Program-made: the position numbers and the translations under genes
The notes under the pieces: generated by a model
Told to the model about the DNA's origin: nothing
Databases searched by the model: none
The model's input: only the letters and a program-made list of their open reading frames with translations
Part shown: positions 1-64,000 of the stretch, in pieces
Position numbering within the stretch: position 1 is the stretch's first letter
Layout: every line of letters starts with the position of its first letter
DNA from: Acidimicrobiia bacterium
GTDB lineage: Bacteria > Actinomycetota > Acidimicrobiia > IMCC26256 > JAMXLJ01
Direction of reading: 5' to 3'
Assembly: GCA_024281095.1 (NCBI GenBank)
Contig: JAMXLJ010000127.1
Span: 1 to 64,000 of the forward strand
Length of the DNA: 64,000 bases

Positions 1-519
1 GAGCAGCTGCTCGACACGATCGTCGACTACGCCGCGCCGGTGATCGCGGGCAGCAACGGCCATGCACTCGGCGCGGGTTTGCAGCTTGCGGTGGCGTGCG
101 ACCTGCGCGTGGTGCAGCCCGGCGCGCAGCTCGGTATCCCGGCGTCGAAGCTCGGCGTCATGCTGAGCGCCGCGAACATCGCCCGCTTCGCCGGGCTCGT
201 GGGCCACGGAACGGCACGCGATCTCCTGCTGAGCGGCCGGTCCGTCGACTCCGAGGAGGCGCTGGAACTCGGGCTCGTGCACCGCGTCGTCGACGACGCG
301 CGCACAGCGGCCGTCGACTGGGCAACCGAGCTCGCGCAGCTCGCTCCGCTCACGATTCGCGGACACAAGCGCGCGCTCAACCTGCTCGCTCGCGGTCTCG
401 ACGACGACGGGCGCCGCGAAGTCGCCGCTCTCGAAGCGGGCGCGTTCGCGAGCGACGACCTGCAGGAAGGGCTGGCCGCGTTCGCGGAGAAGCGGGCGCC
501 GCGTTTCGACGGTCGTTGA
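1..519 (+). CDS. Enoyl-CoA hydratase/isomerase family protein (5'-truncated)
   Basis: Crotonase-superfamily protein, cut by the window edge; the frame is open from the first base, so the start lies upstream. The visible part has the oxyanion-hole/active-site region (GSNGHALGAGLQLAVACDLRV) and the family pattern ending in a helical C-terminus (LAAFAEKRAPRF). Members hydrate 2-enoyl-CoA in beta-oxidation or act as isomerases on other acyl-CoAs. The usual catalytic Glu pair is not evident here: the segment after the GHALGAG loop reads PGAQLGIPASKLGVM, so the exact reaction cannot be assigned. It ends just before a convergent sortase gene. Family is confident, substrate unknown. Confidence 0.85.
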   Translation, partial: EQLLDTIVDYAAPVIAGSNGHALGAGLQLAVACDLRVVQPGAQLGIPASKLGVMLSAANIARFAGLVGHGTARDLLLSGRSVDSEEALELGLVHRVVDDARTAAVDWATELAQLAPLTIRGHKRALNLLARGLDDDGRREVAALEAGAFASDDLQEGLAAFAEKRAPRFDGR

Positions 520-527
520 CCGCCGGG

Positions 528-1427
528 CTAGTAGTTCGCGGGGAGCAGCCGGTCGAGGTACGAGTAGAAGACGAACAACACGGCCAGGAACGGCACGACG
601 CCGAGGAACCACGTCGTCCACCGCGGATGACGGTGGAACATGAGCCACCACGCGCCGCCGACCACGGCTGCGGCAAGCCCCCACCACAGTGTGAGCAGCC
701 GGCTCTGGTCCTTGCCCGAAAGTCCGGCCGTGCTGAGCTTCGCTTTCGTCTGCGCGATCGCGGCCGGTGTGGGCGGTGGTGCCGGAGCCGGGCTCTTGTC
801 CGCGATCAACGACGCGTGAACGACGAGACGCTTCTGGGCCGAGTACCGCGGCTCGCACGTGGTGAGGGTGAGGGTCGCGTCGGGTGTCGGGTCGAGCACG
901 GCTACGTCGGTGGGATCGACCACGAGTTGCTTGGTCACCTGATAGTGGTACGTGCCGCCCAGCGTGCGGATGGCGATGTCGTCGCCGGCGCCGAGCTCGT
1001 TCAGGCGGTAGAACGGTGCTCCGTACGTGGTGCGGTGGCCCGCGATCGCGGCGTTTCCGACCTGACCCGGCATGGGAGTGAGGGGATAGTGGCCGGGTCC
1101 CTTGCGCAGATCGGGTCGCTCGATGCCCTGGACCACCGCCGAGTCGACCCCGATCTTCGGGATCCGGATGATCGCGACTGCCTCACCGGACGGCGGGGGC
1201 ACCACGATCGTCGCGGTCGTCGGCGTGGTGGGGCCCGGCCCGGTCGTCGTGGTCGTCGTCGACGTCGGTGCGGCGTGGTTCAGGGTGCGTGCGAAGTCGT
1301 GCTTCAGCTTCGACTGCTGGCGCGCCTCGTAGAAGCCCGTGCCCCAGAGCTGGTAGGCGACGAGCAGCAGGATCAGGATGCCCACTGTGACGAGGACACG
1401 CCCCGTCGCCGCGACGACCCGGCGCAC
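528..1427 (-). CDS. Class E sortase
   Basis: Membrane-anchored transpeptidase of the actinobacterial class E type, which attaches sorted proteins to the cell wall. It has an N-terminal membrane helix (about residues 10-27), a Thr/Pro-rich linker (about 52-80), and a sortase barrel with catalytic His131 (AGHRTTYG), Cys191 (TLTTCEPRY) and Arg200. Two hydrophobic helices at the C-terminus (about 235-290) make it longer than a minimal sortase and suggest a second membrane anchor. The start is GTG without a clear Shine-Dalgarno. It is convergent with the preceding enoyl-CoA hydratase gene and divergent from ccmA. No LAxTG-type substrate is visible nearby. Confidence 0.88.
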   Translation of the reverse strand: MRRVVAATGRVLVTVGILILLLVAYQLWGTGFYEARQQSKLKHDFARTLNHAAPTSTTTTTTGPGPTTPTTATIVVPPPSGEAVAIIRIPKIGVDSAVVQGIERPDLRKGPGHYPLTPMPGQVGNAAIAGHRTTYGAPFYRLNELGAGDDIAIRTLGGTYHYQVTKQLVVDPTDVAVLDPTPDATLTLTTCEPRYSAQKRLVVHASLIADKSPAPAPPPTPAAIAQTKAKLSTAGLSGKDQSRLLTLWWGLAAAVVGGAWWLMFHRHPRWTTWFLGVVPFLAVLFVFYSYLDRLLPANY

Positions 1428-1554
1428 GGGCGGAGACTACGCGCGGTCTCGTACCAGGCCGTGTCACTGAGGCGCCGAGGAGGAGCCGCCGGCAGGGTTC
1501 GCCGCGGCCAACAGGGAATCCGTACGATGGAACCCGATTTCTTGCGGAGGGTGC

Positions 1555-2250
1555 GTGTCCCTCGTCGTCCGTCTGCGTTCCGCCGTGTGCCTGCTTGGCC
1601 GGTTCCCCGCGCTCGCGGGGGTCGACCTCGACGTCGAGGACGGCGACATCGTGCTGCTCTCGGGCCCGAACGGCGCAGGCAAGACCACGCTGTTGCGCCT
1701 GCTGGCCGGCCTCGTCCCGTTGCACGCGGGCGGGGCCGAGGTCCTCGGGCACGACCTTGCCCTCGATCGGCGCAGCCATCGCCGCCACTTGTCGCTCGTC
1801 GGGCACGACACCTTCTGCTACGACGACCTCACGGTCGGCGAGAACCTCCGCTTCGCGGCGCGGGCCGCAGGCCGCGGCATCGAGGCATCGGATACCGCTT
1901 TGGAGCGACTGGGGCTCGAGCGTCTGCGTGACGTGACGCACGGGCGGCTGTCGGCGGGTCAGCGGCGCCGGTTGGCCCTCGCGGTCGCGCTGTCGCGCGA
2001 CCCGCGGCTGCTCCTTCTCGACGAGCCCCATGCGGGCCTCGACGCCGAGGGGCGTGAAGTGCTCGACCGCGTGCTCGCCGGCGCGCCGGCGGAGAATCGC
2101 ACGGTGATCGTCGCGTCGCACGAGCTCGACCGCGCTCGCGCGCTCGCGCGTCGTGAGGTCGCGGTGGTGGGTGGTCAGGCCACCGCGACGCTCGACCCCT
2201 CTCGGGCCACGCCGGCGCCCGCCGTCACCGTCGAGGCGGTGCCTCGGTGA
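1555..2250 (+). CDS. ccmA: Heme ABC exporter ATP-binding protein CcmA
   Basis: ATPase subunit of the CcmABC(D) complex that drives release of heme-loaded CcmE in System I cytochrome c maturation; cytoplasmic face of the membrane. Walker A is GPNGAGKTT, the signature is LSAGQRRRLALA, and Walker B is LLLLDEPHAGLD, in the expected order over 231 residues. The GTG start is preceded by GCGGAGG. First gene of a nine-gene ccm run. Its stop overlaps the ccmB start (GTGA), indicating translational coupling. Confidence 0.93.
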   Translation: MSLVVRLRSAVCLLGRFPALAGVDLDVEDGDIVLLSGPNGAGKTTLLRLLAGLVPLHAGGAEVLGHDLALDRRSHRRHLSLVGHDTFCYDDLTVGENLRFAARAAGRGIEASDTALERLGLERLRDVTHGRLSAGQRRRLALAVALSRDPRLLLLDEPHAGLDAEGREVLDRVLAGAPAENRTVIVASHELDRARALARREVAVVGGQATATLDPSRATPAPAVTVEAVPR

Positions 2251-2927
2251 ACCTGCTTCGCGAGCTCTGGGTCGTCACCGCGAAGGATCTGCGCATCGAG
2301 GCGCGCTCGCGGGTCACCATCGGGCAGGTGTTGCCCTTCGGCGTCATCGTCTTGTTGCTCTTCGCATTCGCGCTCGACCCCGACCGTGGGATCCTGCCCC
2401 GCGTCGCGCCCGGGCTCTTCTGGGTCGCGGTGCTTCTCGCCGCGCTGCTGGCGGTGTCCCGGGCCTTCGCGCTCGAGGAGGCCAACGGCGCCCGCGACGG
2501 GTTGCGCCTCTCCGGCCTCGACACCGGCGCGATGTTCCTGGGTAAGGCCCTTGCAGTGGCGATCCAGCTGTTCGTCCTCGAGGTGATCCTCGGCGCGGGC
2601 GTCGTGCTCTTCTACGACCTCACCCCGCGGGCGGCCGAGGTTCTCGTTCCGGCCGCGCTGGCCGCGACCGTCGGCCTGGCCGCCGCCGGTACCCTCTACG
2701 GCGTGCTCGCAGCCGGTCTGCGGGTGCGCGAGACGCTCCTGCCGCTGCTGCTCCTGCCGGTCGTTGCACCGGTGATGCTCGGCGCGACGCGTGCGTTCGA
2801 GGCCGGCCTCGGTCTCAACGGCGCGCCGGGTGAGGCGTGGCCGTGGGTCGAGATGCTCGGGCTGTTCGCACTCATCTACACGACCTTGGGGTTCCTGGCG
2901 TTCGGCCCCTTGCTGGAGGAGGCATGA
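2247..2927 (+). CDS. ccmB: Heme exporter membrane protein CcmB
   Basis: Permease-like subunit of the CcmABC complex. The 226 residues form about six hydrophobic segments (for example around residues 26-44, 50-66, 100-125, 128-155, 160-180 and 200-222), with the conserved N-terminal pattern of a short cytoplasmic segment (KDLRIEARSR) before the first helix. Starts inside the ccmA stop (GTGA) and ends inside the ccmC start (ATGA). Identification rests on size, topology and position between ccmA and ccmC. Confidence 0.88.
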   Translation: MNLLRELWVVTAKDLRIEARSRVTIGQVLPFGVIVLLLFAFALDPDRGILPRVAPGLFWVAVLLAALLAVSRAFALEEANGARDGLRLSGLDTGAMFLGKALAVAIQLFVLEVILGAGVVLFYDLTPRAAEVLVPAALAATVGLAAAGTLYGVLAAGLRVRETLLPLLLLPVVAPVMLGATRAFEAGLGLNGAPGEAWPWVEMLGLFALIYTTLGFLAFGPLLEEA

Positions 2928-3736
2928 CGGCTGCGAAGCCGCCCGACAACGGACATCGCCGCGGGGTCGCATCACTTCCCACGAACCCGCGCCTGTTGCC
3001 GCGACGTGTCTCCGTCGTGCTCGGCTGGTCGACACTCGCCGCGCTCGCGCTGCTCACGTTGTTCGGGCTCTGGGGCGCGCCGCCGGACGCGGTGCAGGGT
3101 GACGCGCAGCGGATCATGTACCTCCACGTCCCCGCGGCTTGGCTCGCGTACCTCGCGTTCACGGTCACGTCGGTGGCCTCGCTGCTGTACCTGTGGCCCC
3201 GCACACGCTCCACGGTGTGGGATCTCCTCGCCGGCGCGTCGGCGGAGCTCGGCGTGGTGTTCACCGGGCTCACGTTGCTGCTCGGGTCGCTCTGGGGCCG
3301 GCCGGTGTGGGGCATCTGGTGGGCGTGGGACGCCCGGCTCACCACCACCGCGGTGCTGTTCTTCCTCTACCTGGGCTATCTGTCGCTGCGCCGCATCCCC
3401 GCGAGCGTCGAGACACGCGCGAAGCGCTGTGCCATCGCCGCGCTGATCGCCTTCGTCGACGTCCCCGTCGTGCACCTTTCCGTGAACTGGTGGCGCACGC
3501 TGCACCAGCAGGCGACGGTGTTCAATCCCGAGCTGAACCCGAGGATCCACGGCGTGATGGCATTCACGCTCTGGCTCGGAGTCGTCGCGTTCACGTTGGT
3601 CTACGTGTACCTGCTCGACCGCCGTTACCAGCTCGCCGTGCTCGAGGAGGATCTCGAGGAACGGGAGCTCGACGCCGCCATCGCACAGCGCGTCGCCGAG
3701 GCCCCGAGCCCCCGTCCGGCAGGAGTCCATTCTTGA
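2924..3736 (+). CDS. ccmC: Cytochrome c biogenesis protein CcmC
   Basis: Polytopic membrane protein that binds heme and loads it onto CcmE. It carries the tryptophan-rich WWD signature (WGIWWAWDARLTTT) between flanking His residues (LHVPAAW and HLSVNWW), which act as heme ligands in the family. Six membrane helices over 270 residues. An open frame extends upstream into ccmB, but the ATG overlapping the ccmB stop fits the operon's coupled style. The C-terminus is charged (EEDLEERELDAAI). Confidence 0.92.
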   Translation: MTAAKPPDNGHRRGVASLPTNPRLLPRRVSVVLGWSTLAALALLTLFGLWGAPPDAVQGDAQRIMYLHVPAAWLAYLAFTVTSVASLLYLWPRTRSTVWDLLAGASAELGVVFTGLTLLLGSLWGRPVWGIWWAWDARLTTTAVLFFLYLGYLSLRRIPASVETRAKRCAIAALIAFVDVPVVHLSVNWWRTLHQQATVFNPELNPRIHGVMAFTLWLGVVAFTLVYVYLLDRRYQLAVLEEDLEERELDAAIAQRVAEAPSPRPAGVHS

Positions 3737-3754
3737 GTGCCGTGCGGACGGAGC

Positions 3755-3784
3755 GGCGCCCTGGGCGGAGGCCCGGGAGGGCGC
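3755..3784 (+). other. Imperfect hairpin between ccmC and ccmD
   Basis: Outer arms GCGCCC and GGGCGC with a further GC-rich inner stem lie in the only sizeable spacer of the ccm operon (61 bp), just before the ccmD ribosome-binding site. It could tune relative expression or mRNA stability. No U-tract follows, so it is not a classic terminator. Seen in sequence; function inferred. Confidence 0.3.
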
Positions 3785-3797
3785 TGCGGAGGGAGCC

Positions 3798-3929
3798 ATG
3801 AGTGACGTGGGGTACATCGCGGCGGCGTGGTCGGCGACGGCCGCAGTGCTCGCCGCGTACGTCGTGCGCGTCGCGGTGCGCACGCGGCACGCTCGGCGAT
3901 CGCTGCCCGACGACGATCCCCGCCGATGA
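3798..3929 (+). CDS. ccmD: CcmD-like small membrane protein
   Basis: A 43-residue protein with one membrane helix (about residues 7-27, YIAAAWSATAAVLAAYVVRV) followed by a basic stretch (RTRHARR) and an acidic tail. That is the topology of CcmD, the small subunit that helps release holo-CcmE from CcmABC. GGAGGG precedes the ATG. Its stop overlaps the ccmE start (ATGA). Sequence similarity in this family is weak; size, topology and position between ccmC and ccmE carry the call. Confidence 0.8.
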   Translation: MSDVGYIAAAWSATAAVLAAYVVRVAVRTRHARRSLPDDDPRR

Positions 3930-4363
3930 CCACGACCACGTCGCGCAAGCCGCGGCGGCTCCGCTACGGAATCGCGGCCGCCGTGTGCGTCGCCGCGGTG
4001 GGCGCGCTCCTCGTGGGTGGGCTGTCCCGCAACCTCGTCTACTTCCGCACGGTGTCGGAGGCGGTCAAGGCCCGCGACAGCACGGGGAGTCACCGCTTCC
4101 GCATCGCCGGAGCGGTGAAGCCGGGCACGGTGGAGCAGAGCTCCAAGGGTGTCCGCTTCGTGTTGACCGACGGGAAGGCCGAGGCCGAGATCGACCACAC
4201 CGGTGACCCGCCCCAGCTGTTCAAGGACGGCGCGCCAGTCGTGTGCGAGGGTCACTGGGGACGCGGCCTCGTGTTCCTCTCCGACCGGATCATGATCAAG
4301 CACGGCGCCGACTACACGCCGCCGAAGGTCAACCTCACGCACTCACCCGGTCAGACGTCGTGA
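3926..4363 (+). CDS. ccmE: Cytochrome c maturation heme chaperone CcmE
   Basis: Periplasmic-side heme chaperone tethered by an N-terminal helix (about residues 15-32). The covalent heme-binding motif is intact: His126 and Tyr130 in IKHGADYTPPKV match the HxxxY signature of classical CcmE, not the CxxxY variant. The preceding OB-fold strands (GDPPQLFKDG, VCEGHW) are family-typical. The frame stays open upstream, but the ATG overlapping the ccmD stop gives 145 residues, the usual size. Its stop overlaps the ccmF start (GTGA). Confidence 0.93.
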   Translation: MTTTTSRKPRRLRYGIAAAVCVAAVGALLVGGLSRNLVYFRTVSEAVKARDSTGSHRFRIAGAVKPGTVEQSSKGVRFVLTDGKAEAEIDHTGDPPQLFKDGAPVVCEGHWGRGLVFLSDRIMIKHGADYTPPKVNLTHSPGQTS

Positions 4364-6396
4364 GGGCCGGGCTCGGGTATTTCGGCCTCCTGCTCGGGGT
4401 GATGTGCTCCGGCGTGGGCGTCGTCGTGCTCGCGCTCGGCATCGCGCTGCGCGACAACGCGCTCCTCCGGCTCGGACGATGGTTCGTCGTCGGACTACTC
4501 GGTGCCGCGTTGCTCTCCGTCGTCGCGATGGAGTGGGCGTTGCTGAGCCACGACTACTCGATCCGCTACGTCGCCGAGAACAACGCACGGGCGACACCGC
4601 TGTTGTTCACGATCACCGGGCTGTGGGCCGCGCTCGAAGGATCGATCCTGTTGTGGGGCCTCATCCTCGCCGGTTATCTCGCCGTCGTCGTCCACAAGTT
4701 CCGTGCGCGCGCCACCGACCCGCTCGTCGCCTGGGCGACGCTCACCGGCCTCGTCGTCGCCCTGTTCTTCTTTCTCCTCATGGTGTTTCCGGCGAACCCG
4801 TTCCGCGCGACCTCGGGCGCTGTCCCGCTCGACGGCCGTGGCCCCAATCCGCTGCTGCAGAACCACCCGCTGATGGCGTTCCACCCGCCGATGCTCTACC
4901 TCGGATACGTCGGCTTCACCGTGCCGTTCAGCTTCGCGGTGGCCGCGCTCGTGACGGGCCGTTTCGGTGAGGGATGGCTCGCCGACACCCGCCGCGCAAC
5001 GTTGGTCGCGTGGGGATTCCTCACGATCGGCATCATCCTCGGCGCCTGGTGGAGCTACGAGGTGCTCGGCTGGGGCGGCTACTGGGCGTGGGACCCGGTG
5101 GAGAACGCGTCGCTGCTGCCGTGGCTCACCGGCACCGCGTTCATCCATTCGGTCATGGTGCAGGAGCGCCGCGGCATGTTGCGCGTCTGGAACCTGTCGC
5201 TCGTGATCGCGACGTTCTGCCTCACGATCCTCGGCACGTTCCTGACGCGTTCGGGGATCGTGAACTCGGTGCACTCGTTCACCCAGTCGAACATCGGGTG
5301 GTGGCTGCTCGGGTTCCTGTTCTTCGTCGCGGCCGTGGGGATCGGTCTGGTCGCGTGGCGGGGTGACAAGTTGCGATCGCCCGGCCGCATCGACTCACCG
5401 ATCTCACGCGAAGCTGCGTTCCTCGCGAACAACCTGGTGTTCGCGGGCCTGGCGTTCGTGGTCCTGCTCGGCACCGTGTTTCCGCTCGTCGCGGAGTCGC
5501 TCAACGGACAGCAGTTGTCGGTCGGCGAGCCCTACTTCGACCGCATGACAACGCCGCTCGGCCTCGCCCTGCTGTTCCTCATGGCCGCGGCACCGGCGCT
5601 GCCGTGGCGGGCCGCGAGCGGTGAGGTGTTGCGGCGCCGGCTCGTGGCGCCTGCGTGGGCCGCCGCGGCCACGCTCGTTCTCGCCGTCGCGCTCGGCGCG
5701 CGCGGGCTCGGCGATGTGCTCGCGTTCGGGCTCGCCGCCTTCGCGCTCACCGGTGTCGCCCGTCAGGTGTGGATCGGCGTGCGCGCGCGGCGACACGCGC
5801 ACGGGGAGGCTGCGCCGCTCGCGCTCGTGCGGACGGTACGCGGCAACCCCCGCCTGTACGGCGGCCTGATCGTGCACGTGGGCGTGGTGCTCATCGCGGT
5901 CGCTCTCGCGGTCTCGCAGAGTTACACCACGAAGCGCGAGGTGCACCTCGCTCGCAACGAGTCGGCGACGGTCCGCGGTTACCGCGTGACCTACCTCGGG
6001 TCGCGCACCGTCAACACGGGGCAGAAGACCACGGTCTCGGCCCGGGTGCGCATCCACGCCGGCGGTCGCGACCTCGGCGTGTACGCGCCGGCGGTGTCGA
6101 CGTTCCCGAACGCCAACGAGGGCATCGGCACGCCGTCGGTTCGGACCGGCCTGCTCGGCGACGTGTACCTCACGCTCGTGTCGTCGCCGAACGAACGCGG
6201 CCGGGTGACGCTCGGCGTGCAGATCACGCCCATGGCGCTGTGGCTCTGGCTCGGCGGCGGCATCATGGCCGCCGGCACACTCGTGGCACTCGCACCGGCG
6301 CTGCGTCGTGTTCGCCGAGGCCGGCGGGCCGTCGACGTGCTCGACGCCGGCCCCGACGGTGCCGTCGAGCCCGAGCTCGAGGTCGCGGCGCGGTGA
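4360..6396 (+). CDS. ccmF: Heme lyase subunit CcmF
   Basis: Large polytopic protein (678 residues) that transfers heme from CcmE to apocytochrome CXXCH motifs. It has the WWD signature (WGGYWAWDPVENASLLPW) and the family segments LLQNHPLMAFHPPMLYLG and LTRSGIVNSVHSF. A large extracytoplasmic domain sits between the last helices (about residues 530-625). The GTG start overlaps the ccmE stop, and the stop overlaps the next start in the same GTGA arrangement. Confidence 0.95.
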   Translation: MRAGLGYFGLLLGVMCSGVGVVVLALGIALRDNALLRLGRWFVVGLLGAALLSVVAMEWALLSHDYSIRYVAENNARATPLLFTITGLWAALEGSILLWGLILAGYLAVVVHKFRARATDPLVAWATLTGLVVALFFFLLMVFPANPFRATSGAVPLDGRGPNPLLQNHPLMAFHPPMLYLGYVGFTVPFSFAVAALVTGRFGEGWLADTRRATLVAWGFLTIGIILGAWWSYEVLGWGGYWAWDPVENASLLPWLTGTAFIHSVMVQERRGMLRVWNLSLVIATFCLTILGTFLTRSGIVNSVHSFTQSNIGWWLLGFLFFVAAVGIGLVAWRGDKLRSPGRIDSPISREAAFLANNLVFAGLAFVVLLGTVFPLVAESLNGQQLSVGEPYFDRMTTPLGLALLFLMAAAPALPWRAASGEVLRRRLVAPAWAAAATLVLAVALGARGLGDVLAFGLAAFALTGVARQVWIGVRARRHAHGEAAPLALVRTVRGNPRLYGGLIVHVGVVLIAVALAVSQSYTTKREVHLARNESATVRGYRVTYLGSRTVNTGQKTTVSARVRIHAGGRDLGVYAPAVSTFPNANEGIGTPSVRTGLLGDVYLTLVSSPNERGRVTLGVQITPMALWLWLGGGIMAAGTLVALAPALRRVRRGRRAVDVLDAGPDGAVEPELEVAAR

Positions 6397-6935
6397 AGCA
6401 CCCGGCGCGGTGGGTCGCGGGCAGCGTCGGCCTGGTCGTGCTCGCCCTCGCCGTCGTGCTCGCACTCAACGCGGGCAAGGATCCGCGCGCCGATGCGCAG
6501 CACAGTCGCCTCGTGGGCCGGCCGGTGCCGGCGTTCACGCTGCCGACGCTCGACGGCAAGGAGATCAGTTCGGGCTCGCTCGCCGGCAAGACGGTGATCG
6601 TGAACTTCTGGAACTCGTGGTGCGAGCCGTGCCTGCAGGAGCTCCCTGCGTTGAAGTCGTACTACGCGCAACACACGACGGACAGCGACCTCGTGCTCCT
6701 GGGTGTCGTACGCGACGACACCGACAACGCAGTGCGCGCCGCCGTACGCGACAACGGCATCGGTTGGACGATCGCGTTGGACCCGGGGGCGAAGGCGGCC
6801 GTCGCGTTCGCGACGCGCGGCCAGCCCGAGACGTACGTCATCGGCCCCGACGGCGTGATCGCGGCATCGCTCTACGGCCCGACGACGGTTCGCACGCTCG
6901 ACGCGATGGTGGCCGCAGCCCGGGGCCGCGCCTGA
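6393..6935 (+). CDS. ccmG: Thioredoxin-like cytochrome c biogenesis protein (CcmG/TlpA type)
   Basis: Membrane-anchored thiol-disulfide oxidoreductase that keeps apocytochrome or CcmH cysteines reduced outside the membrane. An N-terminal helix (about residues 8-26) precedes an AhpC/TSA-like thioredoxin fold with active-site Cys77 and Cys80 (NSWCEPC). The cis-Pro region is GQPETYVIGPDG. 180 residues. Coupled on both sides: GTGA with ccmF, and a one-base TGATG overlap with ccmH. Confidence 0.92.
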   Translation: MKHPARWVAGSVGLVVLALAVVLALNAGKDPRADAQHSRLVGRPVPAFTLPTLDGKEISSGSLAGKTVIVNFWNSWCEPCLQELPALKSYYAQHTTDSDLVLLGVVRDDTDNAVRAAVRDNGIGWTIALDPGAKAAVAFATRGQPETYVIGPDGVIAASLYGPTTVRTLDAMVAAARGRA

Positions 6936-7396
6936 TGACGGCCCTTCGCCGCTGGGCTCCCTGGGGTCTGCTCGGGCTCCTCGCGGTCGCCGCCCTCGCG
7001 GTTGCCGCGTGGCCGTCGGGCGGCCATCGCACGATCGCGGACCGCGCCCGCTCGGTCGAGTCGGAGTTGCGCTGCGTCGACTGCGAGGCGTTGTCGATTG
7101 CCGACAGCTCGACGTCGAACGCCGCGGCGCAGCGGGCCGACATCGAGTCGCGGCTGCGCGCCGGGGAGACCGAGGCCCAGGTGCGGCGGGCGTACGTCGA
7201 TCGGTACGGCCCGTCGATCCTGCTGCGTCCGCAGAACAAGGGCCTCGGGATGCTCGTGTGGGCGCTACCGGTCGGTGCGCTGGTGCTCGGCGCCGGTGGG
7301 CTCGCCGTGGCCCTGCGGCACTGGCGGAGCGAGCCCCGCCTGGCCGCGTCGAGCGCCGACGAGCAACTCGTGCGCCGCACACGAGAGGCACGGTGA
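6935..7396 (+). CDS. ccmH: Cytochrome c-type biogenesis protein CcmH
   Basis: Apocytochrome thiol reductase of System I. It has an N-terminal hydrophobic segment, then the conserved motif with Cys47 and Cys50 (LRCVDCEALSIADS) and a three-helix domain ending YGPSILLRPQ, then a second membrane helix (about residues 107-127). 153 residues, typical for stand-alone CcmH. Joined to both neighbours by TGATG overlaps. Confidence 0.92.
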   Translation: MTALRRWAPWGLLGLLAVAALAVAAWPSGGHRTIADRARSVESELRCVDCEALSIADSSTSNAAAQRADIESRLRAGETEAQVRRAYVDRYGPSILLRPQNKGLGMLVWALPVGALVLGAGGLAVALRHWRSEPRLAASSADEQLVRRTREAR

Positions 7397-8178
7397 TGGC
7401 GGCGGAAGCCGAGGCGCGTGACGACGAGCAGCACGAGTCGCTCGAAGCCGAGCGCGACTTCCTGCTCCGTTCCCTCGACGACCTCGATACCAACCGGGCC
7501 GCGGGTGACATCGACGACGCGACGTACGAACGCCTCCACGCCGACTACACCGCACGCGCGGCCGCGGTCATCCGGGCGTTGCGCGACGGGGTCGACACGC
7601 GACCGGAGCCGCCTCGTACCCGAACGCGGCGCCGCGTCGCGGTGATCGCCGGGCTCGTCGTGTTCGCGGTCGCGGCTTCCGTCGCGCTCGCGGCCGGCCT
7701 TGGAGCACGCCTGCCCGGGCAGTCCGTCACGGGGAACAGCAGCGCTTCGGGCGATACCGCTCGCGAAACCGCGTTCCGCGATGCCGTGGCACAGCACCCG
7801 AACGACCCGCAGGCCCACCTCGCGTACGCGCGCTACCTCCTGGGCGCGCAGAGCTTCGCGGCCGCGTTGAAGGAATACGACGCGACCGCTCGCCTCGATC
7901 CGAAGAACGCCGAGTCGCGCGCGTACGGCGGATGGATCGTGTACCTGGCCGGCCTGCCCGACGAGGCGTTGCAGCGTCTCGATACCGCGGTCGCGGCCGA
8001 TCCGAACTATCCCGACGCGCACTTCTTCCGTGGGATGGTGTTGTTCCGCGGCAAGGGCGACGCGTGCGGCGCGAAGCCCGAGTTCCAGCGCTATCTCGCG
8101 GTGGCCAACCAGAGCCCGATGGGCCCGCAGGTCGATCAGATGCTCGCGGCCGCCGTGGGAGCCTGTCCGACGAAATGA
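7396..8178 (+). CDS. TPR protein, CcmI/CycH-like
   Basis: Probable apocytochrome c chaperone of the ccm operon. Residues 1-70 are cytoplasmic and helical (SLEAERDFLLRSLDDLD and GDIDDATYERL resemble the CcmI/NrfG N-terminal segment). A membrane helix follows (about residues 78-98), then two to three tetratricopeptide repeats (HPNDPQAHLAYARYLLGAQ, DPKNAESRAYGGWIVYLAG, DPNYPDAHFFRGMVLF). Two ccmH-overlapping starts are possible three bases apart; the ATG is chosen. CcmI is the best match by context, though TPR domains are generic. Confidence 0.78.
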   Translation: MAAEAEARDDEQHESLEAERDFLLRSLDDLDTNRAAGDIDDATYERLHADYTARAAAVIRALRDGVDTRPEPPRTRTRRRVAVIAGLVVFAVAASVALAAGLGARLPGQSVTGNSSASGDTARETAFRDAVAQHPNDPQAHLAYARYLLGAQSFAAALKEYDATARLDPKNAESRAYGGWIVYLAGLPDEALQRLDTAVAADPNYPDAHFFRGMVLFRGKGDACGAKPEFQRYLAVANQSPMGPQVDQMLAAAVGACPTK

Positions 8179-8192
8179 GCGAAGGAGACACC

Positions 8193-8669
8193 ATGGCGGA
8201 ACCGCCCGAGTTCGAGATCGACCCGAAGGCGAACTACGAGGTCACGATCGACACGCCCAAGGGCCGCATCGTGATGGAGCTCGATCCTCGCCTTGCGCCC
8301 AACACCGTCAACAACTTCGTCGCGCTCGCGCGTCAGGGCTACTACGACGGCTTGACGTTCCACCGCGTCGTGCCCGACTTCGTGATCCAGGGTGGTTGCC
8401 CGCAGGGCACGGGAACCGGAGGCCCCGGCTACAAGTTCGCCGACGAGCCCGTGCAGGGGGAGTACACCCTCGGCGCGGTCGCGATGGCGAACGCCGGGCC
8501 CAACACCAACGGGTCGCAGTTCTTCATCACGATCGACGACTGCCGGCGCAAGCTCTCGAAGGACTACAACCTCTTCGGCTACGTGACCGAAGGCATCGAC
8601 GTCGCCCAGTCCATCGACGTCGGCGACGTGATGCAGAAGGTGACCGTCGAGGAGAAAGCCCGGAGCTGA
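8193..8669 (+). CDS. Cyclophilin-type peptidyl-prolyl isomerase
   Basis: Cis-trans prolyl isomerase, cytoplasmic (no signal peptide). The cyclophilin core is complete: FHRVVPDFVIQGG, GTGTGGPGYKFADE and NTNGSQFFIT. 158 residues. The frame remains open upstream and another ATG overlaps the preceding stop, but GAAGGAG sits five bases before this ATG and decides the start. Likely co-transcribed with the ccm genes above it, although its role need not be cytochrome-specific. Confidence 0.9.
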   Translation: MAEPPEFEIDPKANYEVTIDTPKGRIVMELDPRLAPNTVNNFVALARQGYYDGLTFHRVVPDFVIQGGCPQGTGTGGPGYKFADEPVQGEYTLGAVAMANAGPNTNGSQFFITIDDCRRKLSKDYNLFGYVTEGIDVAQSIDVGDVMQKVTVEEKARS

Positions 8670-8672
8670 CGC

Positions 8673-9131
8673 GTGCGCATCTCGGCCCGGGCGGATTACG
8701 CGGTTCGCGCCGCGATCGAGCTCGCCGCCGCACCACCTGGCACGCCGGTGAAGGCGGAGACGATCGCTCGGAACCAGGACATCCCGCGCGAGTTCCTCGA
8801 GAACATCCTCCGGGATCTGCGCCGCCGCGGGCTCATCCGAAGCCTGCGAGGCGCCGAGGGCGGTTCGATGCTCGCCCGTCCGGCGTCGGAGATACGGGTC
8901 GCGGAGGTGTTGCGCGCGGTGGAGGGCCCGCTCGCCGCCGTGCGCGGCCTGCGGCCGGAGTCCTTGAAGTACACCGGGCCGGCGGAGTCGTTGGTCGACG
9001 TGTGGATCGCGCTGCGCGCCAACCTGCGCTCGGTGCTCGACGAGGTCACCCTGGCCGACATCGCCGCCGGCACGCTCCCCGACGCGGTGCGCGCCGCGGC
9101 CGCGGACCCGGCCAACTGGGAACCGCGATGA
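8673..9131 (+). CDS. Rrf2 family transcriptional regulator
   Basis: Winged-helix DNA-binding protein of the Rrf2 family. The N-terminus (ISARADYAVRAAIELA) and wing region (GLIRSLRGAEGGSMLARP) are characteristic. It contains no cysteine, so it cannot bind a Cys-ligated Fe-S cluster as IscR and NsrR do; it must sense something else or act as a plain repressor. Its stop overlaps the start of the molybdopterin oxidoreductase, so the two are coupled and that gene may be its target. The effector is unknown. Confidence 0.88.
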   Translation: MRISARADYAVRAAIELAAAPPGTPVKAETIARNQDIPREFLENILRDLRRRGLIRSLRGAEGGSMLARPASEIRVAEVLRAVEGPLAAVRGLRPESLKYTGPAESLVDVWIALRANLRSVLDEVTLADIAAGTLPDAVRAAAADPANWEPR

Positions 9132-9739
9132 GCTTCTTCCAGCGCAACCGGGCCGAGCTCGAACGGCTCGGTTACGACCCGGACCGGCTTCCCCCGGGCC
9201 AGTACCACACGAAGCGCTTCCCGGTGCTGCACGTCGGCGACGTGCCCGCCTACGACATGGCCACGTGGGATCTGCGTGTGTACGGGAGCGTACGCACGCC
9301 ACTCGGAATTTCGTGGCACGAGCTGCGGGCGCTTCCCGCAACGGAGGTCGTGACCGACATCCACTGCGTCACGAAATGGTCGAGGTTCGACACCCGATGG
9401 GCGGGCGTACGAGTGCGTGAGGTGCTCGAGCGCGCGGGCGTCGACGACACCGCGACGACGGTGGTGGCCCACGGCGAGTTCGGCTACACGACGAACGTCC
9501 CGCTTCCCGAGTTGCTCGCCGACGACGCGCTCCTCGCGTGGGGTTACGACGGCGCTGATCTGGCGCCCGAGCACGGCGGCCCGTTGCGGCTGCTCGTGCC
9601 CCGGCTCTACTTCTGGAAGTCGGCGAAATGGCTTCGCGCGCTCGAGCTCCTCGACCACGACGAGCCGGGGTTCTGGGAGCGCAACGGCTACCACAACGAC
9701 GGCGACCCGTGGCGTGAGCAGCGCTACTGGGGCGACTGA
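9128..9739 (+). CDS. Sulfite oxidase-like molybdopterin oxidoreductase
   Basis: Sulfite-oxidase-fold molybdenum cofactor domain of the YedY/MsrP-like single-domain class (203 residues). Cys80 in DIHCVTKWSRFDTRWAG is the expected molybdenum ligand, and the family's C-terminal pattern (LRLLVPRLYFWKSAKWL) is present. No Tat signal is visible, so it is probably cytoplasmic. Many actinobacterial paralogs exist without known substrates. ATGA overlap with the Rrf2 gene implies joint regulation. Confidence 0.88.
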   Translation: MSFFQRNRAELERLGYDPDRLPPGQYHTKRFPVLHVGDVPAYDMATWDLRVYGSVRTPLGISWHELRALPATEVVTDIHCVTKWSRFDTRWAGVRVREVLERAGVDDTATTVVAHGEFGYTTNVPLPELLADDALLAWGYDGADLAPEHGGPLRLLVPRLYFWKSAKWLRALELLDHDEPGFWERNGYHNDGDPWREQRYWGD

Positions 9740-9765
9740 GCCCGCCGCTGAGCGGAGATCCGGGC

Positions 9766-9795
9766 TTGTCATCTGCGACGTAATACAAGTACGAT
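9766..9795 (+). promoter_or_regulatory. Promoter of the GntR gene (leaderless)
   Basis: A -35-like TTGTCA (9766-9771) is followed after 18 bp by the -10 hexamer TACGAT (9790-9795). The GTG start lies seven bases after the -10, so the transcript probably begins at the start codon. Sequence directly seen; promoter activity inferred. Confidence 0.55.
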
Positions 9796-9801
9796 ACAAG
9801 T
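9783..9801 (+). repeat. Tandem ATACAAGT direct repeat, candidate GntR operator
   Basis: Two exact copies of ATACAAGT begin 11 bp apart, one helical turn, and overlap the -10 and the predicted transcription start of the GntR gene. CTTGT at 9765-9769 adds an inverted half-site. The position suits an autoregulatory operator controlling the GntR-aconitase pair. HutC-subfamily operators are more often inverted repeats, so binding is inferred. Confidence 0.45.
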
Positions 9802-9802
9802 T

Positions 9803-10519
9803 GTGAGGTACGTCGACGTCGCCGAAGCCCTGCGGGCCCGCATCGCCGAGGGCGAGGCGGCCGCGCTGCCGAGCGAGGCGGAGCTCGGCGCGGAGTTCGG
9901 GGTGAGCCGGGTCACCGTCCGCCGGGCGCTCGAGGCGCTCCGCGACCAGGGCCTCGTCACGAGCCGGCGCGGCGCGGGCTGGTTCGTCGCCGTCGACCCC
10001 GTGCGTCAGCCCCTCGGCCGGGTCACCACCGTCGAGTCGGCGCTCGAGGCCGCGGGCGCGACCCCGAGCCGGCGGGTCCTCGAGTTCGTCTTTGAGCGCG
10101 CGCCCGCCGACGTCGCGAAGATCCTGGCGCTTCCTGCCGACGGTGAGGTGCTGCGCGTCACCCGGATCAACCTGGCCGATGGCGAGCCGTTTGCCATCGT
10201 CACGGTGTGGATCGCCGGCGCGTTGGGTGCCGAATTGTCGCGCTCCGATGTGGAGCGCGCGACGTTCTACGAGTTGCTGCCGCGCCTCGGAGTCGAGCCG
10301 GGCCGCGTGGTGCAGACCATCACCGCCGTCGCCGCGACCCGTCACGAGGCCAGGCGTCTCGGCGTTCCCACCGGGTCGCCGTTGCTCGCGGCTCGGCGCG
10401 TCACGTACGACCGCACCGGTCACGCGGTGATCGTGGCCGAGCACCGCTACGCCGCGCACCGCACGGCGTTCGAGGTCGAGTTCCCCTTCCTACAAACCAC
10501 TGGAGCGCGTCATGACTGA
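9803..10519 (+). CDS. GntR family regulator, HutC/UTRA type
   Basis: An N-terminal GntR winged helix (residues 1-66; PSEAELGAEFGVSRVTVRRA is the recognition region) is followed by a UTRA effector domain (about 85-230; DGEVLRVTRINLADGEPFAI). UTRA domains bind small metabolites that relieve repression. The GTG start is fixed by a -10 hexamer seven bases upstream. The gene overlaps aconitase by eight bases, so the two form one transcription unit and aconitase or the TCA cycle is a likely target. The effector cannot be read from the sequence. Confidence 0.88.
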   Translation: MRYVDVAEALRARIAEGEAAALPSEAELGAEFGVSRVTVRRALEALRDQGLVTSRRGAGWFVAVDPVRQPLGRVTTVESALEAAGATPSRRVLEFVFERAPADVAKILALPADGEVLRVTRINLADGEPFAIVTVWIAGALGAELSRSDVERATFYELLPRLGVEPGRVVQTITAVAATRHEARRLGVPTGSPLLAARRVTYDRTGHAVIVAEHRYAAHRTAFEVEFPFLQTTGARHD

Positions 10520-12809
10520 CACAACCGAGCCGGTCGGCCCCACCACCCCAGCGTCACTGGTCGAGCAGGTGTACGGGCGGTTCCGCGAGCGCGATGAAAT
10601 TGCACGCGAGCGTCTCGGGCGTCCGCTGACGTTCGCGGAGAAGGTGCTGTTCGCCCACGCTGACGACCCTCGCACGCTGGGTCTCGCGCGCGGCGCCGAC
10701 TATGCCGATTACCGGCCCGACCGCGTCGCGATGCAGGACGCGACCGCGCAGATGGCGCTGTTGCAGTTCATGCTGGCCGGTCTGCCGCGGGTCGCGGTGC
10801 CGTCCACGGTGCACTGCGACCATCTCATCCAGGCACACATCGGAGCGGAGGCGGATCTCGACAACGCGATCGACACGAACGCCGAGGTGTACGAGTTCCT
10901 GCGGACCGTGTCGGCGAAGTACGGCATCGGGTTCTGGAAGCCCGGGTCGGGAATCATCCACCAGGTCGTGCTCGAACAGTACGCGTTCCCCGGCGGAATG
11001 ATGATCGGCACCGACAGCCACACGCCGAACGCCGGTGGTCTCGGGATGGTCGCCATCGGCGTCGGTGGGGCGGACGCGGTCGACGTGATGGCGGGCTGGC
11101 CGTACAACACGCGCGTGCCGAAGCTCATCGGCGTGCGGCTCACCGGCTCGCTGTCGGGCTGGACATCGCCGAAAGACGTGATCCTGAAGGTCGCGGGCAT
11201 CCTCACGGTGAAGGGCGGCACCGGCGCGATCGTCGAGTACTTCGGGCCCGGTGTGGCGTCGATCTCGGCGACCGGCCGGGCGACGATCTGCAACATGGGC
11301 GCGGAGATCGGCGCGACCTGCTCGCTGTTCGCCTACGACGACCGCGCCGCGATGTATCTGAAGGCCACTCGCCGGGAGGAGATCGCCGACCTCGCGGCGC
11401 GGTACGCGGACTTCCTGTGCAGCGACCCGGACGTCGACCGTGACCCGGAGCGCTTCTACGACCGGGTGATCGAGATCGACCTCGACGACCTCGAGCCGCA
11501 CATCGTCGGTCCGCACACGCCCGACCTCGACCGTCCCGTCTCCGAGCTGCGCGACGCGGTGGCGAGCGAGGGCTACCCCGCGCGTATCTCCGCCGCGCTC
11601 GTCGGCTCGTGCACCAACTCGTCGTACGAAGACATCGGGCGCGCCGCGAACGTCGCCCGGCAGGCCGCGGCACACGGCCTTCGCGTCAAGTCGCCGCTGC
11701 TCATCACGCCAGGCTCCGAGCAGGTGCGCGCCACCATCGAACGCGACGGTCTACTGGACGATCTCGAGGCGATCGGCGCGACGGTGCTCGCGAACGCCTG
11801 CGGGCCCTGCATCGGGCAGTGGCAACGCGACGACGTGCCCGCCGGCGAGCGCAACAGCATCGTGACCTCGTTCAACCGGAACTTCCCGCGCCGCAACGAC
11901 GGCAACGCGGACACCCTCGCGTTCATCGCGTCGCCCGAGACGGTGGTCGCGATGGCCCTCACCGGCCGGCTGGACGTCGACTTCGTGCACGAGCCGTTGG
12001 AGGCGGCCGACGGCACTCCCTTCAAGCTGGATCCGCCCGTCGCGGACGACCTGCCGTCGCGCGGCTACGACACGGGTTCCTCGGGGTTCGTCGCGCCGGC
12101 AGCCGATCCCGACAGCGTGGACGTCGCGGTCACCCCGGGCTCGGAGCGGCTCGAGCTGCTGCAGCCGTTCCCCGCGTGGGACGGGCGCGACATCACCGGC
12201 CTGCGGGTGCTGCTGAAGGCGGTGGGCAAGTGCACGACCGACCACATCTCGCCTGCGGGACCGTGGCTGCGCTACCGCGGGCACCTCACGAACATCTCCG
12301 GCAACCTCTTCATCGGCGTGAACAACGTGTTCGCTCCCGAGCAGGCGGGATTCGGTGTCGACGTCCGCGACGGGTCGGTGAAGGCGCTTCCCGAGCTCGC
12401 GGAGGCGTACAAGGCGGCCGGGATCCAATGGATCGCGGTCGGCGACGAGAACTACGGCGAAGGTTCGTCGCGTGAGCACGCGGCGATGGAGCCGCGCTAC
12501 ATGAACGGCCGCGTCGTGATCAGCCGGTCGTTCGCGCGCATCCACGAGGCCAACCTGAAGAAGCAAGGCGTGCTCCCGCTCACGTTCGCGGATCCTGCCG
12601 ACTACGACAAGGTACGTGTCGACGACGTCGTCGACGTGCAAGGCCTCGCGACGCTCGCTCCCGGGTCGACCCTCACAGTCGTATTGCACCACGCCGACGG
12701 CACGACCGACACCGTGCCGGCGGTGCACACGTTGTCCGACGAGCACATCGCGTGGTTCCGTGCCGGCGGCGCGCTGAACCTGCTCGCGACGCAGCATCGC
12801 AGCGGCTGA
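10512..12809 (+). CDS. acn: Aconitate hydratase
   Basis: Interconverts citrate and isocitrate in the TCA cycle. The 4Fe-4S ligands are Cys367 (GSCTNSS), Cys430 and Cys433 (NACGPCIGQW). The substrate and swivel-domain segments (MIGTDSHTPNAGG, YGEGSSREHAAMEPR) are intact. At 765 residues it is closer to mitochondrial-type aconitases than to the ~900-residue AcnA/IRP form. ATG lies within the end of the GntR gene, implying coupling. Reading this as an Fe-S enzyme that needs the Fe-S genes downstream is inference. Confidence 0.95.
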   Translation: MTDTTEPVGPTTPASLVEQVYGRFRERDEIARERLGRPLTFAEKVLFAHADDPRTLGLARGADYADYRPDRVAMQDATAQMALLQFMLAGLPRVAVPSTVHCDHLIQAHIGAEADLDNAIDTNAEVYEFLRTVSAKYGIGFWKPGSGIIHQVVLEQYAFPGGMMIGTDSHTPNAGGLGMVAIGVGGADAVDVMAGWPYNTRVPKLIGVRLTGSLSGWTSPKDVILKVAGILTVKGGTGAIVEYFGPGVASISATGRATICNMGAEIGATCSLFAYDDRAAMYLKATRREEIADLAARYADFLCSDPDVDRDPERFYDRVIEIDLDDLEPHIVGPHTPDLDRPVSELRDAVASEGYPARISAALVGSCTNSSYEDIGRAANVARQAAAHGLRVKSPLLITPGSEQVRATIERDGLLDDLEAIGATVLANACGPCIGQWQRDDVPAGERNSIVTSFNRNFPRRNDGNADTLAFIASPETVVAMALTGRLDVDFVHEPLEAADGTPFKLDPPVADDLPSRGYDTGSSGFVAPAADPDSVDVAVTPGSERLELLQPFPAWDGRDITGLRVLLKAVGKCTTDHISPAGPWLRYRGHLTNISGNLFIGVNNVFAPEQAGFGVDVRDGSVKALPELAEAYKAAGIQWIAVGDENYGEGSSREHAAMEPRYMNGRVVISRSFARIHEANLKKQGVLPLTFADPADYDKVRVDDVVDVQGLATLAPGSTLTVVLHHADGTTDTVPAVHTLSDEHIAWFRAGGALNLLATQHRSG

Positions 12810-12847
12810 CGCCAAGAGCCGTCACTGCGGGCCGCCCCTTTCCGGCC

Positions 12848-12853
12848 TACGAT
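12848..12853 (+). promoter_or_regulatory. Candidate -10 for the PQQ-propeller lipoprotein gene
   Basis: TACGAT lies about 30 bp before the start codon and ahead of a strong GGGGAGG ribosome-binding site. This fits a short leader, unlike the leaderless genes elsewhere in the window. Assigned from the hexamer alone. Confidence 0.35.
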
Positions 12854-12883
12854 CCTGCGGAGGCGCCGGAGGGGAGGTCGCGT

Positions 12884-14197
12884 ATGCGCCGCATCGCACC
12901 GCTCGTCGCGTTCCTGTTGCTCGTCTGCACGGGCTGCTGGGTGGAGGTGGGTGCCGGCCCGTGGCACGCCAACTTCAACCCCACCGAGCACGCGGTCAAT
13001 GGCGCGAGCTGGGGCGCTCTTCACCAGGCATGGGCCGCGTCGGTGCCGGCGCAGGGCGGGTTCGGCGCGTCCAGCACAGTGGTCCTCGACGGTGTCGCGT
13101 ACATCAATGGTCACGACGGCGTGCTGCGCGCGTTCGACGCGTCCGGCACGAGCAGTTGCTCGGGCACCCCGACGACGTGCACGCCCTTGTGGACGGCGTC
13201 GACGGGTGGGGCCCCGGGGAGCCAGCCGGCGAGCGATCCCGCCGTGGACGGCAGCCGCGTGTTCGTCGGCGGTGGCGACGGGAATCTCTACGCATTCGAC
13301 GCGGCGGGGAAGCAAGGCTGCAGCGGCACGCCGAAGACGTGTACGCCGCTCTGGACTGCTCCGCTGGGCGGCTCGGTGTACGCACCGACGATCACGGGCG
13401 GCCGGATCTTCGTCGGTTCTTCCGACGGGAACCTCTACGCCCTCGACGAGGGCGGCAACACGAACTGTTCCGGTGCGCCGAAGCACTGCGCGCCGTTGTG
13501 GTCCGCGACGACCGGCGTGAAATACAACATCGGTGTCCTGCAGACGCCGGCGGTCGACGGCGATTTCGACCTCGTGGTGTATCCGGGCCCGCACGGGCTG
13601 TTCGCGTTCGACGCCGCGGGAAATACGAACTGCTCCGGCGTGCCGAAAGTGTGCACACCGCAGTGGGAGGCCGACTTCGGCCCGAACAGCCAGACCGTCG
13701 GGTACCCCGTGATCGCAGGTCGGATCGTGTACCAGGCGCTGCTGAGCGGGGACGTCGCCGCCATCGACACCGCGGGCGTCCTCGGCTGCACCAACGCGAA
13801 CCCCGCAGTGTGCATGCCGCGGTGGACCGACCGAACCGGGAACGTGGCGTACGGCGGTCCGGCCGTCGGCGCCGACGGCACCGCGTACATGACCGGAGGG
13901 GTCGTGGCGTCGTTCTCCGGCGACGGCACCACAGGATGCAGCGGGACCCCGGTGGTGTGCACGCCGGTGCACACGGCATCACTGAACGGCGGTCTGGCGC
14001 TGCCGGGCGCGATCGTCGGTGATGTCGTGATCATGACGATCTTCGCGGGCAACAGCTCGCTCGCTGCGTTCCGTCTCGGCACGCTGAGCCCGCTCACGAA
14101 GTACGGGATCGGAAGCCTGCCGGGCGTTGTCACGATCGACGCCGGCACGGTGTTCTTCCCGACGACGGACGGCTTCCTCCACGCGTGGCACCCGTAA
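12884..14197 (+). CDS. PQQ-like beta-propeller lipoprotein with repeated cysteine pairs
   Basis: Secreted propeller-fold protein of unknown function. An N-terminal hydrophobic signal ends at a possible lipobox Cys (LLVCTGCW). The rest consists of propeller blades with PQQ-like strands (DGNLYAFDAAG, DGNLYALDEGG). Six copies of a cysteine pair occur, one per blade: CSGTPTTC, CSGTPKTC, CSGAPKHC, CSGVPKVC, CTNANPAVC and CSGTPVVC. Each probably forms a small disulfide loop next to a conserved TPLW/TPQW segment. GGGGAGG precedes the ATG, and an upstream in-frame extension is rejected. Not an obvious PQQ enzyme, because no dehydrogenase active-site motif is seen. Confidence 0.82.
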   Translation: MRRIAPLVAFLLLVCTGCWVEVGAGPWHANFNPTEHAVNGASWGALHQAWAASVPAQGGFGASSTVVLDGVAYINGHDGVLRAFDASGTSSCSGTPTTCTPLWTASTGGAPGSQPASDPAVDGSRVFVGGGDGNLYAFDAAGKQGCSGTPKTCTPLWTAPLGGSVYAPTITGGRIFVGSSDGNLYALDEGGNTNCSGAPKHCAPLWSATTGVKYNIGVLQTPAVDGDFDLVVYPGPHGLFAFDAAGNTNCSGVPKVCTPQWEADFGPNSQTVGYPVIAGRIVYQALLSGDVAAIDTAGVLGCTNANPAVCMPRWTDRTGNVAYGGPAVGADGTAYMTGGVVASFSGDGTTGCSGTPVVCTPVHTASLNGGLALPGAIVGDVVIMTIFAGNSSLAAFRLGTLSPLTKYGIGSLPGVVTIDAGTVFFPTTDGFLHAWHP

Positions 14198-14432
14198 CCG
14201 GCGTCGCCTCGCCGACGTCGACGCGCGCGAACGGGCCAAGCACGGTCACGTCGGCGTCGTCGCGTAACTCGCCCTCGACGACGAGCAGGTGCGCGCCGGG
14301 GTCGCACCAGCTGCGCCACCAGCGGCACGAGGCGCGAATACGCGGCGTACCGTCGACGTCCGCAGCCGCGAGCGCATCGGACAACTCCCGGCGTCGCGAC
14401 TCGGGAATCTCGAAATGGAACGCCAACGACAT
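14130..14432 (-). CDS. Small hypothetical protein
   Basis: A 100-residue frame with GC-rich third positions for most of its length (MSLAFHFEIPESRRRELSDA...), soluble, with two Cys in a Trp-rich segment (CRWWRSWC). The last ~22 codons overlap the 3' end of the convergent lipoprotein gene by 68 bp, and codon bias is poorer there. It follows the radical-SAM gene on the same strand after 72 bp and might be the third gene of that operon. No family recognised. Confidence 0.4.
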   Translation of the reverse strand: MSLAFHFEIPESRRRELSDALAAADVDGTPRIRASCRWWRSWCDPGAHLLVVEGELRDDADVTVLGPFARVDVGEATPVTGATRGGSRPSSGRTPCRRRS

Positions 14433-14504
14433 GACCGCACGATCGCACCGGAATTCTGCAGCGGCCTGAAGAGCGGCTGAGGATCTGCTGAGAGATCGAA
14501 CGGG

Positions 14505-15842
14505 TTACGAGCCGAGAGAGCCCAACTGGCCCTCGGTTGGCTCCGCTCAACAGAACCACGGCTCCGTGAGCCGTGGCCTCCCCTCGATCGAGCCGGCCTC
14601 GAGCAAGCCGGGCCGGGCGGGCAGCGCGAGCGCGTCGCGCACGCGTGTGTACGTCGTGGGGATGGGCTCTCCGGCCATGACGCTGTGCTCCACGATCCTC
14701 GCCAGCTCGCGCTGGAGCTCGTCCACGACGGGATCCGCGTTGCGCCACGTGTAGGACAGCGCGTCGGCGTCGTATGCCTCGATCGTCGCGGCAACGTCTG
14801 CTTCGTCGAGCAGCAACGACCCCGGTGGCAGCAACAGACGGATCGTGTACTGCACGGGGTCGACGTTTCCCACGAGGTCGTGGTCCGCGACGAACTCGAC
14901 GAGATCACGGACCTGGTCAACCGTCGTCCAGGGTGTGAACGGAAGGAACGACGGCCGGATCTCGATGCCGTGCTCCCGCAACAACGCCACCGAGCGCGCC
15001 GCGTCCGCTGTCGTGTGCCCCTTGTCGAGCCGCTGCAGAGTCATATCGTCGGTGCTCTCGAACGCCGACACGACGAACAGGCATCCGGCCGCCGCGAACT
15101 CCGACCACACCGTGTCGTGACGCAGGATGTGCTCGACCTTGACGGTGCAGTCGAAGGTCAGTTGCGGATGCCGCTCGTGCATCGCCTGTACGACGCGTCG
15201 CGAGTGGTGCACGCCGTTGAGGAAGTCGGGATCTCCGAACGTGATGTGCTCGGCGCCCATGTCGACGAGCTGATCGACGTCGCGGAGGACGTCGGGTTCC
15301 GTGACGATGCGGATGCGGCCGTCGTAGACGACCGGAACGGGGCAGTGGCGGCATCGGTGAGCGCAGCCGTGTGACGCCTCCACGTAACCGACCGCCCGCT
15401 CGTCACCGCCGAGCGCGAGATGCGCGTACCGCTGCAGCGCCGGCAGCGCGGCGCGTTCCGGGAGCGGCCGCGGGTTCGTGCCCCGGTCGAGCTGCACGGC
15501 CTCGCCCGCGTCGCCCGTCTCGACCCACGCCACGACCGCGTCGTCGTACTCGCCCGCCACGACCGCGTCGGCGAGATCGGCGCACGTGGCGGCGTAGAGG
15601 CCGTAGCAGCACGTGGGCCGGTCGATCCGGGGGAGCAGCGCGCGGACGAGCCGGGCCGCGGTGTGCATGGGAACGGAGAGGGCAACGCGGTCGACATCGG
15701 CCAGCACGCCCGGGTCCCAGCGCTCGACCGAGAGGTCGAGCAGGCGAACCTCATGGCCCCGCGCCGAGAGCGCGGCCGCGGGGCCGGCCGCGTGGATGGG
15801 CTGATGGCCCATCTCGTACGTCGACACCACGAGAACGCGCAT
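14505..15842 (-). CDS. CUAEP-tail radical SAM selenoprotein (in-frame UGA read as selenocysteine)
   Basis: Radical SAM enzyme with an N-terminal B12-binding-like Rossmann segment (MRVLVVSTYEMGHQPIHAAG) and a 4Fe-4S site at Cys160, Cys164 and Cys167 (HGCAHRCRHC). Conventional translation stops at UGA (14547-14549) right after Cys431. Read as selenocysteine, the frame continues Cys-Sec-Ala-Glu-Pro and 9 more residues to TAA, giving 445 residues with Sec432. This matches, from memory, the family named CUAEP/CCAEP-tail radical SAM (seleno)protein, whose tail has Sec or Cys at this position. A hairpin directly after the UGA is a plausible SECIS. It lies 11 bp after an ATP-grasp gene, probably one operon. 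Substrate unknown. Confidence 0.85.
14518..14543 (-). promoter_or_regulatory. SECIS-like hairpin after the UGA codon
   Basis: Read on the minus strand, GAGCCAAC pairs with GTTGGGCTC with one bulged G. The stem closes a 9-base loop (CGAGGGCCA) containing consecutive Gs. The stem starts four bases after the UGA and the loop Gs fall about 15-17 bases after it, close to the spacing of bacterial SECIS elements, which need a GG/GU-type apical loop for SelB. Pairing is seen directly; SelB recognition is inferred. Confidence 0.6.
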
Positions 15843-15853
15843 CGCCGCCCAGG

Positions 15854-17056
15854 TTATGGCCGGATCTCCACTTCCAACGCCGCGTGGGCGGCCCGCAGCG
15901 TCTGTTCCACGGCGAAAGGTGACTCGCCGTGGGCGAACACGAACCCGAGGTACCGGTCGCCGTCGGGCAACGGGACGACGGCGTGGCCTGCAGGGATCGT
16001 GATCTCGACGCCGTCGACACCCGGAAGTGTGCGTGCGTCGTCCTGGCCGCGCACCGCAACGAGTGTTCCGCGCCGCGGAATCGGCAGCATCATGACGCCC
16101 GACGAGGCGTGCGCCGGCTGCAACGATCCGAGCGCGCGCCCGGTGGCCTGCCGCAGGATCAGCTCCTCGAGCGACACACCGAGGCCGAAGACGAGCGAGC
16201 GCGCGCAGAGGCCGCCGATCGATCGGGCCGCGATCTCGAGCACGACGGCCTCGCGCTCCGACGGGACCCGCAGCTCCGCGTGCACGGGCCCGGTACGGAG
16301 GCCGAGCGCGGCGACCGCCGCCGACGTGGCCCGAACGACCTCGTGTTGTGACGCGGCCGGAAGCCGCGACGGCGTCACGAACAGTGTCTCCTCGAAGTAC
16401 GGGCCTTCGAGCGGGTCGGGTTTGTCGAAGATCGCGAGCACGTCGAGCGCGCCGTCGTGCACCAGGGCTTCCACTGCGACCTCGGCACCCGGCACGTACC
16501 GCTCGACGAGCAACGGCGGGCCGCCCTGGATGTCGAGCACACGCGTCGCCACCGCGGCCACCTCGTCCGGCGTGTCGACGCGGATGACCCCGCGACTCGC
16601 GGACAGGCCGACCGGTTTGATCACGGCCGGCGGGCCGAGCTCGGCCACCGCATCACGCGCCTCCTCCGGTGTGCGGGCGACGCGATATGCGGGCTGGGGG
16701 ACCTCCTCCGCCTCCAGGCGGGAGCGCAGCCGGCTCTTGTCGCGGGTGGCGGCGAGCGCGTCGACGGGGTTGTGGGGCAGCCCCAAGCGGGCCGCGAGCT
16801 CTCCCGCGACGACGACACCCTGCTCGTCGACGGCCACCACCGCGTCGAGCGGCAACCTGCGGTCGAGGTCGCCGACCGCGTCGGACGCGGCCTCGAGGTC
16901 GTCGAGCGGGACGAGGACCGTGTTCACCCCGTCCTCGCCCAGGACCTGCGGTTCCTCGGATCCCACCACCACGTCGACCCCGAGCCGCCGGGCCGCGGCG
17001 ATGAAATCGCGGGCGCGGTAGGTCGCCGTCGGGAGCAGGAGGAGGACGCGGGTCAT
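15854..17056 (-). CDS. ATP-grasp domain protein
   Basis: ATP-dependent carboxylate-amine/thiol ligase fold, 400 residues. The N-terminal pre-ATP-grasp Rossmann region (MTRVLLLLPTATYRARDF, DAVVAVDEQG) is followed by the ATP-binding core (PAVIKPVGLSASRGVIRV, PPLLVERYVPGAEVAVEALV) and the metal-binding HAELRV...VLEIAARSIGG segment. C-terminal part resembles ligases such as BL00235/CarB-like enzymes. It immediately precedes the selenoprotein radical SAM gene, suggesting a shared pathway, possibly peptide-like natural product chemistry. Its ATG is divergent from nfuA with only 18 bp between the start codons. Substrate unknown. Confidence 0.85.
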   Translation of the reverse strand: MTRVLLLLPTATYRARDFIAAARRLGVDVVVGSEEPQVLGEDGVNTVLVPLDDLEAASDAVGDLDRRLPLDAVVAVDEQGVVVAGELAARLGLPHNPVDALAATRDKSRLRSRLEAEEVPQPAYRVARTPEEARDAVAELGPPAVIKPVGLSASRGVIRVDTPDEVAAVATRVLDIQGGPPLLVERYVPGAEVAVEALVHDGALDVLAIFDKPDPLEGPYFEETLFVTPSRLPAASQHEVVRATSAAVAALGLRTGPVHAELRVPSEREAVVLEIAARSIGGLCARSLVFGLGVSLEELILRQATGRALGSLQPAHASSGVMMLPIPRRGTLVAVRGQDDARTLPGVDGVEITIPAGHAVVPLPDGDRYLGFVFAHGESPFAVEQTLRAAHAALEVEIRP

Positions 17057-17061
17057 GGGCG

Positions 17062-17067
17062 TATCAT
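17062..17067 (+). promoter_or_regulatory. Leaderless -10 of nfuA
   Basis: TATCAT followed by seven bases and then ATG. The hexamer itself contains an earlier in-frame ATG, which would fall before transcription starts, so this element decides the start of nfuA. Confidence 0.5.
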
Positions 17068-17074
17068 GGCCAGC

Positions 17075-17734
17075 ATGGCGCACAACGGCGCACCCCCCGA
17101 CGGACCCGACGGACCCGGCGGCCCGGCCCTGCTCACGATCAGCGACGAGGCGCGGGAGAAGATCCTGGAGGTCCGCGCCGCGGAGCCGGACCCGGACACG
17201 CTCGCGCTGTGGCTCGAAGTCAGCGGGGCGCAGGGCACGACGTACACGTACGACATGTATTTCCAGCGTGAGGACGAGGCCGGTCCCGACGACGGCATCG
17301 TGCGCCACGACGATCTCGCCGTGGTCGTTCCCTCGGCCAGCATCGACAAGATCCGCGGCGCCCGCCTCGACCTGCAGGGCGGCGGCATGGTGCTGAACAA
17401 CCCCAACCGCCCGCCCGCGAGCCCGCCGATTGGGAGCCGACCGCCGGCCGATCTGAGCGGCGAGGTGCCGCAGCGCGTGCTTCAAGTGCTCGACGAGCAG
17501 ATCAATCCCGCGATCGCCGCGCACGGCGGCCGGGCCGATCTCGTCGCGGTCGAGGAGAGCATCGCGTACCTGCGGCTCTCCGGTGGTTGCCAGGGGTGCG
17601 GTCTCGCCGCCGTCACGCTCAGCCAGGGCATCGAGGTCGCGATCCTCGACGCGGTGCCGGAGATCACGCGTGTGGTCGACGTCACCGATCACGCCAGCGG
17701 CGACAACCCCTACTTCGAGTCCGCCAAGAAGTAG
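17075..17734 (+). CDS. nfuA: NfuA-like Fe-S biogenesis protein
   Basis: Two-domain Fe-S carrier. Residues ~20-110 form an A-type (IscA/HesB-like) domain lacking the canonical three cysteines, as in E. coli NfuA. The C-terminal NifU domain (about 130-195) keeps the cluster-binding Cys pair (GGCQGCGLAAVTLSQGIE). A Pro-rich linker joins them. It receives and delivers 4Fe-4S clusters to apoproteins such as aconitase. An in-frame ATG nine bases earlier is rejected because it lies inside the -10. Divergent from the ATP-grasp gene and near the desulfurase, SufR and Mrp genes. Confidence 0.9.
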   Translation: MAHNGAPPDGPDGPGGPALLTISDEAREKILEVRAAEPDPDTLALWLEVSGAQGTTYTYDMYFQREDEAGPDDGIVRHDDLAVVVPSASIDKIRGARLDLQGGGMVLNNPNRPPASPPIGSRPPADLSGEVPQRVLQVLDEQINPAIAAHGGRADLVAVEESIAYLRLSGGCQGCGLAAVTLSQGIEVAILDAVPEITRVVDVTDHASGDNPYFESAKK

Positions 17735-17738
17735 CTCC

Positions 17739-18461
17739 TCAGGCGAAGCGGGCCGCGTCCTGCGCGGCGTACTGCGCGACCGCGGCATCCGCCGCGGCGT
17801 TGCGCTCGACCGCGTCGACGACCTCTGCCAACTTCGAGCCCGGGATCGCGCACGTCATCTGATCGCTCGGCATGCCGGTGCGGACGCGGCTCAGCATGCA
17901 GCCCACGCTCGCGGCCGCCTCACCGTGCTCCTTCGCGATCGCGACGATGTGGCACTGCGGCTTTCCTTCGATGCGCAGTCCCGGCATCGCGTCCGACAGG
18001 ACCATGAGTTGCTTCCCGTTGAGGCGCAGGAGCACGACGTCGGGGTCGACCGGTGTCTCGGCGAGCGGCCCGTACGTGACCGCGGCCGGGCGTTCGGTGA
18101 CCACCGGGATCTGCGGCACCACGTCCATGGTGACCCACCCCGATTCGAGCAGCGCGGCGACGTCGCCGTTCCCGGCCACCTCGTCGAGCGTCTTGAAGCC
18201 ATGGGTGAGGCTGCCGACGCTGCAATTGGCGTGGTCTTCCGCGACGGTGGTGAACGTGCGATCGGCGGCGTGGTTCCAGAAGACGCAGCCGGCGGGCACG
18301 CGACCGGTGCGCCCGTCCGGCATCGGGTCGGGCATCGGCTGGTCGAACGCGGGAACGCCTGCGGGCGGTTCCGCCGAGAACGTGATCGCCACCGGCGCCG
18401 TGGTGAGATGCAGCTGGGACTGCAGCGCGCTCGCGAGGGTCGTCCAGGAGTCGTCGGTCAT
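17739..18461 (-). CDS. DUF169 family protein
   Basis: Member of the uncharacterised DUF169 family (240 residues). The family's C-terminal cysteine pattern is present (ASVGCMLSRVRTGMPSDQMTC, about residues 188-208), with further Cys in the N-terminal half (AGCVFWNH, HANCSVG). The Cys-rich nature and its setting next to NfuA and a cysteine desulfurase suggest metal or Fe-S chemistry, but no function is established. It has its own leaderless -10 inside the end of the desulfurase gene, so it can be expressed independently. Confidence 0.8.
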   Translation of the reverse strand: MTDDSWTTLASALQSQLHLTTAPVAITFSAEPPAGVPAFDQPMPDPMPDGRTGRVPAGCVFWNHAADRTFTTVAEDHANCSVGSLTHGFKTLDEVAGNGDVAALLESGWVTMDVVPQIPVVTERPAAVTYGPLAETPVDPDVVLLRLNGKQLMVLSDAMPGLRIEGKPQCHIVAIAKEHGEAAASVGCMLSRVRTGMPSDQMTCAIPGSKLAEVVDAVERNAAADAAVAQYAAQDAARFA

Positions 18462-18467
18462 GGCCGC

Positions 18468-18473
18468 ACCCTA
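18468..18473 (-). promoter_or_regulatory. Leaderless -10 of the DUF169 gene
   Basis: Minus-strand TAGGGT lies six bases before the ATG and overlaps the last codon of the upstream desulfurase gene. It indicates an internal promoter and an uncoupled second gene. Confidence 0.42.
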
Positions 18474-19616
18474 CTGCGTTCGCAATCCACGCAGTCGCGT
18501 CACGACCGGGGCGAACGCACGCAGGAACGCGTCGACGTCGTCATCCGTCGTGTTCCAACCGACGCTGACCCGCAGCGAATGATCGGCGTCGACTCCCATC
18601 GCGTGCAGCACCGGCGACGGCTCGAACGTCTCGCTCGAACAGGCGGAGCCCGAGTGCACGGCGACACCGTGTTGATCGAGGGCGAGCAGGATCGGCTCCG
18701 CCTCGACGCCGGCGACTCCGAGACAGACGACGTGAGGCAGCCGGGCGACCGGGTCGCCGAACCGCCGGAGGCCGTCGACGGACGCGACGGCACCGGAGGC
18801 GAGGCGCTCGGTGCGGTCGTACGCCCCGGCGCGCTCGCGTTGCAGGCGCTCGCCGGTGGAGAGTTCTTGGGCGACTGCGCCGAACCCGACGGCGGCCGCG
18901 ACGTTCTCGATGCCACCGCGACGCGCTCGTTCCTGCGCGCCGCCGACGACGAACGGAGGGACGCGCAGCCCGCGCCGGATCAGCAGCGCGCCCACTCCCT
19001 TGGGGCCGCCGCACTTGTGTGCGGTCACCGAGCACAGATCCGCACCGAGGTCGTGGAAGTCGACCGGTACCTGGCCGGCTGCCGCGCACGCGTCGACATG
19101 CACGAGCACGCCGCGCTCCCGAGCCAGGCGGCACACAGCTGCCGCCGGTTGCAGCGTGCCGACTTCGTGGTTGGCGAGTTGCACGGTGACCAGCGCGGTG
19201 TGGCCGCCGACGGCGGCGGCGACCTCCTCCGCGTCGAAGCGCCCCGTGGCGTCGACACCGACGACCGTCGTGTCGGCGCCCGTACGCGCGCACGCGTCCA
19301 GCACCGCAGAGTGCTCGACCGCGGTCGTGACGACGTGCACCGGTGAACCGTCCCCCGTGTGACGCGCCAGCGCGCCCCACACGGCCGCGTTCACCGCTTC
19401 GGTGCCGCCGGAGGTGAGCACGACCTCTCGTGGCCTCGCGCCGAACAACGTTGCGACTCGTTCACGCGCTTCCTCGAGCGCGACGCGCGTGGTGCGGCCC
19501 TCGGCATGCAAGCGGGAAGGGTCGCCCTGATGCTCACGAAGGAACGGCACCATCGCCTCGAACGCGGCCGGCCGCAACGGGGACGTGGACGCGTGGTCCA
19601 GATACGTCCGCGTCAC
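18471..19616 (-). CDS. Cysteine desulfurase (NifS/IscS type)
   Basis: PLP enzyme that removes sulfur from L-cysteine for Fe-S clusters and thio-modifications. It has the cofactor His102 (EHS), Asp175 (VHVDAC) and the Schiff-base Lys201 (SVTAHKCGG). The catalytic persulfide Cys326 sits on the active-site loop (HSGSACSSETFEPSP), whose SSxxxxPSxVL form is group I-like. 381 residues. Lies just downstream of the SufR-like repressor on the same strand. In a selenoprotein-making cell it could also supply selenium, but that is speculation. Confidence 0.92.
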   Translation of the reverse strand: MTRTYLDHASTSPLRPAAFEAMVPFLREHQGDPSRLHAEGRTTRVALEEARERVATLFGARPREVVLTSGGTEAVNAAVWGALARHTGDGSPVHVVTTAVEHSAVLDACARTGADTTVVGVDATGRFDAEEVAAAVGGHTALVTVQLANHEVGTLQPAAAVCRLARERGVLVHVDACAAAGQVPVDFHDLGADLCSVTAHKCGGPKGVGALLIRRGLRVPPFVVGGAQERARRGGIENVAAAVGFGAVAQELSTGERLQRERAGAYDRTERLASGAVASVDGLRRFGDPVARLPHVVCLGVAGVEAEPILLALDQHGVAVHSGSACSSETFEPSPVLHAMGVDADHSLRVSVGWNTTDDDVDAFLRAFAPVVTRLRGLRTQ

Positions 19617-19634
19617 GCCGCGGTCACACCTCCG

Positions 19635-20474
19635 TCACACGCGGGTGACGCAGTGTTCCGCGCCTTCGGGTCGCGACTCCTCGAACCGAGGGTCGACCTC
19701 GCCCGACAGGCCGGCGAGCATCCCGCGGATCATGCCGCGATCCACCGCGCACACCACGTGCGGATACTGCTGGGCCGCTTCACCGAACGGACAACACTCC
19801 GACACGATCGCGAGCGAACGTCCGCGAGGCTCGGTGTGCGCAGCGAAGCCGTGCGCGGTCAGCGCCTCGGCGACTGCGACCATCGCCGAGCGCAGCGAGC
19901 GCTGTGCGCGGCCGGGGACCTCGGACGCCGGGCCCATTTGACGGGCGAGCGCGAGCCCGTACTCGTAGCCGACCTCGTCGGCCATCGCGGAGGCCTGCTC
20001 CGGGCCGAGGAGGTCGAGCGCGCGTGCGAGCAGTCGCGCGAGCAGATCGTCGTGACGGGGCGGGAAGGACAATGTCGCGTCGACGTCGCTCGTGCGGTAG
20101 CGCTTGGAAGGGCGCCCCGCCCCGCGCCCGGGCTCGCCCGCGGCGACGTCCGCGCTCGGCGCGGGCGCAACGGTGAGATAGCCACCTCCGGTGAGCTTTT
20201 CGAGGTGATGCCGGGCGACGTTGGGATGGAGCTCGAAGCGCTCTGCCACCTCGGTCGCGGTGACGCCGAAGGACGGGCCGCCGCCCGAATCGCGCACGAA
20301 GAGATAGATCTCGCGACGGGTCGGATCGCCGAACGCGCTCGTGACGGCCGCGACCGAGGCGGTGAATTCCTCGGCGGTCATCGGCCGCTGCTGCTCGGAG
20401 CGGGAGTGCTCCGACCAGGAATGCTCGGACCGGGCGTGCTCGGGGGGCTGCGGCTCGGGCCGCATCGCGTCCAC
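19635..20474 (-). CDS. SufR-like Fe-S-responsive transcriptional repressor
   Basis: ArsR/DeoR-like winged helix (FGDPTRREIYLFV, ATEVAERFELHPNVARHHLEK) with a C-terminal regulatory domain holding Cys227/228, Cys242 and Cys275 (ECCPFGEA, HVVCAVD, AEHCVT), the arrangement used by SufR to bind a 4Fe-4S cluster. SufR represses Fe-S assembly genes when clusters are sufficient. The GTG start is chosen because TAGAAT lies seven bases upstream. It adds a repetitive Ser-Glu-His-rich N-terminus encoded by a 15-bp tandem repeat; ATGs at 20465 and 20381 are alternatives, the latter removing the repeat. Cysteine desulfurase follows; Mrp is divergent. Confidence 0.82.
   Translation of the reverse strand: MDAMRPEPQPPEHARSEHSWSEHSRSEQQRPMTAEEFTASVAAVTSAFGDPTRREIYLFVRDSGGGPSFGVTATEVAERFELHPNVARHHLEKLTGGGYLTVAPAPSADVAAGEPGRGAGRPSKRYRTSDVDATLSFPPRHDDLLARLLARALDLLGPEQASAMADEVGYEYGLALARQMGPASEVPGRAQRSLRSAMVAVAEALTAHGFAAHTEPRGRSLAIVSECCPFGEAAQQYPHVVCAVDRGMIRGMLAGLSGEVDPRFEESRPEGAEHCVTRV
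20392..20445 (-). repeat. 15-bp tandem repeat in the SufR N-terminal extension
   Basis: About 3.6 copies of a 15-bp unit close to TGCTCGGACCGGGAG (plus-strand reading) begin at 20392, 20407, 20422 and 20437. In frame it encodes repeated Ser-Glu-His-containing pentapeptides. A length-variable site is possible, and it lies in a stretch that may or may not be translated. Confidence 0.7.
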
Positions 20475-20481
20475 GACCGGT

Positions 20482-20500
20482 ATTCTACCTATGTTCGTAG
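20482..20500 (-). promoter_or_regulatory. sufR leaderless -10 and overlapping CTAC-N8-GTAG inverted repeat
   Basis: Minus-strand TAGAAT (20482-20487) is seven bases from the GTG start. CTAC (20485-20488) and GTAG (20497-20500) form an inverted repeat over it in a short AT-richer island of the sufR-mrp intergenic region. It is a candidate autoregulatory operator that could also affect mrp. It does not match the CAAC-N6-GTTG site I recall for SufR in other groups. Confidence 0.42.
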
Positions 20501-20577
20501 TGGAAATCCCCTGAGCCGGCCGAGCCTCGGAAACCTCCGAGGGGCCGGTCCCCGTGGCCCGATCCGCAGGAGCGCAG

Positions 20578-21714
20578 ATGCCCGCCGACGCCGCCCTCCT
20601 CGCCGCGCTGCGCGAGGTCCAGGAGCCCGAGCTGCGGCGATCCATCGTCGAGCTCGGCATGGTGAAGGGCGCGGCGCTCGAGGGCGGGGTCGCGCTCGTC
20701 GCGCTCGCCCTGCCGCTCGCTCCGCCCGACGGCGGCGAGGGCCTGCGCCGGCAGGTCGCGGAGACGCTGCTGCGCATCGAGGGCGTCCAGCGGGTGGAGG
20801 TCGACGTGCGGCCGATGACCGACGCGGAGCTCGACTCGGTCGGGGGAGTGCTCAAGGGTGTCGACCCGCTGCGCGTGGTCGACGCCTCCGGAGCCGGGGG
20901 GCCGCCGCAGCCCCGGCGCAACCCGTTCACGGACTCGCGTACGCGGGTGCTCGCGATCTCTTCCGGCAAGGGTGGCGTGGGGAAGTCGTCGATCACGACG
21001 AACCTCGCGGTCGCCCTCGCGCAGCGCGGCCACGAGGTGGCGGCCCTCGACGCGGACGTGTGGGGGTTCTCGATGCCGCGGATGCTCGGCGTCGATCGGT
21101 CTCCCGGTCTCATCGGCGACGTGATCGTGCCGCCTGCGGCCCACGGCGTGCGCCTGATCTCCATGGGATTCTTCGCGCGCGAGGACCAGGCCGTCGTGTG
21201 GCGCGGCCCGATGCTGCACAAGGCGCTGGAACAGTTCCTCACTGACGTGCACTGGGCCGAGCCCGACTTCCTCCTCGTCGACATGCCGCCGGGCACGGGT
21301 GACATCTCGCTCTCGATGGCCCAGTTCCTGCCGGGTGCGGAGGTCGTCGTCGTGACCACGCCCCAACCTGCGGCCCAGAAGGTCGCGCAGCGTGCCGCGG
21401 CCATGGCCCGCAAGGTGAACCTCTCCGTGGTCGGCGTGATCGAGAACATGTCGTGGTTCCGCGGCGACGACGGCAAGGCCTATGAGATCTTCGGCTCCGG
21501 CGGTGGCGAGGAGCTCGCGGCCGACCTCGGCGTGCCGTTGCTCGGCCAGGTGCCGCTCGTACCCGCGCTGCGTGAAGGCGGCGACGAAGGCGAGCCCATC
21601 GTCGTCGCCCATCCGGACGACGAGGCCGCCGCGGCGTTCCGTTCGATCGCCGAGCAGCTCGACGTCTCGCTGGCCCCCCGCCGCCGCCATCATCCCGAGC
21701 TGCGCATCACCTGA
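20578..21714 (+). CDS. Mrp/NBP35-family P-loop Fe-S carrier ATPase
   Basis: N-terminal MIP18/DUF59 domain (about residues 1-85), then a Mrp/ApbC ATPase with deviant Walker A (SSGKGGVGKSS) and the DADVWGFSMPRML and VDMPPGTGD motifs. It binds and transfers Fe-S clusters. The C-terminal CxxC that bridges a cluster between ApbC monomers is absent: the region reads ENMSWFRGDDGKAYEIFGSG. AGGAG five bases before the ATG decides this start over an in-frame GTG 24 bases upstream. Divergent from sufR. Confidence 0.9.
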   Translation: MPADAALLAALREVQEPELRRSIVELGMVKGAALEGGVALVALALPLAPPDGGEGLRRQVAETLLRIEGVQRVEVDVRPMTDAELDSVGGVLKGVDPLRVVDASGAGGPPQPRRNPFTDSRTRVLAISSGKGGVGKSSITTNLAVALAQRGHEVAALDADVWGFSMPRMLGVDRSPGLIGDVIVPPAAHGVRLISMGFFAREDQAVVWRGPMLHKALEQFLTDVHWAEPDFLLVDMPPGTGDISLSMAQFLPGAEVVVVTTPQPAAQKVAQRAAAMARKVNLSVVGVIENMSWFRGDDGKAYEIFGSGGGEELAADLGVPLLGQVPLVPALREGGDEGEPIVVAHPDDEAAAAFRSIAEQLDVSLAPRRRHHPELRIT

Positions 21715-21757
21715 CCGCCCGCGATCGGTCTCCCGGAGTTGGGACACTGGCCCGGAC

Positions 21758-23290
21758 ATGAGGACCGAGCGTCGCACCCGGATTGGCGCCGTGGCGATCG
21801 TTCTCGCCGTCGCCGCGGTCGCGTGCGACGGTGGTGGACCGGTGCGCCGTACCGCGAAGCGCGCCCCCGCACCGCACCCGGTCACGACCGCCCCCGCTCC
21901 TTCCACGACGACGTCGACGACGCTCGCACCGCCGGCGCCGTTGATGTGGACGCCCTGCGGCGGCTTCGAGTGCGCGACCATGACCGTGCCGATCGACTAC
22001 TCGCAGCCGCACGCCGCGACGATGGGCATCGCGGTGATCCGCAGCCGCGCCACCGATCCGGCCCGGCGCATCGGTTCGCTTCTGGTCGACCCGGGCGGCC
22101 CGGGCGAGTCGGGCTATGCGTTGATCGGCCGCGACATCGGTCTCCTGCCGGCGCGCGTACGTCAGCGCTTCGACGTGGTCGAGATCGATCCCCGTGGTGT
22201 GGGCCACAGCAGCGCGATCAACTGCGCGACCGGCGGCGGGACGGGTGGCGACTCGGGTATCGGTCCGGACCCTGCGCCGTCCACGCCCGACGCCATCGCC
22301 GCGGTCGTGCGCAGCAACACCGACTACGCGCAGGGATGCGCGCGTGCGGCCGGCGTGCTGCTCGCGCACGTCGGCTCCGTCGACGTCGCCCGGGATCTCG
22401 ACCAGTTGCGCCGCGCGCTCGGCGACGAGCGCCTGACGTACCTCGGGCTGTCCTACGGCACGCTGCTCGGTGCGACGTATGCCGATCTGTTCCCGACGCA
22501 CGTGCGCGCGGCCGCGCTCGACGGTGCCATCGATCCGGCTCTCCCCATGGAGGAGTTGCAGGTCGAGCAGGCCCGCTCGTTCGAGGACGCGCTCGACGCC
22601 TTCTTCGCCGCGTGCGTGCCCCGTTGCGGCTGGCGCCCGGCCGGCGACCCGGCGACCGCGCTCGTGGCGCTGTTCGACCGTCTCCGTGCCCACCCGCTGC
22701 CGGCCGGTGGCGGCAAGCTGGCGGGCCCGTCGGAGTTGTATGCCGCGCTGTTGAGCCGTCTGTACACCCCGTCACTTCGCGCCGGCCTCGCCGCGGCGCT
22801 CGCGGCGGCGGAGCGCGGCGACGGTTCGGCGGTCCGGTCGCTGTCGGACGCGTACCTCGGGCGTGCGCCCGGAGCGACCATCAACGCCGACGCCGCGAAC
22901 GCGGTCAACTGTCTCGACCACCCGGTGCCGCACGACGTCACGAAGCTGGAGGCCCAGGCGGCCGCGGCGAGCGCGCGGGCGCGTGTGTTCGGCCCCGTCC
23001 TCGTCTGGGGCGGGGTCGTGTGCGCGGTCTGGCCGCAGCCGGCGACGCGGCCCGTGCGGCCCGTGCACGCGCCCGGTTCCCCGCCGATCGTCGTCGTCGG
23101 CACCACACAGGACCCGGCGACGCCATACGCGTGGGCGCAGGCGCTCGCGTCGGAGCTCCAACGCGGCGTGCTCCTCACGCGACGGGGAAACTCGCACGTC
23201 GCGCTGTTCTCGAGCAGCTGCGTGCGGGCCGCGCTCGACGCCTACTTCGTCGACCTCGCGCCGCCGCTACCGGGCACGACGTGCGAGTGA
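21758..23290 (+). CDS. Secreted alpha/beta hydrolase, TAP-like peptidase family
   Basis: Exported hydrolase related to Streptomyces tripeptidyl aminopeptidase (SlpD/E type), 510 residues. It has a signal peptide with a possible lipobox (AAVACDGG), a Thr/Pro-rich linker (about residues 35-62), the oxyanion region (DPGGPGESG), nucleophile Ser in GLSYGTLLG, and a C-terminal TAP-like domain with the acid and His region (VVGTTQDPATPYAWA, RGNSHVALF). Cys residues near the C-terminus probably form disulfides. Substrate not predictable. Its stop lies inside a terminator hairpin. Confidence 0.85.
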   Translation: MRTERRTRIGAVAIVLAVAAVACDGGGPVRRTAKRAPAPHPVTTAPAPSTTTSTTLAPPAPLMWTPCGGFECATMTVPIDYSQPHAATMGIAVIRSRATDPARRIGSLLVDPGGPGESGYALIGRDIGLLPARVRQRFDVVEIDPRGVGHSSAINCATGGGTGGDSGIGPDPAPSTPDAIAAVVRSNTDYAQGCARAAGVLLAHVGSVDVARDLDQLRRALGDERLTYLGLSYGTLLGATYADLFPTHVRAAALDGAIDPALPMEELQVEQARSFEDALDAFFAACVPRCGWRPAGDPATALVALFDRLRAHPLPAGGGKLAGPSELYAALLSRLYTPSLRAGLAAALAAAERGDGSAVRSLSDAYLGRAPGATINADAANAVNCLDHPVPHDVTKLEAQAAAASARARVFGPVLVWGGVVCAVWPQPATRPVRPVHAPGSPPIVVVGTTQDPATPYAWAQALASELQRGVLLTRRGNSHVALFSSSCVRAALDAYFVDLAPPLPGTTCE

Positions 23291-23321
23291 CGGGGGCCGC
23301 GCCGCGACCCCGCGTCACTCG
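23284..23321. terminator. Hairpin between convergent hydrolase and hsp20 genes
   Basis: Perfect 9-bp arms CGAGTGACG and CGTCACTCG, with additional GGGG/CCCC pairing inside, enclose a GC-rich loop. The hydrolase stop codon is in the left arm. No U-tract on either side, as is common for high-GC actinobacteria. Position between converging genes suggests bidirectional termination. Confidence 0.6.
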
Positions 23322-23346
23322 ATCTCACGCCTCGGACGCTCAGGCC

Positions 23347-23889
23347 TCAGGCCGACGTCGAGCCGGGGGACATGTCCTGACCGCTGGCGGACTGGCCCGC
23401 CCCCTGCGCCTCGCCCGCGGCCGTGCCCTGCTGCGAGCCCGCGCCGTTGCCCGCGCGCACTTCGGTCGACTCCGAGCCCCCCATCACGCTCACGCGCCGA
23501 GGCTTGCTCTTCTCGCTCAGGGGCAGGCGCAGCACGAGCACACCGTTGCGGTACTCGGCCTGCATCCGCTCCGTGTCGAGGTTGTCGCTCACGTAGATCT
23601 GCCGTTCGAGCACCGAGTGCGGCCGCTCGCACACCAGCACCTCGTCGACGCCGTCGCCGTGGCCGGCAGTGGAACGGTCGGCGCGCACGGAGATCACGTT
23701 GCGCTCGGTGGTCACCTCGATCTGGTCGGGCGAGACGCCGGGGAGGTCCAGCTCGACGATGTACTCGTCGCCGCGCTTGTAGACGTCCATCGGGATGGGC
23801 GTCCGGCGTCCCGACGACCCTCCGTCGGGGATCAGCCCCCGGAACATGCGGTCGAGCTGCGACAGTGGGTCGAACTGCATCACGGTCAT
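23347..23889 (-). CDS. Hsp20 family small heat-shock protein
   Basis: ATP-independent holdase chaperone. The alpha-crystallin domain spans about residues 30-130 (PIPMDVYKRGDEYIVELDLPG at its start; YRNGVLVLRLPLSE near its end, with the family's GVLxLxLP form). The C-terminal tail is long and low-complexity (Gly/Ala/Gln/Ser-rich). GAGGAGG four bases before the ATG decides the start over an upstream in-frame one. No HspR-like inverted repeat was noticed upstream. Confidence 0.9.
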   Translation of the reverse strand: MTVMQFDPLSQLDRMFRGLIPDGGSSGRRTPIPMDVYKRGDEYIVELDLPGVSPDQIEVTTERNVISVRADRSTAGHGDGVDEVLVCERPHSVLERQIYVSDNLDTERMQAEYRNGVLVLRLPLSEKSKPRRVSVMGGSESTEVRAGNGAGSQQGTAAGEAQGAGQSASGQDMSPGSTSA

Positions 23890-24010
23890 GGCGCCTCCTC
23901 GAAATGTGCTCGTTGCCACGCGCGCTACCCGCAGCCGCAGCGACCGAAGCTCACCGCGATGCCGTTCTTCTCGTACAGGCCGCCATGACGGGCCCGCGCG
24001 ACGGGGTTGG

Positions 24011-24016
24011 TAGCAT
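24011..24016 (+). promoter_or_regulatory. Candidate -10 upstream of the DUF3107 gene
   Basis: TAGCAT, identical to hexamers before the pdtaS-like and ApgM-like genes, but here 37 bases from the start codon, so this transcript would have a short leader. It may serve the DUF3107/ATPase gene run. Confidence 0.35.
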
Positions 24017-24053
24017 CCCGCGGGTTCGCCCTCGTGGAACCAGAAGGACTCGC

Positions 24054-24284
24054 ATGGAAGTCAACATCGGCGTCGTGCACACGCCCAAGGAACTGGCACT
24101 CGAGCTCGACGGCAGTGCCGACGACGTCGCGAAGAAGGTCGACGCCGCGGTCCAGGGCGGGACCTCGGTGCTGTGGCTCACCGACAACAAGGGCCGTCGG
24201 GTGGGCGTCGCGGTCGACAAGATCGCCTACGTCGAGATCCACGAGGACGAAGGGCACAAGCGGGTCGGGTTCGGCAGGGGATAG
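24054..24284 (+). CDS. DUF3107 family protein
   Basis: 76-residue actinobacteria-specific protein (MEVNIGVVHTPKELALELDG; ...VDKIAYVEIHE), a compact alpha/beta domain of unknown function. AGAAGGA lies a few bases before the ATG. It precedes two Get3-like ATPase genes by 15 bp and may be co-transcribed with them. Useful as a lineage marker. Confidence 0.85.
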   Translation: MEVNIGVVHTPKELALELDGSADDVAKKVDAAVQGGTSVLWLTDNKGRRVGVAVDKIAYVEIHEDEGHKRVGFGRG

Positions 24285-24299
24285 CGACAGGGGATCGGT

Positions 24300-25289
24300 G
24301 TGCCGCCCGCTGCCGCACCGGCGCTCCTCGAGCGGAGGATGCTGTTCTTCTCGGGGAAGGGCGGCGTCGGCAAGAGCACGGTCACCGCGGCCATGGCGTT
24401 GCTCGCGGCGCAGCAGGGCAAGCGGGTATTGGTCGTCGACGTCGACGCGAAGGGCAACCTGACCGACCTCTTCGAGCACGAGCCCGTCGGGTTCAAGCCC
24501 GTCGAGGTGCATCCGGGTGTCCACGTGATGACGATGCACACCGAGGAGTCGCTCCAGGAGTACCTGCGGCTCAACCTCCGCGTGCCCGTGCTCGGCCGCA
24601 TCGGCCCGCTCGCGCGCGCCCTCGACTTCGTCGCCACCGCGGCACCGGGCGTCAAGGAGATCCTGACGGTCGGCAAGGTGTGCTGGGAGGTGCGCGAGTC
24701 GATCGAGGGACGCGCGGACTGGGACGTCGTGCTCGTCGACGCGGCCGCGACCGGTCACATCGTCGCCCAACTCGGTGCACCGGAGGCCATCCGTGATCTC
24801 GTCTCCGTCGGCCCGGTGCGGGCCCAGACCGAGTGGATGAGCGACCTCATGCACGACCCCGCGGTGACCGCGCTCAACGTCGTCACGACACCGGAGGAGA
24901 TGCCGGTCAACGAGACGATCGAGCTCGTCGGGCGCGTGCGCTCCGAGCTGCAGGTCCCCCTCGGCGCGGTGATCGTCAACCGGGTGTTGCCCGAGCTGTT
25001 CACCCACGCCGACGAGGAGACGTTCGAGGCGATGCGCGACCCGGCCGCGGTGAACCGGCTCGTCGACGCGCTGGGTGGAGGTCCCGACGTCGCGCGCGGC
25101 ACGACCGCGGTGCTCGATGCGGCGCGCATGGCGGTGTCGTTGCGCCGCACCCGTGCCGGGCACCTGGCCGAGCTGCGTCGCGCGGTCGACCTGCCGACGC
25201 TGTTCCTCCCATATCTGTTCGTGCGGGAGCACGGCCTGCGCGTCACCCGCATGGTGGCCGAGGCGCTCGGGGAGGAGTTGGGCCTGTGA
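24300..25289 (+). CDS. Get3/ArsA-like ATPase, first of a pair
   Basis: Deviant-Walker P-loop ATPase of the ArsA/Get3 group, 329 residues. P-loop FSGKGGVGKST keeps the signature Lys needed for dimer catalysis; switch regions appear as VDVDAKGNLTDLF and VLVDAAATGH. No arsenite-binding Cys motif is evident and there is no arsenic operon nearby, so an arsenical pump role is unlikely. Resembles the paired mycobacterial ATPases Rv3679/Rv3680 next to whiB4. GTG start; coupled to the second ATPase by a GTGA overlap. Confidence 0.87.
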   Translation: MPPAAAPALLERRMLFFSGKGGVGKSTVTAAMALLAAQQGKRVLVVDVDAKGNLTDLFEHEPVGFKPVEVHPGVHVMTMHTEESLQEYLRLNLRVPVLGRIGPLARALDFVATAAPGVKEILTVGKVCWEVRESIEGRADWDVVLVDAAATGHIVAQLGAPEAIRDLVSVGPVRAQTEWMSDLMHDPAVTALNVVTTPEEMPVNETIELVGRVRSELQVPLGAVIVNRVLPELFTHADEETFEAMRDPAAVNRLVDALGGGPDVARGTTAVLDAARMAVSLRRTRAGHLAELRRAVDLPTLFLPYLFVREHGLRVTRMVAEALGEELGL

Positions 25290-26515
25290 GGCGACAGGCT
25301 GCCGCGACCCGCGGCGCGGAGAACCTCGAGCCCCTCCTTGCCACCAAGGAGATCGTGATCTTCTGCGGATCGGGGGGTGTCGGGAAGACGTCGATGGCCG
25401 CCGCGGCCGCGCTCGAAGCCGCGGTCCGGCTCGGTGGCCGCGTCCTCGTGTTGACGATCGACCCGGCGCGCCGGCTCGCGTCGGCGCTCGGGCTCGAGGG
25501 CGGCCTCGGCAACGTCGAGCGCCGAGTGCCGGACGACGTGTTGAAGCAGGCGGGCATCGAGCCGCGCGGCGAGTTGTGGGCCGCGATGCTCGACACGAAA
25601 CAGGGATGGGACGACCTCGTGCTCCGGCACGCCCCCAACGAGGAGACCGCGATGCGGATCCTCGACAACCGCCTGTACCACAACATCACGGCCCGCTTCG
25701 TGCAGAGCCACGACTACATCGCGATGGAACGGCTGTTCGACGTGCACGCGACGGGAAAGTACGACCTGATCGTCATCGACACGCCGCCCACGCGCAACGC
25801 CATCGACTTCCTCGAGGCGCCCAAGCGTATGGCGGAATTCTTCGGCGGTCGGCTGCTGCGGTGGCTCACCATGCCGTACCGGATGGGTCGTGGCCGCGGC
25901 GCGCGCGTCATCAACGTCGCGAGCAGGCCCTTCTACCAACTGGCCGACCGCATCCTCGGGAGCCAGTTCCTGCAGGACATCGCGGAGTTCTTCCTGAACT
26001 TCCAGTCGATGTACGACGGGTTCGTCGAGCGCGCGCACGCGGTCGAGCGTCTGATGCACGATCGACGTACGACGTTCGCGGTCGTCACGACGCTCGAGGC
26101 CGCGCCGCTGCGCGAGGCGGAGTTCTTCATGGAGGAGCTCGTGTCGCGCAAGTACCACCTGGGTGCGTTGATCCTCAACCAAACGTTGCCCGCGTACCTG
26201 CGCTCCCCCGAGGGTGCGCGTGTGGCCGACGCGCTCGTCGCCGACCCCACACCGGCGGCCGGCGCCCTGGTCGAGCTCGGGATCCCTGCGTTGAGCGAGC
26301 CCGACCGCACCGCGCGGGTGCTGCACACGGTTGGTGAGTCGTTCCGCAACTTCGCGGTCGTCGCGACACGCGAAGCCGAATTGCGAGCCGAGCTCGCCGA
26401 GGCTCCCGACGTCGTCGTCGACGTGCCCCGGTTCGAGGGCGACATCCACGACCTCGCGGGCCTCGCCGAGGCCGGCCGTCACCTGTTCGGGGAGTCGTCC
26501 GGTAACCACCGGTGA
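25286..26515 (+). CDS. Get3/ArsA-like ATPase, second of a pair
   Basis: Paralog of the preceding gene, 409 residues. Its P-loop is FCGSGGVGKTS, with Ser in place of the deviant-Walker signature Lys, while switch II is VIDTPPTRNA. This asymmetry suggests a heterodimer in which one subunit supplies the signature Lys. It has a longer helical insertion (about residues 190-240; FFGGRLLRWLTMPYRMGRGRG), possibly hydrophobic-client binding. GTG start inside the previous stop. Likely relates to membrane or secretory protein handling; specific client unknown. Confidence 0.87.
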   Translation: MRRQAAATRGAENLEPLLATKEIVIFCGSGGVGKTSMAAAAALEAAVRLGGRVLVLTIDPARRLASALGLEGGLGNVERRVPDDVLKQAGIEPRGELWAAMLDTKQGWDDLVLRHAPNEETAMRILDNRLYHNITARFVQSHDYIAMERLFDVHATGKYDLIVIDTPPTRNAIDFLEAPKRMAEFFGGRLLRWLTMPYRMGRGRGARVINVASRPFYQLADRILGSQFLQDIAEFFLNFQSMYDGFVERAHAVERLMHDRRTTFAVVTTLEAAPLREAEFFMEELVSRKYHLGALILNQTLPAYLRSPEGARVADALVADPTPAAGALVELGIPALSEPDRTARVLHTVGESFRNFAVVATREAELRAELAEAPDVVVDVPRFEGDIHDLAGLAEAGRHLFGESSGNHR

Positions 26516-26539
26516 GCCGGCCGCCTCGGGGCGGCCGCG

Positions 26540-26545
26540 TAGCAT
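26540..26545 (+). promoter_or_regulatory. Leaderless -10 of the pdtaS-like gene
   Basis: TAGCAT then six bases then the GTG start. It separates this gene's expression from the ATPase pair that ends 36 bp upstream. Confidence 0.5.
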
Positions 26546-26551
26546 CTTCGT

Positions 26552-28033
26552 GTGGCAGTGCTCGACGAGCTTGCGGTGGCGAACACGGAGCTGGTCGGTG
26601 ACGACCTCGCTCACGCCCGGCGGCTCGCCATGTCGTGGCGCCTGCTCGCCGACCTGTGCTTCGCCGATCTGTTGATGCTGGTGCCGGTCGCGGGCGAGGA
26701 GGCGCACCGGTTCGTGGTGGTTGCGCAGGTGCGTCCCACCACCGGCCAGACGTTGTATCCGTCCGACATGGTCGGCACCGTCGTGGACGAGGTCGAGCGG
26801 CCACTGCTCAGAAGGGTGTGGTGCGGCGGCGACATCACCGAAGGCGACGCCACCGTGATCGGCGCGAACGAGCGCATCCGCGTGCAGGGTATCCCTGCCC
26901 GTCGCGGCGACTCGATGGTCGCGGTGCTGACGCGCGAGACGCCCACCACCATGGGCCGCAAGCTCGGCGAGCTCGAGCGCGTGTACCTGGACGTCTTCGA
27001 GCGTCTGTCGCGCATGGTCGCCGACGGGGCGTTCCCGTTCGAGCGCGAGGAGCTCGCACCGGCGGAGGCCCCCACGGTGGGCGACGGCGCGATCGTGCTC
27101 GACGCCGACGCGAAGATCGTGTTCGCGAGCCCCAACGCGGTCAGCGCGCTGCATCGCATGGGCATCCATGCCTACACGACCGGCCTGCACCTCGCCGAGC
27201 TCGGTTTCGAGGACGCGGCGGTGATGGCCGCGTTGCGGGCCCGGGCGCCCGTCACCGAGGAGATGGAACGGGGTGACGTGTCGCTCCTCATGCGGGCCAT
27301 CCCGCTCCTCTCGTACAAGAGGCCCGTCGGTGCCCTGTTGCTGATGCGTGACGTGACGGAGCTGCGGCGTCGTGACCGCATGCTGATGTCGAAGGACGCC
27401 ACCATCCGCGAGATCCATCACCGCGTGAAGAACAACCTCCAGACGATCGCGGCCTTGTTGCGTCTGCAGGGCCGGCGCCTGCACTCACGCGAAGCTCAGC
27501 AGGCGCTCGAGGAGTCGGAGCGACGAATCCGGTCGATCGCGATCGTGCACGAGACGTTGTCACGGGACGCGAGCGACGTCGTGCCGTTCGACGAGATCGT
27601 CCGACCGCTGGTGCGGGTGGTCGAGGAGTCGGTTTCCACGCCCGAGCGGTGGCTGCACTTCGCGGTCGAAGGTGACGCGGGCAACCTTCCGGGCGAGGTG
27701 GCCACGCCGCTGGCCGTCGTGCTCAACGAGCTGATGCAGAACGCCGTCGACCATGCGTTCCCACGCGACGGCGACGCCCCCGCCGGCGGTCACGTGCTGG
27801 TGCGGTTGGTGCGCTCGATCGACGAGCTGCGCATCGACGTGATCGACGACGGCGTCGGGCTCCCTCCCGGGTTCTCGCTCGAACAGTCGACGGGCCTCGG
27901 CCTGTCGATCGTGCAGGCGCTCGTGACCGGCGAGCTTGCCGGGTCGATGGAGATGCGCAACGGTGAGCCCGGTACGTGGGTGCACGTGCGGGTTCCAATC
28001 GCGGCACCGCGTGTCAGCCTGCAAGCAGGGTGA
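26552..28033 (+). CDS. pdtaS: PdtaS-like sensor histidine kinase
   Basis: Cytosolic histidine kinase, 493 residues, no membrane segment. The N-terminal GAF-like domain (about residues 20-150) is followed by a PAS-like domain (about 170-275), then a HisKA_2 dimerisation helix with the phospho-acceptor region EIHHRVKNNLQT (His289/290) and a HATPase_c domain (N-box NELMQNAVDHAF, G-box DDGVGLPPG and GLGLSIVQALV). This is the architecture of mycobacterial PdtaS, which signals to the ANTAR RNA-binding regulator PdtaR. WhiB lies convergently downstream, as whiB1 lies by pdtaS in M. tuberculosis. No PdtaR is in the window. Confidence 0.88.
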   Translation: MAVLDELAVANTELVGDDLAHARRLAMSWRLLADLCFADLLMLVPVAGEEAHRFVVVAQVRPTTGQTLYPSDMVGTVVDEVERPLLRRVWCGGDITEGDATVIGANERIRVQGIPARRGDSMVAVLTRETPTTMGRKLGELERVYLDVFERLSRMVADGAFPFEREELAPAEAPTVGDGAIVLDADAKIVFASPNAVSALHRMGIHAYTTGLHLAELGFEDAAVMAALRARAPVTEEMERGDVSLLMRAIPLLSYKRPVGALLLMRDVTELRRRDRMLMSKDATIREIHHRVKNNLQTIAALLRLQGRRLHSREAQQALEESERRIRSIAIVHETLSRDASDVVPFDEIVRPLVRVVEESVSTPERWLHFAVEGDAGNLPGEVATPLAVVLNELMQNAVDHAFPRDGDAPAGGHVLVRLVRSIDELRIDVIDDGVGLPPGFSLEQSTGLGLSIVQALVTGELAGSMEMRNGEPGTWVHVRVPIAAPRVSLQAG

Positions 28034-28044
28034 CTGCTTTCATG

Positions 28045-28093
28045 GTCGCGCTCGCTGCGAGGCGGGGATACCCGCCTCGCGGACGCTCGCCGC
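28045..28093. repeat. Palindromic repeat element, copy A (probable terminator)
   Basis: Contains the perfect hairpin GCGAGGCGGG-GATA-CCCGCCTCGC (28057-28080) within a 49-bp element that is homologous, in inverted orientation, to 61831-61878. Both share flanks GTCGCGCTCGCTGCG and CGCTCGCCGC. It lies between the convergent pdtaS and whiB genes and can act as a bidirectional terminator. Confidence 0.7.
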
Positions 28094-28122
28094 GGGATGG
28101 CGCCTCCTCCAGCGCTGGGGGG

Positions 28123-28416
28123 TCAGCCGGCGGCGGCCTGCTCGTCGGCGAGCCAGGACTTGCGCAGCTTGCGGCGCTCCTCTTCGGTCGTGGCGCCCCA
28201 CACACCTGCTTCCTGGTTCGTGGCCAGTGCGAACTCGAGACACTCTCGGGTCACGGTGCACTGCGCGCAGATCGACTTCGCCGCCGAGATCTGGTCGAGG
28301 GCGGTGCCGGTCGCGCCGATGGGGAAGAACAGTTCGGGATCGGTGTCTCGGCACGCGGAACGGTTCCGCCAGGTGCCGGCATCCCAGTCGTGGGTGCGGA
28401 TCCAGGTGAGCGCCAC
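28123..28416 (-). CDS. WhiB family Fe-S transcription factor
   Basis: Small WbL protein, 97 residues. Four cluster ligands: Cys22 (SACRD), Cys50 and Cys53 (SICAQC), Cys59 (TRECLEFA). The family's turn (GVWGATTEEER) and the basic C-terminal stretch (RRKLRKSW) follow. Such proteins hold an NO-sensitive 4Fe-4S cluster and contact sigma factor region 4. The PdtaS neighbour favours WhiB1-type, though a conserved ATPase pair also recalls the whiB4 locus. GTG start with GGAGG upstream. Confidence 0.92.
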   Translation of the reverse strand: MALTWIRTHDWDAGTWRNRSACRDTDPELFFPIGATGTALDQISAAKSICAQCTVTRECLEFALATNQEAGVWGATTEEERRKLRKSWLADEQAAAG

Positions 28417-28601
28417 AAAGCCTCCGTCTCATTCGTCGACGACGCCGTCGCCGCCCCCCGTCAGCGCGGGCCAGGCTTCGTCTCGTTGTGTGCGGCGCGC
28501 GCAGCCAGGGCTACCGAGCACGCCGATACGGCCGACACGCTCCCGTCGGAGTCGCGTGGCGTGTGCAGGGTATCCACGGTTCCGGAGGAGACGCAAGGGT
28601 C

Positions 28602-29351
28602 GTGACCAGCAGTTTTGACATTCCCGTACCTGACGCTGTGAAACGCGTTCCTGTCGTCCTCGCCCACCGGGGGGCGTCCCGGGCCGCGCCGGAGAACAGC
28701 CTGCGGGCGTTCTCCCTCGCCACCGCGCTCGGTGCCGACGGCGTCGAGCTCGACGCACGGCGGTGCGCCGACGGCGTCGTGGTCGTGCACCACGACGCCC
28801 ACCTCGACGGCCGCGACGTCGTCGCGCTGGGTATCGAGGAGCTGCGCGCGACGCATCCCGAGGTCCCGACCCTCGACGAGGCCCTCGACGTGTGCGAAGG
28901 CATCGTCAACATCGAGATCAAGAATTTCCCGAACGAGCCCGACTACGACCCGGCCGAGGCGGTGGCCGCGACGGTGGCCGAGACGGTGGTCCGCCGCGAC
29001 ATGCTGGACCGCGTGATCGTGTCGTCGTTCACCACCGACGCGCTCGACCGGGTCCGCGCCGTCGACCGCCGGGTGCGCACGGGCTGGCTGACGCTTCCGG
29101 CGTTCGCGGTGCTCGACGCGCTCGCGCTGGCCCGCCCGCGAGGCTACGACGCGATTCACCCGGATCGGCGTGCGGTGCTTCCCCACGCGAGGGACGTCGT
29201 GGCGGCCGCCCACGACGCGGGGCTGCTCGTCAACGTGTGGACCGTCGACGACCCGGACGAGATGACGATGCTCGCCGCGGCCGGCGTCGACGGCATCATC
29301 ACGAACGACCCCGAGCTTGCTCGTCGTGTGCTTCCGGCATCACCAACGTGA
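28602..29351 (+). CDS. Glycerophosphodiester phosphodiesterase
   Basis: Hydrolyses glycerophosphodiesters to glycerol-3-phosphate and an alcohol. GDPD TIM-barrel with LAHRGASRAAPENS (catalytic His and Arg), GVELDARRCADG, HHDAHLDG, and the C-terminal VWTVDDPDEM and GIITNDPEL motifs. 249 residues, no signal peptide, so cytoplasmic. GTG start is chosen (AAGGG just upstream); an in-frame extension of 38 residues is rejected as non-family sequence. The 3' end overlaps the convergent lipid kinase gene by 53 bp. Confidence 0.9.
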   Translation: MTSSFDIPVPDAVKRVPVVLAHRGASRAAPENSLRAFSLATALGADGVELDARRCADGVVVVHHDAHLDGRDVVALGIEELRATHPEVPTLDEALDVCEGIVNIEIKNFPNEPDYDPAEAVAATVAETVVRRDMLDRVIVSSFTTDALDRVRAVDRRVRTGWLTLPAFAVLDALALARPRGYDAIHPDRRAVLPHARDVVAAAHDAGLLVNVWTVDDPDEMTMLAAAGVDGIITNDPELARRVLPASPT

Positions 29352-30246
29352 GCACGTCGGGCTCGTAGCTGATCGACAGCTCCTCGGCAGTACCGAGGTG
29401 CTCACCGTCCACCTGGTACGGAAACGGACCGTCGCCGCGGACCTTCATCGACGTGATCCCGCGACGGTGCACGACCCCGGGATGGCGTCGCACGAGCCGG
29501 CGCGACGCCACGGCCGACACACCGACACGCACGATGCCCGACATCCTGCGCGTCCTGAACACCATCACCGCGAGCGCGTCGTGAAGACCGATCCTGTCCT
29601 CGACGATCACCGGACGGGAACCGAAGTACGTGTAGGGCGTCGTGTTCGAGACGATGGCGAAGATCGAGCCGTCGATGAGCTCGCCGTCGGGCAGTTCGAA
29701 GTCGAACCGAGGCCGCGAGTGGTCGTAGACACGGAGCCACGTGTCGAAGGCGGCCGCGACGAACAGCACCGGCGCGGCGTAACGCTTCATGACCGACCGC
29801 CGCTCGGCCTGCTCGATCACCGCCGCGTCGAAGCCGATCCCGCAGTGCACGAGGAAGTGGCGGTCGTTGACCAAGCCGAGGCCCACGCGCTCGAAGGACC
29901 GGTGCTCGAGCGACGTGAGCAACTCGGCCGTCGCCTCGATCGGATCCCGCGAGACTCCGATGCTGCGGGCGAAGACGTTGGTCGACCCGCCCGGCAACGG
30001 TGCGAGCGCGGTGTTCGTGCCGGCGAGGCCGTCCGCAGCTTCGTTCAGTGTGCCGTCGCCGGCGAGAACCACCACCACGTCGACACCGTCGGCCGCGGCG
30101 CCATGGGCGAGCCGCGCCGCGTGACCCTTCCGGGCCGTCTCTGCGACCTCGAGGTCGTGGTCGGCGCCCAGGGCCTTCTGGATGACGACGCGCCGGCGCG
30201 CCGTCACCGAGGAGGCGATCGCGTTGACGATGAGCAGGACGCGCAC
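29299..30246 (-). CDS. Diacylglycerol/lipid kinase family protein
   Basis: DAGK-cat family kinase (YegS/DgkB-like), 315 residues. The nucleotide-binding motif is VLAGDGTLNEAADGL, followed by LPGGSTNVFARSIG and GIGFDAAV; the C-terminal beta-sandwich ends in the QVDGEHLG segment. It phosphorylates a lipid such as diacylglycerol. The GTG start is set by TATCCT six bases upstream, so a long upstream frame is discarded. Its end overlaps the convergent phosphodiesterase gene, so the two are antisense over 53 bp. Confidence 0.9.
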   Translation of the reverse strand: MRVLLIVNAIASSVTARRRVVIQKALGADHDLEVAETARKGHAARLAHGAAADGVDVVVVLAGDGTLNEAADGLAGTNTALAPLPGGSTNVFARSIGVSRDPIEATAELLTSLEHRSFERVGLGLVNDRHFLVHCGIGFDAAVIEQAERRSVMKRYAAPVLFVAAAFDTWLRVYDHSRPRFDFELPDGELIDGSIFAIVSNTTPYTYFGSRPVIVEDRIGLHDALAVMVFRTRRMSGIVRVGVSAVASRRLVRRHPGVVHRRGITSMKVRGDGPFPYQVDGEHLGTAEELSISYEPDVLTLVMPEAHDEQARGRS

Positions 30247-30252
30247 CGTTCG

Positions 30253-30258
30253 AGGATA
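30253..30258 (-). promoter_or_regulatory. Leaderless -10 of the lipid kinase gene
   Basis: Minus-strand TATCCT, six bases before the GTG. It lies about 40 bp from the divergent uracil-DNA glycosylase -10, so the two promoters share one short intergenic region. Confidence 0.48.
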
Positions 30259-30297
30259 GGGGAGCAGGCCGCGGGCAGAGCCGGACTGCTCGACACA

Positions 30298-30303
30298 TAA
30301 CCT
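30298..30303 (+). promoter_or_regulatory. Leaderless -10 of the uracil-DNA glycosylase gene
   Basis: TAACCT followed by six bases and the ATG. Confidence 0.48.
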
Positions 30304-30309
30304 GCGCTC

Positions 30310-31002
30310 ATGCGGCCGACCGACCTCGAGGCCCTCAACGAGGAGATCATCCGGTGCCGGGCCTGCCCTCGGCTCGTCGAGTGGCGGGAACAGGTGGCGC
30401 GCCAACCGCGGGCCGCCTTCCGGCACGAGCGCTACTGGGCCGGTCCGCTCCCGGGCTTCGGCGACCCCGGGGCCCGCGTGCTCGTCATCGGGCTCGCGCC
30501 CGCGGCGCACGGCGGGAACCGCACCGGCCGGATGTTCACCGGTGACCGCTCGGGTGATTGGCTCTTCGCGGCGCTGTACCGAGCCGGGTACGCCAACCAG
30601 CCGACGTCGACGTCGCTCGACGACGGCCTCACGCTACGCGACGCGTACATCGCCGCCGCGGTGCGGTGCGCCCCGCCTGCGAACAAGCCGACCGTCGACG
30701 AACGCGACCGGTGCCTGCCGTATCTCGAGCGCGAGCTGAAGTTGCTCGCGAACGTGCGCGTGATCGTCGTGCTCGGTTCGTTCGCGTACGACGCGCTGGC
30801 TCGCGTCGTCACGTTGCCCCGACCGCGCCTGAAGTTCGGCCACGGGGTCGAGGTGCCCGCCGATGACGTCACGGTGGTGTGTTGCTACCACCCCAGTCAG
30901 CAGAACACGTTCACGGGCAAGCTCACGCAGCCGATGCTCGACGCCGTGTTCACGCGCGCGCGTGAGCTCACAATGCCGCGAGCTCGCCCGCGGCGTAGAT
31001 GA
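30310..31002 (+). CDS. Family 5 uracil-DNA glycosylase (UdgB-like)
   Basis: Base-excision repair enzyme that removes uracil, and in this family hypoxanthine, from DNA. The motif GLAPAAHGGNRTGRMFTGD lacks the catalytic Asp/Asn of other UDG families, diagnostic of family 5. The second motif is HPSQQNT. Fe-S cluster cysteines include Cys16 and Cys19 (RCRACPRL) plus Cys near residues 117-134 and in VVCCYHPS. 230 residues. Suits a high-GC genome prone to cytosine deamination. Confidence 0.9.
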   Translation: MRPTDLEALNEEIIRCRACPRLVEWREQVARQPRAAFRHERYWAGPLPGFGDPGARVLVIGLAPAAHGGNRTGRMFTGDRSGDWLFAALYRAGYANQPTSTSLDDGLTLRDAYIAAAVRCAPPANKPTVDERDRCLPYLERELKLLANVRVIVVLGSFAYDALARVVTLPRPRLKFGHGVEVPADDVTVVCCYHPSQQNTFTGKLTQPMLDAVFTRARELTMPRARPRRR

Positions 31003-31813
31003 CCGCGAGCAAACCGAGGAGGACGGCGACGCTCAGACGCAGCGTTCGGTCGGACGAACGGATCGCGAGCACCGCACCGAGACGGGCGCCGGGAATCACA
31101 CCGATCGAGAGTGGGATCGCGTAGGCCCAGTTGATGTCGCCGAGGAACGCGTGGGTGATCGTGCTCGGCACCGCAAGCACGCCGACACACGCGAGGGACG
31201 TCGCGACCGCCTCTTTGATCGGCATGCCGATCCATTCGGAGAACGCAGGCACCATGACAGTGCCGCCGCCGATGCCGAGAAGCCCGCTCAGTGCACCCGC
31301 GCCAACACCGGTGAGAGCGAAGCGCCACCAGCGTGGTCGTGTAGCCGCCGGCTGCATCACGACCACCGTTCGGCCGTCGTCGAGGTGCACCAGCGTCTCC
31401 AGCGTCTCGGGCTCGGCCTCGTCGATGGCTTCGTCCGGCTGCGCCGTGGTCCGCGCCATGCGCCAGGCGGTGAACCCGATGATCGTCGCAGTCGCGACCA
31501 TGAGGAGATGGCCGTGGCCGGGGACCCGGTGCGATGCCAGCGAGCCCAGCACCGCGGTCGCGACCCCGGTGAGCGACGTCAGGAGCACCACCCGGGGCCG
31601 GATCAACCCGCTGCGTGCGTAGCGCAACGTGCCGCTGATCGCCGAGGGAAGGATCGACGGGAGCGTCGTTCCGACGGCGTCGATCGCGTTCACGCCGAGC
31701 ACGCGTATGGCCGGGGTCGACACGACCGCGCCGCCGACGCCGAACATGCCCGACAGCACCCCGGTCACCGCACCGACGAGCAGCGTCAGCACGGTTCGCC
31801 AGGGCTCGCTCAT
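30968..31813 (-). CDS. TauE/SafE family sulfite/anion exporter
   Basis: Polytopic membrane protein, 281 residues, with two homologous halves each beginning with a Gly-rich helix (GMFGVGGAVVSTPAIRVLG and GLLGIGGGTVMVPAFSEW). That is the TauE/SafE (4-toluene sulfonate uptake/sulfite export) duplication. A charged cytoplasmic loop (about residues 125-155) separates them. Possible substrates are sulfite or sulfonates; the sulfite-oxidase-like enzyme in the window is too distant to link. The ATG is fixed by a -10 six bases upstream. The end overlaps the convergent glycosylase gene by 35 bp. Confidence 0.87.
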   Translation of the reverse strand: MSEPWRTVLTLLVGAVTGVLSGMFGVGGAVVSTPAIRVLGVNAIDAVGTTLPSILPSAISGTLRYARSGLIRPRVVLLTSLTGVATAVLGSLASHRVPGHGHLLMVATATIIGFTAWRMARTTAQPDEAIDEAEPETLETLVHLDDGRTVVVMQPAATRPRWWRFALTGVGAGALSGLLGIGGGTVMVPAFSEWIGMPIKEAVATSLACVGVLAVPSTITHAFLGDINWAYAIPLSIGVIPGARLGAVLAIRSSDRTLRLSVAVLLGLLAVIYAAGELAAL

Positions 31814-31819
31814 CAATGG

Positions 31820-31825
31820 ACGGTA
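31820..31825 (-). promoter_or_regulatory. Leaderless -10 of the TauE-like gene
   Basis: Minus-strand TACCGT, six bases before the ATG. It lies 19 bp from the dapA -10 on the other strand, so divergent transcription could interfere or be jointly controlled. Confidence 0.45.
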
Positions 31826-31844
31826 CCCCGCACGGCGACGCGGG

Positions 31845-31850
31845 TAGCCT
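31845..31850 (+). promoter_or_regulatory. Leaderless -10 of dapA
   Basis: TAGCCT, then seven bases, then the ATG. This favours the ATG over the upstream in-frame start. Confidence 0.48.
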
Positions 31851-31857
31851 TCGCGTC

Positions 31858-32757
31858 ATGACTGTCGGGCAGTTGCGGGGCGTCTACGTGCCGCTCATCA
31901 CCCCGTTCGAACCATCGGGCGATGTTGCGCTCGACGCGATCGAACGGCTCGTGCACGAGTATCTCGACGCCGGCGCCGCCGGAATTGTCGCGCTGGGCAC
32001 GACGGGCGAGTCGAGCGCGCTCGACGCAGCAGAGAAGCGCGCCGTGATCGACGCGTGCGCGCGTGTGTGCGCGGAACACGACGCGCAACTGATCGTCGGC
32101 GCGGGCACGAACAACACCGCGGCCACGATCGGCGCCGTCGAGGCCCTGCGGGGCACGCCCGCGCTCGTCGGCGCGCTCGTCGTCGTCCCGTACTACGTGC
32201 GACCATCGGAGGCGGGAATCGTCGCCCACTTCGAGGCCGTCGCCGAGAAGAGTCCGGTGCCGCTCGTGCTCTACAACATCCCGCAGCGCACCGGACGCGC
32301 GTTGAGTGCGGCCGGTGTGTTGCGCGCCGCCCGGCACCCGAACGTCGCCGGCATCAAGCAGGCCGTCGGCGCGCTCGACGGCGACAGTCTCGAAGTTCTC
32401 GCGGGGGCGCCGTCCGGGTTCGCGGTCCTCGCCGGTGATGATCCGTTCATCTACCCGACGGTGCTCATGGGCGGAGCCGGCGCGATCGCGGCGTCGGCCC
32501 ACGTGTGCACCGAGCGGTTCGTCGCGATGGTCGAGTGCGGGCTCGCGGGCAAGCTGGAAGACGGCCGTGGCCACGCCGAGGCGCTGCTGCCGGTCGTGCA
32601 GGCCTGTTTCGCGGAGCCGAATCCCTCGGTCTTCAAGGCCGTCCTGCACGCACAGGGCCGGATCCCCACACCGAACGTGAGGCTTCCCCTCCTGGCGGCG
32701 TCGGACGCGGCGCGCGATCGCGCACTCGCAGCGGTGGCCGCGGCCACGTCGCCATAA
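31858..32757 (+). CDS. dapA: 4-hydroxy-tetrahydrodipicolinate synthase
   Basis: Condenses pyruvate and aspartate semialdehyde, the first committed step to diaminopimelate and lysine. TIM-barrel enzyme of 299 residues with the Schiff-base Lys167 (AGIKQA), Tyr139 (LYNIPQRTG), Arg144 and the GTTGES loop. DHDPS-family aldolases share these residues, but the size and PQRTG motif fit DapA well. Complements lysA elsewhere in the window. Divergent from the TauE-like gene. Confidence 0.9.
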   Translation: MTVGQLRGVYVPLITPFEPSGDVALDAIERLVHEYLDAGAAGIVALGTTGESSALDAAEKRAVIDACARVCAEHDAQLIVGAGTNNTAATIGAVEALRGTPALVGALVVVPYYVRPSEAGIVAHFEAVAEKSPVPLVLYNIPQRTGRALSAAGVLRAARHPNVAGIKQAVGALDGDSLEVLAGAPSGFAVLAGDDPFIYPTVLMGGAGAIAASAHVCTERFVAMVECGLAGKLEDGRGHAEALLPVVQACFAEPNPSVFKAVLHAQGRIPTPNVRLPLLAASDAARDRALAAVAAATSP

Positions 32758-32846
32758 CGCGAGCGGTTCGTCGAATCGGCCGTCGCTTCGCAGCTCACCG
32801 GCCGGGTTTCGCATCTTCGGGCGGTGGGGGACGGAGGTACCGAGAC

Positions 32847-34457
32847 ATGAACCCGATCGAGACGGTGCACGCCCGGCGTTGGTGGACGCTCGGTGTGCTC
32901 TGCTTCAGCCTGGTCGTCATCACGCTCGACAACACCATCCTCAACGTCGCGATACCGACGCTGCAGCGTGAGCTCCACGCGACCAACAGTCAGCTGCAGT
33001 GGATGGTCGACTCGTACACGCTGGTCTTCGCCGGGCTGCTGCTCACCGCGGGGAGCCTGGGCGACCGTTTCGGCCGCCGCGGTGCGCTGCAGATCGGCCT
33101 GCTCGTGTTCGGCGTCGGGTCGGTGGTCGCGGCCTTGGTCGACACGCCCAACGAGCTCATTGCTGCACGTGCCCTGATGGGAGTCGGCGGTGCGTTCATC
33201 ATGCCGTCCACGCTGTCCGTGCTGACGAACGTGTTCACCGACCCCGCGGAGCGGGCTCGCGCCATCGGCGTGTGGGCCGGTGTGGCGGGAATCGGCATCG
33301 CGCTGGGCCCGCTTGCGGGCGGCTTCCTCGTCGAGCACTTCTATTGGGGCTCGATCTTCCTCGTGAACATTCCCATCGTGCTCATCGCGGCCGGCGCCGC
33401 GGCAGTGCTCGTGCCGACGTCGAAGGATCCGGCCGCGCCCCGGCTCGACCCGCTCGGTGCGGCGCTCTCCATCGCCGGATTGAGCTGCCTGCTCTACGCG
33501 ATCATCGAGGCGCCGTCGAACGGCTGGGGCGACCCCATCATCCTCGCCGCGTTCGGGCTCGCCGCCTTCCTTCTCGCGATCTTGGTCGTGTGGGAGCTGC
33601 GGATCACCGAGCCGATGCTCGACATGAAGTTGTTCGGCAATCCGCGGTTCAGCGCCGCGAGCTCCGGTATCGCCCTCGTGTTCTTCGCGTTGTTCGGCTC
33701 GCTGTTCCTGCTGACCCAGTACTTCCAGTTCGTGCTCGGGTACACGGCCTTGCAGACCGGCGTTCGCCTGTTGCCGTACGCGGCGGTGTTGATGATCGTT
33801 GCTCCGTTGAGTGCTCGGTTCGTCGAGCATGTGGGAACGAAGCTCGTCGTCACGATCGGGCTGAGCCTGGTCGCGGCAGGCCTGTTCCTCATGACCCAGC
33901 TCGACGTGAGCACGAGCTATCCCGACATCGTGTGGCGCATCGTCCTCGTCGCCGCGGGCATGGGGTGCACCATGGCGCCGGCGACTGAGTCGATCATGGG
34001 GTCGCTGCCGTTGGCCAAGGCCGGCGTCGGCTCGGCGGTGAACGACACGACCCGCCAGGTCGGCGGCGCGCTCGGTGTCGCCGTGATCGGCAGCGTGCTC
34101 GCGTCGAGTTACGGCTCCAAGATCGGCCATGCCATCGCGAGGCAGTCGCGGCCCGTTCCGAAGCCGATCGCCGACGCGATGAAGAGTCAGCTCGGGGCCG
34201 CGCTCGCGGTGGCAAACCGCTTTCCAGGCCAGATCGGAAACCTCATCGCGCGCACCGCGCGGCACGCGTTCGTCGCCGGCATGCACCAAGGGATGGTGGT
34301 CGGCGCAGCCGCGGCGTTGGTCGGTGCAGTGGTGGCCCTCGTGTGGCTGCCCGCCCACGCGTCGAAGAGCGTGGGTGGCGACGACGACGAGGTGCTCGCG
34401 ATCGACGCGACCCTGTCAGCCGAGGCGTTCAGCGCCTCGCGCGCGTCGCACGACTGA
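32847..34457 (+). CDS. MFS drug:H+ antiporter (DHA2, EmrB/QacA type)
   Basis: 14-helix major facilitator of 536 residues. Motif A (GSLGDRFGRRGALQIG) and the DHA2 motif at helix 1 (LDNTILNVAIPTLQ) are present, with motif C-like Gly/Pro-rich helix 5 (GIGIALGPLAGGFLVEH). Proton-driven export of drugs or metabolites; substrate unknown. GGAGGT precedes the ATG. A long upstream in-frame extension overlapping dapA is rejected. The C-terminus is acidic and soluble. Confidence 0.92.
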   Translation: MNPIETVHARRWWTLGVLCFSLVVITLDNTILNVAIPTLQRELHATNSQLQWMVDSYTLVFAGLLLTAGSLGDRFGRRGALQIGLLVFGVGSVVAALVDTPNELIAARALMGVGGAFIMPSTLSVLTNVFTDPAERARAIGVWAGVAGIGIALGPLAGGFLVEHFYWGSIFLVNIPIVLIAAGAAAVLVPTSKDPAAPRLDPLGAALSIAGLSCLLYAIIEAPSNGWGDPIILAAFGLAAFLLAILVVWELRITEPMLDMKLFGNPRFSAASSGIALVFFALFGSLFLLTQYFQFVLGYTALQTGVRLLPYAAVLMIVAPLSARFVEHVGTKLVVTIGLSLVAAGLFLMTQLDVSTSYPDIVWRIVLVAAGMGCTMAPATESIMGSLPLAKAGVGSAVNDTTRQVGGALGVAVIGSVLASSYGSKIGHAIARQSRPVPKPIADAMKSQLGAALAVANRFPGQIGNLIARTARHAFVAGMHQGMVVGAAAALVGAVVALVWLPAHASKSVGGDDDEVLAIDATLSAEAFSASRASHD

Positions 34458-34470
34458 GTGCCGGAAGGGT

Positions 34471-35619
34471 TCAGGCGACCGGGAGGCCGAGGGCGCGGCT
34501 GATGACGAGGCGCTGCACTTCGCTGGTGCCCTCGCCGATCTCGAGGACCTTGGCGTCGCGGTACAGCCGGCTGACGGGCGTCTCGTCGACGAACCCGTAG
34601 CCACCGAAGATCTGGGTCGCCTCGCGGGTCGCGGTGACGGCCGCCTCCGTGGCGTAGAGCTTCGCCATCGCGGCCTCGGTCTTGAACGGCTTGCCCGTGT
34701 CGCGCAGCCACGCGGCCTTGTAGGTCAACAGACGCGCGTTCTCGCACAGCACCGCGAGGTCGGCGCACTTGAACGCGATGGCCTGATTGGCGCCGATCGG
34801 GCGGCCGAATGCATGTCGTTCGTTGGCGTAGCGCACGCCGTGGTCGAGGCAGGCCTGGAGCGCGCCGACCGCCAGCGCGGCGATCGCGATGCGTCCCTCG
34901 TCGAGGATGGAGAGGAACTGCCGGAATCCCATGCCACGTTCGCCGAGCACATGGTCCGCGGGCACGCGGCACCCGTTGAACACGAGGCCGTGCGTGTCCG
35001 ACGCGTGCCACCCCATCTTGCGGTACGCGGGTAGCACCTCGAGCCCGTCCGTACCGGCCGGCACGATGAGCGCCGTGATCTCGCCCGGGCCCGTGCGCGC
35101 GGTGAGCGTGATCACCGAAGTGATCGGTGTGCCCGAGTTGGTGATGAACGCCTTCTCGCCGTCGATCACCCACTCACCCGTCGCGTCGTCCAACGTGGCC
35201 TTCGTGCGCGTGCCGCCCGCGTCGCTGCCCGCTTCGGGCTCGGTCAGCGCGAACGCGCCGAGGGCGCGTCCGGCGATGAGGTCGGGCAGGAACCGGGCCC
35301 GCTGCTCCTCGGTGCCGAATCGATAGATCGGGTTGGCACCGAGGCCCACTGCGGCCTCGAGCGTGATGCCCAGGCTCTGGTCGACCCGGCCGATCTCCTC
35401 GATCGCGATGCACAACGTCGTGAAGTCCGCGCCTGCACCGCCGTGCTCCTCCGGGAACACGAGACCGAACAGACCGAGGGCACCCATCGAACGGACGACG
35501 TCGACCGGGAAGACGTGGTCGCGGTCCCACTCAGTGGTGTGCGGCGCGATCTCGCTCTCGGCGAACTCGCGGACCACGCGGCGGAACGCCTCTTGTTCGG
35601 CGCTGAGCTCGAAATCCAT
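34471..35619 (-). CDS. Acyl-CoA dehydrogenase
   Basis: FAD-dependent alpha,beta-desaturation of acyl-CoA, 382 residues, the standard size. Motifs: ALTEPEAGSDAGG and YRKMGWHASDTHGL, plus the C-terminal IFGGYGFVDETPVSRLYRDAK and the catalytic base Glu in IGEGTSEVQRLVI, the position used by short- and medium-chain enzymes. Divergent from an HSD10-like SDR with 58 bp between starts, suggesting a short or branched acyl-CoA beta-oxidation pair. Its ATG is preceded by a leaderless -10. Confidence 0.93.
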   Translation of the reverse strand: MDFELSAEQEAFRRVVREFAESEIAPHTTEWDRDHVFPVDVVRSMGALGLFGLVFPEEHGGAGADFTTLCIAIEEIGRVDQSLGITLEAAVGLGANPIYRFGTEEQRARFLPDLIAGRALGAFALTEPEAGSDAGGTRTKATLDDATGEWVIDGEKAFITNSGTPITSVITLTARTGPGEITALIVPAGTDGLEVLPAYRKMGWHASDTHGLVFNGCRVPADHVLGERGMGFRQFLSILDEGRIAIAALAVGALQACLDHGVRYANERHAFGRPIGANQAIAFKCADLAVLCENARLLTYKAAWLRDTGKPFKTEAAMAKLYATEAAVTATREATQIFGGYGFVDETPVSRLYRDAKVLEIGEGTSEVQRLVISRALGLPVA

Positions 35620-35626
35620 GGCGCCG

Positions 35627-35632
35627 ATCGTA
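35627..35632 (-). promoter_or_regulatory. Leaderless -10 of the acyl-CoA dehydrogenase gene
   Basis: Minus-strand TACGAT, seven bases before the ATG, in the 58-bp divergent spacer shared with the SDR gene. Confidence 0.48.
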
Positions 35633-35677
35633 CGGGGTTAGCCTCCGGCGTTCGGCAGGAATGGGAGGCGGAAAAGG

Positions 35678-36448
35678 ATGCGACTCGACGGTGTCGCGGC
35701 GATCGTCACGGGCGGCGCGTCAGGGCTCGGTGAGGCGACGAGCAGGGCGCTGGCCGAACACGGCGCTCGGGTAACGGTGCTCGACCTCGACGAGGAGCGT
35801 GGGAAGGCGCTCGCGTCGGAGCTCGGCGGGGGCGCCCAATTCCTGCACACCGATGTCACCGACGCCGAACAGGTGGCCGCCGCGGTCGACGCGGCGACCG
35901 GGACCGGGGCGCCACTGCGGCTCGCGGTCAACTGCGCCGGCATCGCGATCGCGACGCGCACGATCGCCCGCGACCGCACGCCGCACGATCTCGGCGCGTT
36001 CGAACGCATCATCCGGGTCAACCTGATCGGCACGTTCAACGTGTTGCGTCTCGCTGCGAGCGCGATCGCGGCCACCGAGCCGCTCGACGACGGCGAGCGC
36101 GGTCTCGTCGTCAACACCGCTTCGGTCGCCGCGTTCGAGGGCCAGATCGGCCAGATCGCGTACTCGGCGTCGAAGGGTGGTGTCGTCGGCATGACGCTTC
36201 CGGCGGCGCGTGATCTCGCGGCGGTCGGAATACGCGTGTGCACCATCGCGCCCGGGACGTTCGAGACACCGATGATGTCCGTGCTGCCCGCTGACGCGCG
36301 CGAGGCCCTCGCCGCGAACATCCCGTTCCCGCACCGGCTCGGCCGCCCGGCCGAGTACGCCGCGCTGGTGTGTCACCTCGCCGAGAACCCGATGCTCAAC
36401 GGCGAGGTCATCCGCCTCGACGGCGCATTGCGGATGCCGCCGCGCTGA
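35678..36448 (+). CDS. SDR oxidoreductase, 3-hydroxyacyl-CoA dehydrogenase type 2 (HSD10)-like
   Basis: NAD-dependent classical SDR of 256 residues: cofactor motif TGGASGLGEAT, NCAGIA, catalytic Ser in VNTASVAAFEG, and Tyr-Lys in YSASKGGVVGMTLP. The GMTLPAARDLA stretch and C-terminal PFPHRLGRPAEYA are typical of the HSD10-like group that oxidises 3-hydroxyacyl-CoA. It fits with the divergent acyl-CoA dehydrogenase. GGAGG with a purine-rich spacer lies before the ATG, so this gene is leadered. Ends before a perfect inverted repeat. Confidence 0.88.
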   Translation: MRLDGVAAIVTGGASGLGEATSRALAEHGARVTVLDLDEERGKALASELGGGAQFLHTDVTDAEQVAAAVDAATGTGAPLRLAVNCAGIAIATRTIARDRTPHDLGAFERIIRVNLIGTFNVLRLAASAIAATEPLDDGERGLVVNTASVAAFEGQIGQIAYSASKGGVVGMTLPAARDLAAVGIRVCTIAPGTFETPMMSVLPADAREALAANIPFPHRLGRPAEYAALVCHLAENPMLNGEVIRLDGALRMPPR

Positions 36449-36453
36449 CCGCC

Positions 36454-36500
36454 TTCATGCGTGGATTCGCGTCGCTCAGCGACCGATTTCCACGCATGAA
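36454..36500. terminator. Long inverted repeat between convergent SDR and kgd genes
   Basis: Perfect 12-bp arms TTCATGCGTGGA and TCCACGCATGAA enclose a spacer that itself holds the small hairpin GTCGCT-C-AGCGAC. The whole can fold as one extended stem. It sits in the 57-bp gap between converging stops, fitting a bidirectional terminator; no U-tract. It could alternatively be a protein-binding palindrome. Confidence 0.6.
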
Positions 36501-36505
36501 CGCCT

Positions 36506-39500
36506 TTAGAGGTCGGCGAAGGCGGCGTCGAGGAGGGCTTCCTGTTCCGCGTCGTGCACGGTCTGGCTCCCCGACGCCGGACTCGCGCTCGCGTCGCGGG
36601 CGACGTGGCGCAGATCGCGGTCGCGCAGCAACCTGTGCAGGCGGCCGTGCACGAAGTTCCACGCGCCCATGTTCTCCGGCTCCTCCTGTACCCACCACAC
36701 CTGCGACGCGTTCGGGTAGCGGCCGAGCACCGCGTCGATCTCGTCGCCGGGGAACGGGTAGAGCTGCTCGACGCGCACCACGGCAACCGGTGCACCGGTC
36801 TTGTCGCGGCGGTCCATCAGCTCGTGACCGAGCTTGCCCGTGCAGAGCACGATCCGACGGACCGCGTCCCGATCGAGTGTGTCGGCGGCGCGGTCGTCGA
36901 GCACGACATGGAATCCGTCGTTGGTGAGCGCCGACACCGGCGAACGGGTGCTCTGCATACGCAGGTACCGCTTCGGCGTGAAGACGATCAGCGGCCGTCG
37001 CGCTGGGTCCTTCACCTGGCGGCGCAGCACATGGAAGTACTGGGCCGCGGTGCTCGGGTACACGACCCGCATGTTGTCCTCGGCGCACAACGTGAGGAAC
37101 CGCTCCATGCGTGCGCTCGAGTGCTCGGGCCCCTGGCCCTCGTATCCGTGCGGCAACAACAGCGTGAGCGCACTGCGCTGACCCCACTTGTCTTCCGCGG
37201 CGACGAGGAACTGGTCGACGATGATCTGCGCGCCGTTGATGAAGTCGCCGAACTGCGCCTCCCACCCCACGAACGCGTTGGGCGCGCTGACCGAGTAGCC
37301 GTACTCGAACCCCAACGCCGCGTACTCCGACAGCACGGAGTCGTACAGCATGAACGGCGCCTGATCGGATGAGAGGTGAGCGAGCGGGAAGTACTCGCGC
37401 TCGGTCTCGACGTCGATCAGCACCCCGTGACGCTGGCTGAACGTGCCCCTTCGGGTGTCCTGGCCCGCCAGGCGCACCGGCGTGCCCTCGAGCATCATCG
37501 AACCGAACGCCATCGACTCGGCGAGCGACCAGTCCACCTCGTCGCGCTCGAACGCAACGCGGTGGGCCTGCAAGATGCGTTCGAGCTTCGGGTTGACGGT
37601 GAATCCCTCTGGCCGTGTGGTGAGCCCGTCCACGACTTTCGCCAGCACCTCACGCCCCACCGCCGTGGCGACCGCGGGCCGGTCGGCCTGGACGGGAACG
37701 GAGGGCTCGGCCGACGGCGGCTTGCTGTGGTGGGTCTCCTCGAACGCCTGGTCGAGGCGGCGCCGGAAGTCGGCGAGCGACGCCTCCGCTTCGTCGAGCG
37801 TGAGATCACCCCGGTTGATGAGGTGCTCGGTGTACAGCTTGCGCACGGAGCGGTGCTGGTCGATCAGCTCGTACATGCTCGGCTGTGTGAACGCGGGCTC
37901 GTCGGCCTCGTTGTGGCCGTAGCGGCGGTAGCACACGAGGTCGACGACGACGTCCTTGTGGAACGCCTGCCGGAACGCGAAGGCGAGCCGCACGACCCGC
38001 ACCGCGGCTTCGGGGTCGTCGCCGTTCACGTGGAAGATCGGTGCCTGCACCATCTTCGCGACATCGGTCGCGTACACGCTCGAACGGCCGGCCTCGGGGC
38101 CGGTCGTGAACCCGAGTTGGTTGTTCACGACGAGATGCACGGTGCCGCCGACCTCGTACCCGGGGACGGCCGACAGGTTGAACGTCTCGGCCACGACGCC
38201 TTGACCGGCGAACGCGGCGTCGCCGTGCACGAGCACGGGCAGCACCGCGCAGTGGCGTCCGTCGGTGCTCATGTCGTCCTTCGCGCGCGCCATGCCCTCG
38301 ACGACCGGGTCGACCGCTTCGAGATGGCTCGGGTTCGACGCGAGTGTGAGCGAGACCTGGTTGCCCGACGGCGCGGTGTGCGAACCCGTCGCGCCGAGGT
38401 GGTACTTCACGTCGCCCGACCCCTGGGCCGACATCGGGTCGAGCTCGCCCTCGAATTCGCGGAAGATCTGTCCGTACGACTTGCCGATCACGTTGGCGAG
38501 CACGTTCAGGCGCCCACGGTGCGCCATCCCGAGCACCGCGTCACGGATGCCCGCGTCGGCCGCCTCGCTGAGCAGCGCGTCGAGCATCGGGATGAGCGTC
38601 TCGGCGCCTTCGAGGCTGAAACGTTTGTGGCCGAGATACTTCGTGTGGAGGAAGCGTTCGAACGCCTCCGCGGCGTTGAGCCGCTCGAGGATGCGGCGCT
38701 GTTCCTCCTGCGCGGGTGTGTTGTCGACGCCTTCGACGTGCTCCTGGATCCACGCCTTCTGGTCGGGCTCCTGGATGTGCATGTACTCGACGCCCACGGT
38801 GCGCGAATACGCGTCGCGCAGCACACCGAGGATGTCGTGCAACGTCATCGCACGCGTGCCGGCGAGGCCGTCGGTGGGGAAGACGCGATCGAGGTCCCAG
38901 ATCGTGAGGCCGTGCTCGTTGATGTCGAGCTCGGGATGGGTGTGCACCTCGGTGCGCCCGAGTGGATCGAGATGCGCGATCAGGTGTCCGCGCACCCGGT
39001 ACATGTTGATGAGCTGCTGGACGCTGACAACCTTCTCGTTGGCGCTCTGCTCGTCGTCGGTCGAGACGTCGGTGCTCCACCGGGCCGGCTCGTACGGCAC
39101 GCCGAAGCTCCGGAACAACTCGTCGTAGAACTGCTCCTCGCCGAGCAGCAACCGGTGGATCCAACCGAGGAACTCGCCGCTCTCGGCGCCCTGGATGACA
39201 CGGTGGTCGTAGGTGCTCGTGAGGGTGACGACGTGTCCGACGCCGAGACGGGCCAGTGTGGCGGGGTCCGTTCCCTCATACTCGGCGGGGTAGCCGATCG
39301 AGCCGACGCCCACGATGAAGCCCTGACCCGGCATGAGGCGCGGCACCGACGACACGGTGCCGATCATTCCGGGGTTCGTGATCGACGCGGTGGTACCGGC
39401 GAAGTCGCCCGGTTCGAGCTTGCCTGTCCGTACCTTGCGGATCAGCTCCTCGTACGCGGCGAAGAACCGCGCGAAATCGACCGTGTCCGCGGCCTTGATG

Positions 39501-40144
39501 TTCGGGACGAGCAACGACCGGCTGCCGTCCGACCGGTGCACGTCGACCGCGAGGCCCAGGTTCACGTGCTCGTGGCGCACGACGACGGGCTTGCCGTCGA
39601 CGAGGCCGTAGCCGGAGTTCATGTTCGGCACCTTCGCGAGCGCGCGCACGACCGCGTACGCGATGAGGTGCGTGAAGCTGACCTTGCCGTTCCCGCCGCT
39701 GCGGCGGAGGTGGTTGTTGAGGATCTGGCGGTTGACCTCGAGGAGCTTCGCCGGCACGACACGAAGCGACGTCGCGGTGGGGACCTTGATGCTCGCTTCC
39801 ATGTTCTCGACGATGCGTGCCGCGGCGCCACGCAGCGGCACCGGCTGTTCGCCGTCGAGGACGGGCGCGGTCGTGGCCGTGTCGGGCTCCGAGGTCTCGG
39901 CCCTGATGCCGACGCTGCTCGGGGCGGGCGGTGTGGGCGCCGGGGGAGGAGGTGTCGGTGCGGGTGGTGCGGGTGGCGCCGGCGCGGCGGTCGCCGCGCC
40001 ACCGTTGCCGTTGGCCTGCGACCAACGCGGCTGGTAGTCCTCGAAGAACTCGCGCCAGCTCTCGGCGACCGACTGCGGGTTCTCGAGGTATCGGCGGTAC
40101 ATCTCCTCGACGAGGCCCGAGTTCGGTCCGAGATCGATATCCAT
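36506..40144 (-). CDS. kgd: Multifunctional 2-oxoglutarate dehydrogenase E2/E1 (Kgd/OdhA)
   Basis: Actinobacterial fusion of 1212 residues. An N-terminal E1-type helix (FGPN-like start, EEMYRRYLENPQSVAESWREF) and a Pro/Ala-rich linker (about residues 45-85) precede an E2 succinyltransferase core without lipoyl domain (about 110-345; TYDHRVIQGAESGEFL). The full thiamine-diphosphate E1 part follows (GMAHRGRLNVLANV, GDAAFAGQGVVAE, VVNNQLGFTT). It needs a separate lipoylated E2 and E3. The ATG is preceded by a ~113-bp leader nearly duplicated before hom; an in-frame GTG 18 bases upstream is the alternative. Confidence 0.95.
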   Translation of the reverse strand: MDIDLGPNSGLVEEMYRRYLENPQSVAESWREFFEDYQPRWSQANGNGGAATAAPAPPAPPAPTPPPPAPTPPAPSSVGIRAETSEPDTATTAPVLDGEQPVPLRGAAARIVENMEASIKVPTATSLRVVPAKLLEVNRQILNNHLRRSGGNGKVSFTHLIAYAVVRALAKVPNMNSGYGLVDGKPVVVRHEHVNLGLAVDVHRSDGSRSLLVPNIKAADTVDFARFFAAYEELIRKVRTGKLEPGDFAGTTASITNPGMIGTVSSVPRLMPGQGFIVGVGSIGYPAEYEGTDPATLARLGVGHVVTLTSTYDHRVIQGAESGEFLGWIHRLLLGEEQFYDELFRSFGVPYEPARWSTDVSTDDEQSANEKVVSVQQLINMYRVRGHLIAHLDPLGRTEVHTHPELDINEHGLTIWDLDRVFPTDGLAGTRAMTLHDILGVLRDAYSRTVGVEYMHIQEPDQKAWIQEHVEGVDNTPAQEEQRRILERLNAAEAFERFLHTKYLGHKRFSLEGAETLIPMLDALLSEAADAGIRDAVLGMAHRGRLNVLANVIGKSYGQIFREFEGELDPMSAQGSGDVKYHLGATGSHTAPSGNQVSLTLASNPSHLEAVDPVVEGMARAKDDMSTDGRHCAVLPVLVHGDAAFAGQGVVAETFNLSAVPGYEVGGTVHLVVNNQLGFTTGPEAGRSSVYATDVAKMVQAPIFHVNGDDPEAAVRVVRLAFAFRQAFHKDVVVDLVCYRRYGHNEADEPAFTQPSMYELIDQHRSVRKLYTEHLINRGDLTLDEAEASLADFRRRLDQAFEETHHSKPPSAEPSVPVQADRPAVATAVGREVLAKVVDGLTTRPEGFTVNPKLERILQAHRVAFERDEVDWSLAESMAFGSMMLEGTPVRLAGQDTRRGTFSQRHGVLIDVETEREYFPLAHLSSDQAPFMLYDSVLSEYAALGFEYGYSVSAPNAFVGWEAQFGDFINGAQIIVDQFLVAAEDKWGQRSALTLLLPHGYEGQGPEHSSARMERFLTLCAEDNMRVVYPSTAAQYFHVLRRQVKDPARRPLIVFTPKRYLRMQSTRSPVSALTNDGFHVVLDDRAADTLDRDAVRRIVLCTGKLGHELMDRRDKTGAPVAVVRVEQLYPFPGDEIDAVLGRYPNASQVWWVQEEPENMGAWNFVHGRLHRLLRDRDLRHVARDASASPASGSQTVHDAEQEALLDAAFADL

Positions 40145-40253
40145 GTCTTCTCGCTCACTCACTCGCTGCGGGGCTCCGGTCGTCGCCCTGGTTGACGTGT
40201 GTCGTTCGTTCGCTGGCGAGCGCCTGCGCTCCTCCCGTCGCTCCGGCGCCGCA
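40142..40253 (-). repeat. kgd copy of the duplicated kgd/hom leader
   Basis: The ~112 bp ending at the kgd start codon align with 48635-48748 before hom. Shared blocks read (plus strand) CTTCTCGCTCACTCACTCGC, GGGCTCCGG, GTCGTTCGTTCGCTGGCGAG and CGCTCCGG. The rest of the 276-bp kgd-aroG spacer has GC-rich hairpin-forming sequence and no credible gene. Sense-strand hairpin GAGCG-CAGG-CGCTC is within this copy. Seen directly; role unknown. Confidence 0.8.
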
Positions 40254-40420
40254 CCGGTGAAAGCTCCCTGCGCCGCACTGACTGACGCCTCGAGCCTGCG
40301 GCTCCCGCCAGCACCTCGTCTCCGGGCGCCGCGCCCGGGGCCACACCGGACGACCCGTCCGTCGACCGACGCTCTTGTACCCATCCATCGTCGCGCCGTT
40401 GGCGCGGTGACCGTGCGTGG

Positions 40421-41782
40421 TCAGGTGCGGAGAAGCTCGGCGACCTGGAACGCCAGGTCCAGCGACTGGCGGGCGTTGAGCCGCGGGTCGCAGACCGTCT
40501 CGTAGCGCTGCTCCAAGTGGTCGGGAAGGATCTCCTCCGTCCCACCCAGGCACTCGGTGACGTCTTCGCCGGTGAGCTCCACGTGCACGCCGCCCGGCCA
40601 CACGTCGGCTGCCTCGCAGGCACGGAAGAACGCCCGCAACTCGGCCATGACGTCGTCGAAATGCCGCGTCTTGTAACCGTTCGCGTGCACGAAGGTGTTC
40701 CCGTGCATCGGGTCGCACGCCCACACCACGGGATGGGCGCCGCGGCGCACCGCCTCGATCACCGCGGGGAGGCGCTCGTCGACGTGCTGAACCCCCATCC
40801 GGCTCACCAGGGTGAGCCGGCCCGGACGGCGCATCGGGTTGAGCCGCTCGCACAACGCGGTGACCTCGTCGGGGTCCGCCTTCGGGCCCAGCTTCACGGC
40901 GAGCGGGTTCTGCACGCCGGAGAGGAACTCGACGTGGGCACCGTCGAGCTGGCGTGTGCGCTCACCGATCCACAACAGGTGGGCCGAGCAGTCGTACCAC
41001 TGGTCGGTGAGGCTGTCGCGCCGTGTGAGCGCCTCCTCGTAGCCCAGCAGCAGCGCCTCGTGCGACGTGTAGAAGTCGACCTGGCGCAGTTGCAGCTCGG
41101 CTTCGAGGTCGATGCCGCACGCGGCCATGAACCGCAGGGCGCGGTCGATCTCGTGGGCCAGCTCGTCGTAGCGCTTGCCTTCACGACTGCTCGCCGCGTA
41201 TTCGAGGTTCCACGCGTGGACCCGACTGAGGTCGGCGAAACCGCCCTTGGTGAACGCGCGGACGAGGTTCAACGTCGCGGCGGACTGGTGGTAGCCGCGA
41301 AGCAGACGGGCGGGGTCGGGCGTGCGCGCGGTGGCGTCGAACGCGAAGTCGTTCACCATGTCGCCGCGGAACGACGGCAGCTCCGCGCCGTCGCGCGATT
41401 CGGTGGGCGACGAGCGGGGCTTCGCGAACTGACCCGCGATCCGGCCCACCTTCACTGTCGGCACGCCCGTGCTGTACGTGAGCACGATGGCCATCTGCAG
41501 GATGACCTTGAGCTTGTCGCGAATGGCGTTGGCTGAGAACGCGTCGAACGACTCGGCACAGTCGCCCGCATGCAGCAGGAAGCCACCGCCTTCGCTCACC
41601 GCCGCCAGCACGTCGGTGAGCTCGCGCGCTTCACCCGCGAACACGAGCGGCGGCATGCGACGCAACTCCTCGAGCGTGGCCTCGAGCGCGCGCGCGTCCG
41701 GCCAGTCGGGTTGCTGCGCCGCGGGTCGGTCACGCCAGCTGTCGGGCGTCCACGCGGGCGACGTGCTCGACGGGGAGCTCAT
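40421..41782 (-). CDS. Class II 3-deoxy-7-phosphoheptulonate synthase
   Basis: Condenses phosphoenolpyruvate and erythrose 4-phosphate, the first step of the shikimate pathway. Type II (plant/actinobacterial) DAHP synthase of 453 residues: FLLHAGDCAESF, GRIAGQFAKPRSSPTE, GMVNDF-like RGDMVNDFAF and WACDPMHGNTF are diagnostic. M. tuberculosis AroG is the model, where aromatic amino acids inhibit allosterically. It lies upstream of kgd on the same strand, 276 bp away, probably as a separate unit. Confidence 0.93.
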   Translation of the reverse strand: MSSPSSTSPAWTPDSWRDRPAAQQPDWPDARALEATLEELRRMPPLVFAGEARELTDVLAAVSEGGGFLLHAGDCAESFDAFSANAIRDKLKVILQMAIVLTYSTGVPTVKVGRIAGQFAKPRSSPTESRDGAELPSFRGDMVNDFAFDATARTPDPARLLRGYHQSAATLNLVRAFTKGGFADLSRVHAWNLEYAASSREGKRYDELAHEIDRALRFMAACGIDLEAELQLRQVDFYTSHEALLLGYEEALTRRDSLTDQWYDCSAHLLWIGERTRQLDGAHVEFLSGVQNPLAVKLGPKADPDEVTALCERLNPMRRPGRLTLVSRMGVQHVDERLPAVIEAVRRGAHPVVWACDPMHGNTFVHANGYKTRHFDDVMAELRAFFRACEAADVWPGGVHVELTGEDVTECLGGTEEILPDHLEQRYETVCDPRLNARQSLDLAFQVAELLRT

Positions 41783-41806
41783 GCGCGGGCCTTCACCGGT
41801 ACACGG

Positions 41807-42319
41807 TCACAAGTAGGCGCCGGGCGGGCCGGGCGGGCGGGCCGGGCCGCCGCCGGCCTCGAGCATCTGGCGCTGGCGCATCTGCTCGAACTGTGACTGG
41901 GCCGCCACCTGCTGGGTGAAGAGCGTGGCCTGGATGCCGTGGAACAGGCCTTCGAGCCAGCCCACGAGCTGGGCCTGGGCGATGCGCAGCTCGGACTCGC
42001 TGGGCGTCTCCGCGGTGAACGGCAGCGTGACCTCCTTGAGCTCGGCCTGGAGGTCGGGCGAGAGCACTTCCTCGAGCTCGTGCAGGGAGCGGTCGTGGAT
42101 CTCGCGCAGCATGCGCCGGCCCGCGTCGTCGAGCGGGGCTCGGCGCACCTCCTCGAGCATGTTCCGCACCATCGACGCGATGCGGATCAGCTTCGTGGGG
42201 CGCGTGACCTGCTCGTTGGACTGGTCGCGGTCGCCCTCGCCCTCGGGCGCGCCGTCGACGATCTCCGGTTGGAGGGGGCCCTGCGGGGGCGGCTGGTTGC
42301 GACCGTCGGTGTTCGTCAC
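41807..42319 (-). CDS. bpa: Bacterial proteasome activator (Bpa/PafE-like)
   Basis: ATP-independent 20S proteasome activator of actinobacteria, 170 residues. The conserved helical core (TKLIRIASMVRNMLEEVRRA, RMLREIHDRSLHELEEVLS, AQLVGWLEGLFHGIQATLF) matches the four-helix bundle that forms a dodecameric ring. The Pro/Gly-rich tail ends in GAYL; characterised homologs end in GQYL, which docks into proteasome alpha-subunit pockets. N-terminus is disordered and acidic. The GTG start follows GAGGAG. No proteasome genes are in the window. Confidence 0.9.
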   Translation of the reverse strand: MTNTDGRNQPPPQGPLQPEIVDGAPEGEGDRDQSNEQVTRPTKLIRIASMVRNMLEEVRRAPLDDAGRRMLREIHDRSLHELEEVLSPDLQAELKEVTLPFTAETPSESELRIAQAQLVGWLEGLFHGIQATLFTQQVAAQSQFEQMRQRQMLEAGGGPARPPGPPGAYL

Positions 42320-42348
42320 GTCATCGGCTCCTCGTCCACGATACGACG

Positions 42349-42444
42349 ACTTCAGGTTCGGGCCCGGTCCGGGCCCTGGGACTCCAGGTTCGGGCCCGGT
42401 CCGGGCCCTCGGACTTCGGGTTCAGGCCCGGCCGGGCCCGAGGA
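42349..42444. repeat. 32-bp tandem repeat, three copies
   Basis: Copies begin at 42349, 42381 and 42413. The unit starts near ACTTCAGGTTCGGGCCCGG and contains the palindrome GGGCCCGG-T-CCGGGCCC. Copies 1 and 2 are nearly identical; copy 3 has diverged. The repeats fill the spacer between the SDR stop and the bpa start, each able to fold into a strong hairpin. Probably termination for the SDR or attenuation ahead of bpa. Confidence 0.85.
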
Positions 42445-43230
42445 TCAGCGGGGTTGGAGGCCCGGGGGCCGCCGGCCCGCGGCCCCCGAGCCGGGCCCGG
42501 GAACGTCGTGGAACCGGTACGGCATCGGGTCACGGCCGGGCTGACACACCCAACACTCGCCGGTCCTGCCCGTCGTCACGATCTCCAACACGGCATCCGC
42601 GATCTGTACGGGCGGGATCAGCGGGAAGTCGACCGAATCGAGCAGCTTCCGTTGCTCGTCGCTCAGGATGTTCGTGTCGGTCATGCCCGGATTCACGGTG
42701 TTCGCGGTGATGTTCGATCCCGCGAGGGTGGGGGCGATGCTGCGCACGAACCCGACGACCGCGTGCTTGGTGAGGTCGTAGACGGGATCGAGCGGGAACG
42801 GGATGATCCCGGCGAGCGACGACGTGGCGACGATGGCGCCCCCGCCGCGTCGGGTCATCGCCCGGACCGCGGCCCGCGTGCCGAACACGACACCGTCGAC
42901 GTTGACCCGCATGATCCGCCGGTACTCCTCGTCGGACAGTGCCGTGATGTCGGCCTGGCCGATCGCGATGCCGGCGTTGAGATACGCGATGTCGACACCG
43001 CCGAACTCCCGCTCGCACGCCGCGAACGCGTCGTCGACCTGCGCCGGGTCGCCCGCGTCGGCGGCCACGAACATGTTGCCGGTGGCGTCGGCGACGGCCC
43101 GACCGCCCTCAGTGTCGAAGTCGACGACGCAGACGCGCGCGCCTTCCTCGGTGAACCGCGCGACGGTCGCCTTGCCGATGCCCGACGCGCCTCCCGTGAC
43201 GAGCGCGACCCGTCCGTCCAGCTGACCCAT
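42445..43230 (-). CDS. SDR family oxidoreductase
   Basis: Classical NAD(P)-dependent SDR of 261 residues: TGGASGIGKAT, Asp after the second strand (VVDFDTEGG, favouring NAD), NAGIAIG, catalytic Ser in VATSSLAGI and Tyr-Lys in YDLTKHAV. Substrate unknown. The ATG is set by a -10 seven bases upstream; the longer in-frame start would run toward the tRNA and is rejected. The C-terminus (after about residue 240) is Gly/Pro-rich, just before the GC-rich tandem repeats. Confidence 0.87.
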   Translation of the reverse strand: MGQLDGRVALVTGGASGIGKATVARFTEEGARVCVVDFDTEGGRAVADATGNMFVAADAGDPAQVDDAFAACEREFGGVDIAYLNAGIAIGQADITALSDEEYRRIMRVNVDGVVFGTRAAVRAMTRRGGGAIVATSSLAGIIPFPLDPVYDLTKHAVVGFVRSIAPTLAGSNITANTVNPGMTDTNILSDEQRKLLDSVDFPLIPPVQIADAVLEIVTTGRTGECWVCQPGRDPMPYRFHDVPGPGSGAAGRRPPGLQPR

Positions 43231-43237
43231 GGCCGGC

Positions 43238-43243
43238 AGGTTA
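43238..43243 (-). promoter_or_regulatory. Leaderless -10 of the SDR gene
   Basis: Minus-strand TAACCT, seven bases before the ATG, between this gene and the upstream tRNA gene. Confidence 0.48.
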
Positions 43244-43285
43244 GGCGCCGGCGTGGGCGCGCGGTCCTGAACAACTCGAGCGCGC

Positions 43286-43357
43286 GCCCTCGGGGTGATT
43301 CGAACACCCGACACACGGCTCCGGAGGCCGTTGCTCTATCCCCTGAGCTACGAGGGC
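43286..43357 (-). tRNA. tRNA-Arg (CCG anticodon)
   Basis: A 72-nt cloverleaf is complete without encoded CCA: acceptor GCCCUCG/CGAGGGC, D-stem GCUC/GAGC, anticodon stem ACGGC/GCCGU with loop CUCCGGA (anticodon CCG), and T-arm GGGUG-UUCGAAU-CACCC. It reads the CGG arginine codon, frequent in this GC-rich genome. No integrated element or duplicated tRNA end was seen at its 3' side. Confidence 0.95.
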
Positions 43358-43403
43358 GGAAACGGCGAGCGTACCGCGGGGGCTCGCCGCTCCCCTGGAG
43401 GGC

Positions 43404-44534
43404 TCAGCCCGCGGCGGCGTTGCGAATCGTCGCGAGCTCGAAGACGATCGAGCGATTGAGAGCCTGCAGCGTTGCTCGCGCCGCGGCCTCGATGGCGCTC
43501 GCGCCCGACGCGAGGCCGTGTCGCGGTTTCTGCGTTTCCGTACCGACGAGGCCGGCCGCGACGAGGAAGCCGTCACCCGTGCTCGTCTCGAGGGTCCGTG
43601 CCCACGCGGGCTCATAGGCCAGACCGGGCACGAAGCCGCGTAACGCGTCGAGGGTCGCCTCGACCGCTGCGAGCAGGCCCCGGCTCGCCGCGGCGCGTCC
43701 GATGGTCCGCCGCGCCGACAGCGTCAGGTGCACCTCGAGCTCGTCGGTGTCGGGGAACGTCAACACGGCGAGCAGTCGCACGCGGTCGTCGTCGCCGCCC
43801 TCGCTGCGCCGCTCCCTGCGCTCGGGTTCGGGCTCGCGGGCGAGGGTCTCGGCCGGCGGCGGGGGACTCTGGGGCGGTGGCGGCGGCTCCGGACCAGCCT
43901 GGTCGGGCGCCGTCGGCAGCGTCGGGGGCGGTGAAGGCGGGGGCGCCACGGGCTCCGCGCTGACCGGTGCACCGCCGGCGGCACCGGGCGTCGCGGAGGG
44001 GCCCGGTACCGGCTCCGGGGTGGGCGGCTCAGATGGCGCGGGCCCTGGCGGCGACGGCGCCGCGGGTTCCAGCGTGGCCTCTCCCGGTGGTTCGGGACGC
44101 GCGGGGTTTTCCCGAGCGGCCGGCTCCGGCGCGGCAGCTGATGGCTGGGGTTGCGGCCGGGGTTGCGACTGGGTCGGCGGGCGCGGCGCCTCGGTGGGCG
44201 TGGGCACCGCCCCCGACGTCGGCACGTTGGCCCTGGCGCCCGGCGCGCTCGCCGGAGCGGTCTCGGGCGCAGGAGTGGACGGGGGCGCAGGGGGCGCTTC
44301 CTGGCCCGGCGCAGTCGTGCGGCGGCGCGTGCGCCATCGCACGAGCTCGACCGCGACCGGCCGGTCGGAATGGCGGTAGGCGATCCGAGTGGCCTGGAGC
44401 GGGAGGCCAGGCTCCGTCTCCTCCTCGCCGACGTGGATCTGCACGAGCAGCACGTCGTCGCGCTCGGTGAAGCCTGTCGCGCGCACGCCCGGAAGCTTTC
44501 GCAGTTCGAGCTCGAGATCGTCGAGCGTCGTCAC
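43404..44534 (-). CDS. Hypothetical protein with a long Pro/Ala-rich linker
   Basis: 376 residues in three parts. The N-terminal alpha/beta domain of about 70 residues starts TTLDDLELELRKLPGVRATG. The low-complexity Pro/Ala linker runs to about residue 245. The C-terminal globular domain of ~125 residues includes LLAVLTFPDTDELEVHLTLS and repeats of an Ala-rich helix. The two domains share a theme of a helix followed by beta strands, possibly a duplicated fold. Its start overlaps the end of the diguanylate cyclase gene upstream, so they are co-expressed. No family recognised. Confidence 0.75.
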   Translation of the reverse strand: MTTLDDLELELRKLPGVRATGFTERDDVLLVQIHVGEEETEPGLPLQATRIAYRHSDRPVAVELVRWRTRRRTTAPGQEAPPAPPSTPAPETAPASAPGARANVPTSGAVPTPTEAPRPPTQSQPRPQPQPSAAAPEPAARENPARPEPPGEATLEPAAPSPPGPAPSEPPTPEPVPGPSATPGAAGGAPVSAEPVAPPPSPPPTLPTAPDQAGPEPPPPPQSPPPPAETLAREPEPERRERRSEGGDDDRVRLLAVLTFPDTDELEVHLTLSARRTIGRAAASRGLLAAVEATLDALRGFVPGLAYEPAWARTLETSTGDGFLVAAGLVGTETQKPRHGLASGASAIEAAARATLQALNRSIVFELATIRNAAAG

Positions 44535-45412
44535 CGCCGCGCCTCCTTGGCCTCGTAGAGACGGCGGTCGGCGAGCTTCACCAGTGCCTCACTGTCTTCC
44601 GCGTCTGCGGGCGTCGACGCGATCCCATATGAGAACGGCACGATCGGCGGTTCGCCGGGCTGACGCGCGGCGACGCGCTCGAGGAGCGCGGGCACGTCTT
44701 CGGGATGCGTGTTCGGCAGGATCAGCGCGAACTCGTCGCCCCCGATCCGAGCGGCGATGTCGCCGTAACGCAGCACGTGCCGCAACCGGTCGCCGAGCGC
44801 GCGCAGTGCCTGATCGCCGGCGGGATGGCCCTGCGTGTCGTTGATCTGTTTCAGGCTGTCGACGTCGAGCAGCACGAGCGTGAACGACCAGTTGTACCGA
44901 AGGCTGCGGGCCACGCCCATCTCCAACAGGCGGTCGAAGCTGCGGCGGTCGAAGAGCCCGGTGAGCGGGTCGTGCCAGGAGTCGTAGCGCAGGAGGTCGA
45001 GGCGCAACGCGACCGCGCACAGGCTCGTGACCACCGCCGGGTCGAACTGACGCGTGTCGAGCGGCGGATCGGTGTAGAGGCCGGGCTCGGCTTCGAGGAG
45101 TTCCTGCTCCTCCTCGGTGTCGAGCGGGCGGCGTCCGGCGGTAAAGACCTGCCGGGAGAGCCCCGGTTCGTCGATCACGACCGCGGCGTCGCGCAGCCCG
45201 AACTGCTCCACCAACCCGTCGAGCGCCTGGTAGATCAGCGAGAGACCCGAGTCGCTCGTCGCGAGCGATGCCATGAGCTGCGCGCTGAGCTGCGCCATCG
45301 CGCCACCGTCCTCACCCGAGGGTGGGCCGACATAGTGGAGCTGACCGTGCTCGGGCGGGCCGGAGGGAAGCAGGGCGGCGAGGCCGCGGCCGAGACCACT
45401 CTGTCGCGCCAC
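44531..45412 (-). CDS. GGDEF-domain diguanylate cyclase
   Basis: Makes cyclic di-GMP. C-terminal GGDEF domain (about residues 135-293): DPLTGLFDRRSFDRLL, LLDVDSLKQINDTQGH and the intact catalytic signature RIGGDEFAL. The N-terminal ~130 residues form a GAF-like sensor segment without membrane helix, so it is cytosolic. GGGGAGG touches the ATG at 45418 directly but is spaced six bases from the next in-frame GTG, which is therefore taken as the start. Coupled to the Pro/Ala-rich protein downstream. Confidence 0.87.
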   Translation of the reverse strand: MARQSGLGRGLAALLPSGPPEHGQLHYVGPPSGEDGGAMAQLSAQLMASLATSDSGLSLIYQALDGLVEQFGLRDAAVVIDEPGLSRQVFTAGRRPLDTEEEQELLEAEPGLYTDPPLDTRQFDPAVVTSLCAVALRLDLLRYDSWHDPLTGLFDRRSFDRLLEMGVARSLRYNWSFTLVLLDVDSLKQINDTQGHPAGDQALRALGDRLRHVLRYGDIAARIGGDEFALILPNTHPEDVPALLERVAARQPGEPPIVPFSYGIASTPADAEDSEALVKLADRRLYEAKEARR

Positions 45413-45652
45413 GACCATCCTCCCCAACGTGGCCCGCCCGCCACGCTCTGTTGTATTCCTGCCCCGGTGCACTGCCACGGGGCGTGATCCTGCTGATCCG
45501 ACCCGTCCATACCGAACAATAGCGACCACACGTCGCAACAGGCAGCCGAACGCGCAGACGGCCAGCGCCGGCGGGGACGACGCGTGTGGGATGCTGAGGC
45601 ACTCGCGAGCTGACCATCGCTGGGCCCTTCCCCGTCGGAGCGACCACACTCC

Positions 45653-47302
45653 GTGATACGCGAACGTCTCGACCACGCACTGCGCGACGCCATGACCGCG
45701 GCCGGCCTTCCGGCGCCCGCGGGCGACGGCGCGCTGGTCGAACCCGCGCGCAAGGGCTTCGGCGACTGGGGGAGCAACGCGGCGATGCGGCTCGCCCGCG
45801 ACGTCGGCTCACCCCCGCGAGACGTGGCGCAACGCATCGTGGCGGCGCTCGAACGGGCCCGGCCCGACCACGTCGAGCGCATCACCGTGGACGGGCCCGG
45901 TTTCATCAACTTCCACCTCGCGCCGACGTGGCTGTACGACGTGCTTCGCGAGGTGGTTGCCTCCGGTGACCGCTATGGCCGCGGCCAGGCGTACGCGGGG
46001 CAGCGGATCAACCTGGAGTTCGTGTCGGCCAACCCGACTGGGCCCCTGCACGCGGGCGGCGGACGCTGGGTCGCGGTCGGAGATGCGATCGCGAACCTGC
46101 TCGCATCGCAGGGAGCCGAGGTGCACCGCGAGTACTACCTGAACGACGCGGGAGCGCAGCTCGAGACCTTCGGAAGGTCCCTCTACGCGCGCTACCGCGG
46201 CGAGGATCCGCCCGAAGACGGCTACCGCGGCCAGTACCTCGTCGACATGGCCGAGCGGCTTCGTGCCGAACGGGGCGACGACGTCACGGAGGACGAGGCG
46301 CGCGAGTGGGGCTACCACGAGGTCGTGCGTGGTCTCCGGGAAGACCTCGCCCGCATCGGCGTGCGCTTCGACACGTGGTTCTCCGAGCGCGACCTGCACG
46401 AACATGGCGAGGTCGACGACGTGCTGCGCGAGCTCGCGGCGCGCGGGCACGCCTTCGAGGACGACGGCGCGGTGTGGCTGCGGTCGACCGCGTTCGGCGA
46501 CAGCCGCGACCGTGTGCTCGTCAAGGGCGACGGCGCGCCGACGTATCTCGCGGCCGACCTCGCGTATCACCGCGACAAGTTCAGGCGAGGCTGGAATCAC
46601 CTCGTCGACATCTGGGGTGCCGACCATCACGGCCAGGTCAAGTCGTTGCAGTCGGGCATGGAGGCGCTCGGCTTCCCGCCGAACGAGCCCGAGGTGATCC
46701 TCGGTCAGCTCGTCACGCTCGTGAGCGGCGGTGCAGTCGTGCGAATCTCCAAGCGGACGGGCAACATCATCACGCTGGCCGACATCCTCGACGAAGTCGA
46801 TCCCGACGTCGCCCGGTTGACGTTCCTGCTGCAGAGCATCGACAGCGCGCAGACGTTCGACCTCGACGTCGTCACGTCGCAGTCGATGGAGAACCCCGTC
46901 TACTACGTGCAGTACGCGCACGCTCGGATCGCGTCCATCGGCCGGAAGGCTGCGGAGCTCGGCGTCGAGCGTCGTCCGCTCGACGAGGTCGACCTGACGG
47001 TGCTCGTGCACGAGCGCGAGCTCGACCTGCTCCGCGCGCTCGCGTTGTATCCCGACGCGGTGGCCGAAGCGGCCGCGTTGCGGGCGCCGCATCGCGTCAC
47101 GGCATGGGTACGGGATTTCGCGGCACGGTTCCACGGGTTCTACCGTGACTGCCGCGTCATCTCCGAGGACGATGCGATCACGCAGGCACGTCTCTGGCTG
47201 GCCGAGGCCGCGCGTATCGCGCTCGCGGACGCGCTCGGCTTGCTCGGTGTGCACGCTCCCGACGAGATGTCGCGCCTCGACGAGGGCGACGACGGACAAT
47301 GA
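45653..47302 (+). CDS. argS: Arginyl-tRNA synthetase
   Basis: Class I aminoacyl-tRNA synthetase of 549 residues, cytosolic. N-terminal Add-1-like domain (about residues 1-85), then the HIGH-equivalent in SANPTGPLHAGGGRW, YYLNDAG, and the KMSKS-equivalent VRISKRTGNI; anticodon-binding helical domain at the C-terminus. First gene of argS-lysA-hom-thrC, the order found in mycobacteria. GTG start. Coupled to lysA through ATGA. Confidence 0.94.
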   Translation: MIRERLDHALRDAMTAAGLPAPAGDGALVEPARKGFGDWGSNAAMRLARDVGSPPRDVAQRIVAALERARPDHVERITVDGPGFINFHLAPTWLYDVLREVVASGDRYGRGQAYAGQRINLEFVSANPTGPLHAGGGRWVAVGDAIANLLASQGAEVHREYYLNDAGAQLETFGRSLYARYRGEDPPEDGYRGQYLVDMAERLRAERGDDVTEDEAREWGYHEVVRGLREDLARIGVRFDTWFSERDLHEHGEVDDVLRELAARGHAFEDDGAVWLRSTAFGDSRDRVLVKGDGAPTYLAADLAYHRDKFRRGWNHLVDIWGADHHGQVKSLQSGMEALGFPPNEPEVILGQLVTLVSGGAVVRISKRTGNIITLADILDEVDPDVARLTFLLQSIDSAQTFDLDVVTSQSMENPVYYVQYAHARIASIGRKAAELGVERRPLDEVDLTVLVHERELDLLRALALYPDAVAEAAALRAPHRVTAWVRDFAARFHGFYRDCRVISEDDAITQARLWLAEAARIALADALGLLGVHAPDEMSRLDEGDDGQ

Positions 47303-48609
47303 GCGCGCCGATCGACCTCGGATTGCTTCCGCGCAGCGCGCAGATCGCAACGAGCCGGCTCTCGATAGGCGGCTGCGACCTCGAAGAGCTCGCCGACCGT
47401 TTCGGCACGCCGCTCATCGTGTACGACGAGGGTGAACTGCGGGCGCGCTGTGCCGAGTACCGGAGGTGCTTCGGCGAGGATTCCGTTGCGTACGCGGGAA
47501 AGGCGTTTCTTTGCCTGGCGATGGCGCGCCTGGTGCACGAGGAGGGTCTGCACCTCGACGTCGTGACGGGCGGGGAGCTGCAGACCGCGCTGCAAGCCGG
47601 GTTTCCGGCGGACCGTCTCGTCTTCCACGGGAACAACAAGTCCGATGACGAGCTTCGGTGCGCGCTGCGCGAGCACGTCGGGCGCGTGGTCGTCGATTCG
47701 TTCGACGAGATCGAGCGAATCGAGCGCCTCGTGGACGAGGGTTTCGACGCACCGAGCGTCTCGGTGCGTGTCACGCCGGGTGTCGAGGCGCACACCCATG
47801 CCTACATCGAGACCGGAACGGAGGACTCGAAGTTCGGCTTCGGCGTCGACGCCGGCGTTGCGCTCGAAGCCGTGTTGCGCGTCGCGGAGAGCGCGGCGAT
47901 GCGCCTCGGGGGCGTGCACTGCCACATCGGGTCCCAGGTCTGGAACCTCACGTCGTACGCGCGGGCGATGCGCGTGGTCGTCGACCTCGTCGCGACCGTG
48001 GGGAAGCAACTGGGCGCTCCCGTCGAGGAGCTCAACATCGGTGGCGGGCTCGGGATCGCCTATCACGCGGGCGACGCGGCGCCCACGATCGCCGAGTACG
48101 CCGAGGTCGTGCACCATGCGTTCGACGACGCGTGCGCAGCCGCGGGACTTGATTCGCGGCCGCACCTGATGGTGGAGCCGGGCCGTTCGATCGCGGGACC
48201 GGCCGGCCTCACGCTGTACCGCGTCGGCACGATCAAGAACGTGCCGTCCGTGCGCACGTACATCGCCGTCGACGGCGGGATGAGCGACAACCCGCGACCG
48301 GTCATGTACGGCGCCCGCTACGAAGCCTTCCTCCCTGCACGTGCCGATGCAGACCGTCCTTTCGTCGCTACCGTGGCCGGCAAGCACTGCGAGCAGGGTG
48401 ACCTCCTCGTGCGTGACGCGACACTGCCGGATGGCGTCGCGGTCGGCGACGTGCTCGCAGTGCCGGTGACGGGCGCGTACGGCTACTCCATGGCGTCCAA
48501 CTACAACCGGGTGCCACGGCCCGCGGTCGTCTTCGTCACCGAAGGCGCGGCCCGAGTGATACTCCGCCGGGAGACCCTCGACGACCTCCTACGCTTGGAC
48601 CAGTCGTGA
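47299..48609 (+). CDS. lysA: Diaminopimelate decarboxylase
   Basis: PLP enzyme of the alanine-racemase fold that makes L-lysine from meso-diaminopimelate. Schiff-base Lys68 (AYAGKAFL), HCHIGSQ, NIGGGLGIAY (phosphate binding), EPGRSIAGPAG, and the C-terminal CEQGD and GAYGYSMASNYN with catalytic Cys and Tyr. 436 residues. ATG overlaps the argS stop. Last gene before the hom leader. Confidence 0.94.
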   Translation: MSAPIDLGLLPRSAQIATSRLSIGGCDLEELADRFGTPLIVYDEGELRARCAEYRRCFGEDSVAYAGKAFLCLAMARLVHEEGLHLDVVTGGELQTALQAGFPADRLVFHGNNKSDDELRCALREHVGRVVVDSFDEIERIERLVDEGFDAPSVSVRVTPGVEAHTHAYIETGTEDSKFGFGVDAGVALEAVLRVAESAAMRLGGVHCHIGSQVWNLTSYARAMRVVVDLVATVGKQLGAPVEELNIGGGLGIAYHAGDAAPTIAEYAEVVHHAFDDACAAAGLDSRPHLMVEPGRSIAGPAGLTLYRVGTIKNVPSVRTYIAVDGGMSDNPRPVMYGARYEAFLPARADADRPFVATVAGKHCEQGDLLVRDATLPDGVAVGDVLAVPVTGAYGYSMASNYNRVPRPAVVFVTEGAARVILRRETLDDLLRLDQS

Positions 48610-48634
48610 CGCTTCCGGGCCACCGTTGTGCCCA

Positions 48635-48748
48635 TGCGGCGACCGGAGCGAGCGGACGCGAGCGCAGGGAGCTCGCCAGCGAACGAACGACGCGGTGGAG
48701 CAAGGTGAACCCCGGAGCCCAGAGCGAGTGAGTGAGCGAGAAGGCATG
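48635..48748 (+). repeat. hom copy of the duplicated kgd/hom leader
   Basis: The 114 bp ending at the hom start codon are homologous to the kgd leader, in sense orientation to the gene in both cases. A small hairpin GCGAGC-GCAGGGA-GCTCGC is in this copy. Just before the start both copies read GCGAGTGAGTGAGCGAGAAG. If the in-frame GTG there is used, both proteins would begin Met-Ser-Glu-Arg-Glu. Confidence 0.8.
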
Positions 48749-50026
48749 GTCAGGGTCGGATTGCTCGGCTGCGGCCACGTCGGCGCGCCGCTGGCGCGTC
48801 TCGTCGACGAACACCGCGCGCTGATCGAGGCCCGCGCGGGCGTGCGGATCGAGATCGTCCGGGTCGCGGTGCGCAACCTCGCCCGAGAGCGCGACGTGCC
48901 GTTGCCGGCGTCGTGCTTCACGCACGACGCCGATGCGGTGGTCGCCGATCCCGAGGTCGACATCGTCGTCGAGGTGATCGGCGGCATCGAGCCGGCCCGC
49001 TCGCTCATTACCGAGGCGATCAAGCAGGGCAAGCCTGTGGTCACGGCGAACAAGGAGCTCCTCGCGAACGTGGGCAAGGAGCTGTTCGACGCGGCCGAGG
49101 CGGCCGGTGTCGACTTGCTGTTCGAGGCCTCTGTGGCGGGTGGCATCCCGTTGATGCGCCCGCTGCGCGAGTCCCTTGCGGGCGACCGGATCCGGCGCGT
49201 GATGGGCATCGTGAACGGCACGACCAACTACATCCTCACGCGCATGGCCGAGGACGGGTCGTCGTTTCAGGATGCGCTCGCCGAGGCCCAGACCCTCGGG
49301 TACGCGGAACGCGACCCGACTGCGGACGTCGAGGGCTTCGACGCCGCGGCGAAGGCGGCCATCATCGCGACCATCGCGTTCGGCGCGCGCGTCGTCGCGG
49401 GCGACGTGTACAGCGAGGGAATCTCCGAGCTCACGGATCAGGACATCGCGTCGGCGCGCGAGCTCGGCTACGTGGTGAAGCTTCTCGCGATCGCCGAGGA
49501 GGTCGACGGCGACATCGCCGTGCGCGTACATCCGACGATGGTGCCGAGCACGCATCCGCTCGCGGCCGTGCGCGACTCGTTCAACGCGGTCTTCATCGAA
49601 GGTGATGCCGTCGGCGAGCTGATGCTCTACGGGCGCGGCGCGGGTGGCGAGCCCACCGCGTCGGCGGTGTTGGGCGACGTGATCGACGCGGCCAAGAATC
49701 TCGTGTCGGGTGGACGCGGCGCGACCATCGGCGCGCTCACGCGCCGCAGGATCCGTCCGATCGACGAGGTCGAGTCGCAGTTCTATCTTCAGATGGAGGT
49801 CGCAGACCGTCCCGGCGTGCTCGCCGCGATCGCGGCGGCCTTCGGCGAACGTGACGTGTCGATCAAGTCGATGCAGCAAGTAGGGATCGGGGCGGACGCG
49901 CGCCTGATCTTCATCACTCACCGCGCCCGGGAAGCCGACCTGCGCGCCACCATCCACGACCTGCGCGACGTGCCCACGGTGCACCGCGTCGGAAGCGTTC
50001 TGCGCGTGATCGGCGACGACAGATGA
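48746..50026 (+). CDS. hom: Homoserine dehydrogenase
   Basis: NAD(P)-dependent reduction of aspartate semialdehyde to homoserine, leading to threonine and methionine. Rossmann N-terminus ([16 protein letters not shown]), family motifs [33 protein letters not shown] and [13 protein letters not shown]-terminal ACT domain (about residues 350-425) gives threonine feedback. 426 residues. ATG is chosen; a GTG 18 bases earlier lies in the conserved leader. ATGA-type overlap with thrC. Confidence 0.94.
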
Positions 50027-51087
50027 GGCGCGCCGACGGGCTCTGGCCCGGTCTCATCGAGGCGTACCGGGATCGGCTGCCGGTCGGCGAGTCGACGCCG
50101 GTCGTCACGTTGTTCGAGGGTGGTACGCCGCTGCTCGAGGCCCGGCGCCTGTCGGAGCGAACGGGCGCTCGGGTGCTGCTGAAGGTCGAGGGATTGAACC
50201 CCACCGGGTCGTTCAAGGACCGCGGCATGACCGTTGCGATGTCGAAGGCGCTGGAGGACGGCGCGAAGGCGGTCATCTGCGCCTCGACGGGCAACACGTC
50301 CGCGTCGGCGGCCGCGTACGCGGCGCGGGCGGGCCTGGTCTGCGGCGTCGTGCTTCCCGAGGGTCAGATCGCGTTGGGCAAGCTCGCGCAGGCGCTCATC
50401 CACGGCGCTCGCGTGGTGCCGATCCGCGGCAACTTCGACGCCGCGCTCCAAATCGTGCGCGCACTCGGTGAGCGCAACCACGTCACCGTCGTGAACTCGG
50501 TCAACCCGCATCGCATCGAGGGCCAGAAGACCGCCGCGTTCGAGATCGTCGACGCCCTCGGTGACGCGCCGGACGTGCACTGCATCCCCGTGGGCAACGC
50601 CGGCAACATCACCGCGTACTGGAAGGGCTACTGCGAGTATCACGCCGAGGGTCGCGCGCAGCGCCGCCCCCGGATGCTCGGTTGGCAGGCGAGCGGTGCC
50701 GCACCGATCGTCCTCGGCGAGCCGGTCCCGCACCCCGAGACGATCGCGACCGCGATCCAGATCGGGAACCCGGCGAGCTGGGTGGGTGCGGTTGGCGCGC
50801 GCGACGAGTCCGGCGGTGCGATCGGTGCGGTGAGCGACGCCGAGATCCTCGACGCGTACCGGTTGCTCGCATCGGAAGAGGGATGCTTCGTCGAGCCCGC
50901 GTCGGCGGCCTCGGTCGCGGGGCTCCTGCGGGCGGCCGACTCCGGGTTGGTGCACGCGGGCGAGACGGTGGTGTGCACCGTGACGGGGCACGGCCTGAAG
51001 GATCCGCAGCGTGCCATCAGCGAGGTCGCGGTCGGCGAGTCCGTTGCGCCCGAGGTGGGGCTGGTCGCGGCCGAGCTCGGCCTGTGA
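50023..51087 (+). CDS. thrC: Threonine synthase
   Basis: PLP enzyme converting O-phosphohomoserine to threonine. Fold II with Lys65 in [11 protein letters not shown], the cofactor phosphate loop GNAGN, and VTGHGLKDP near the C-terminus. 354 residues, the short bacterial form. ATG overlaps the hom stop. Because its substrate is phosphohomoserine, the cell needs a homoserine kinase, yet no thrB follows. Confidence 0.94.
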
Positions 51088-51099
51088 AGATGGGTCGCG

Positions 51100-51897
51100 A
51101 TGTCGACCCACACCACCACTCGAGCCCTCGTCACGGGAGCGTCGTCCGGCATTGGTGAGGCGTTCGCTCGCGCGCTCGCTGCGCGCGGCGACGACGTCGT
51201 GCTCGTGGCGCGGTCACGGCCGCGGCTCGACGAGCTCGCCGGCGAGCTGCGTGACGAGTGCGGCGTCGACGTCGAGGTGCTGCCCGCGGACCTCGCGACG
51301 CCCGAGGGCATCGCCGACGTCGAGGAACGCCTGCGGGACCCCGGTCGCACGATCGGCTTGCTCGTGAACAACGCCGGGTTCGGCACTGCGGGCGAATTCG
51401 TCGACCTGCCGATCGACGAGGAGGAGCGCGAGATCCGGCTGAACGTCCTCGCGCTCGTGCGTCTGACGCACGCGGCGTTGGGACCGATGTCGCGCCGCGG
51501 TGGCGGCGCGATCGTCAACGTGTCGTCGCTTGCCGCGTATCAACCGAATCCCGGGATGGCGACCTACGGCGCGACGAAGGCGTTCGTGAGCAGCTTCACG
51601 CAGGCGGTGCACGAGGAGGCCAAGCGCCACGGCGTGCACGTGATGGTGGTCTGCCCCGGCTTCACGCGCACGGAGTTCCAGGCCCGTGCCGGCGTCGATC
51701 AGTCCGATGTTCCGGGCTTCGCGTGGATGACCGCGGATTCGGTGGTGGAGGAGTCGTTGCGTGCGCTCGAGCGCAAGCGTGCGGTGTGCGTGCCCGGTCC
51801 GCTCTACCGCGTCACCGCGGCGCTGTCCGACAGCACGCCGACCGGGCTCACCCGGCGCGTTGCTGCGCTCGTGCTGAGACGGAGCGCTTCGCACTGA
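51100..51897 (+). CDS. SDR family oxidoreductase (DltE/YdfG-like)
   Basis: Classical SDR of 265 residues: TGASSGIGEAF cofactor motif, NNAGFGTAG, catalytic Ser in VNVSSLAAYQPNP, Tyr-Lys in YGATKAFVSSF. The subgroup resembles actinobacterial general ketoreductases of unknown substrate. It starts 12 bp after thrC but has no evident link with threonine synthesis. Basic C-terminus. Confidence 0.87.
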   Translation: MSTHTTTRALVTGASSGIGEAFARALAARGDDVVLVARSRPRLDELAGELRDECGVDVEVLPADLATPEGIADVEERLRDPGRTIGLLVNNAGFGTAGEFVDLPIDEEEREIRLNVLALVRLTHAALGPMSRRGGGAIVNVSSLAAYQPNPGMATYGATKAFVSSFTQAVHEEAKRHGVHVMVVCPGFTRTEFQARAGVDQSDVPGFAWMTADSVVEESLRALERKRAVCVPGPLYRVTAALSDSTPTGLTRRVAALVLRRSASH

Positions 51898-51946
51898 ACG
51901 GGTAGTTCCACGGCTCCCTCCGCTCCCTCGGCACGAGTGGTTCCCG

Positions 51947-51952
51947 TAGCAT
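51947..51952 (+). promoter_or_regulatory. Leaderless -10 of the ApgM-like gene
   Basis: TAGCAT, six bases, then GTG; the same hexamer and spacing as the pdtaS-like gene. Confidence 0.5.
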
Positions 51953-51958
51953 CGTGCG

Positions 51959-53122
51959 GTGCCCACGTACGTCGTTCTCGTACCCGACGGGTGTGCGGAT
52001 CAGCCGATCGACACACTCGATGGCCGTACGCCGCTCGAAGCCGCGTCGATGCCGAACCTGCAGTCGATGGCGGCGGCTGGCGAAGTCGGACGGGCGCGGG
52101 TGATACCTCCCGGGCTGCCGCCCGGCAGCGACGTGGGCAACCTCGCGATCCTCGGGTACGACCCGGCCTGCTTCCACACCGGACGCGCGCCGATCGAAGC
52201 GGCCGCGATGGGTGTCGAGCTCGCTCCCGACCAAGTGGCGTATCGGTGCAACCTCGTGACGATCGACGAGGCGGGCGTCATGGTCGACTTCGCCGCCGGC
52301 CATCCCACCAACGCGCAGAGCCACGCCATCGTCGCCGCGCTCGACGCCGCGCTCGGCGACGGCCGTGACGGCGTGAAGTTCCATCCCGGCGTGGAGTACC
52401 GCCATCTCGCGGTGCTTCCCGCGTCGCTCGGCGACGCAGCGTGCGTTCCGCCCCACGACCTCACCGGACAGCGCGCCGAGCTTCCCACCGGTCCCGCCGC
52501 GGCGAAGCTCGTCGACCTCATGGACGCGTCGCGCGACGTCGTTCGCCGCGTCGCGCGCGATGTCGGTTCGTCCGCGTCGCAGATCTGGTTATGGGGCCAA
52601 GGCGTGCGCCCGCGGCTGCCCTCTTTCGCCGCGCGCTTCGGCGTCAGCGGCCGGCTCAGCTCGGCGGTCGACCTCGTTCGCGGTCTCGGCGTGCTGACGG
52701 GCCTCGAGGTCGTCGACGTCCCGGGCGCCACCGCAGGATTCGACAACGACTACGCCGCGCAGCGCGACGCGTGCCTCGCGAGCCTGGATGACCGCGACTT
52801 CTTCCTCCTTCATGTGGAGGCGACGGACGAAGCCGGCCACCAGGGCGACGTGCGCGAGAAGGTCGCCGCGCTCGAAGCGTGGGATCGCGAAGTGATCGGC
52901 CCGTTGCTCGAGACACTTCCCGAGCTCGGCCCGCACCGGATCATGTTGCTCCCCGACCATGCGACGCCGTGCGCGCTGCGCACACACACGTCCGACCCGG
53001 TGCCCTATGTGCTGTACGACTCGGAGCGTGCCGGAGCCGGCGGCGTGTACACCGAAGCGGCGACCGCGGGTGCGCCGGAGGTTCCGGCCCACGACCTGAT
53101 GTCGCGACTCGTCACCCGTTGA
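51959..53122 (+). CDS. ApgM-like phosphoglycerate mutase superfamily enzyme (probable homoserine kinase or 2-PG supplier)
   Basis: Alkaline-phosphatase superfamily, archaeal cofactor-independent phosphoglycerate mutase type, 387 residues. N-terminal metal-binding VLVPDGCADQPID, the PGSDVGNLAILGYDP loop with the phospho-acceptor Ser, and C-terminal LHVEATDEAGHQGD and LPDHATP. A subgroup of this family, often beside hom/thrC, is annotated as a proposed homoserine kinase; here it occupies the place of thrB in the mycobacterial argS-prfA order. It also precedes enzymes that consume 2-phosphoglycerate, so mutase activity is the competing reading. GTG start set by its -10. Confidence 0.82.
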   Translation: MPTYVVLVPDGCADQPIDTLDGRTPLEAASMPNLQSMAAAGEVGRARVIPPGLPPGSDVGNLAILGYDPACFHTGRAPIEAAAMGVELAPDQVAYRCNLVTIDEAGVMVDFAAGHPTNAQSHAIVAALDAALGDGRDGVKFHPGVEYRHLAVLPASLGDAACVPPHDLTGQRAELPTGPAAAKLVDLMDASRDVVRRVARDVGSSASQIWLWGQGVRPRLPSFAARFGVSGRLSSAVDLVRGLGVLTGLEVVDVPGATAGFDNDYAAQRDACLASLDDRDFFLLHVEATDEAGHQGDVREKVAALEAWDREVIGPLLETLPELGPHRIMLLPDHATPCALRTHTSDPVPYVLYDSERAGAGGVYTEAATAGAPEVPAHDLMSRLVTR

Positions 53123-53175
53123 GAAGCGCCGCGACGACGGCGCGGCGACGAGGGTTGGGCGCGGCCTCGTCGCGG

Positions 53176-53181
53176 TATCAT
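53176..53181 (+). promoter_or_regulatory. Candidate -10 for the cyclic diphosphoglycerate genes
   Basis: TATCAT in the 152-bp spacer after the ApgM-like gene. It would give a leader of roughly 85 bases that includes the hairpin at 53195-53220. Confidence 0.4.
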
Positions 53182-53194
53182 CACCTTGCTTCCA

Positions 53195-53220
53195 CGTCCC
53201 CGAACCTCTTGTAGGGGACG
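53195..53220 (+). promoter_or_regulatory. Leader hairpin before the cyclic 2,3-diphosphoglycerate synthetase gene
   Basis: CGTCCCC and GGGGACG form a perfect 7-bp stem with a 12-base loop, placed just before GGAGGT (53227-53232). It could control access to the ribosome-binding site. No further riboswitch-like structure was recognised. Confidence 0.4.
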
Positions 53221-53274
53221 CTTCCCGGAGGTCATCCCACGACTTCGCCGGTCACACCAGCCGGGCGCGTCGTC

Positions 53275-54681
53275 GTGCTCGTCGACGGAGACCATTCACC
53301 AACGGTCGTGCGCGCCGCGCTCGACGATCTGCGTGCGCGCGGCGCCGACCTCGTCGGCGCGGCGTTGCTCGGCGGCGGCGAGAAGCTCGCGCGCGACGCC
53401 GTCGTGGAGATCGGCGTCCCCCTGGTGTCGGGTGAGGACGCGCTCGACGCGACGCTCAAGGCGTTGCAGCAGTTCCGCCCGGCCACGGTTGTCGACTTGT
53501 CCGACGAGCCCGTCATCGACGACCGGCTCCGCGGGCTGCTCGCGGCCCACGCGCTCGTGCGCGGCGTGACCTACCAAGGTGCGGACTTCGTCTACACGCC
53601 GCCGCCGCGGCCGAGAGTCGCGACGAAGCCCACGATCGCGGTCATCGGCACCGGGAAGCGCACCGGGAAGACGACCCTCGCGCAGGGGATCGCGCGCACG
53701 CTCGCGGCCCGCGGGTGCCCTCCGGTCATCGTGACGATGGCACGGGGCGGGCCGCCCGCAGCCGAGCTCGTCGACCCGTCGCGAGACGACTTGTCGACAC
53801 GGGCCCTGCTCGAGCGCGCCGCGCGCGGCGAGCACGCGGCGAGCGACCACCTCGAAGACGCGGTGATGGCGGGAGTCCCGTGTGTCGGCACGCGCCGTTG
53901 CGGCGGTGGCGTCGCGGGCACGCCGTCGTACGACGCGTTCGCGGAAGGTGTGATGCTGGCGAACGAACGAGCGGAACCTGTGCTGCTCCTGGAGGGGTCC
54001 GGCAGCGCGATCCCTCCCGTTCACGCGGACGTGACCGTGTGTGCGGTTCCGATCGACGCCGATCTCGATCTCGTGACTGGCCGTGTCGGCGTGACACGGT
54101 TGTTGCTGAGCGACCTCGTCGTGGGTACACTCGGCGGCGACCCCGACAGGCCAACCAGCAGGGTCGGGCGTCTCTCCCCGAAACGCAACGAGACCGAATC
54201 GTTGCCGGAGCGCAACGCATCGGGATTGCTGCGGGAACGGGGTTTGGAATCCCGTGTGCATTCGGTGGTTCCCGGTGCCCCGGTCGTCTTCAGCAGCTTC
54301 CGGCCCGTTCCGCTCGAACCACTCGACGCACGACGCATCTTCCTCGCCACCACGGCGTCCAGGGAGGTCGCGCCGGCGCTGGCCCGCCGGCTCGAAGCCG
54401 ACTGTGGCGCAGTAGTCCTCGGCTGGAGCAACAACCTGGCGAACCGAGAGCGATTGCGAGTCGACCTCGAGCACGTCCGCGACGCCGACGTGCTCGTGAC
54501 CGAAATGAAGGGTGCCGGCATCGACACGGCAGCCGATTCGGCACTTCAACGGGGCATGGACGTGGTCTTCCTCCGACACGACGTCGAACTGCACGACGAC
54601 TCGTTCACCGAGCGCGTCGTGGCCCTTGCCGAGCTCGCGCGGCGACGGTTCGCGGAGACCGAGCCGGAGGCGTGTGCATGA
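53275..54681 (+). CDS. Cyclic 2,3-diphosphoglycerate synthetase
   Basis: Forms the intramolecular phosphoanhydride of cyclic 2,3-diphosphoglycerate from 2,3-diphosphoglycerate and ATP, a solute known from thermophilic methanogens. 468 residues: N-terminal LVDGDHSPTVV, P-loop IGTGKRTGKTTLAQG, VTMARGGPP, and the C-terminal LGWSNNLANRERL and VTEMKGAGIDTAA, matching the archaeal enzyme. The GTG start lacks a ribosome-binding site; GGAGGT lies 43 bases upstream and in-frame codons between them contain no ATG, GTG or TTG. A region at about residues 290-335 (SRVGRLSPKRNETES...) looks inserted. Coupled to the next gene by ATGA. Confidence 0.85.
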   Translation: MLVDGDHSPTVVRAALDDLRARGADLVGAALLGGGEKLARDAVVEIGVPLVSGEDALDATLKALQQFRPATVVDLSDEPVIDDRLRGLLAAHALVRGVTYQGADFVYTPPPRPRVATKPTIAVIGTGKRTGKTTLAQGIARTLAARGCPPVIVTMARGGPPAAELVDPSRDDLSTRALLERAARGEHAASDHLEDAVMAGVPCVGTRRCGGGVAGTPSYDAFAEGVMLANERAEPVLLLEGSGSAIPPVHADVTVCAVPIDADLDLVTGRVGVTRLLLSDLVVGTLGGDPDRPTSRVGRLSPKRNETESLPERNASGLLRERGLESRVHSVVPGAPVVFSSFRPVPLEPLDARRIFLATTASREVAPALARRLEADCGAVVLGWSNNLANRERLRVDLEHVRDADVLVTEMKGAGIDTAADSALQRGMDVVFLRHDVELHDDSFTERVVALAELARRRFAETEPEACA

Positions 54682-55598
54682 CCGTGTCGCGCCACATCGT
54701 CATCAGCGACGATGCACACGAGCTCCCGTACTCGAAGGGCGTGATGGCGGGCGCGATCATGGCCACAGGGCTCACACCCGCACGCGCGTTCCACGTCGCC
54801 GAGCTGATCGAGGATCGGCTTCACGCGGACGGCGTCACATCGCTCACACGCGCGCAGCTCGCCGAGCAGGCTCGCGCGGCGCTGCACGACGAGGTAGGTG
54901 AGCGGTACGCGACGTCCTTCGAGAAGTGGCAGCGGGTCAACGAGCTCGGCCGTCCGCTCGTCATCCTCATCGGCGGCGCGGCCGGCGTCGGCAAGTCGAC
55001 GATCGCCACGCAGCTCGCGGCCCGCCTCGGCATCACCCGTGTGATCCCCACCGACGCGATCCGCGAGGTGATGCGAGCGATGCTGAGCGACGAGTTGCTC
55101 CCGGCGCTGCACGCCTCGTCGTTCGACACGGACCGGTCCGTCCTCAAGCCGGTGCCGCGCAACGCCGATCCCGTGGTGATCGGCTACCGCGAGCAGGCGG
55201 CGGCCGTCGCGGTCGGCATCAAGGCGCTCGTTCGGCGCGCGATCATGGAAGGGACCGACCTCGTCCTCGAGGGCGCACACATCGCCCCCGGGTTCGTGGA
55301 TCTCGACGAACTCGAGCGTGCGGTCGTCGTGTCCTTCCTCGTGACCGTCGAAGACGAGGACCTTCACCGCTCGCATTTCGTCCGCCGGGCCCACGATGCC
55401 CGGGGCCGGCCGATGGACAGATATCTCCAGTACTTCGACCACATCCGAACCATTCAGCGTTACGTCACCTCGCTGGCCCGTGACCACGGCATGCCGATCA
55501 TCCCCTCGTACAGCCTGGACGCGACCTTGTCCCAAGTCATCGAGCTCGTGTTGAGCCGGGCCTTGGCCGCCGTGCCCACCCCCCAACCCGTTCCCTGA
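54678..55598 (+). CDS. 2-phosphoglycerate kinase
   Basis: Phosphorylates 2-phosphoglycerate to 2,3-diphosphoglycerate, the substrate of the preceding enzyme. The N-terminal ATP-cone-like domain (about residues 1-90; ELPYSKGVMAGAIMATGLTP) is followed by a P-loop kinase domain with LIGGAAGVGKSTIATQLAAR and an IPTDAIREVMRAM Asp-containing motif. 306 residues, as in methanogen 2PGK. ATG overlaps the synthetase stop. The two-gene unit gives a complete 2-PG to cyclic DPG route. Ends 12 bp before rho. Confidence 0.87.
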   Translation: MTVSRHIVISDDAHELPYSKGVMAGAIMATGLTPARAFHVAELIEDRLHADGVTSLTRAQLAEQARAALHDEVGERYATSFEKWQRVNELGRPLVILIGGAAGVGKSTIATQLAARLGITRVIPTDAIREVMRAMLSDELLPALHASSFDTDRSVLKPVPRNADPVVIGYREQAAAVAVGIKALVRRAIMEGTDLVLEGAHIAPGFVDLDELERAVVVSFLVTVEDEDLHRSHFVRRAHDARGRPMDRYLQYFDHIRTIQRYVTSLARDHGMPIIPSYSLDATLSQVIELVLSRALAAVPTPQPVP

Positions 55599-55610
55599 GG
55601 AGTCATTGAG

Positions 55611-57347
55611 ATGAGCGAGCAGCAACTCGAGCGTTCCATGCTCGACGGCAAGGACCGCGAGGAGCTGCATGCCATCGCGGGTGCGATGGGCGTGCGTGGT
55701 GTCACACGCATGCGCAAGGCCGACCTCGTCGAGGCGATCCTTGCCGCGGCGGGCGCCAACGGCACCGGGAACGGCGCCGAGCCGGCGGCCGCCAAGCCGA
55801 AGCGCGTGCGGAGCCGCAAAGCTCCGGTCGAGGACCCGATCGCCGCGCTGGCCGCCGAAGAGGAAGCACTCGCGGCGGCCACGGCCGACACCTCGGATGC
55901 CGGTCCGTCGGCTGCGACGGAGCGCGCTGACACCGGGGAAACGACGACCGACGCCCGCTCCGCCGAGCCCGCGGTCGACCGTCCCGGGAGCAACGGCACT
56001 GCGGGCGACGGTTCCCAGGCGGCGGCCACGAACGACGGCGACCGGGCCGCCGAGGCATCGACCACGACGACGACTGCTCCGGCCTCCACGCCGGCGCGCA
56101 CCGACGACGACGACCGCCAGTCGTACGGCGAGGGCAACCGGCGCCGGCGAAGGCGCCGCGGCCGCGACCGTGACCGCCAGTACGAAGGCGGCCCACGGCC
56201 CGAGGAGCCGATGGGCGAGCCGATCGAGGTGCAGGGCCTGCTCGACTTGCGCGACGAGGGATACGGCTTCCTGCGCACGACGAGCTACCTGCCGGGCTCG
56301 AAGGACGTGTACGTGTCGGCCTCGCAGGTGCGGCGCTTCGCTCTCCGCAAGGGCGACTTCGTACGCGGCGCGACGCGTCCGCCGGCGAGCAACGAGAAGT
56401 ACCCCGCGTTGCTGCGCGTCGACGAGATCAACGACATGTCGCCCGACGACGCCCGTTCCCGCCCGCGCTTCGAGGACCTGACGCCCCTGTTCCCCGACGA
56501 GAAGCTCCGGCTGGAGCTGCGCGAGGACCCGGCCAACATGACCGGCCGGATCGTCGACCTGATCTCCCCGATCGGGAAGGGTCAGCGCGGCCTCATCGTG
56601 TCGCCGCCGAAGGCGGGCAAGACGACGATCCTCAAGCAGCTCGTGTACTCCGTGGAGCGCAACAACCCCGAGGTGCACCTGATGGTGCTGCTCGTCGACG
56701 AGCGCCCCGAAGAGGTCACCGACATGCGCCGCCACGTGATGCGCGGCGAGGTCGTCGCGAGCACGTTCGACCGCCCGAGCGAGGAGCACACGCAGGTCGC
56801 GGAGCTCACGATCGAGCGGGCGAAGCGGCTCGTGGAGCTCGGCAACGACGTGGTGATCGTGCTCGACGGCATCACCCGTCTGGCGCGCGCCTACAACCTC
56901 GCCCAGCCCGCCTCCGGCCGCATCCTGTCGGGAGGTGTCGACTCGACCGCGCTGTACCCGCCGAAGCGGTTCTTCGGTGCGGCCCGGAACATCGAGGAGG
57001 GTGGCTCGCTCACGATCGTCGCGACCGCGCTGATCGAGACCGGCAGTCGCATGGACGAGGTGATCTTCGAGGAGTTCAAGGGCACCGGCAACATGGAGCT
57101 GCGCCTCGACCGTCGCCTGGCCGAGCGGCGCATCTATCCCGCGATCGACGTGGAGGCGTCGAGCACCCGCCACGAGGAGCTGCTCTTCGACCGCAGCCAG
57201 CTCCAGCAGGTGTGGAAGCTGCGCCGGGTGCTGAACGCCCTCGAGGGGGGTGCCGGCCTCGAGCTGCTGATCGACAAGATCCGCACGACCCGCAGCAACG
57301 ACGAGTTCCTGGCCGAGATCGCCAAGGCGCCCACGCCCGGCGGCTAG
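55611..57347 (+). CDS. rho: Transcription termination factor Rho
   Basis: Hexameric RNA helicase/translocase. N-terminal Rho_N helix ([20 protein letters not shown]), then an actinobacterial disordered insertion (about residues 55-190) that is acidic/Ala-rich before turning Arg-rich ([12 protein letters not shown]), the cold-shock-like RNA-binding domain ([15 protein letters not shown]), and the ATPase with [24 protein letters not shown] and the R-loop (RARAYN-like [10 protein letters not shown]). 578 residues. Good GAGGAG before ATG. Its presence fits the scarcity of U-tract terminators in the window. Confidence 0.95.
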
Positions 57348-57374
57348 CGGGAATCGTTCGAGCCCACGCGTCGT

Positions 57375-57380
57375 TAAGCT
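57375..57380 (+). promoter_or_regulatory. Candidate -10 for rpmE
   Basis: TAAGCT in the 61-bp rho-rpmE spacer, 28 bases before the start codon; a GAGAGGA ribosome-binding site follows. No zinc-uptake-regulator box was recognised. Confidence 0.35.
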
Positions 57381-57408
57381 TGAGTCCCCTGATCCCGAGA
57401 GGAACGTC

Positions 57409-57636
57409 ATGAAGACGGGCATCCACCCGAACTACGTCGAGTGCACCGTCCGCTGCTCGTGCGGCAACACCTTCACCACGCGCTCCACCGTGCCTGAGCT
57501 GCGGGTGGAGCTGTGCTCGGAGTGCCATCCCTTCTACACGGGCAAGCAGAAGCTGGTCGACACCGGCGGCCGGGTCGAGCGCTTCCAGCGCCGCTACGCC
57601 AAGGCCCAGAAGGCGGCGAAGTCCCGAAAGGCCTGA
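57409..57636 (+). CDS. rpmE: Ribosomal protein L31
   Basis: 75-residue large-subunit protein of the zinc-binding (C+) type: Cys in VRCSCGNTF and [12 protein letters not shown] form the metal site. Basic tail ([15 protein letters not shown]). The position after rho and before DUF1385/prfA is common in Gram-positive genomes. A C- paralog used in zinc shortage is not in the window. Confidence 0.96.
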
Positions 57637-57654
57637 TCGACCGGAGCGTGTGAC

Positions 57655-57675
57655 ATGGGCCAGCGGACCCTCTGA
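57655..57675 (+). other. Micro-ORF coupled to the DUF1385 gene
   Basis: A six-codon frame (MGQRTL, stop) ends in TGATG shared with the DUF1385 start codon. The DUF1385 gene lacks a good ribosome-binding site, so reinitiation from this micro-ORF is possible. It could equally be chance. Confidence 0.25.
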
Positions 57676-58616
57676 TGACGGCGTCGGACCAACCCCGGTA
57701 CATGGGCGGCCAGGCCGTCATGGAAGGGGTGATGATGCGCGGCGAGTCCACCTGGGCCGTCGCGGTGCGCACCGAGGAGGGTGACATCGACGTCGTCGTC
57801 CACGATGCACCCCGTTGGGCCGAGCGCTGGTCGAAGGCTCCGCTCGTACGGGGCGTCGTGACGCTCGCCGAGTCATTGACGCTCGGCATGCGCGCGCTCA
57901 TGTGGTCGGCCAGCCGCAAGCTGCCTGAGGAGGAGCAGATCGGCAGCGGCGCGATGGGGTGGGCGGTCGGCATCGCGCTCGTCTTCTTCGTCGGCGTGTT
58001 CATCGTGTTGCCGGCGGTCGCCGCGAGGGGTCTCGGCGGCGTCGTCGGACGTCACGGGTGGCAGTTCAACATCGCCGAAGGCGTCCTGCGCCTCGGCATC
58101 TTCATCGGATATCTCGTGCTGATCTCCCGTATGGAAGATGTCAGGCGCTTGTTCCAATACCACGGTGCGGAGCACAAGGCGATCGCGGCGTACGAGAACG
58201 ATGCCGAGTTGACGCCCGGCTCCGCGCAACGCTTCACCACCGAACACGTGCGCTGCGGCACCAACTTCCTGCTCACGGTGATGGTGCTGACGATCGTGGT
58301 GTACTCGTTCGTGGGGCGGCCGGGATGGCTCGTCCTCGTCGCGTCGCGTGTCGTGCTCATCCCCGTGATCGCGGCCCTCGGTTACGAGGTGATCCGCTTC
58401 GCTGCGAAGCACATGGATCGACGCTGGGTGCGTGCGCTCATGCGTCCGGGCCTCATGCTGCAGCGGTTGACCACCCGCCAGCCCACTCTCGACCAGCTCG
58501 AGGTCGCGATCGCGTCACTGCGCGCGGTGATGACGGCCGAGCAGCTGGCCGAGGTCGACGGTCGCGCGGCGCGCGTGCCTACGGCGCAACCGGTGATCAA
58601 GCCCGCGTTCAGCTAG
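57675..58616 (+). CDS. DUF1385 family membrane protein
   Basis: Conserved membrane protein of unknown function, 313 residues. The DUF1385 hallmark MGGQAVMEGVMMRGE is at the N-terminus, followed by four to five membrane helices (first near residues 95-120). A conserved loop (FQYHGAEHKAIAAYEN; FTTEHVRCGTNF) contains His/Glu/Cys residues that could bind metal. Regularly found between rpmE and prmC/prfA. Its stop shares CTAG with the convergent TetR gene's stop. Confidence 0.9.
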   Translation: MTASDQPRYMGGQAVMEGVMMRGESTWAVAVRTEEGDIDVVVHDAPRWAERWSKAPLVRGVVTLAESLTLGMRALMWSASRKLPEEEQIGSGAMGWAVGIALVFFVGVFIVLPAVAARGLGGVVGRHGWQFNIAEGVLRLGIFIGYLVLISRMEDVRRLFQYHGAEHKAIAAYENDAELTPGSAQRFTTEHVRCGTNFLLTVMVLTIVVYSFVGRPGWLVLVASRVVLIPVIAALGYEVIRFAAKHMDRRWVRALMRPGLMLQRLTTRQPTLDQLEVAIASLRAVMTAEQLAEVDGRAARVPTAQPVIKPAFS

Positions 58617-59224
58617 AGCGACCGTTCCGCGCGAGCGGATCGCGCGGGTGTTGCGCCCAATCCTTGCACCGCGGCGCGCGCTGCGGCCGTGGTGAGAACG
58701 ACGAACTCGTCGTCGCGCGTGGCGTCACCGAACTCGAGCCAGTTGAGTGTCGCTTCGACGAGGTAACTGAACACCGTTTGCGCGGCCCATTCGTGCAACG
58801 ACGGCTCGACCCGTCCCGAGAGCACGGCGCGTGACGCGTCGACTGCGTGGTCGCGCAGCTCACGTGCGTACTCCGCGAAGGCGGGCTCGCGGGCGGCGTG
58901 GCGCCACAGCAGCTCGAAGCCGGCCGGGTCTTCGCGTGCCACGGTGATGAGGGTGCGAGCGCCGATGCCGCCGGCCCGCTGCGCGTACGCGGCGAGGAAC
59001 TCCTCCGCCAGACGGTCGAAGACCCGCTGCAGGACGGCGCGGTACAGCGACTCCTTCGTGTCGAAGTGTCGGTACACGATCAGCTTCGTGATCCCGGACG
59101 CCGCCGCGATGTCCTCCATCGACGTGCCGGCGTACCCGGCCCGTGCGAACGCCGCCGCGGCACCCCGGAGGATCGCGGCCTGCCGTTCGGCGCGGGGGAG
59201 CGGGCGGGTGGATGCCGTTGCCAT
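58613..59224 (-). CDS. TetR family transcriptional regulator
   Basis: 203 residues with an N-terminal TetR DNA-binding domain (ILRGAAAAFARAGYAGTSMEDIAAASG and LIVYRHFDTKESLYRAV) and a variable ligand-binding C-terminus. The ATG follows a perfect palindrome located between it and the divergent diiron-like gene, so it likely represses itself and the two-gene operon opposite. An upstream in-frame extension across the palindrome is rejected. Ligand unknown. Confidence 0.9.
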   Translation of the reverse strand: MATASTRPLPRAERQAAILRGAAAAFARAGYAGTSMEDIAAASGITKLIVYRHFDTKESLYRAVLQRVFDRLAEEFLAAYAQRAGGIGARTLITVAREDPAGFELLWRHAAREPAFAEYARELRDHAVDASRAVLSGRVEPSLHEWAAQTVFSYLVEATLNWLEFGDATRDDEFVVLTTAAARAAVQGLGATPARSARAERSL

Positions 59225-59226
59225 GG

Positions 59227-59244
59227 GTATACTGAAAAGTATAC
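59227..59244. promoter_or_regulatory. Palindromic TetR operator candidate
   Basis: Perfect arms GTATACT and AGTATAC with spacer GAAA, an AT-rich island in very GC-rich DNA, three bases from the TetR start and 46 bases from the opposite start. The TATACT core also resembles a -10 hexamer on either strand, so repressor binding would block polymerase. Confidence 0.72.
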
Positions 59245-59290
59245 ACTCGCCGGTGTACCAGCCGTCGACCGGCACCGGGAGGAGACCCAC

Positions 59291-60400
59291 GTGAGCAACC
59301 TCCAGCTGGAATGGTCGGAGCGCGAGCTACTCGAGTCGCACCCGGTGGTCGAGCCGCTCGTCGCCGCGGGCAGACGCTGTCACGGCGGCTTCGACGGGGA
59401 GGGCACGTACCGCTCCCCACGCACGCGGCATCGCAGCGCGGCGATCGACGCGTGGCAGCGGCACCATCGCGAGGAGACGGGCACCGACCTCGTGCACGCG
59501 CCGCTCGACACGTGGCCCGAGTCGTATCCGAACGTCGCGCAGGCGAAGTTCCTCCTGCGTGAAGGCGTCCCCGGCCCGGTCATCACGACGCTCACGCGCA
59601 TCGGCACCGTCGAGGGCTTCGGGGCCATGATCCGTCACTCCGCCGTCGGTGACATGCAACGGTTCTTCGACGAGTCGATCTCGGGAACCGCGACCGCGCA
59701 CCTCTCGGGCGGGCTGCTCGAGGCGCACGCGCGCGACGAAGCCGGCTTCGCCGACGAGGTCGGCCACAAGGACATGTGGTTCGCGGCACGCGACATCGCG
59801 TTCGACCGGCCCGTCACCGAAGACGAGACCGAGCGCATGATGGAGCGCATGGGCATCGCGGGGCCGGGCAACGGCGGCGTGCCCGATCCCGAGGTCGTCC
59901 GTCGCCGGCTCGAGGCGATGCGACGATTTCCTGATCTCGACTTCGGCCTCGAGATGCTGGTGCAACGGATGATCAGCATCCTGCTGATCGAGGTCTCCGC
60001 GTTCCACACTTTCGCGTGGGCGGAGACGGTCCTCTCCGACGACGATCTCGTGGCCGGCGACGGCGAGGCCGCCCGGCTCGTGTCGTACATCCGTCAGGAC
60101 GAGACGCCTCACGTCGAGTATCTGCGCACCGCGTTGAGCGAGATGCGCGAGCGCACCTTCGTCGGCGACTCCGGACGCCGGATACCGGGGGCCGAGGTGA
60201 TCGGCACGTTGTGGGATCTGTTGCTCGCCGACTCGCTGGGTGCTCGACGGGAACAGCTCCTGCGACAGACCCTCGACGAGGTGGAGTACGCGCTCGCCGG
60301 CCATCCGCGCCGCGACGACGTCCTCGAGGAGTTCCACGCACTGGGATCGGTGCGCCCGGCACGCGACGGAGCGCTCGTCGACACCGGGCCGGGCTACTGA
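59291..60400 (+). CDS. Hypothetical protein with ferritin-like diiron motifs
   Basis: 369 residues, soluble, mostly helical, no named family recognised. Two ExxH motifs, Glu156/His159 (DEVGHKD) and Glu271/His274 (DETPHVEY), with Glu234 (LIEVSAFH) between them and Glu144/His146 before, resemble the carboxylate-bridged diiron site of ferritin-like oxygenases. GGAGGAG precedes the GTG. It is opposite TetR across the palindrome and 10 bp before a luciferase-like monooxygenase gene, suggesting a regulated oxidative pathway. Function is inferred. Confidence 0.72.
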   Translation: MSNLQLEWSERELLESHPVVEPLVAAGRRCHGGFDGEGTYRSPRTRHRSAAIDAWQRHHREETGTDLVHAPLDTWPESYPNVAQAKFLLREGVPGPVITTLTRIGTVEGFGAMIRHSAVGDMQRFFDESISGTATAHLSGGLLEAHARDEAGFADEVGHKDMWFAARDIAFDRPVTEDETERMMERMGIAGPGNGGVPDPEVVRRRLEAMRRFPDLDFGLEMLVQRMISILLIEVSAFHTFAWAETVLSDDDLVAGDGEAARLVSYIRQDETPHVEYLRTALSEMRERTFVGDSGRRIPGAEVIGTLWDLLLADSLGARREQLLRQTLDEVEYALAGHPRRDDVLEEFHALGSVRPARDGALVDTGPGY

Positions 60401-60410
60401 AGGCCGCGCA

Positions 60411-61778
60411 GTGAAGTTCGGCATCTTCTACGAGCACCAGCTTCCGCGCCCCTGGAGCGACGACTCCGAGTTCACACTGCTGCAGAACGCGCTCGAACAA
60501 TGCGAGCTGGCCGACCGCCTCGGCATCGACTACGTGTGGGAGGTCGAGCACCACTTCCTCGAGGAGTACAGCCACTCGAGCGCTCCTGAGGTGTTCCTCG
60601 CCGCGGTGTCGCAGCGCACGAGCCGCATCCGTCTCGGTCACGGCATCGTGCAGACGCCTCCGCCGTTCAACCATCCGGCGCGCGTCGCGGAACGTATCGC
60701 CACGCTCGATTTGTTGTCGGACGGGAGGGTCGACTTCGGCACGGGCGAGTCGAGCTCCGAGGCCGAGTTGGGTGGCTTTCTCGTCGATCCGCTGCAGAAG
60801 CGCGAGATGTGGGAGGAGGGTCTCCGGGTCGCGCTGCGCTGCCTCACCGAAGAGCCGTTCACGGGTTTTGCGGGCAAGCACGTGACCATGCCGCCGCGCA
60901 ACGTCGTCCCGAAGCCACGCCAGAAGCCGCACCCGCCGGCGTGGGTGGCGTGCAGCCGCCGCGACACGATCCACCTCGCGGCGCAGAAGGGGATCGGAGC
61001 GCTGACGTTCGCGTTCATCGACCCCGAAGAAGCGCAGCAATGGATCCACGACTACTACACGACGCTCGAGCGCGAGTGCGTCCCGATCGGCGACGCCGTG
61101 AACCCGAACCTCGCGTGCGTCACCGCGTTCATGTGTCATCCCGACGAAGACGTCGCCCTGGCGCGCGGGCTCGAAGGCGCGAACTTCTTCGGATACTCGC
61201 TCGCGCACTACTACATCTTCGGCCGGCACCAGCCCGGGCACACCGACGTGTGGGCCGAGTACGAGAAACTGCGGGCCGAGAAGGGCTACTCGCCCGAAGC
61301 AGTGATCGCCGCGTCGCGCCACTCCGACCGGCTCGGCGCGAAAGCGGTCGAGCAGGGCGTGTCCGGGCTGCGCGGCGCGATCGGCACCCCCGAGCAGCTG
61401 CGCGAGTTCCTGCGACGCTACGAGGACTTCGGTGTCGACCAGGTGATCTTCGTCAGTCAAGCGGGCAAGAACCGCCACGAGCACATCATGGAGAGCATCG
61501 AGCTGTTCGGCCGCGACGTGTTGCCGGAGTTCGCCGAGCGCGACGAGAAGCAGCAGCAGGCCAAGGCGAAACGGCTCGAGCCTGTGGTCGAGCAGGCGAT
61601 GGCGCGGAAGCCCTCGGAGGATCATCCACCGCTGCCGGCGCCCGACTACGCCTATCCCGCCATCCCGCGGGCGATCGCCGACCGGTCGGGCTCCGACGAT
61701 TTCCACGCCTGGCTCGACCAGGTCGCCGAGCAGCGCGCCACCGGCCGCGAAGAGCTCAGCTTCCCCGGTTTGGCATAA
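60411..61778 (+). CDS. LLM-class flavin-dependent oxidoreductase
   Basis: Bacterial-luciferase-like TIM-barrel monooxygenase of 455 residues (VKFGIFYEHQLPRPW; IDYVWEVEHHFLEEYSH; VDFGTGESSSEAELGG). It uses reduced FMN or F420 to oxidise a substrate that the sequence does not reveal. Both the N-terminal barrel and a C-terminal extension (about residues 390-455; YAYPAIPRAIADRSG) are present. GTG start 10 bp after the diiron-like gene, likely the same operon under the TetR regulator. Confidence 0.88.
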   Translation: MKFGIFYEHQLPRPWSDDSEFTLLQNALEQCELADRLGIDYVWEVEHHFLEEYSHSSAPEVFLAAVSQRTSRIRLGHGIVQTPPPFNHPARVAERIATLDLLSDGRVDFGTGESSSEAELGGFLVDPLQKREMWEEGLRVALRCLTEEPFTGFAGKHVTMPPRNVVPKPRQKPHPPAWVACSRRDTIHLAAQKGIGALTFAFIDPEEAQQWIHDYYTTLERECVPIGDAVNPNLACVTAFMCHPDEDVALARGLEGANFFGYSLAHYYIFGRHQPGHTDVWAEYEKLRAEKGYSPEAVIAASRHSDRLGAKAVEQGVSGLRGAIGTPEQLREFLRRYEDFGVDQVIFVSQAGKNRHEHIMESIELFGRDVLPEFAERDEKQQQAKAKRLEPVVEQAMARKPSEDHPPLPAPDYAYPAIPRAIADRSGSDDFHAWLDQVAEQRATGREELSFPGLA

Positions 61779-61830
61779 CAGGAAATTTCCAGATCGGCCA
61801 TCCCGTAACTCGCCGCCTGTTGGCGCAGGA

Positions 61831-61878
61831 GCGGCGAGCGCCCGCGGGCCGGGTATCCCGGCCCGCAGCGAGCGCGAC
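61831..61878. repeat. Palindromic repeat element, copy B
   Basis: Perfect 10-bp stem GCGGGCCGGG and CCCGGCCCGC around loop TAT (61844-61866), in a 48-bp element matching 28045-28093 in inverted orientation. Stem bases differ between copies but pairing is kept in both. It lies between the LLM gene and prfA, 9 bp before the prfA start, where it could terminate the former or affect the latter. Confidence 0.7.
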
Positions 61879-61887
61879 AATCAAGCG

Positions 61888-62961
61888 ATGCTGCCGCGTG
61901 ACCGCCTCGAGGACCTGGAGACCGAGCTGGAGAAGCTCGAGTCCCGCCTGCCCGAGATCTACGCCTCGGGCGATCAGCGCGCGACGCGTGACGCCGGCCG
62001 CCGTCACGCCGAGCTGAAGCCGGTCGTCGACGCCTGGTGCGACTACAAGCGCAACGAGGTGGACCTGCGTGAGGCCAAGGAGATGCTCGGCGCCGAGACC
62101 GACGCGGAAATGCGCGACTTCCTGCGGGGCGAAGTGGGGGACAAGGAGCACGCGCTCGCCGACCTGGAGGCGCGTCTGCGCGAGCTCCTGTTGCCGCGCG
62201 ACCCGAACGACGGCAGGAACGTCATCGTCGAGATCCGCGGCGCGGTCGGCGGGGAAGAGGCCAACCTGTGGGCCGGTGACCTCTTGCGGATGTACCAGCG
62301 GTACGCGGAGGCTCACGGCTGGAAGGTGGAGATGCTCGCGAGCCAGCCTTCCGAGATGGGCGGGTTTCGCGACGTGACGTTCGTGGTGAAGGGTCCCGAT
62401 GCATGGGCTCGTCTGAAGTACGAGGCGGGTGTCCACCGGGTGCAACGGGTACCGGTCACCGAGAGCCAGGGTCGGGTGCACACGAGCGCGGCGACCGTCG
62501 CGGTGTTGCCCGAGGCCGAGGAGATCGCCGTCGACATCGACCCGAACGACCTCGAGATCGACGTGTACCGCTCCACCGGGCCGGGCGGCCAGTCGGTCAA
62601 CACCACGGATTCGGCGGTGCGGATCACGCACAAGCCCTCGGGCCTCGTCGTCACCTGTCAAGACGAGAAGAGCCAGCTGCAGAACAAGGAGAAGGCGATG
62701 CGCATCCTGCGTTCCCGGCTCCTGCAGATCGAACAGGAGCGCCAGCAACAGGAGCTGTCGAGCGCGCGGCGGAGTCAGGTGAAGAGCGGGGACCGCTCCG
62801 ACAAGAGCCGCACCTACAACTTCAAGGAGAACCGGGTCACCGATCACCGCGTCGGCCAGACGTGGCACTCGCTCGATCAGGTGCTGCAAGGCCAGCTCGA
62901 CGAGATCGTCGGTGCACTCGCGACCGCGGAGCGCGCCGAGCAGCTCGGCGCGGCGGAGTGA
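61888..62961 (+). CDS. prfA: Peptide chain release factor 1
   Basis: Terminates translation at UAA and UAG; 357 residues. GGQ motif at residues 233-235 (GPGGQSVNTTDSAVR) in domain 3, helical domain 1 (LETELEKLESRLPEIYASGD), and the codon-reading segment around VHRVQRVPVTES with the PVT (PxT-type) anticodon motif of RF1. As RF1 does not read UGA, it would not compete at the selenocysteine codon of the radical SAM gene. Followed 7 bp later by prmC. Confidence 0.95.
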   Translation: MLPRDRLEDLETELEKLESRLPEIYASGDQRATRDAGRRHAELKPVVDAWCDYKRNEVDLREAKEMLGAETDAEMRDFLRGEVGDKEHALADLEARLRELLLPRDPNDGRNVIVEIRGAVGGEEANLWAGDLLRMYQRYAEAHGWKVEMLASQPSEMGGFRDVTFVVKGPDAWARLKYEAGVHRVQRVPVTESQGRVHTSAATVAVLPEAEEIAVDIDPNDLEIDVYRSTGPGGQSVNTTDSAVRITHKPSGLVVTCQDEKSQLQNKEKAMRILRSRLLQIEQERQQQELSSARRSQVKSGDRSDKSRTYNFKENRVTDHRVGQTWHSLDQVLQGQLDEIVGALATAERAEQLGAAE

Positions 62962-62968
62962 TCCCTGC

Positions 62969-63946
62969 GTGAACACGTGGCGTGACCTGTGCGACGACGC
63001 CCGGCGTTCGCTGGCCGCGGCGGGCATCGAGAGCGCAGAGGTGGAAGCCCGATGGATGCTCGAAGAGGTCTCCGGTTACGAGCCGGCCGAGTTGTTCCGC
63101 AACGGCGCGGACCGGCCGCCGGAGCGAGCCGTCGCGCGCCTCACGTCGATGGTGGAACGCCGAGTCGCGGGTGAACCGGTGCAGTACGTGCTCGGACACT
63201 GGTCGTTTCGGCGACTCGATCTCCTCGTCGACCGGCGTGTGCTCATCCCACGACCGGAGACCGAGATCGTCGCGGAGATCGCGCTCGAGGAGGCGGTGCG
63301 CCTCGGCGCGACCCGGGGCAAGCGCAGCTCCTGGGCGGCCACTGACACCGACTACTACCTCGCCGACCTCGGAACCGGATCGGGTGCGCTCGCGCTCGCC
63401 CTCGTCGACGAGTTGCCGCGCGCGCAGGTATGGGCGACCGACGTGAGCGAGGACGCGCTCGCCGTCGCGCGAGCCAACCTCGCGGGGGCGGGAACGGCCG
63501 CGGCGCGGGTTCGGCTGGCGGTCGGGTCGTGGTTCGACGCGCTGCCGGTCTGGTTGCGCGGTCAGCTGCGGTTGGTCGTGTCGAACCCTCCGTACGTCGC
63601 GAACTCCGAGATCGTGTCGCTGCCGCCCGAGGTGGCCGGGCACGAGCCGCTCGAGGCGCTCGTGAGCGGTCCCACCGGCCTCGAGGCGATCGAGCGGGTG
63701 GTCGTCGGCGGAGCCGAGTGGCTCGAGCCGTCGGGGGCCGTCGTGTGCGAGATCGCGCCTCACCAGGCGGCCGACGCGGTGGGGTTGGCGCTCGACTCGG
63801 GCTACGAGCAGGCATTCGTGCGTCGCGATCTCGCAGGCCGTGATCGCGTGCTCGTCGCGAGGCTGGGGGTAGGGTCATCGAGATGGCCGACGAGCTCGAC
63901 GTCGACGCAATGCTCCAGCGATTCCGTGACCGAGCAGCCGCGGTGA
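62969..63946 (+). CDS. prmC: Release factor glutamine methyltransferase PrmC
   Basis: SAM-dependent methylation of the GGQ glutamine in release factors. N-terminal helical domain (RDLCDDARRSLAAAGIESAEVEARWMLEE), LIPRPETE, SAM-binding LADLGTGSGALALAL, and the catalytic VVSNPPYVAN. 325 residues; a Ser-rich tail of about 18 residues overlaps the start of the next gene by 64 bp and lies beyond the usual family end. GTG start; coupled with prfA as in most bacteria. Confidence 0.93.
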   Translation: MNTWRDLCDDARRSLAAAGIESAEVEARWMLEEVSGYEPAELFRNGADRPPERAVARLTSMVERRVAGEPVQYVLGHWSFRRLDLLVDRRVLIPRPETEIVAEIALEEAVRLGATRGKRSSWAATDTDYYLADLGTGSGALALALVDELPRAQVWATDVSEDALAVARANLAGAGTAAARVRLAVGSWFDALPVWLRGQLRLVVSNPPYVANSEIVSLPPEVAGHEPLEALVSGPTGLEAIERVVVGGAEWLEPSGAVVCEIAPHQAADAVGLALDSGYEQAFVRRDLAGRDRVLVARLGVGSSRWPTSSTSTQCSSDSVTEQPR

Positions 63947-64000
63947 AGGACCGGCCCCTGCCGCCCGTGGCGGGGCCCGAGCGCGAACGCTTCGTGCAGC
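63883..64000 (+). CDS. Unidentified protein, 3'-truncated by window end
   Basis: The ATG opens a frame (MADELDVDAMLQRFRDRAAA, then KDRPLPPVAGPERERF) that continues past the edge. GC-rich third positions support coding, and PrmC's non-family tail overlaps it. In many actinobacteria the next gene is the Sua5-type threonylcarbamoyl-AMP synthase, but this N-terminus does not look like it. No assignment. Confidence 0.6.
   Translation, partial: MADELDVDAMLQRFRDRAAAVKDRPLPPVAGPERERFVQ

Follow-up and report, generated by a model that had tools for sequence, protein, structure and literature searches.

Near the 3' end of a radical SAM gene in the window, the 64-kb stretch of DNA analysed here (64,000 nucleotides from an Acidimicrobiia bacterium), a cysteine codon is directly followed by an in-frame UGA. 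Does this UGA end the protein or does it encode selenocysteine (Sec), and what could such a residue serve for? The coordinates given for this gene in a sequence-only reading of the stretch, 14505-15842, are correct, and the gene, hereafter rSAM_CUAEP, lies on the minus strand, which that reading left unstated (Table 1). Conceptual translation with the UGA read as Sec returns the 445 residues announced, and the announced order Cys431-UGA-Ala-Glu-Pro is seen in it. The C-terminus consists of Cys431-Sec432 followed by AEPTEGQLGSLGS (Ala-Glu-Pro-Thr-Glu-Gly-Gln-Leu-Gly-Ser-Leu-Gly-Ser) and then by TAA, so that ten sense codons, and not nine as first counted, separate Ala-Glu-Pro from TAA. In an alignment of 44 sequences, W429, F430, C431, position 432, E434, P435, and Q439 are invariant, as are the three cysteines C160, C164, and C167 of the cluster motif.

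Table 1. Features of the rSAM_CUAEP gene and of its neighbours in the window.
Feature	Position	Strand	Remarks
rSAM_CUAEP gene (predicted selenoprotein)	15842..14505	minus	ATG at 15842, TAA at 14507-14505
CxxxCxxC (C160, C164, C167), [4Fe-4S] cluster motif	15342..15365	minus	within the Radical_SAM match
UGA codon for predicted Sec432	14549-14547	minus	directly after Cys431
Conserved tail W-F-C431-U432-A-E-P-T-E-G-Q...	14508..14558	minus	preceded by P-R-L-T-E-P; 44-sequence alignment
SECIS-like stem-loop	14516..14534	minus	7 bp (one G-U), loop AGUUG, 19 nt UGA-to-loop
ATP-grasp ligase, L-amino acid ligase type	15854..17065	minus	11 nt upstream of the rSAM_CUAEP gene
NifU-domain (Nfu-like) protein	17066..17734 (start codon approximate)	plus	Pfam NifU 72.1 bits
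DUF169 protein	17739..18461	minus	Pfam DUF169 83.8 bits
Cysteine desulfurase (NifS/IscS type)	18471..19616	minus	NCBIfam NifS 347.8 bits, below cut-off

Pfam analysis assigns the protein to the radical SAM superfamily (PF04055, 56.1 bits for a threshold of 29.5). It is not assigned to the B12-dependent radical SAM enzymes: the B12-binding profile PF02310 returns 23.9 bits, under its threshold of 32.1, and the DxHxxG motif is absent from residues 1-110. The CUAEP/CCAEP-tail radical SAM (seleno)protein family named in the sequence-only reading does exist at NCBI as NF040546, with a curated cut-off of 500 bits, which is passed only with read-through: the complete protein scores 507.9 bits, whereas the protein truncated at the UGA scores 487.1 bits. 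The match covers profile positions 1-467 out of 468 in total and includes the same C-U-A-E-P tail (residues 431-435), although 507.9 bits is the lowest score among the members over the cut-off in the sampled genomes of the phylum. The name of the family states no function. That standard gene callers would lose this tail, as had been supposed, is directly seen in Thermomicrobium roseum, in which the RefSeq protein WP_012643191.1 (L151 5935-7440, plasmid NC_011961.1), though named CUAEP/CCAEP-tail, ends at the Cys preceding UGA-GCG-GAG-CCG. Read through, the gene yields C-U-A-E-P, and a possible hairpin lies downstream.

NF040546 scores over its cut-off in 20 of the 396 sampled genomes of the phylum, and a scan of GTDB contigs returned 80 named loci distributed over Actinomycetota, Chloroflexota, Nitrospirota, Acidobacteriota, Planctomycetota, Gemmatimonadota, Rokuibacteriota, Poribacteria, KSB1, and SAR324; members bearing UGA belong to at least eight phyla. 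Among 101 homologues, the codon at position 432 is UGA in 48 and Cys in 53, a few genomes being present in both collections and counted twice. The position is nearly always preceded by W-F/Y-C and followed by A-E-P (sometimes S-E-P). A-E-P is thus kept in both the UGA and the Cys forms, which answers the call of the sequence-only reading for homologues with Sec or Cys in the tail. When 97 proteins are placed on a tree computed with the tail left out, 15 changes between Sec and Cys are needed, of which at least 7 are forced by well-supported branches. The gene of the window itself is grouped, with support, with six others, all of which carry Cys. A sequencing error at codon 432 was considered and is ruled out, since the same UGA occurs in 48 homologues.

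Several members deserve mention. Two loci from one actinobacterial family (L037 and L038) carry the tail variant C-U-S-E-P, and one genome (G032) possesses two CUAEP radical SAM genes, C35 and C72, both with UGA. A distant relative (L044, 283 bits), placed on a very long branch, ends with S-E-A-W-F-C-C-A-A-P-P-R and may represent a separate subfamily. Lastly, a contig labelled Bifidobacterium breve (L088) bears a gene that hardly differs from one found in the order to which the window belongs, and is probably mis-binned.

The source genome (4.39 Mb, 177 contigs, 98% complete, 2.9% contamination) encodes the whole Sec machinery that had been proposed as a check. A tRNA-Sec is found with 69 bits (gathering score 47), in agreement with ARAGORN, together with SelA (475 bits), SelD (411 bits), and SelB (332 bits counting a neighbouring piece), the latter adjoining selA. 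A reassigned genetic code is ruled out as well: in the window, UGA serves as the stop of most genes that could be identified, as the standard code has it, and the genome has a tRNA-Sec. An FdhA-like gene of the same genome (L157 1132-3753) contains an in-frame UGA (NQARI-U-HSSTV) at the usual Sec site of FdhA and serves therefore as a positive control for the use of Sec in this organism; it scores under the cut-off of the formate dehydrogenase family and is predicted from its sequence to be a second selenoprotein. Across relatives, SelA occurs in 14 of the 15 genomes with the UGA form (in one only as a fragment) versus one of the six with the Cys form (p = 0.0017). SelB follows a similar pattern in these 15 and six genomes, and tRNA-Sec is found in 12 of 15 versus two of six. 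No selA, selB, or tRNA-Sec was found in the 78% complete UGA genome G393, the source of L037. The Cys-form genome G036 harbours a strong tRNA-Sec (78 bits) with no selA or selB match at the thresholds used, a pattern possibly explained by a recent loss of Sec use or by contamination.

Downstream of the UGA, the message can fold into a SECIS-like hairpin, the stem pairing nucleotides 16-22 with 28-34 counted from the UGA, and the usual loop being AGUU followed by C, G, or U. The published model of the bacterial SECIS comprises a loop of 3-9 nt with a G in its first two positions, a stem of 4-16 bp, and 16-37 nt from UGA to loop (PMC13188914), a geometry into which the window hairpin fits. The 64-nt fold at this site returns z = -2.3. 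At least six of the seven pairs form in 38 of the 48 UGA genes versus one of the 53 Cys genes (Fisher p ~2e-17, uncorrected for relatedness). The ten remaining UGA genes fall below six pairs in this fixed 7-bp frame; several of them exhibit a shifted stem by eye, and in one (L033) the consensus loop is absent. Covariation was analysed in 34 UGA sequences chosen for their in-register stem, a choice that favours the result and omits 13 of the 47 distinct UGA sequences (shifted or divergent stem): 93.7% of the cells are paired, changes on both sides amount to 27 cells versus 6.3 in shuffles, and five of the seven pairs show compensatory change. When the partner is slid by one column in this same set, pairing drops from 94% to 54-63%.

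If UGA432 were a true stop, the product would comprise 431 residues and the AEP tail would be an untranslated chance occurrence or a remnant. Such a reading accords with the position at which standard gene callers end the gene, as RefSeq does for the T. roseum member, and with UGA being a normal stop in the source genome. Against it, AEP is kept in homologues that carry Cys, the covarying hairpin is confined to UGA genes, and the Sec machinery tracks UGA; we therefore regard it as very improbable. The assignment of UGA432 to Sec, as the sequence-only reading had it, is supported by the machinery, the hairpin, the conservation of A-E-P, and the NF040546 score, and on these sequence data the rSAM_CUAEP gene almost certainly encodes a selenoprotein with Sec432. 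SelB and tRNA-Sec would decode UGA432 with the aid of the SECIS hairpin just downstream, and decoding would provide the protein with a C-terminal Cys431-Sec432 pair.

What this pair might do is approached through the relatives of the protein. Its second-best family is ArsL (NF040542), an enzyme of the biosynthesis of the arsenic-containing antibiotic arsinothricin, although with 250 bits for a cut-off of 450 and with an FCUAEP instead of an RCCLKC tail, it is not assigned to ArsL. ArsL/RCCLKC-tail proteins have a similar length and core, with 27-31% identity over ~380 residues for the relatives taken from plasmid records. Their C-C-L-K-C tail comes straight after the core, whereas in rSAM_CUAEP a long linker precedes F-C-U-A-E-P; across this long gap, the alignment places the terminal Cys-Cys of RCCLKC on Cys431-Sec432. 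ArsL has been proposed to transfer an aminocarboxypropyl (ACP) group and likely contains a single cluster (PMC8552651). In the RCCLKC clusters of Alicyclobacillus and Pantoea, an ATP-grasp gene is located near arsM. A blastp search of the ORFs of the named CUAEP loci and of the window region reports no relatives of arsM, arsQ, arsH, arsC, or arsN1, and a single weak ArsR match. An arsenic operon is ruled out here, no ars cluster surrounding the CUAEP genes. Therefore, if the chemistry resembles that of ArsL, the group is probably transferred to something other than arsenic bound for arsinothricin.

The AlphaFold2 model of the protein has a mean pLDDT of 92.7. The conserved block 421-430 (pLDDT 87) is flanked by a linker (72) and an end (77, 73) of lower confidence, a pattern that a tail docked on the protein body would fit in this model. 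Foldseek reports AprD4, MgmA, and OxsB as best PDB matches, the matched fold being a Rossmann front resembling a B12 domain followed by the radical SAM barrel. AprD4 (6fd2, TM 0.66-0.67) and MgmA (9ccb, TM 0.57) both share this Rossmann-type front and barrel, but they are only 17-18% identical to the protein and their chemistry is different; to our knowledge, neither has an equivalent Cys-Sec tail. The radical SAM families with Sec named in a 2026 review of prokaryotic selenoproteins are TIGR04167 (rSAM_SeCys) and TrsS (NF045646) (PMC13188914). Both are separate families, and neither is among the family matches of the rSAM_CUAEP protein.

The neighbouring genes of the window follow each other on the minus strand in the order NifS, DUF169, ATP-grasp, and rSAM, the NifU-like gene being inserted between DUF169 and ATP-grasp and divergent from the latter. 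The ATP-grasp protein scores over threshold with both ATP-grasp_4 (88.8 bits) and LAL_C2 (62.7 bits) of Pfam, and its best relative in the PDB is the L-amino acid ligase BL00235 (3vot, 118 bits). It could not be retained as a specific orthologue of the ATP-grasp protein of ArsL clusters: it is 26% identical to the Alicyclobacillus one, and members of the broad family match equally or better. Over the stretches examined around 75 rSAM loci, ATP-grasp genes are found near 44, on either side, and many rSAM genes are devoid of one. NifU-like relatives are present in 41 of these loci, most within ~1.3 kb, and DUF169 genes in 23; the cysteine desulfurase, found in only 6 loci, is an optional neighbour. 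The neighbours differ in order and side from one phylum to another, which speaks against simple inheritance of a shared gene order as the cause of the association. Several Cys and one His are conserved in the alignment of the DUF169 proteins, and the predicted DUF169 model (pLDDT 91) returned no PDB match at E <= 0.001. Upstream of NifS, an ORF on the minus strand (window 19635-21476) contains an ArsR/MarR-like helix-turn-helix (EEFTASVAAVTSAFGDPTRREIYLFVRD), and a relative of it occurs in other loci, e.g. L097.

The kinship of rSAM_CUAEP with ArsL makes an ArsL-like use of SAM the most likely, and we give an even chance to the account of a selenoprotein for which an ArsL-like reaction is the leading option. 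The enzyme would move the 3-amino-3-carboxypropyl group of SAM to an acceptor that the Cys-Sec tail holds or activates, giving a methionine-like amino acid that the adjacent ATP-grasp protein, of the L-amino acid ligase type, would join to another amino acid. The BL00235 ligase prefers methionine as the N-terminal residue. As a specific reaction, the two-step scheme of transfer and ligation, proposed by analogy, is tentative. It draws on ArsL being the second-best family, on the tail alignment, on the ATP-grasp genes of the RCCLKC clusters, and on the L-amino acid ligase relative; counted against it are the ~30% identity to ArsL-type proteins, the missed ArsL cut-off, the lack of an ars cluster, the long gap in the tail alignment, and the many rSAM genes without a nearby ATP-grasp gene. 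A wider version, which we hold to be rather unlikely as a whole, is that this ArsL-like selenocysteine enzyme places the aminocarboxypropyl group on a non-arsenic acceptor bound by Cys-Sec (a metal, metalloid, or chalcogen), and that the ligase, DUF169, and NifU-like proteins complete a small molecule or cofactor, through a pathway that would be widespread in environmental bacteria.

About as likely as the aminocarboxypropyl transfer, and thus equally tentative, is a redox use of the tail, in which Cys-Sec would form a couple (selenenylsulfide) that reduces the substrate or receives electrons instead of being a ligand that holds the substrate, while the radical step may follow the ordinary 5'-deoxyadenosyl route. 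A vicinal Cys-Sec near the C-terminus is a known redox motif, as in thioredoxin reductase, the closest solved fold, AprD4, is that of a radical SAM diol dehydratase, and putative bacilliredoxin-like genes lie near some relatives (L119, L129). However, sequence kinship is stronger with ArsL (250 bits) than with AprD4 (35 bits), and no recurrent reductase partner appears among the neighbours of the rSAM loci. It is improbable that the tail instead ligates a second metal centre or an auxiliary Fe-S cluster required by the reaction. Soft metals are well bound by vicinal thiol/selenol pairs, and the NifU-like protein of 41 of the 75 loci, with NifS in some, would suit such a centre; yet only two ligands are conserved in the tail, whereas a cluster usually has three or four, and a single cluster is likely in ArsL (PMC8552651).

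The statement of the sequence-only reading that the enzyme and its ATP-grasp partner have no known substrate holds for the searchable literature, in which no paper with the CUAEP/CCAEP wording was found. NF040546 was not found in the 2026 review (PMC13188914), and an earlier description in the selenoprotein literature is possible. Since NF040546 is already named in NCBIfam, the rSAM_CUAEP gene is a further member of a known family, to which the present analysis adds the covariation of the SECIS, the repeated switching between Sec and Cys, the correspondence with the ArsL tail, and the DUF169 and NifU-like partners. At the level of sequence, it confirms a family of predicted radical SAM selenoproteins that standard annotation cuts just before the Sec of the tail. 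Position 432 corresponds in the alignment to the vicinal cysteines of ArsL, so that the naturally occurring Sec and Cys forms offer a means of testing what the tail does, and the kinship with ArsL suggests a first hypothesis, open to experiment, on the purpose of the selenium. The repeated presence of the ligase, DUF169, and NifU-like partners points to a pathway, and no description of its product was found in the searchable literature.

Follow-up and report, generated by a model that had tools for sequence, protein, structure and literature searches.

A putative two-gene module for cyclic 2,3-diphosphoglycerate synthesis at the thr-rho locus of Actinomycetota, with near-cognate start codons and a candidate hydrolase gene

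In a stretch of 64,000 nucleotides from an Acidimicrobiia bacterium (hereafter the window; contig JAMXLJ010000127.1, assembly GCA_024281095.1), the genes for a cyclic 2,3-diphosphoglycerate (cDPG) synthetase (cDPGS) and a 2-phosphoglycerate kinase (2PGK) are both present, in that order, directly upstream of rho. We consider it likely that this pair is a working module for cDPG synthesis, that its product is turned over by a metallophosphoesterase, that cDPGS starts at a near-cognate codon, and that the module was already present in the ancestor of much of Actinomycetota. cDPG is a protectant rich in phosphate. According to two open-access papers of 2023 and 2025, it occurs solely in hyperthermophilic methanogens (PMC10690619, PMC12136491), but a review lists Methanobrevibacter smithii too (PMC1224877), and the synthetase gene has been described from genomes of ammonia-oxidising archaea (PMC7554672). 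No report of a bacterial cDPGS or bacterial cDPG, nor of the pair in Actinomycetota, was found in the open-access literature. In contrast to this restriction to methanogens, the intact synthesis module is found in over half of the Actinomycetota genomes sampled, as well as in haloarchaea, Thermoplasmata and Aminicenantes.

All window features given here lie on the forward strand. cDPGS occupies 53239..54681 (480 aa with the probable start at ACG, or 468 aa with GTG 53275) and shares a 4-bp ATGA stop/start overlap (54678..54681) with 2PGK (54678..55598, 306 aa), while rho (55611..57347), a syntenic anchor by gene order, lies 12 bp further on. On the upstream side are a second syntenic anchor, the lysA-hom-thrC block (47299..51087), a short-chain dehydrogenase gene and an apgM-type gene (51959..53122, 387 aa; phosphoglycerate mutase or proposed homoserine kinase by NCBIfam). 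The whole order is lysA, hom, thrC, short-chain dehydrogenase, apgM-type gene, cDPGS, 2PGK, rho, with prfA further on. The original prediction of a four-base overlap before rho, within a core housekeeping locus, was confirmed, the lysA-hom-thrC...rho-prfA setting being one that recurs across classes. Of the span that it gave to the module, 53176-55598, the end stands and the start does not, as an in-frame TAG (53212..53214) excludes a cDPGS start at 53176. cDPGS is a single-copy gene in this genome. A structured leader RNA 5' of cDPGS was rejected, as the leader showed just a 7-bp hairpin (z=-1.2) and no match to an Rfam family; the promoter and terminator scan gave nothing exceeding chance, and the search for plasmid relatives returned none.

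The identity of cDPGS was examined by homology, residues and fold. A phmmer search of the PDB matched cDPGS entries alone (8ork/8oru, E=1e-71; 9sxb, E=3e-70), and no Pfam or NCBIfam model matched the protein. Homology to the Methanothermus fervidus enzyme is full-length (residues 10-463, E=1e-71), with ~35% identity to the archaeal enzyme. The AlphaFold model (mean pLDDT 90, pTM 0.90) has the expected two-domain fold and was aligned by Foldseek with ligand-bound 8ORU at TM scores of 0.87/0.91, nothing else being close.

The roles of ligand and catalytic residues are known from the 2,3-DPG/ADP/Mg complex of M. fervidus cDPGS (PMC10690619). Residues E45, K46, K145, R146, K149, T150, D208, T353, E404 and K406 (M. 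fervidus numbering) are all kept in the window protein, and the same residues are kept in 45-47 of 47 actinobacterial cDPGS sequences. By alignment, the Glu-Lys pair E48 K49 (53380..53385) corresponds to E45 K46, which contact the substrate from the other subunit; K140, R141, K144 and T145 of the Walker A motif GTGKRTGKT (53647..53673) correspond to K145, R146, K149 and T150; Asp203 (53845..53847) corresponds to the Mg ligand D208; and E422 and K424 (54502..54510) correspond to E404 and K406, which contact ATP and phosphate. Two nucleotide contacts need comment. E305 aligns to a G in a poorly aligned, variable loop and varies among relatives, and for P335 the number in PMC10690619 is mismatched with the chain numbering used, the FRP motif being kept. 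Judged from these residues, the predicted two-enzyme route from 2-phosphoglycerate (2-PG) to cDPG appears complete, and the loss of key catalytic residues relative to the methanogen enzymes, a point on which the prediction could have failed, is not seen.

It could be argued that this cDPGS homologue now acts on a different acid-phosphate substrate and makes a related cyclic or acyl phosphate in place of cDPG. Such a shift would fit the ~35% identity to the archaeal enzyme, a window-specific loop at 300-330 and the replacement of MGRGG by MARGG in cDPGS of its own genus, and no assay of a bacterial member was found in the literature. We nevertheless regard it as unlikely, given that the ligands of 2,3-DPG and Mg are nearly all invariant and that the partner of cDPGS is always a 2PGK homologue.

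The downstream protein matched two NCBIfam models, PRK12337 (E=7e-94, 315 bits against a cut-off of 603) and PRK04220 (E=2e-87, 293 bits against 343), falling below both equivalog cut-offs. It carries an intact P-loop (GGAAGVGKST, 54972-55001), many invariant polar residues and an NMP-kinase-like fold. We do not call it an equivalog; by its context, it is a homologue that probably works like 2PGK. 2PGK has also been noted in Thermus and Deinococcus (PMC1274311).

The gene pair is far beyond chance: in 77 of 80 named loci 2PGK directly follows cDPGS (counting L060, where a gap of ~4 kb parts them), and the three exceptions lie at contig ends. These loci span actinobacteria, Aminicenantes, Mcinerneyibacterium, haloarchaea, Thermoplasmata, Methanolliviera and Methanohalarchaeum. 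Within the window's order, both genes are present in 7/7 testable genomes, two further cDPGS genomes being set aside because their contig ends inside cDPGS, and no strong 2PGK match was found apart from the cDPGS-bearing genomes. Moreover, the tree of cDPGS is correlated with that of 2PGK (Mantel r=0.67, a value reached in none of 999 shuffles). Some loci depart from the common layout. The ~4 kb gap (L060:7236-11431) belongs to an Acidimicrobiia MAG and is the sole case of a parted pair among the named loci; in one order member, 2PGK is split over two frames (L032:2856-3753; G323), which may reflect an error of sequencing or decay of the gene copy. Outside Acidimicrobiia, most Actinomycetota have a transaldolase/fructose-6-phosphate aldolase gene between 2PGK and rho (L064-L132).

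The start of cDPGS deserves a closer look. Downstream of the excluding TAG, ACG 53239 is the sole candidate start with a good Shine-Dalgarno site (GGAGG, 53227..53231, 7 nt 5' of the ACG). The first ATG, GTG or TTG in frame is GTG 53275, which lies within the first beta strand of the model; a start there would remove three residues of that strand. No canonical codon was found at least five codons ahead of the DGDH motif of the window protein. cDPGS of the window therefore probably starts at ACG 53239, an assignment made from the Shine-Dalgarno site and the lack of alternatives, nothing more.

This situation is a common one among cDPGS genes. When only closed frames were considered (those bounded by a stop no more than 30 codons upstream), 22 of 42 cDPGS frames lacked any ATG, GTG or TTG, vs 1 of 30 for 2PGK (p=4e-6). 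Sister genes have ATG, ATC, ATT or CTG at the homologous position, ahead of CGY-TAY, and the cDPGS genes of Aquicultor relatives have ATA following GGAGGTG. Apparent starts on ATC, ATA, ATT, CTG or ACG behind a strong Shine-Dalgarno site were seen repeatedly across Actinomycetota (window 53227-53277; L003, L005-L008, L011, L012, L015, L021, L024, L029, L030, L073-L105). It should be noted that in L053 and L060 the ApgM stop TAG lies in frame with, and immediately 5' of, the cDPGS start (ACG or ATC), an arrangement in which stop-start reinitiation or readthrough is possible. Streptomyces sigR (GTC) and infC offer precedents for the repression of non-canonical starts by IF3 (PMC5472188). By analogy with them, the near-cognate starts of cDPGS suggest an IF3-type throttling of its translation, which would place a metabolic gene among the very few known candidates for such control. 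Given that these rare start codons are conserved, the cDPGS start is easily misannotated.

A clear cDPGS was found in 163 of 296 evenly sampled Actinomycetota genomes (165 if two weak matches are counted). It is far rarer close to the window, in 18 of 296 genomes of the class Acidimicrobiia and 9 of 58 of the order. Order members that lack the module run from apgM directly to rho, a clean absence, and the fixed physiological role that had been suggested for this lineage is not supported. At greater distance, the order thrC...cDPGS-2PGK...rho...prfA recurs in Coriobacteriia, Aquicultor, Geothermincola, Euzebyaceae and others. The carriers include groundwater and sediment MAGs and Natronorubrum thiooxidans, a cultivated, non-methanogenic, haloalkaliphilic archaeon in which cDPG can be sought by 31P NMR. 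Most relatives are MAGs, for which contamination and wrong names are possible. Three loci titled Acidobacteria, Slackia heliotrinireducens and Acidimicrobium ferrooxidans (L089, L091 and L095, respectively) look misnamed, as they group with other Actinomycetota lineages, and the first of them corresponds to a genome assigned to the class of the window.

In the unrooted cDPGS tree, archaeal-type sequences (including those of Aminicenantes and Mcinerneyibacterium) and Actinomycetota form two sides of one branch (SH-aLRT 95). The phylogeny called for by the original prediction thus lends no support to a recent transfer from methanogens. Patchiness within the window's own class is what a recent horizontal acquisition as a thermoprotection trait would produce, yet the module sits at the same locus in many classes, its absence between apgM and rho in relatives is precise, and its carriers are not tied to hot habitats; together with the tree, this makes such an acquisition very improbable. 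Because the adjacency of 2PGK and the same locus setting recur across classes, the module looks ancestral to the phylum or to much of it, retained at the thr-rho locus, with numerous losses. An ancient single-locus module that was repeatedly lost is also the simplest history.

We also considered how 2-PG would reach the module. The apgM-type gene upstream scores 430.8 bits with PRK04200 (cut-off 426), 412.6 with TIGR02535 (446.3) and 405.7 with apgM (320), and a second gene of this type is present in the genome (G000:C47:31264-32298). A profile search of the genome found no thrB, dPGM or gpmI above cut-off, the best dPGM score being 47 bits against 81.7. The two apgM-type genes may divide the tasks, one encoding the homoserine kinase and the other the mutase; as thrB is below cut-off, the window ApgM may act as homoserine kinase, mutase or both. 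Since two apgM-type genes are present and no dPGM or gpmI exceeded its cut-off, an ApgM presumably provides the 2-PG. The upstream enzyme is a possible source, yet a housekeeping one: apgM occurs in 47 of 58 order genomes, most of them without cDPGS, and a role as dedicated third gene of the module was ruled out on this count.

A different purpose for the pair follows from the product of 2PGK. 2,3-Bisphosphoglycerate is the cofactor of the cofactor-dependent phosphoglycerate mutase (dPGM), and the pair might supply it, with cDPG as a side or storage form. With no dPGM above cut-off in the genome itself, and with apgM-type enzymes present that do not need the cofactor, we hold this to be quite improbable; moreover, it would leave the constant partnership of cDPGS with 2PGK unexplained.

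A third gene appears to belong to this system. A calcineurin-like metallophosphoesterase (PF00149) accompanies the pair as a neighbour in 44 of 80 loci. Most Actinomycetota have it ahead of cDPGS; in Thermoplasmata, Aminicenantes and Mcinerneyibacterium it follows 2PGK. In Acidimicrobiia it lies between cDPGS and 2PGK in one family, is convergent in another and is unlinked in most. It is likewise not near the module in Methanolliviera, in Methanohalarchaeum or in the window, whose genome carries it on a separate contig (P0008, G000:C70:19661-20422). There (L190:5584-6441, minus strand), its neighbours are a gpsA-like glycerol-3-phosphate dehydrogenase gene and an acyltransferase-like gene. The actinobacterial and Aminicenantes proteins share 40% identity over 220 residues, and the pattern HHH...P...GRER is common to 88 sequences, GRER being invariant. 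Other neighbours were seen elsewhere. In haloarchaea, a PHP-domain phosphoesterase adjoins 2PGK instead (L098:8442-9236, L108, L120) and is possibly a non-homologous replacement; in Mcinerneyibacterium, a CBS-domain protein, possibly a nucleotide sensor of the cycle, stands between 2PGK and the metallophosphoesterase (L107:8269-8700).

The presence of this phosphoesterase was searched in the same genomes as cDPGS. Across the phylum, 159 genomes have both, 4 cDPGS only, 3 the phosphoesterase only and 130 neither (p=7e-75); in Acidimicrobiia the counts are 18, 0, 1 and 277 (p=7e-28), these Fisher p-values ignoring relatedness. The lone exception in the class is a 78%-complete MAG whose family has both genes. 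On the apgM tree of the window's order, about three changes of state are needed, with further ones in the class as a whole, and common descent could make the co-occurrence look stronger than it is.

A review describes a cDPG hydrolase activity, membrane-bound in M. thermautotrophicus, and names no gene for it (PMC1224877). The GRER metallophosphoesterase is the best candidate for this gene-less step. This is our leading proposal, and it is made because members of the calcineurin-like superfamily, such as LpxH and ApaH, cleave phosphoanhydrides; it would name a candidate gene for cDPG breakdown. The protein may instead be a co-inherited bystander, or dephosphorylate 2,3-DPG or 3-PG, and we give this a substantial chance, somewhat below even. 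The superfamily acts on many substrates, the nearest solved relatives are GpdQ/Rv0805-type phosphodiesterases (E about 1e-11), and both genes may be old ones lost in the same lineages. Against this stand an almost perfect co-occurrence with cDPGS despite the lack of linkage in most of the window's class, a repeated placement beside the pair, in differing arrangements and in two domains, and the invariant GRER signature.

With the phosphoesterase taken as candidate hydrolase, the following cycle can be proposed. 2PGK would convert 2-PG to 2,3-DPG, and a cDPGS dimer with Mg-ATP would phosphorylate the 2-phosphate; following the mechanism put forward for M. fervidus cDPGS, the 3-phosphate would then displace Pi, which closes the phosphoanhydride ring. 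The GRER phosphoesterase (G000:C70:19661-20422) would hydrolyse cDPG to 2,3-DPG or further. Synthesis and breakdown would thus form a closed cycle in which phosphate, carbon and anhydride energy are stored beside gluconeogenesis. In many relatives, and probably in the window, a near-cognate cDPGS start preceded by a strong Shine-Dalgarno site would limit synthesis and allow IF3-type control of it. For methanogens, buffering of phosphate, carbon and anhydride energy has been suggested as a role of cDPG (PMC1224877). Thermoprotection as a general role is doubtful, because a haloalkaliphilic archaeon is among the carriers, as are bacteria from sediment or groundwater. Of the roles named in the original prediction, solute, phosphate reserve and signal may each apply. 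More tentatively, we put forward the broader picture, which we think somewhat less likely than not, of a three-gene cDPG cycle (2PGK, cDPGS and the GRER phosphoesterase as hydrolase) in much of Actinomycetota, inherited from the phylum ancestor and throttled at cDPGS by conserved near-cognate starts, with cDPG serving as a general phosphate, carbon and energy buffer and not as a hyperthermophile solute.

Overall, the module resembles the cDPG pathway of thermophilic methanogens (PMC1224877, PMC12136491) in its two enzymes, leading from 2-PG through 2,3-DPG to cDPG, and differs in being found in bacteria, with overlapping genes and a co-occurring metallophosphoesterase as candidate hydrolase. 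The window cDPGS shares with that of M. fervidus (8ORK, 8ORU; PMC10690619) its full-length homology, fold, Walker A motif and the Mg and substrate ligands; unlike it, this is a bacterial enzyme of ~35% identity, with a probable ACG start and a loop near 307-330 longer by 24 residues, and its gene overlaps 2PGK in a thr-rho housekeeping locus. The kinase is homologous over nearly its whole length, P-loop included, to archaeal 2PGK (PRK04220) and to the longer PRK12337 form, but scores under both equivalog cut-offs and, at 306 aa, is without the N-terminal extension of PRK12337. The phosphoesterase has the calcineurin-like motifs of the Rv0805/GpdQ class III phosphodiesterases, whereas its similarity to them is weak, it has a GRER signature of its own and it is tied to cDPGS; it looks soluble, in contrast to the membrane-bound hydrolase of M. 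thermautotrophicus (PMC1224877). Finally, the starts of cDPGS recall those of Streptomyces sigR and infC in combining a strong Shine-Dalgarno site with a codon that is near-cognate or otherwise non-canonical, and the Streptomyces genes set an actinobacterial precedent for repression by IF3; unlike them, cDPGS is a metabolic gene and uses several different codons (ATA, ATC, ATT, CTG and ACG) across classes.
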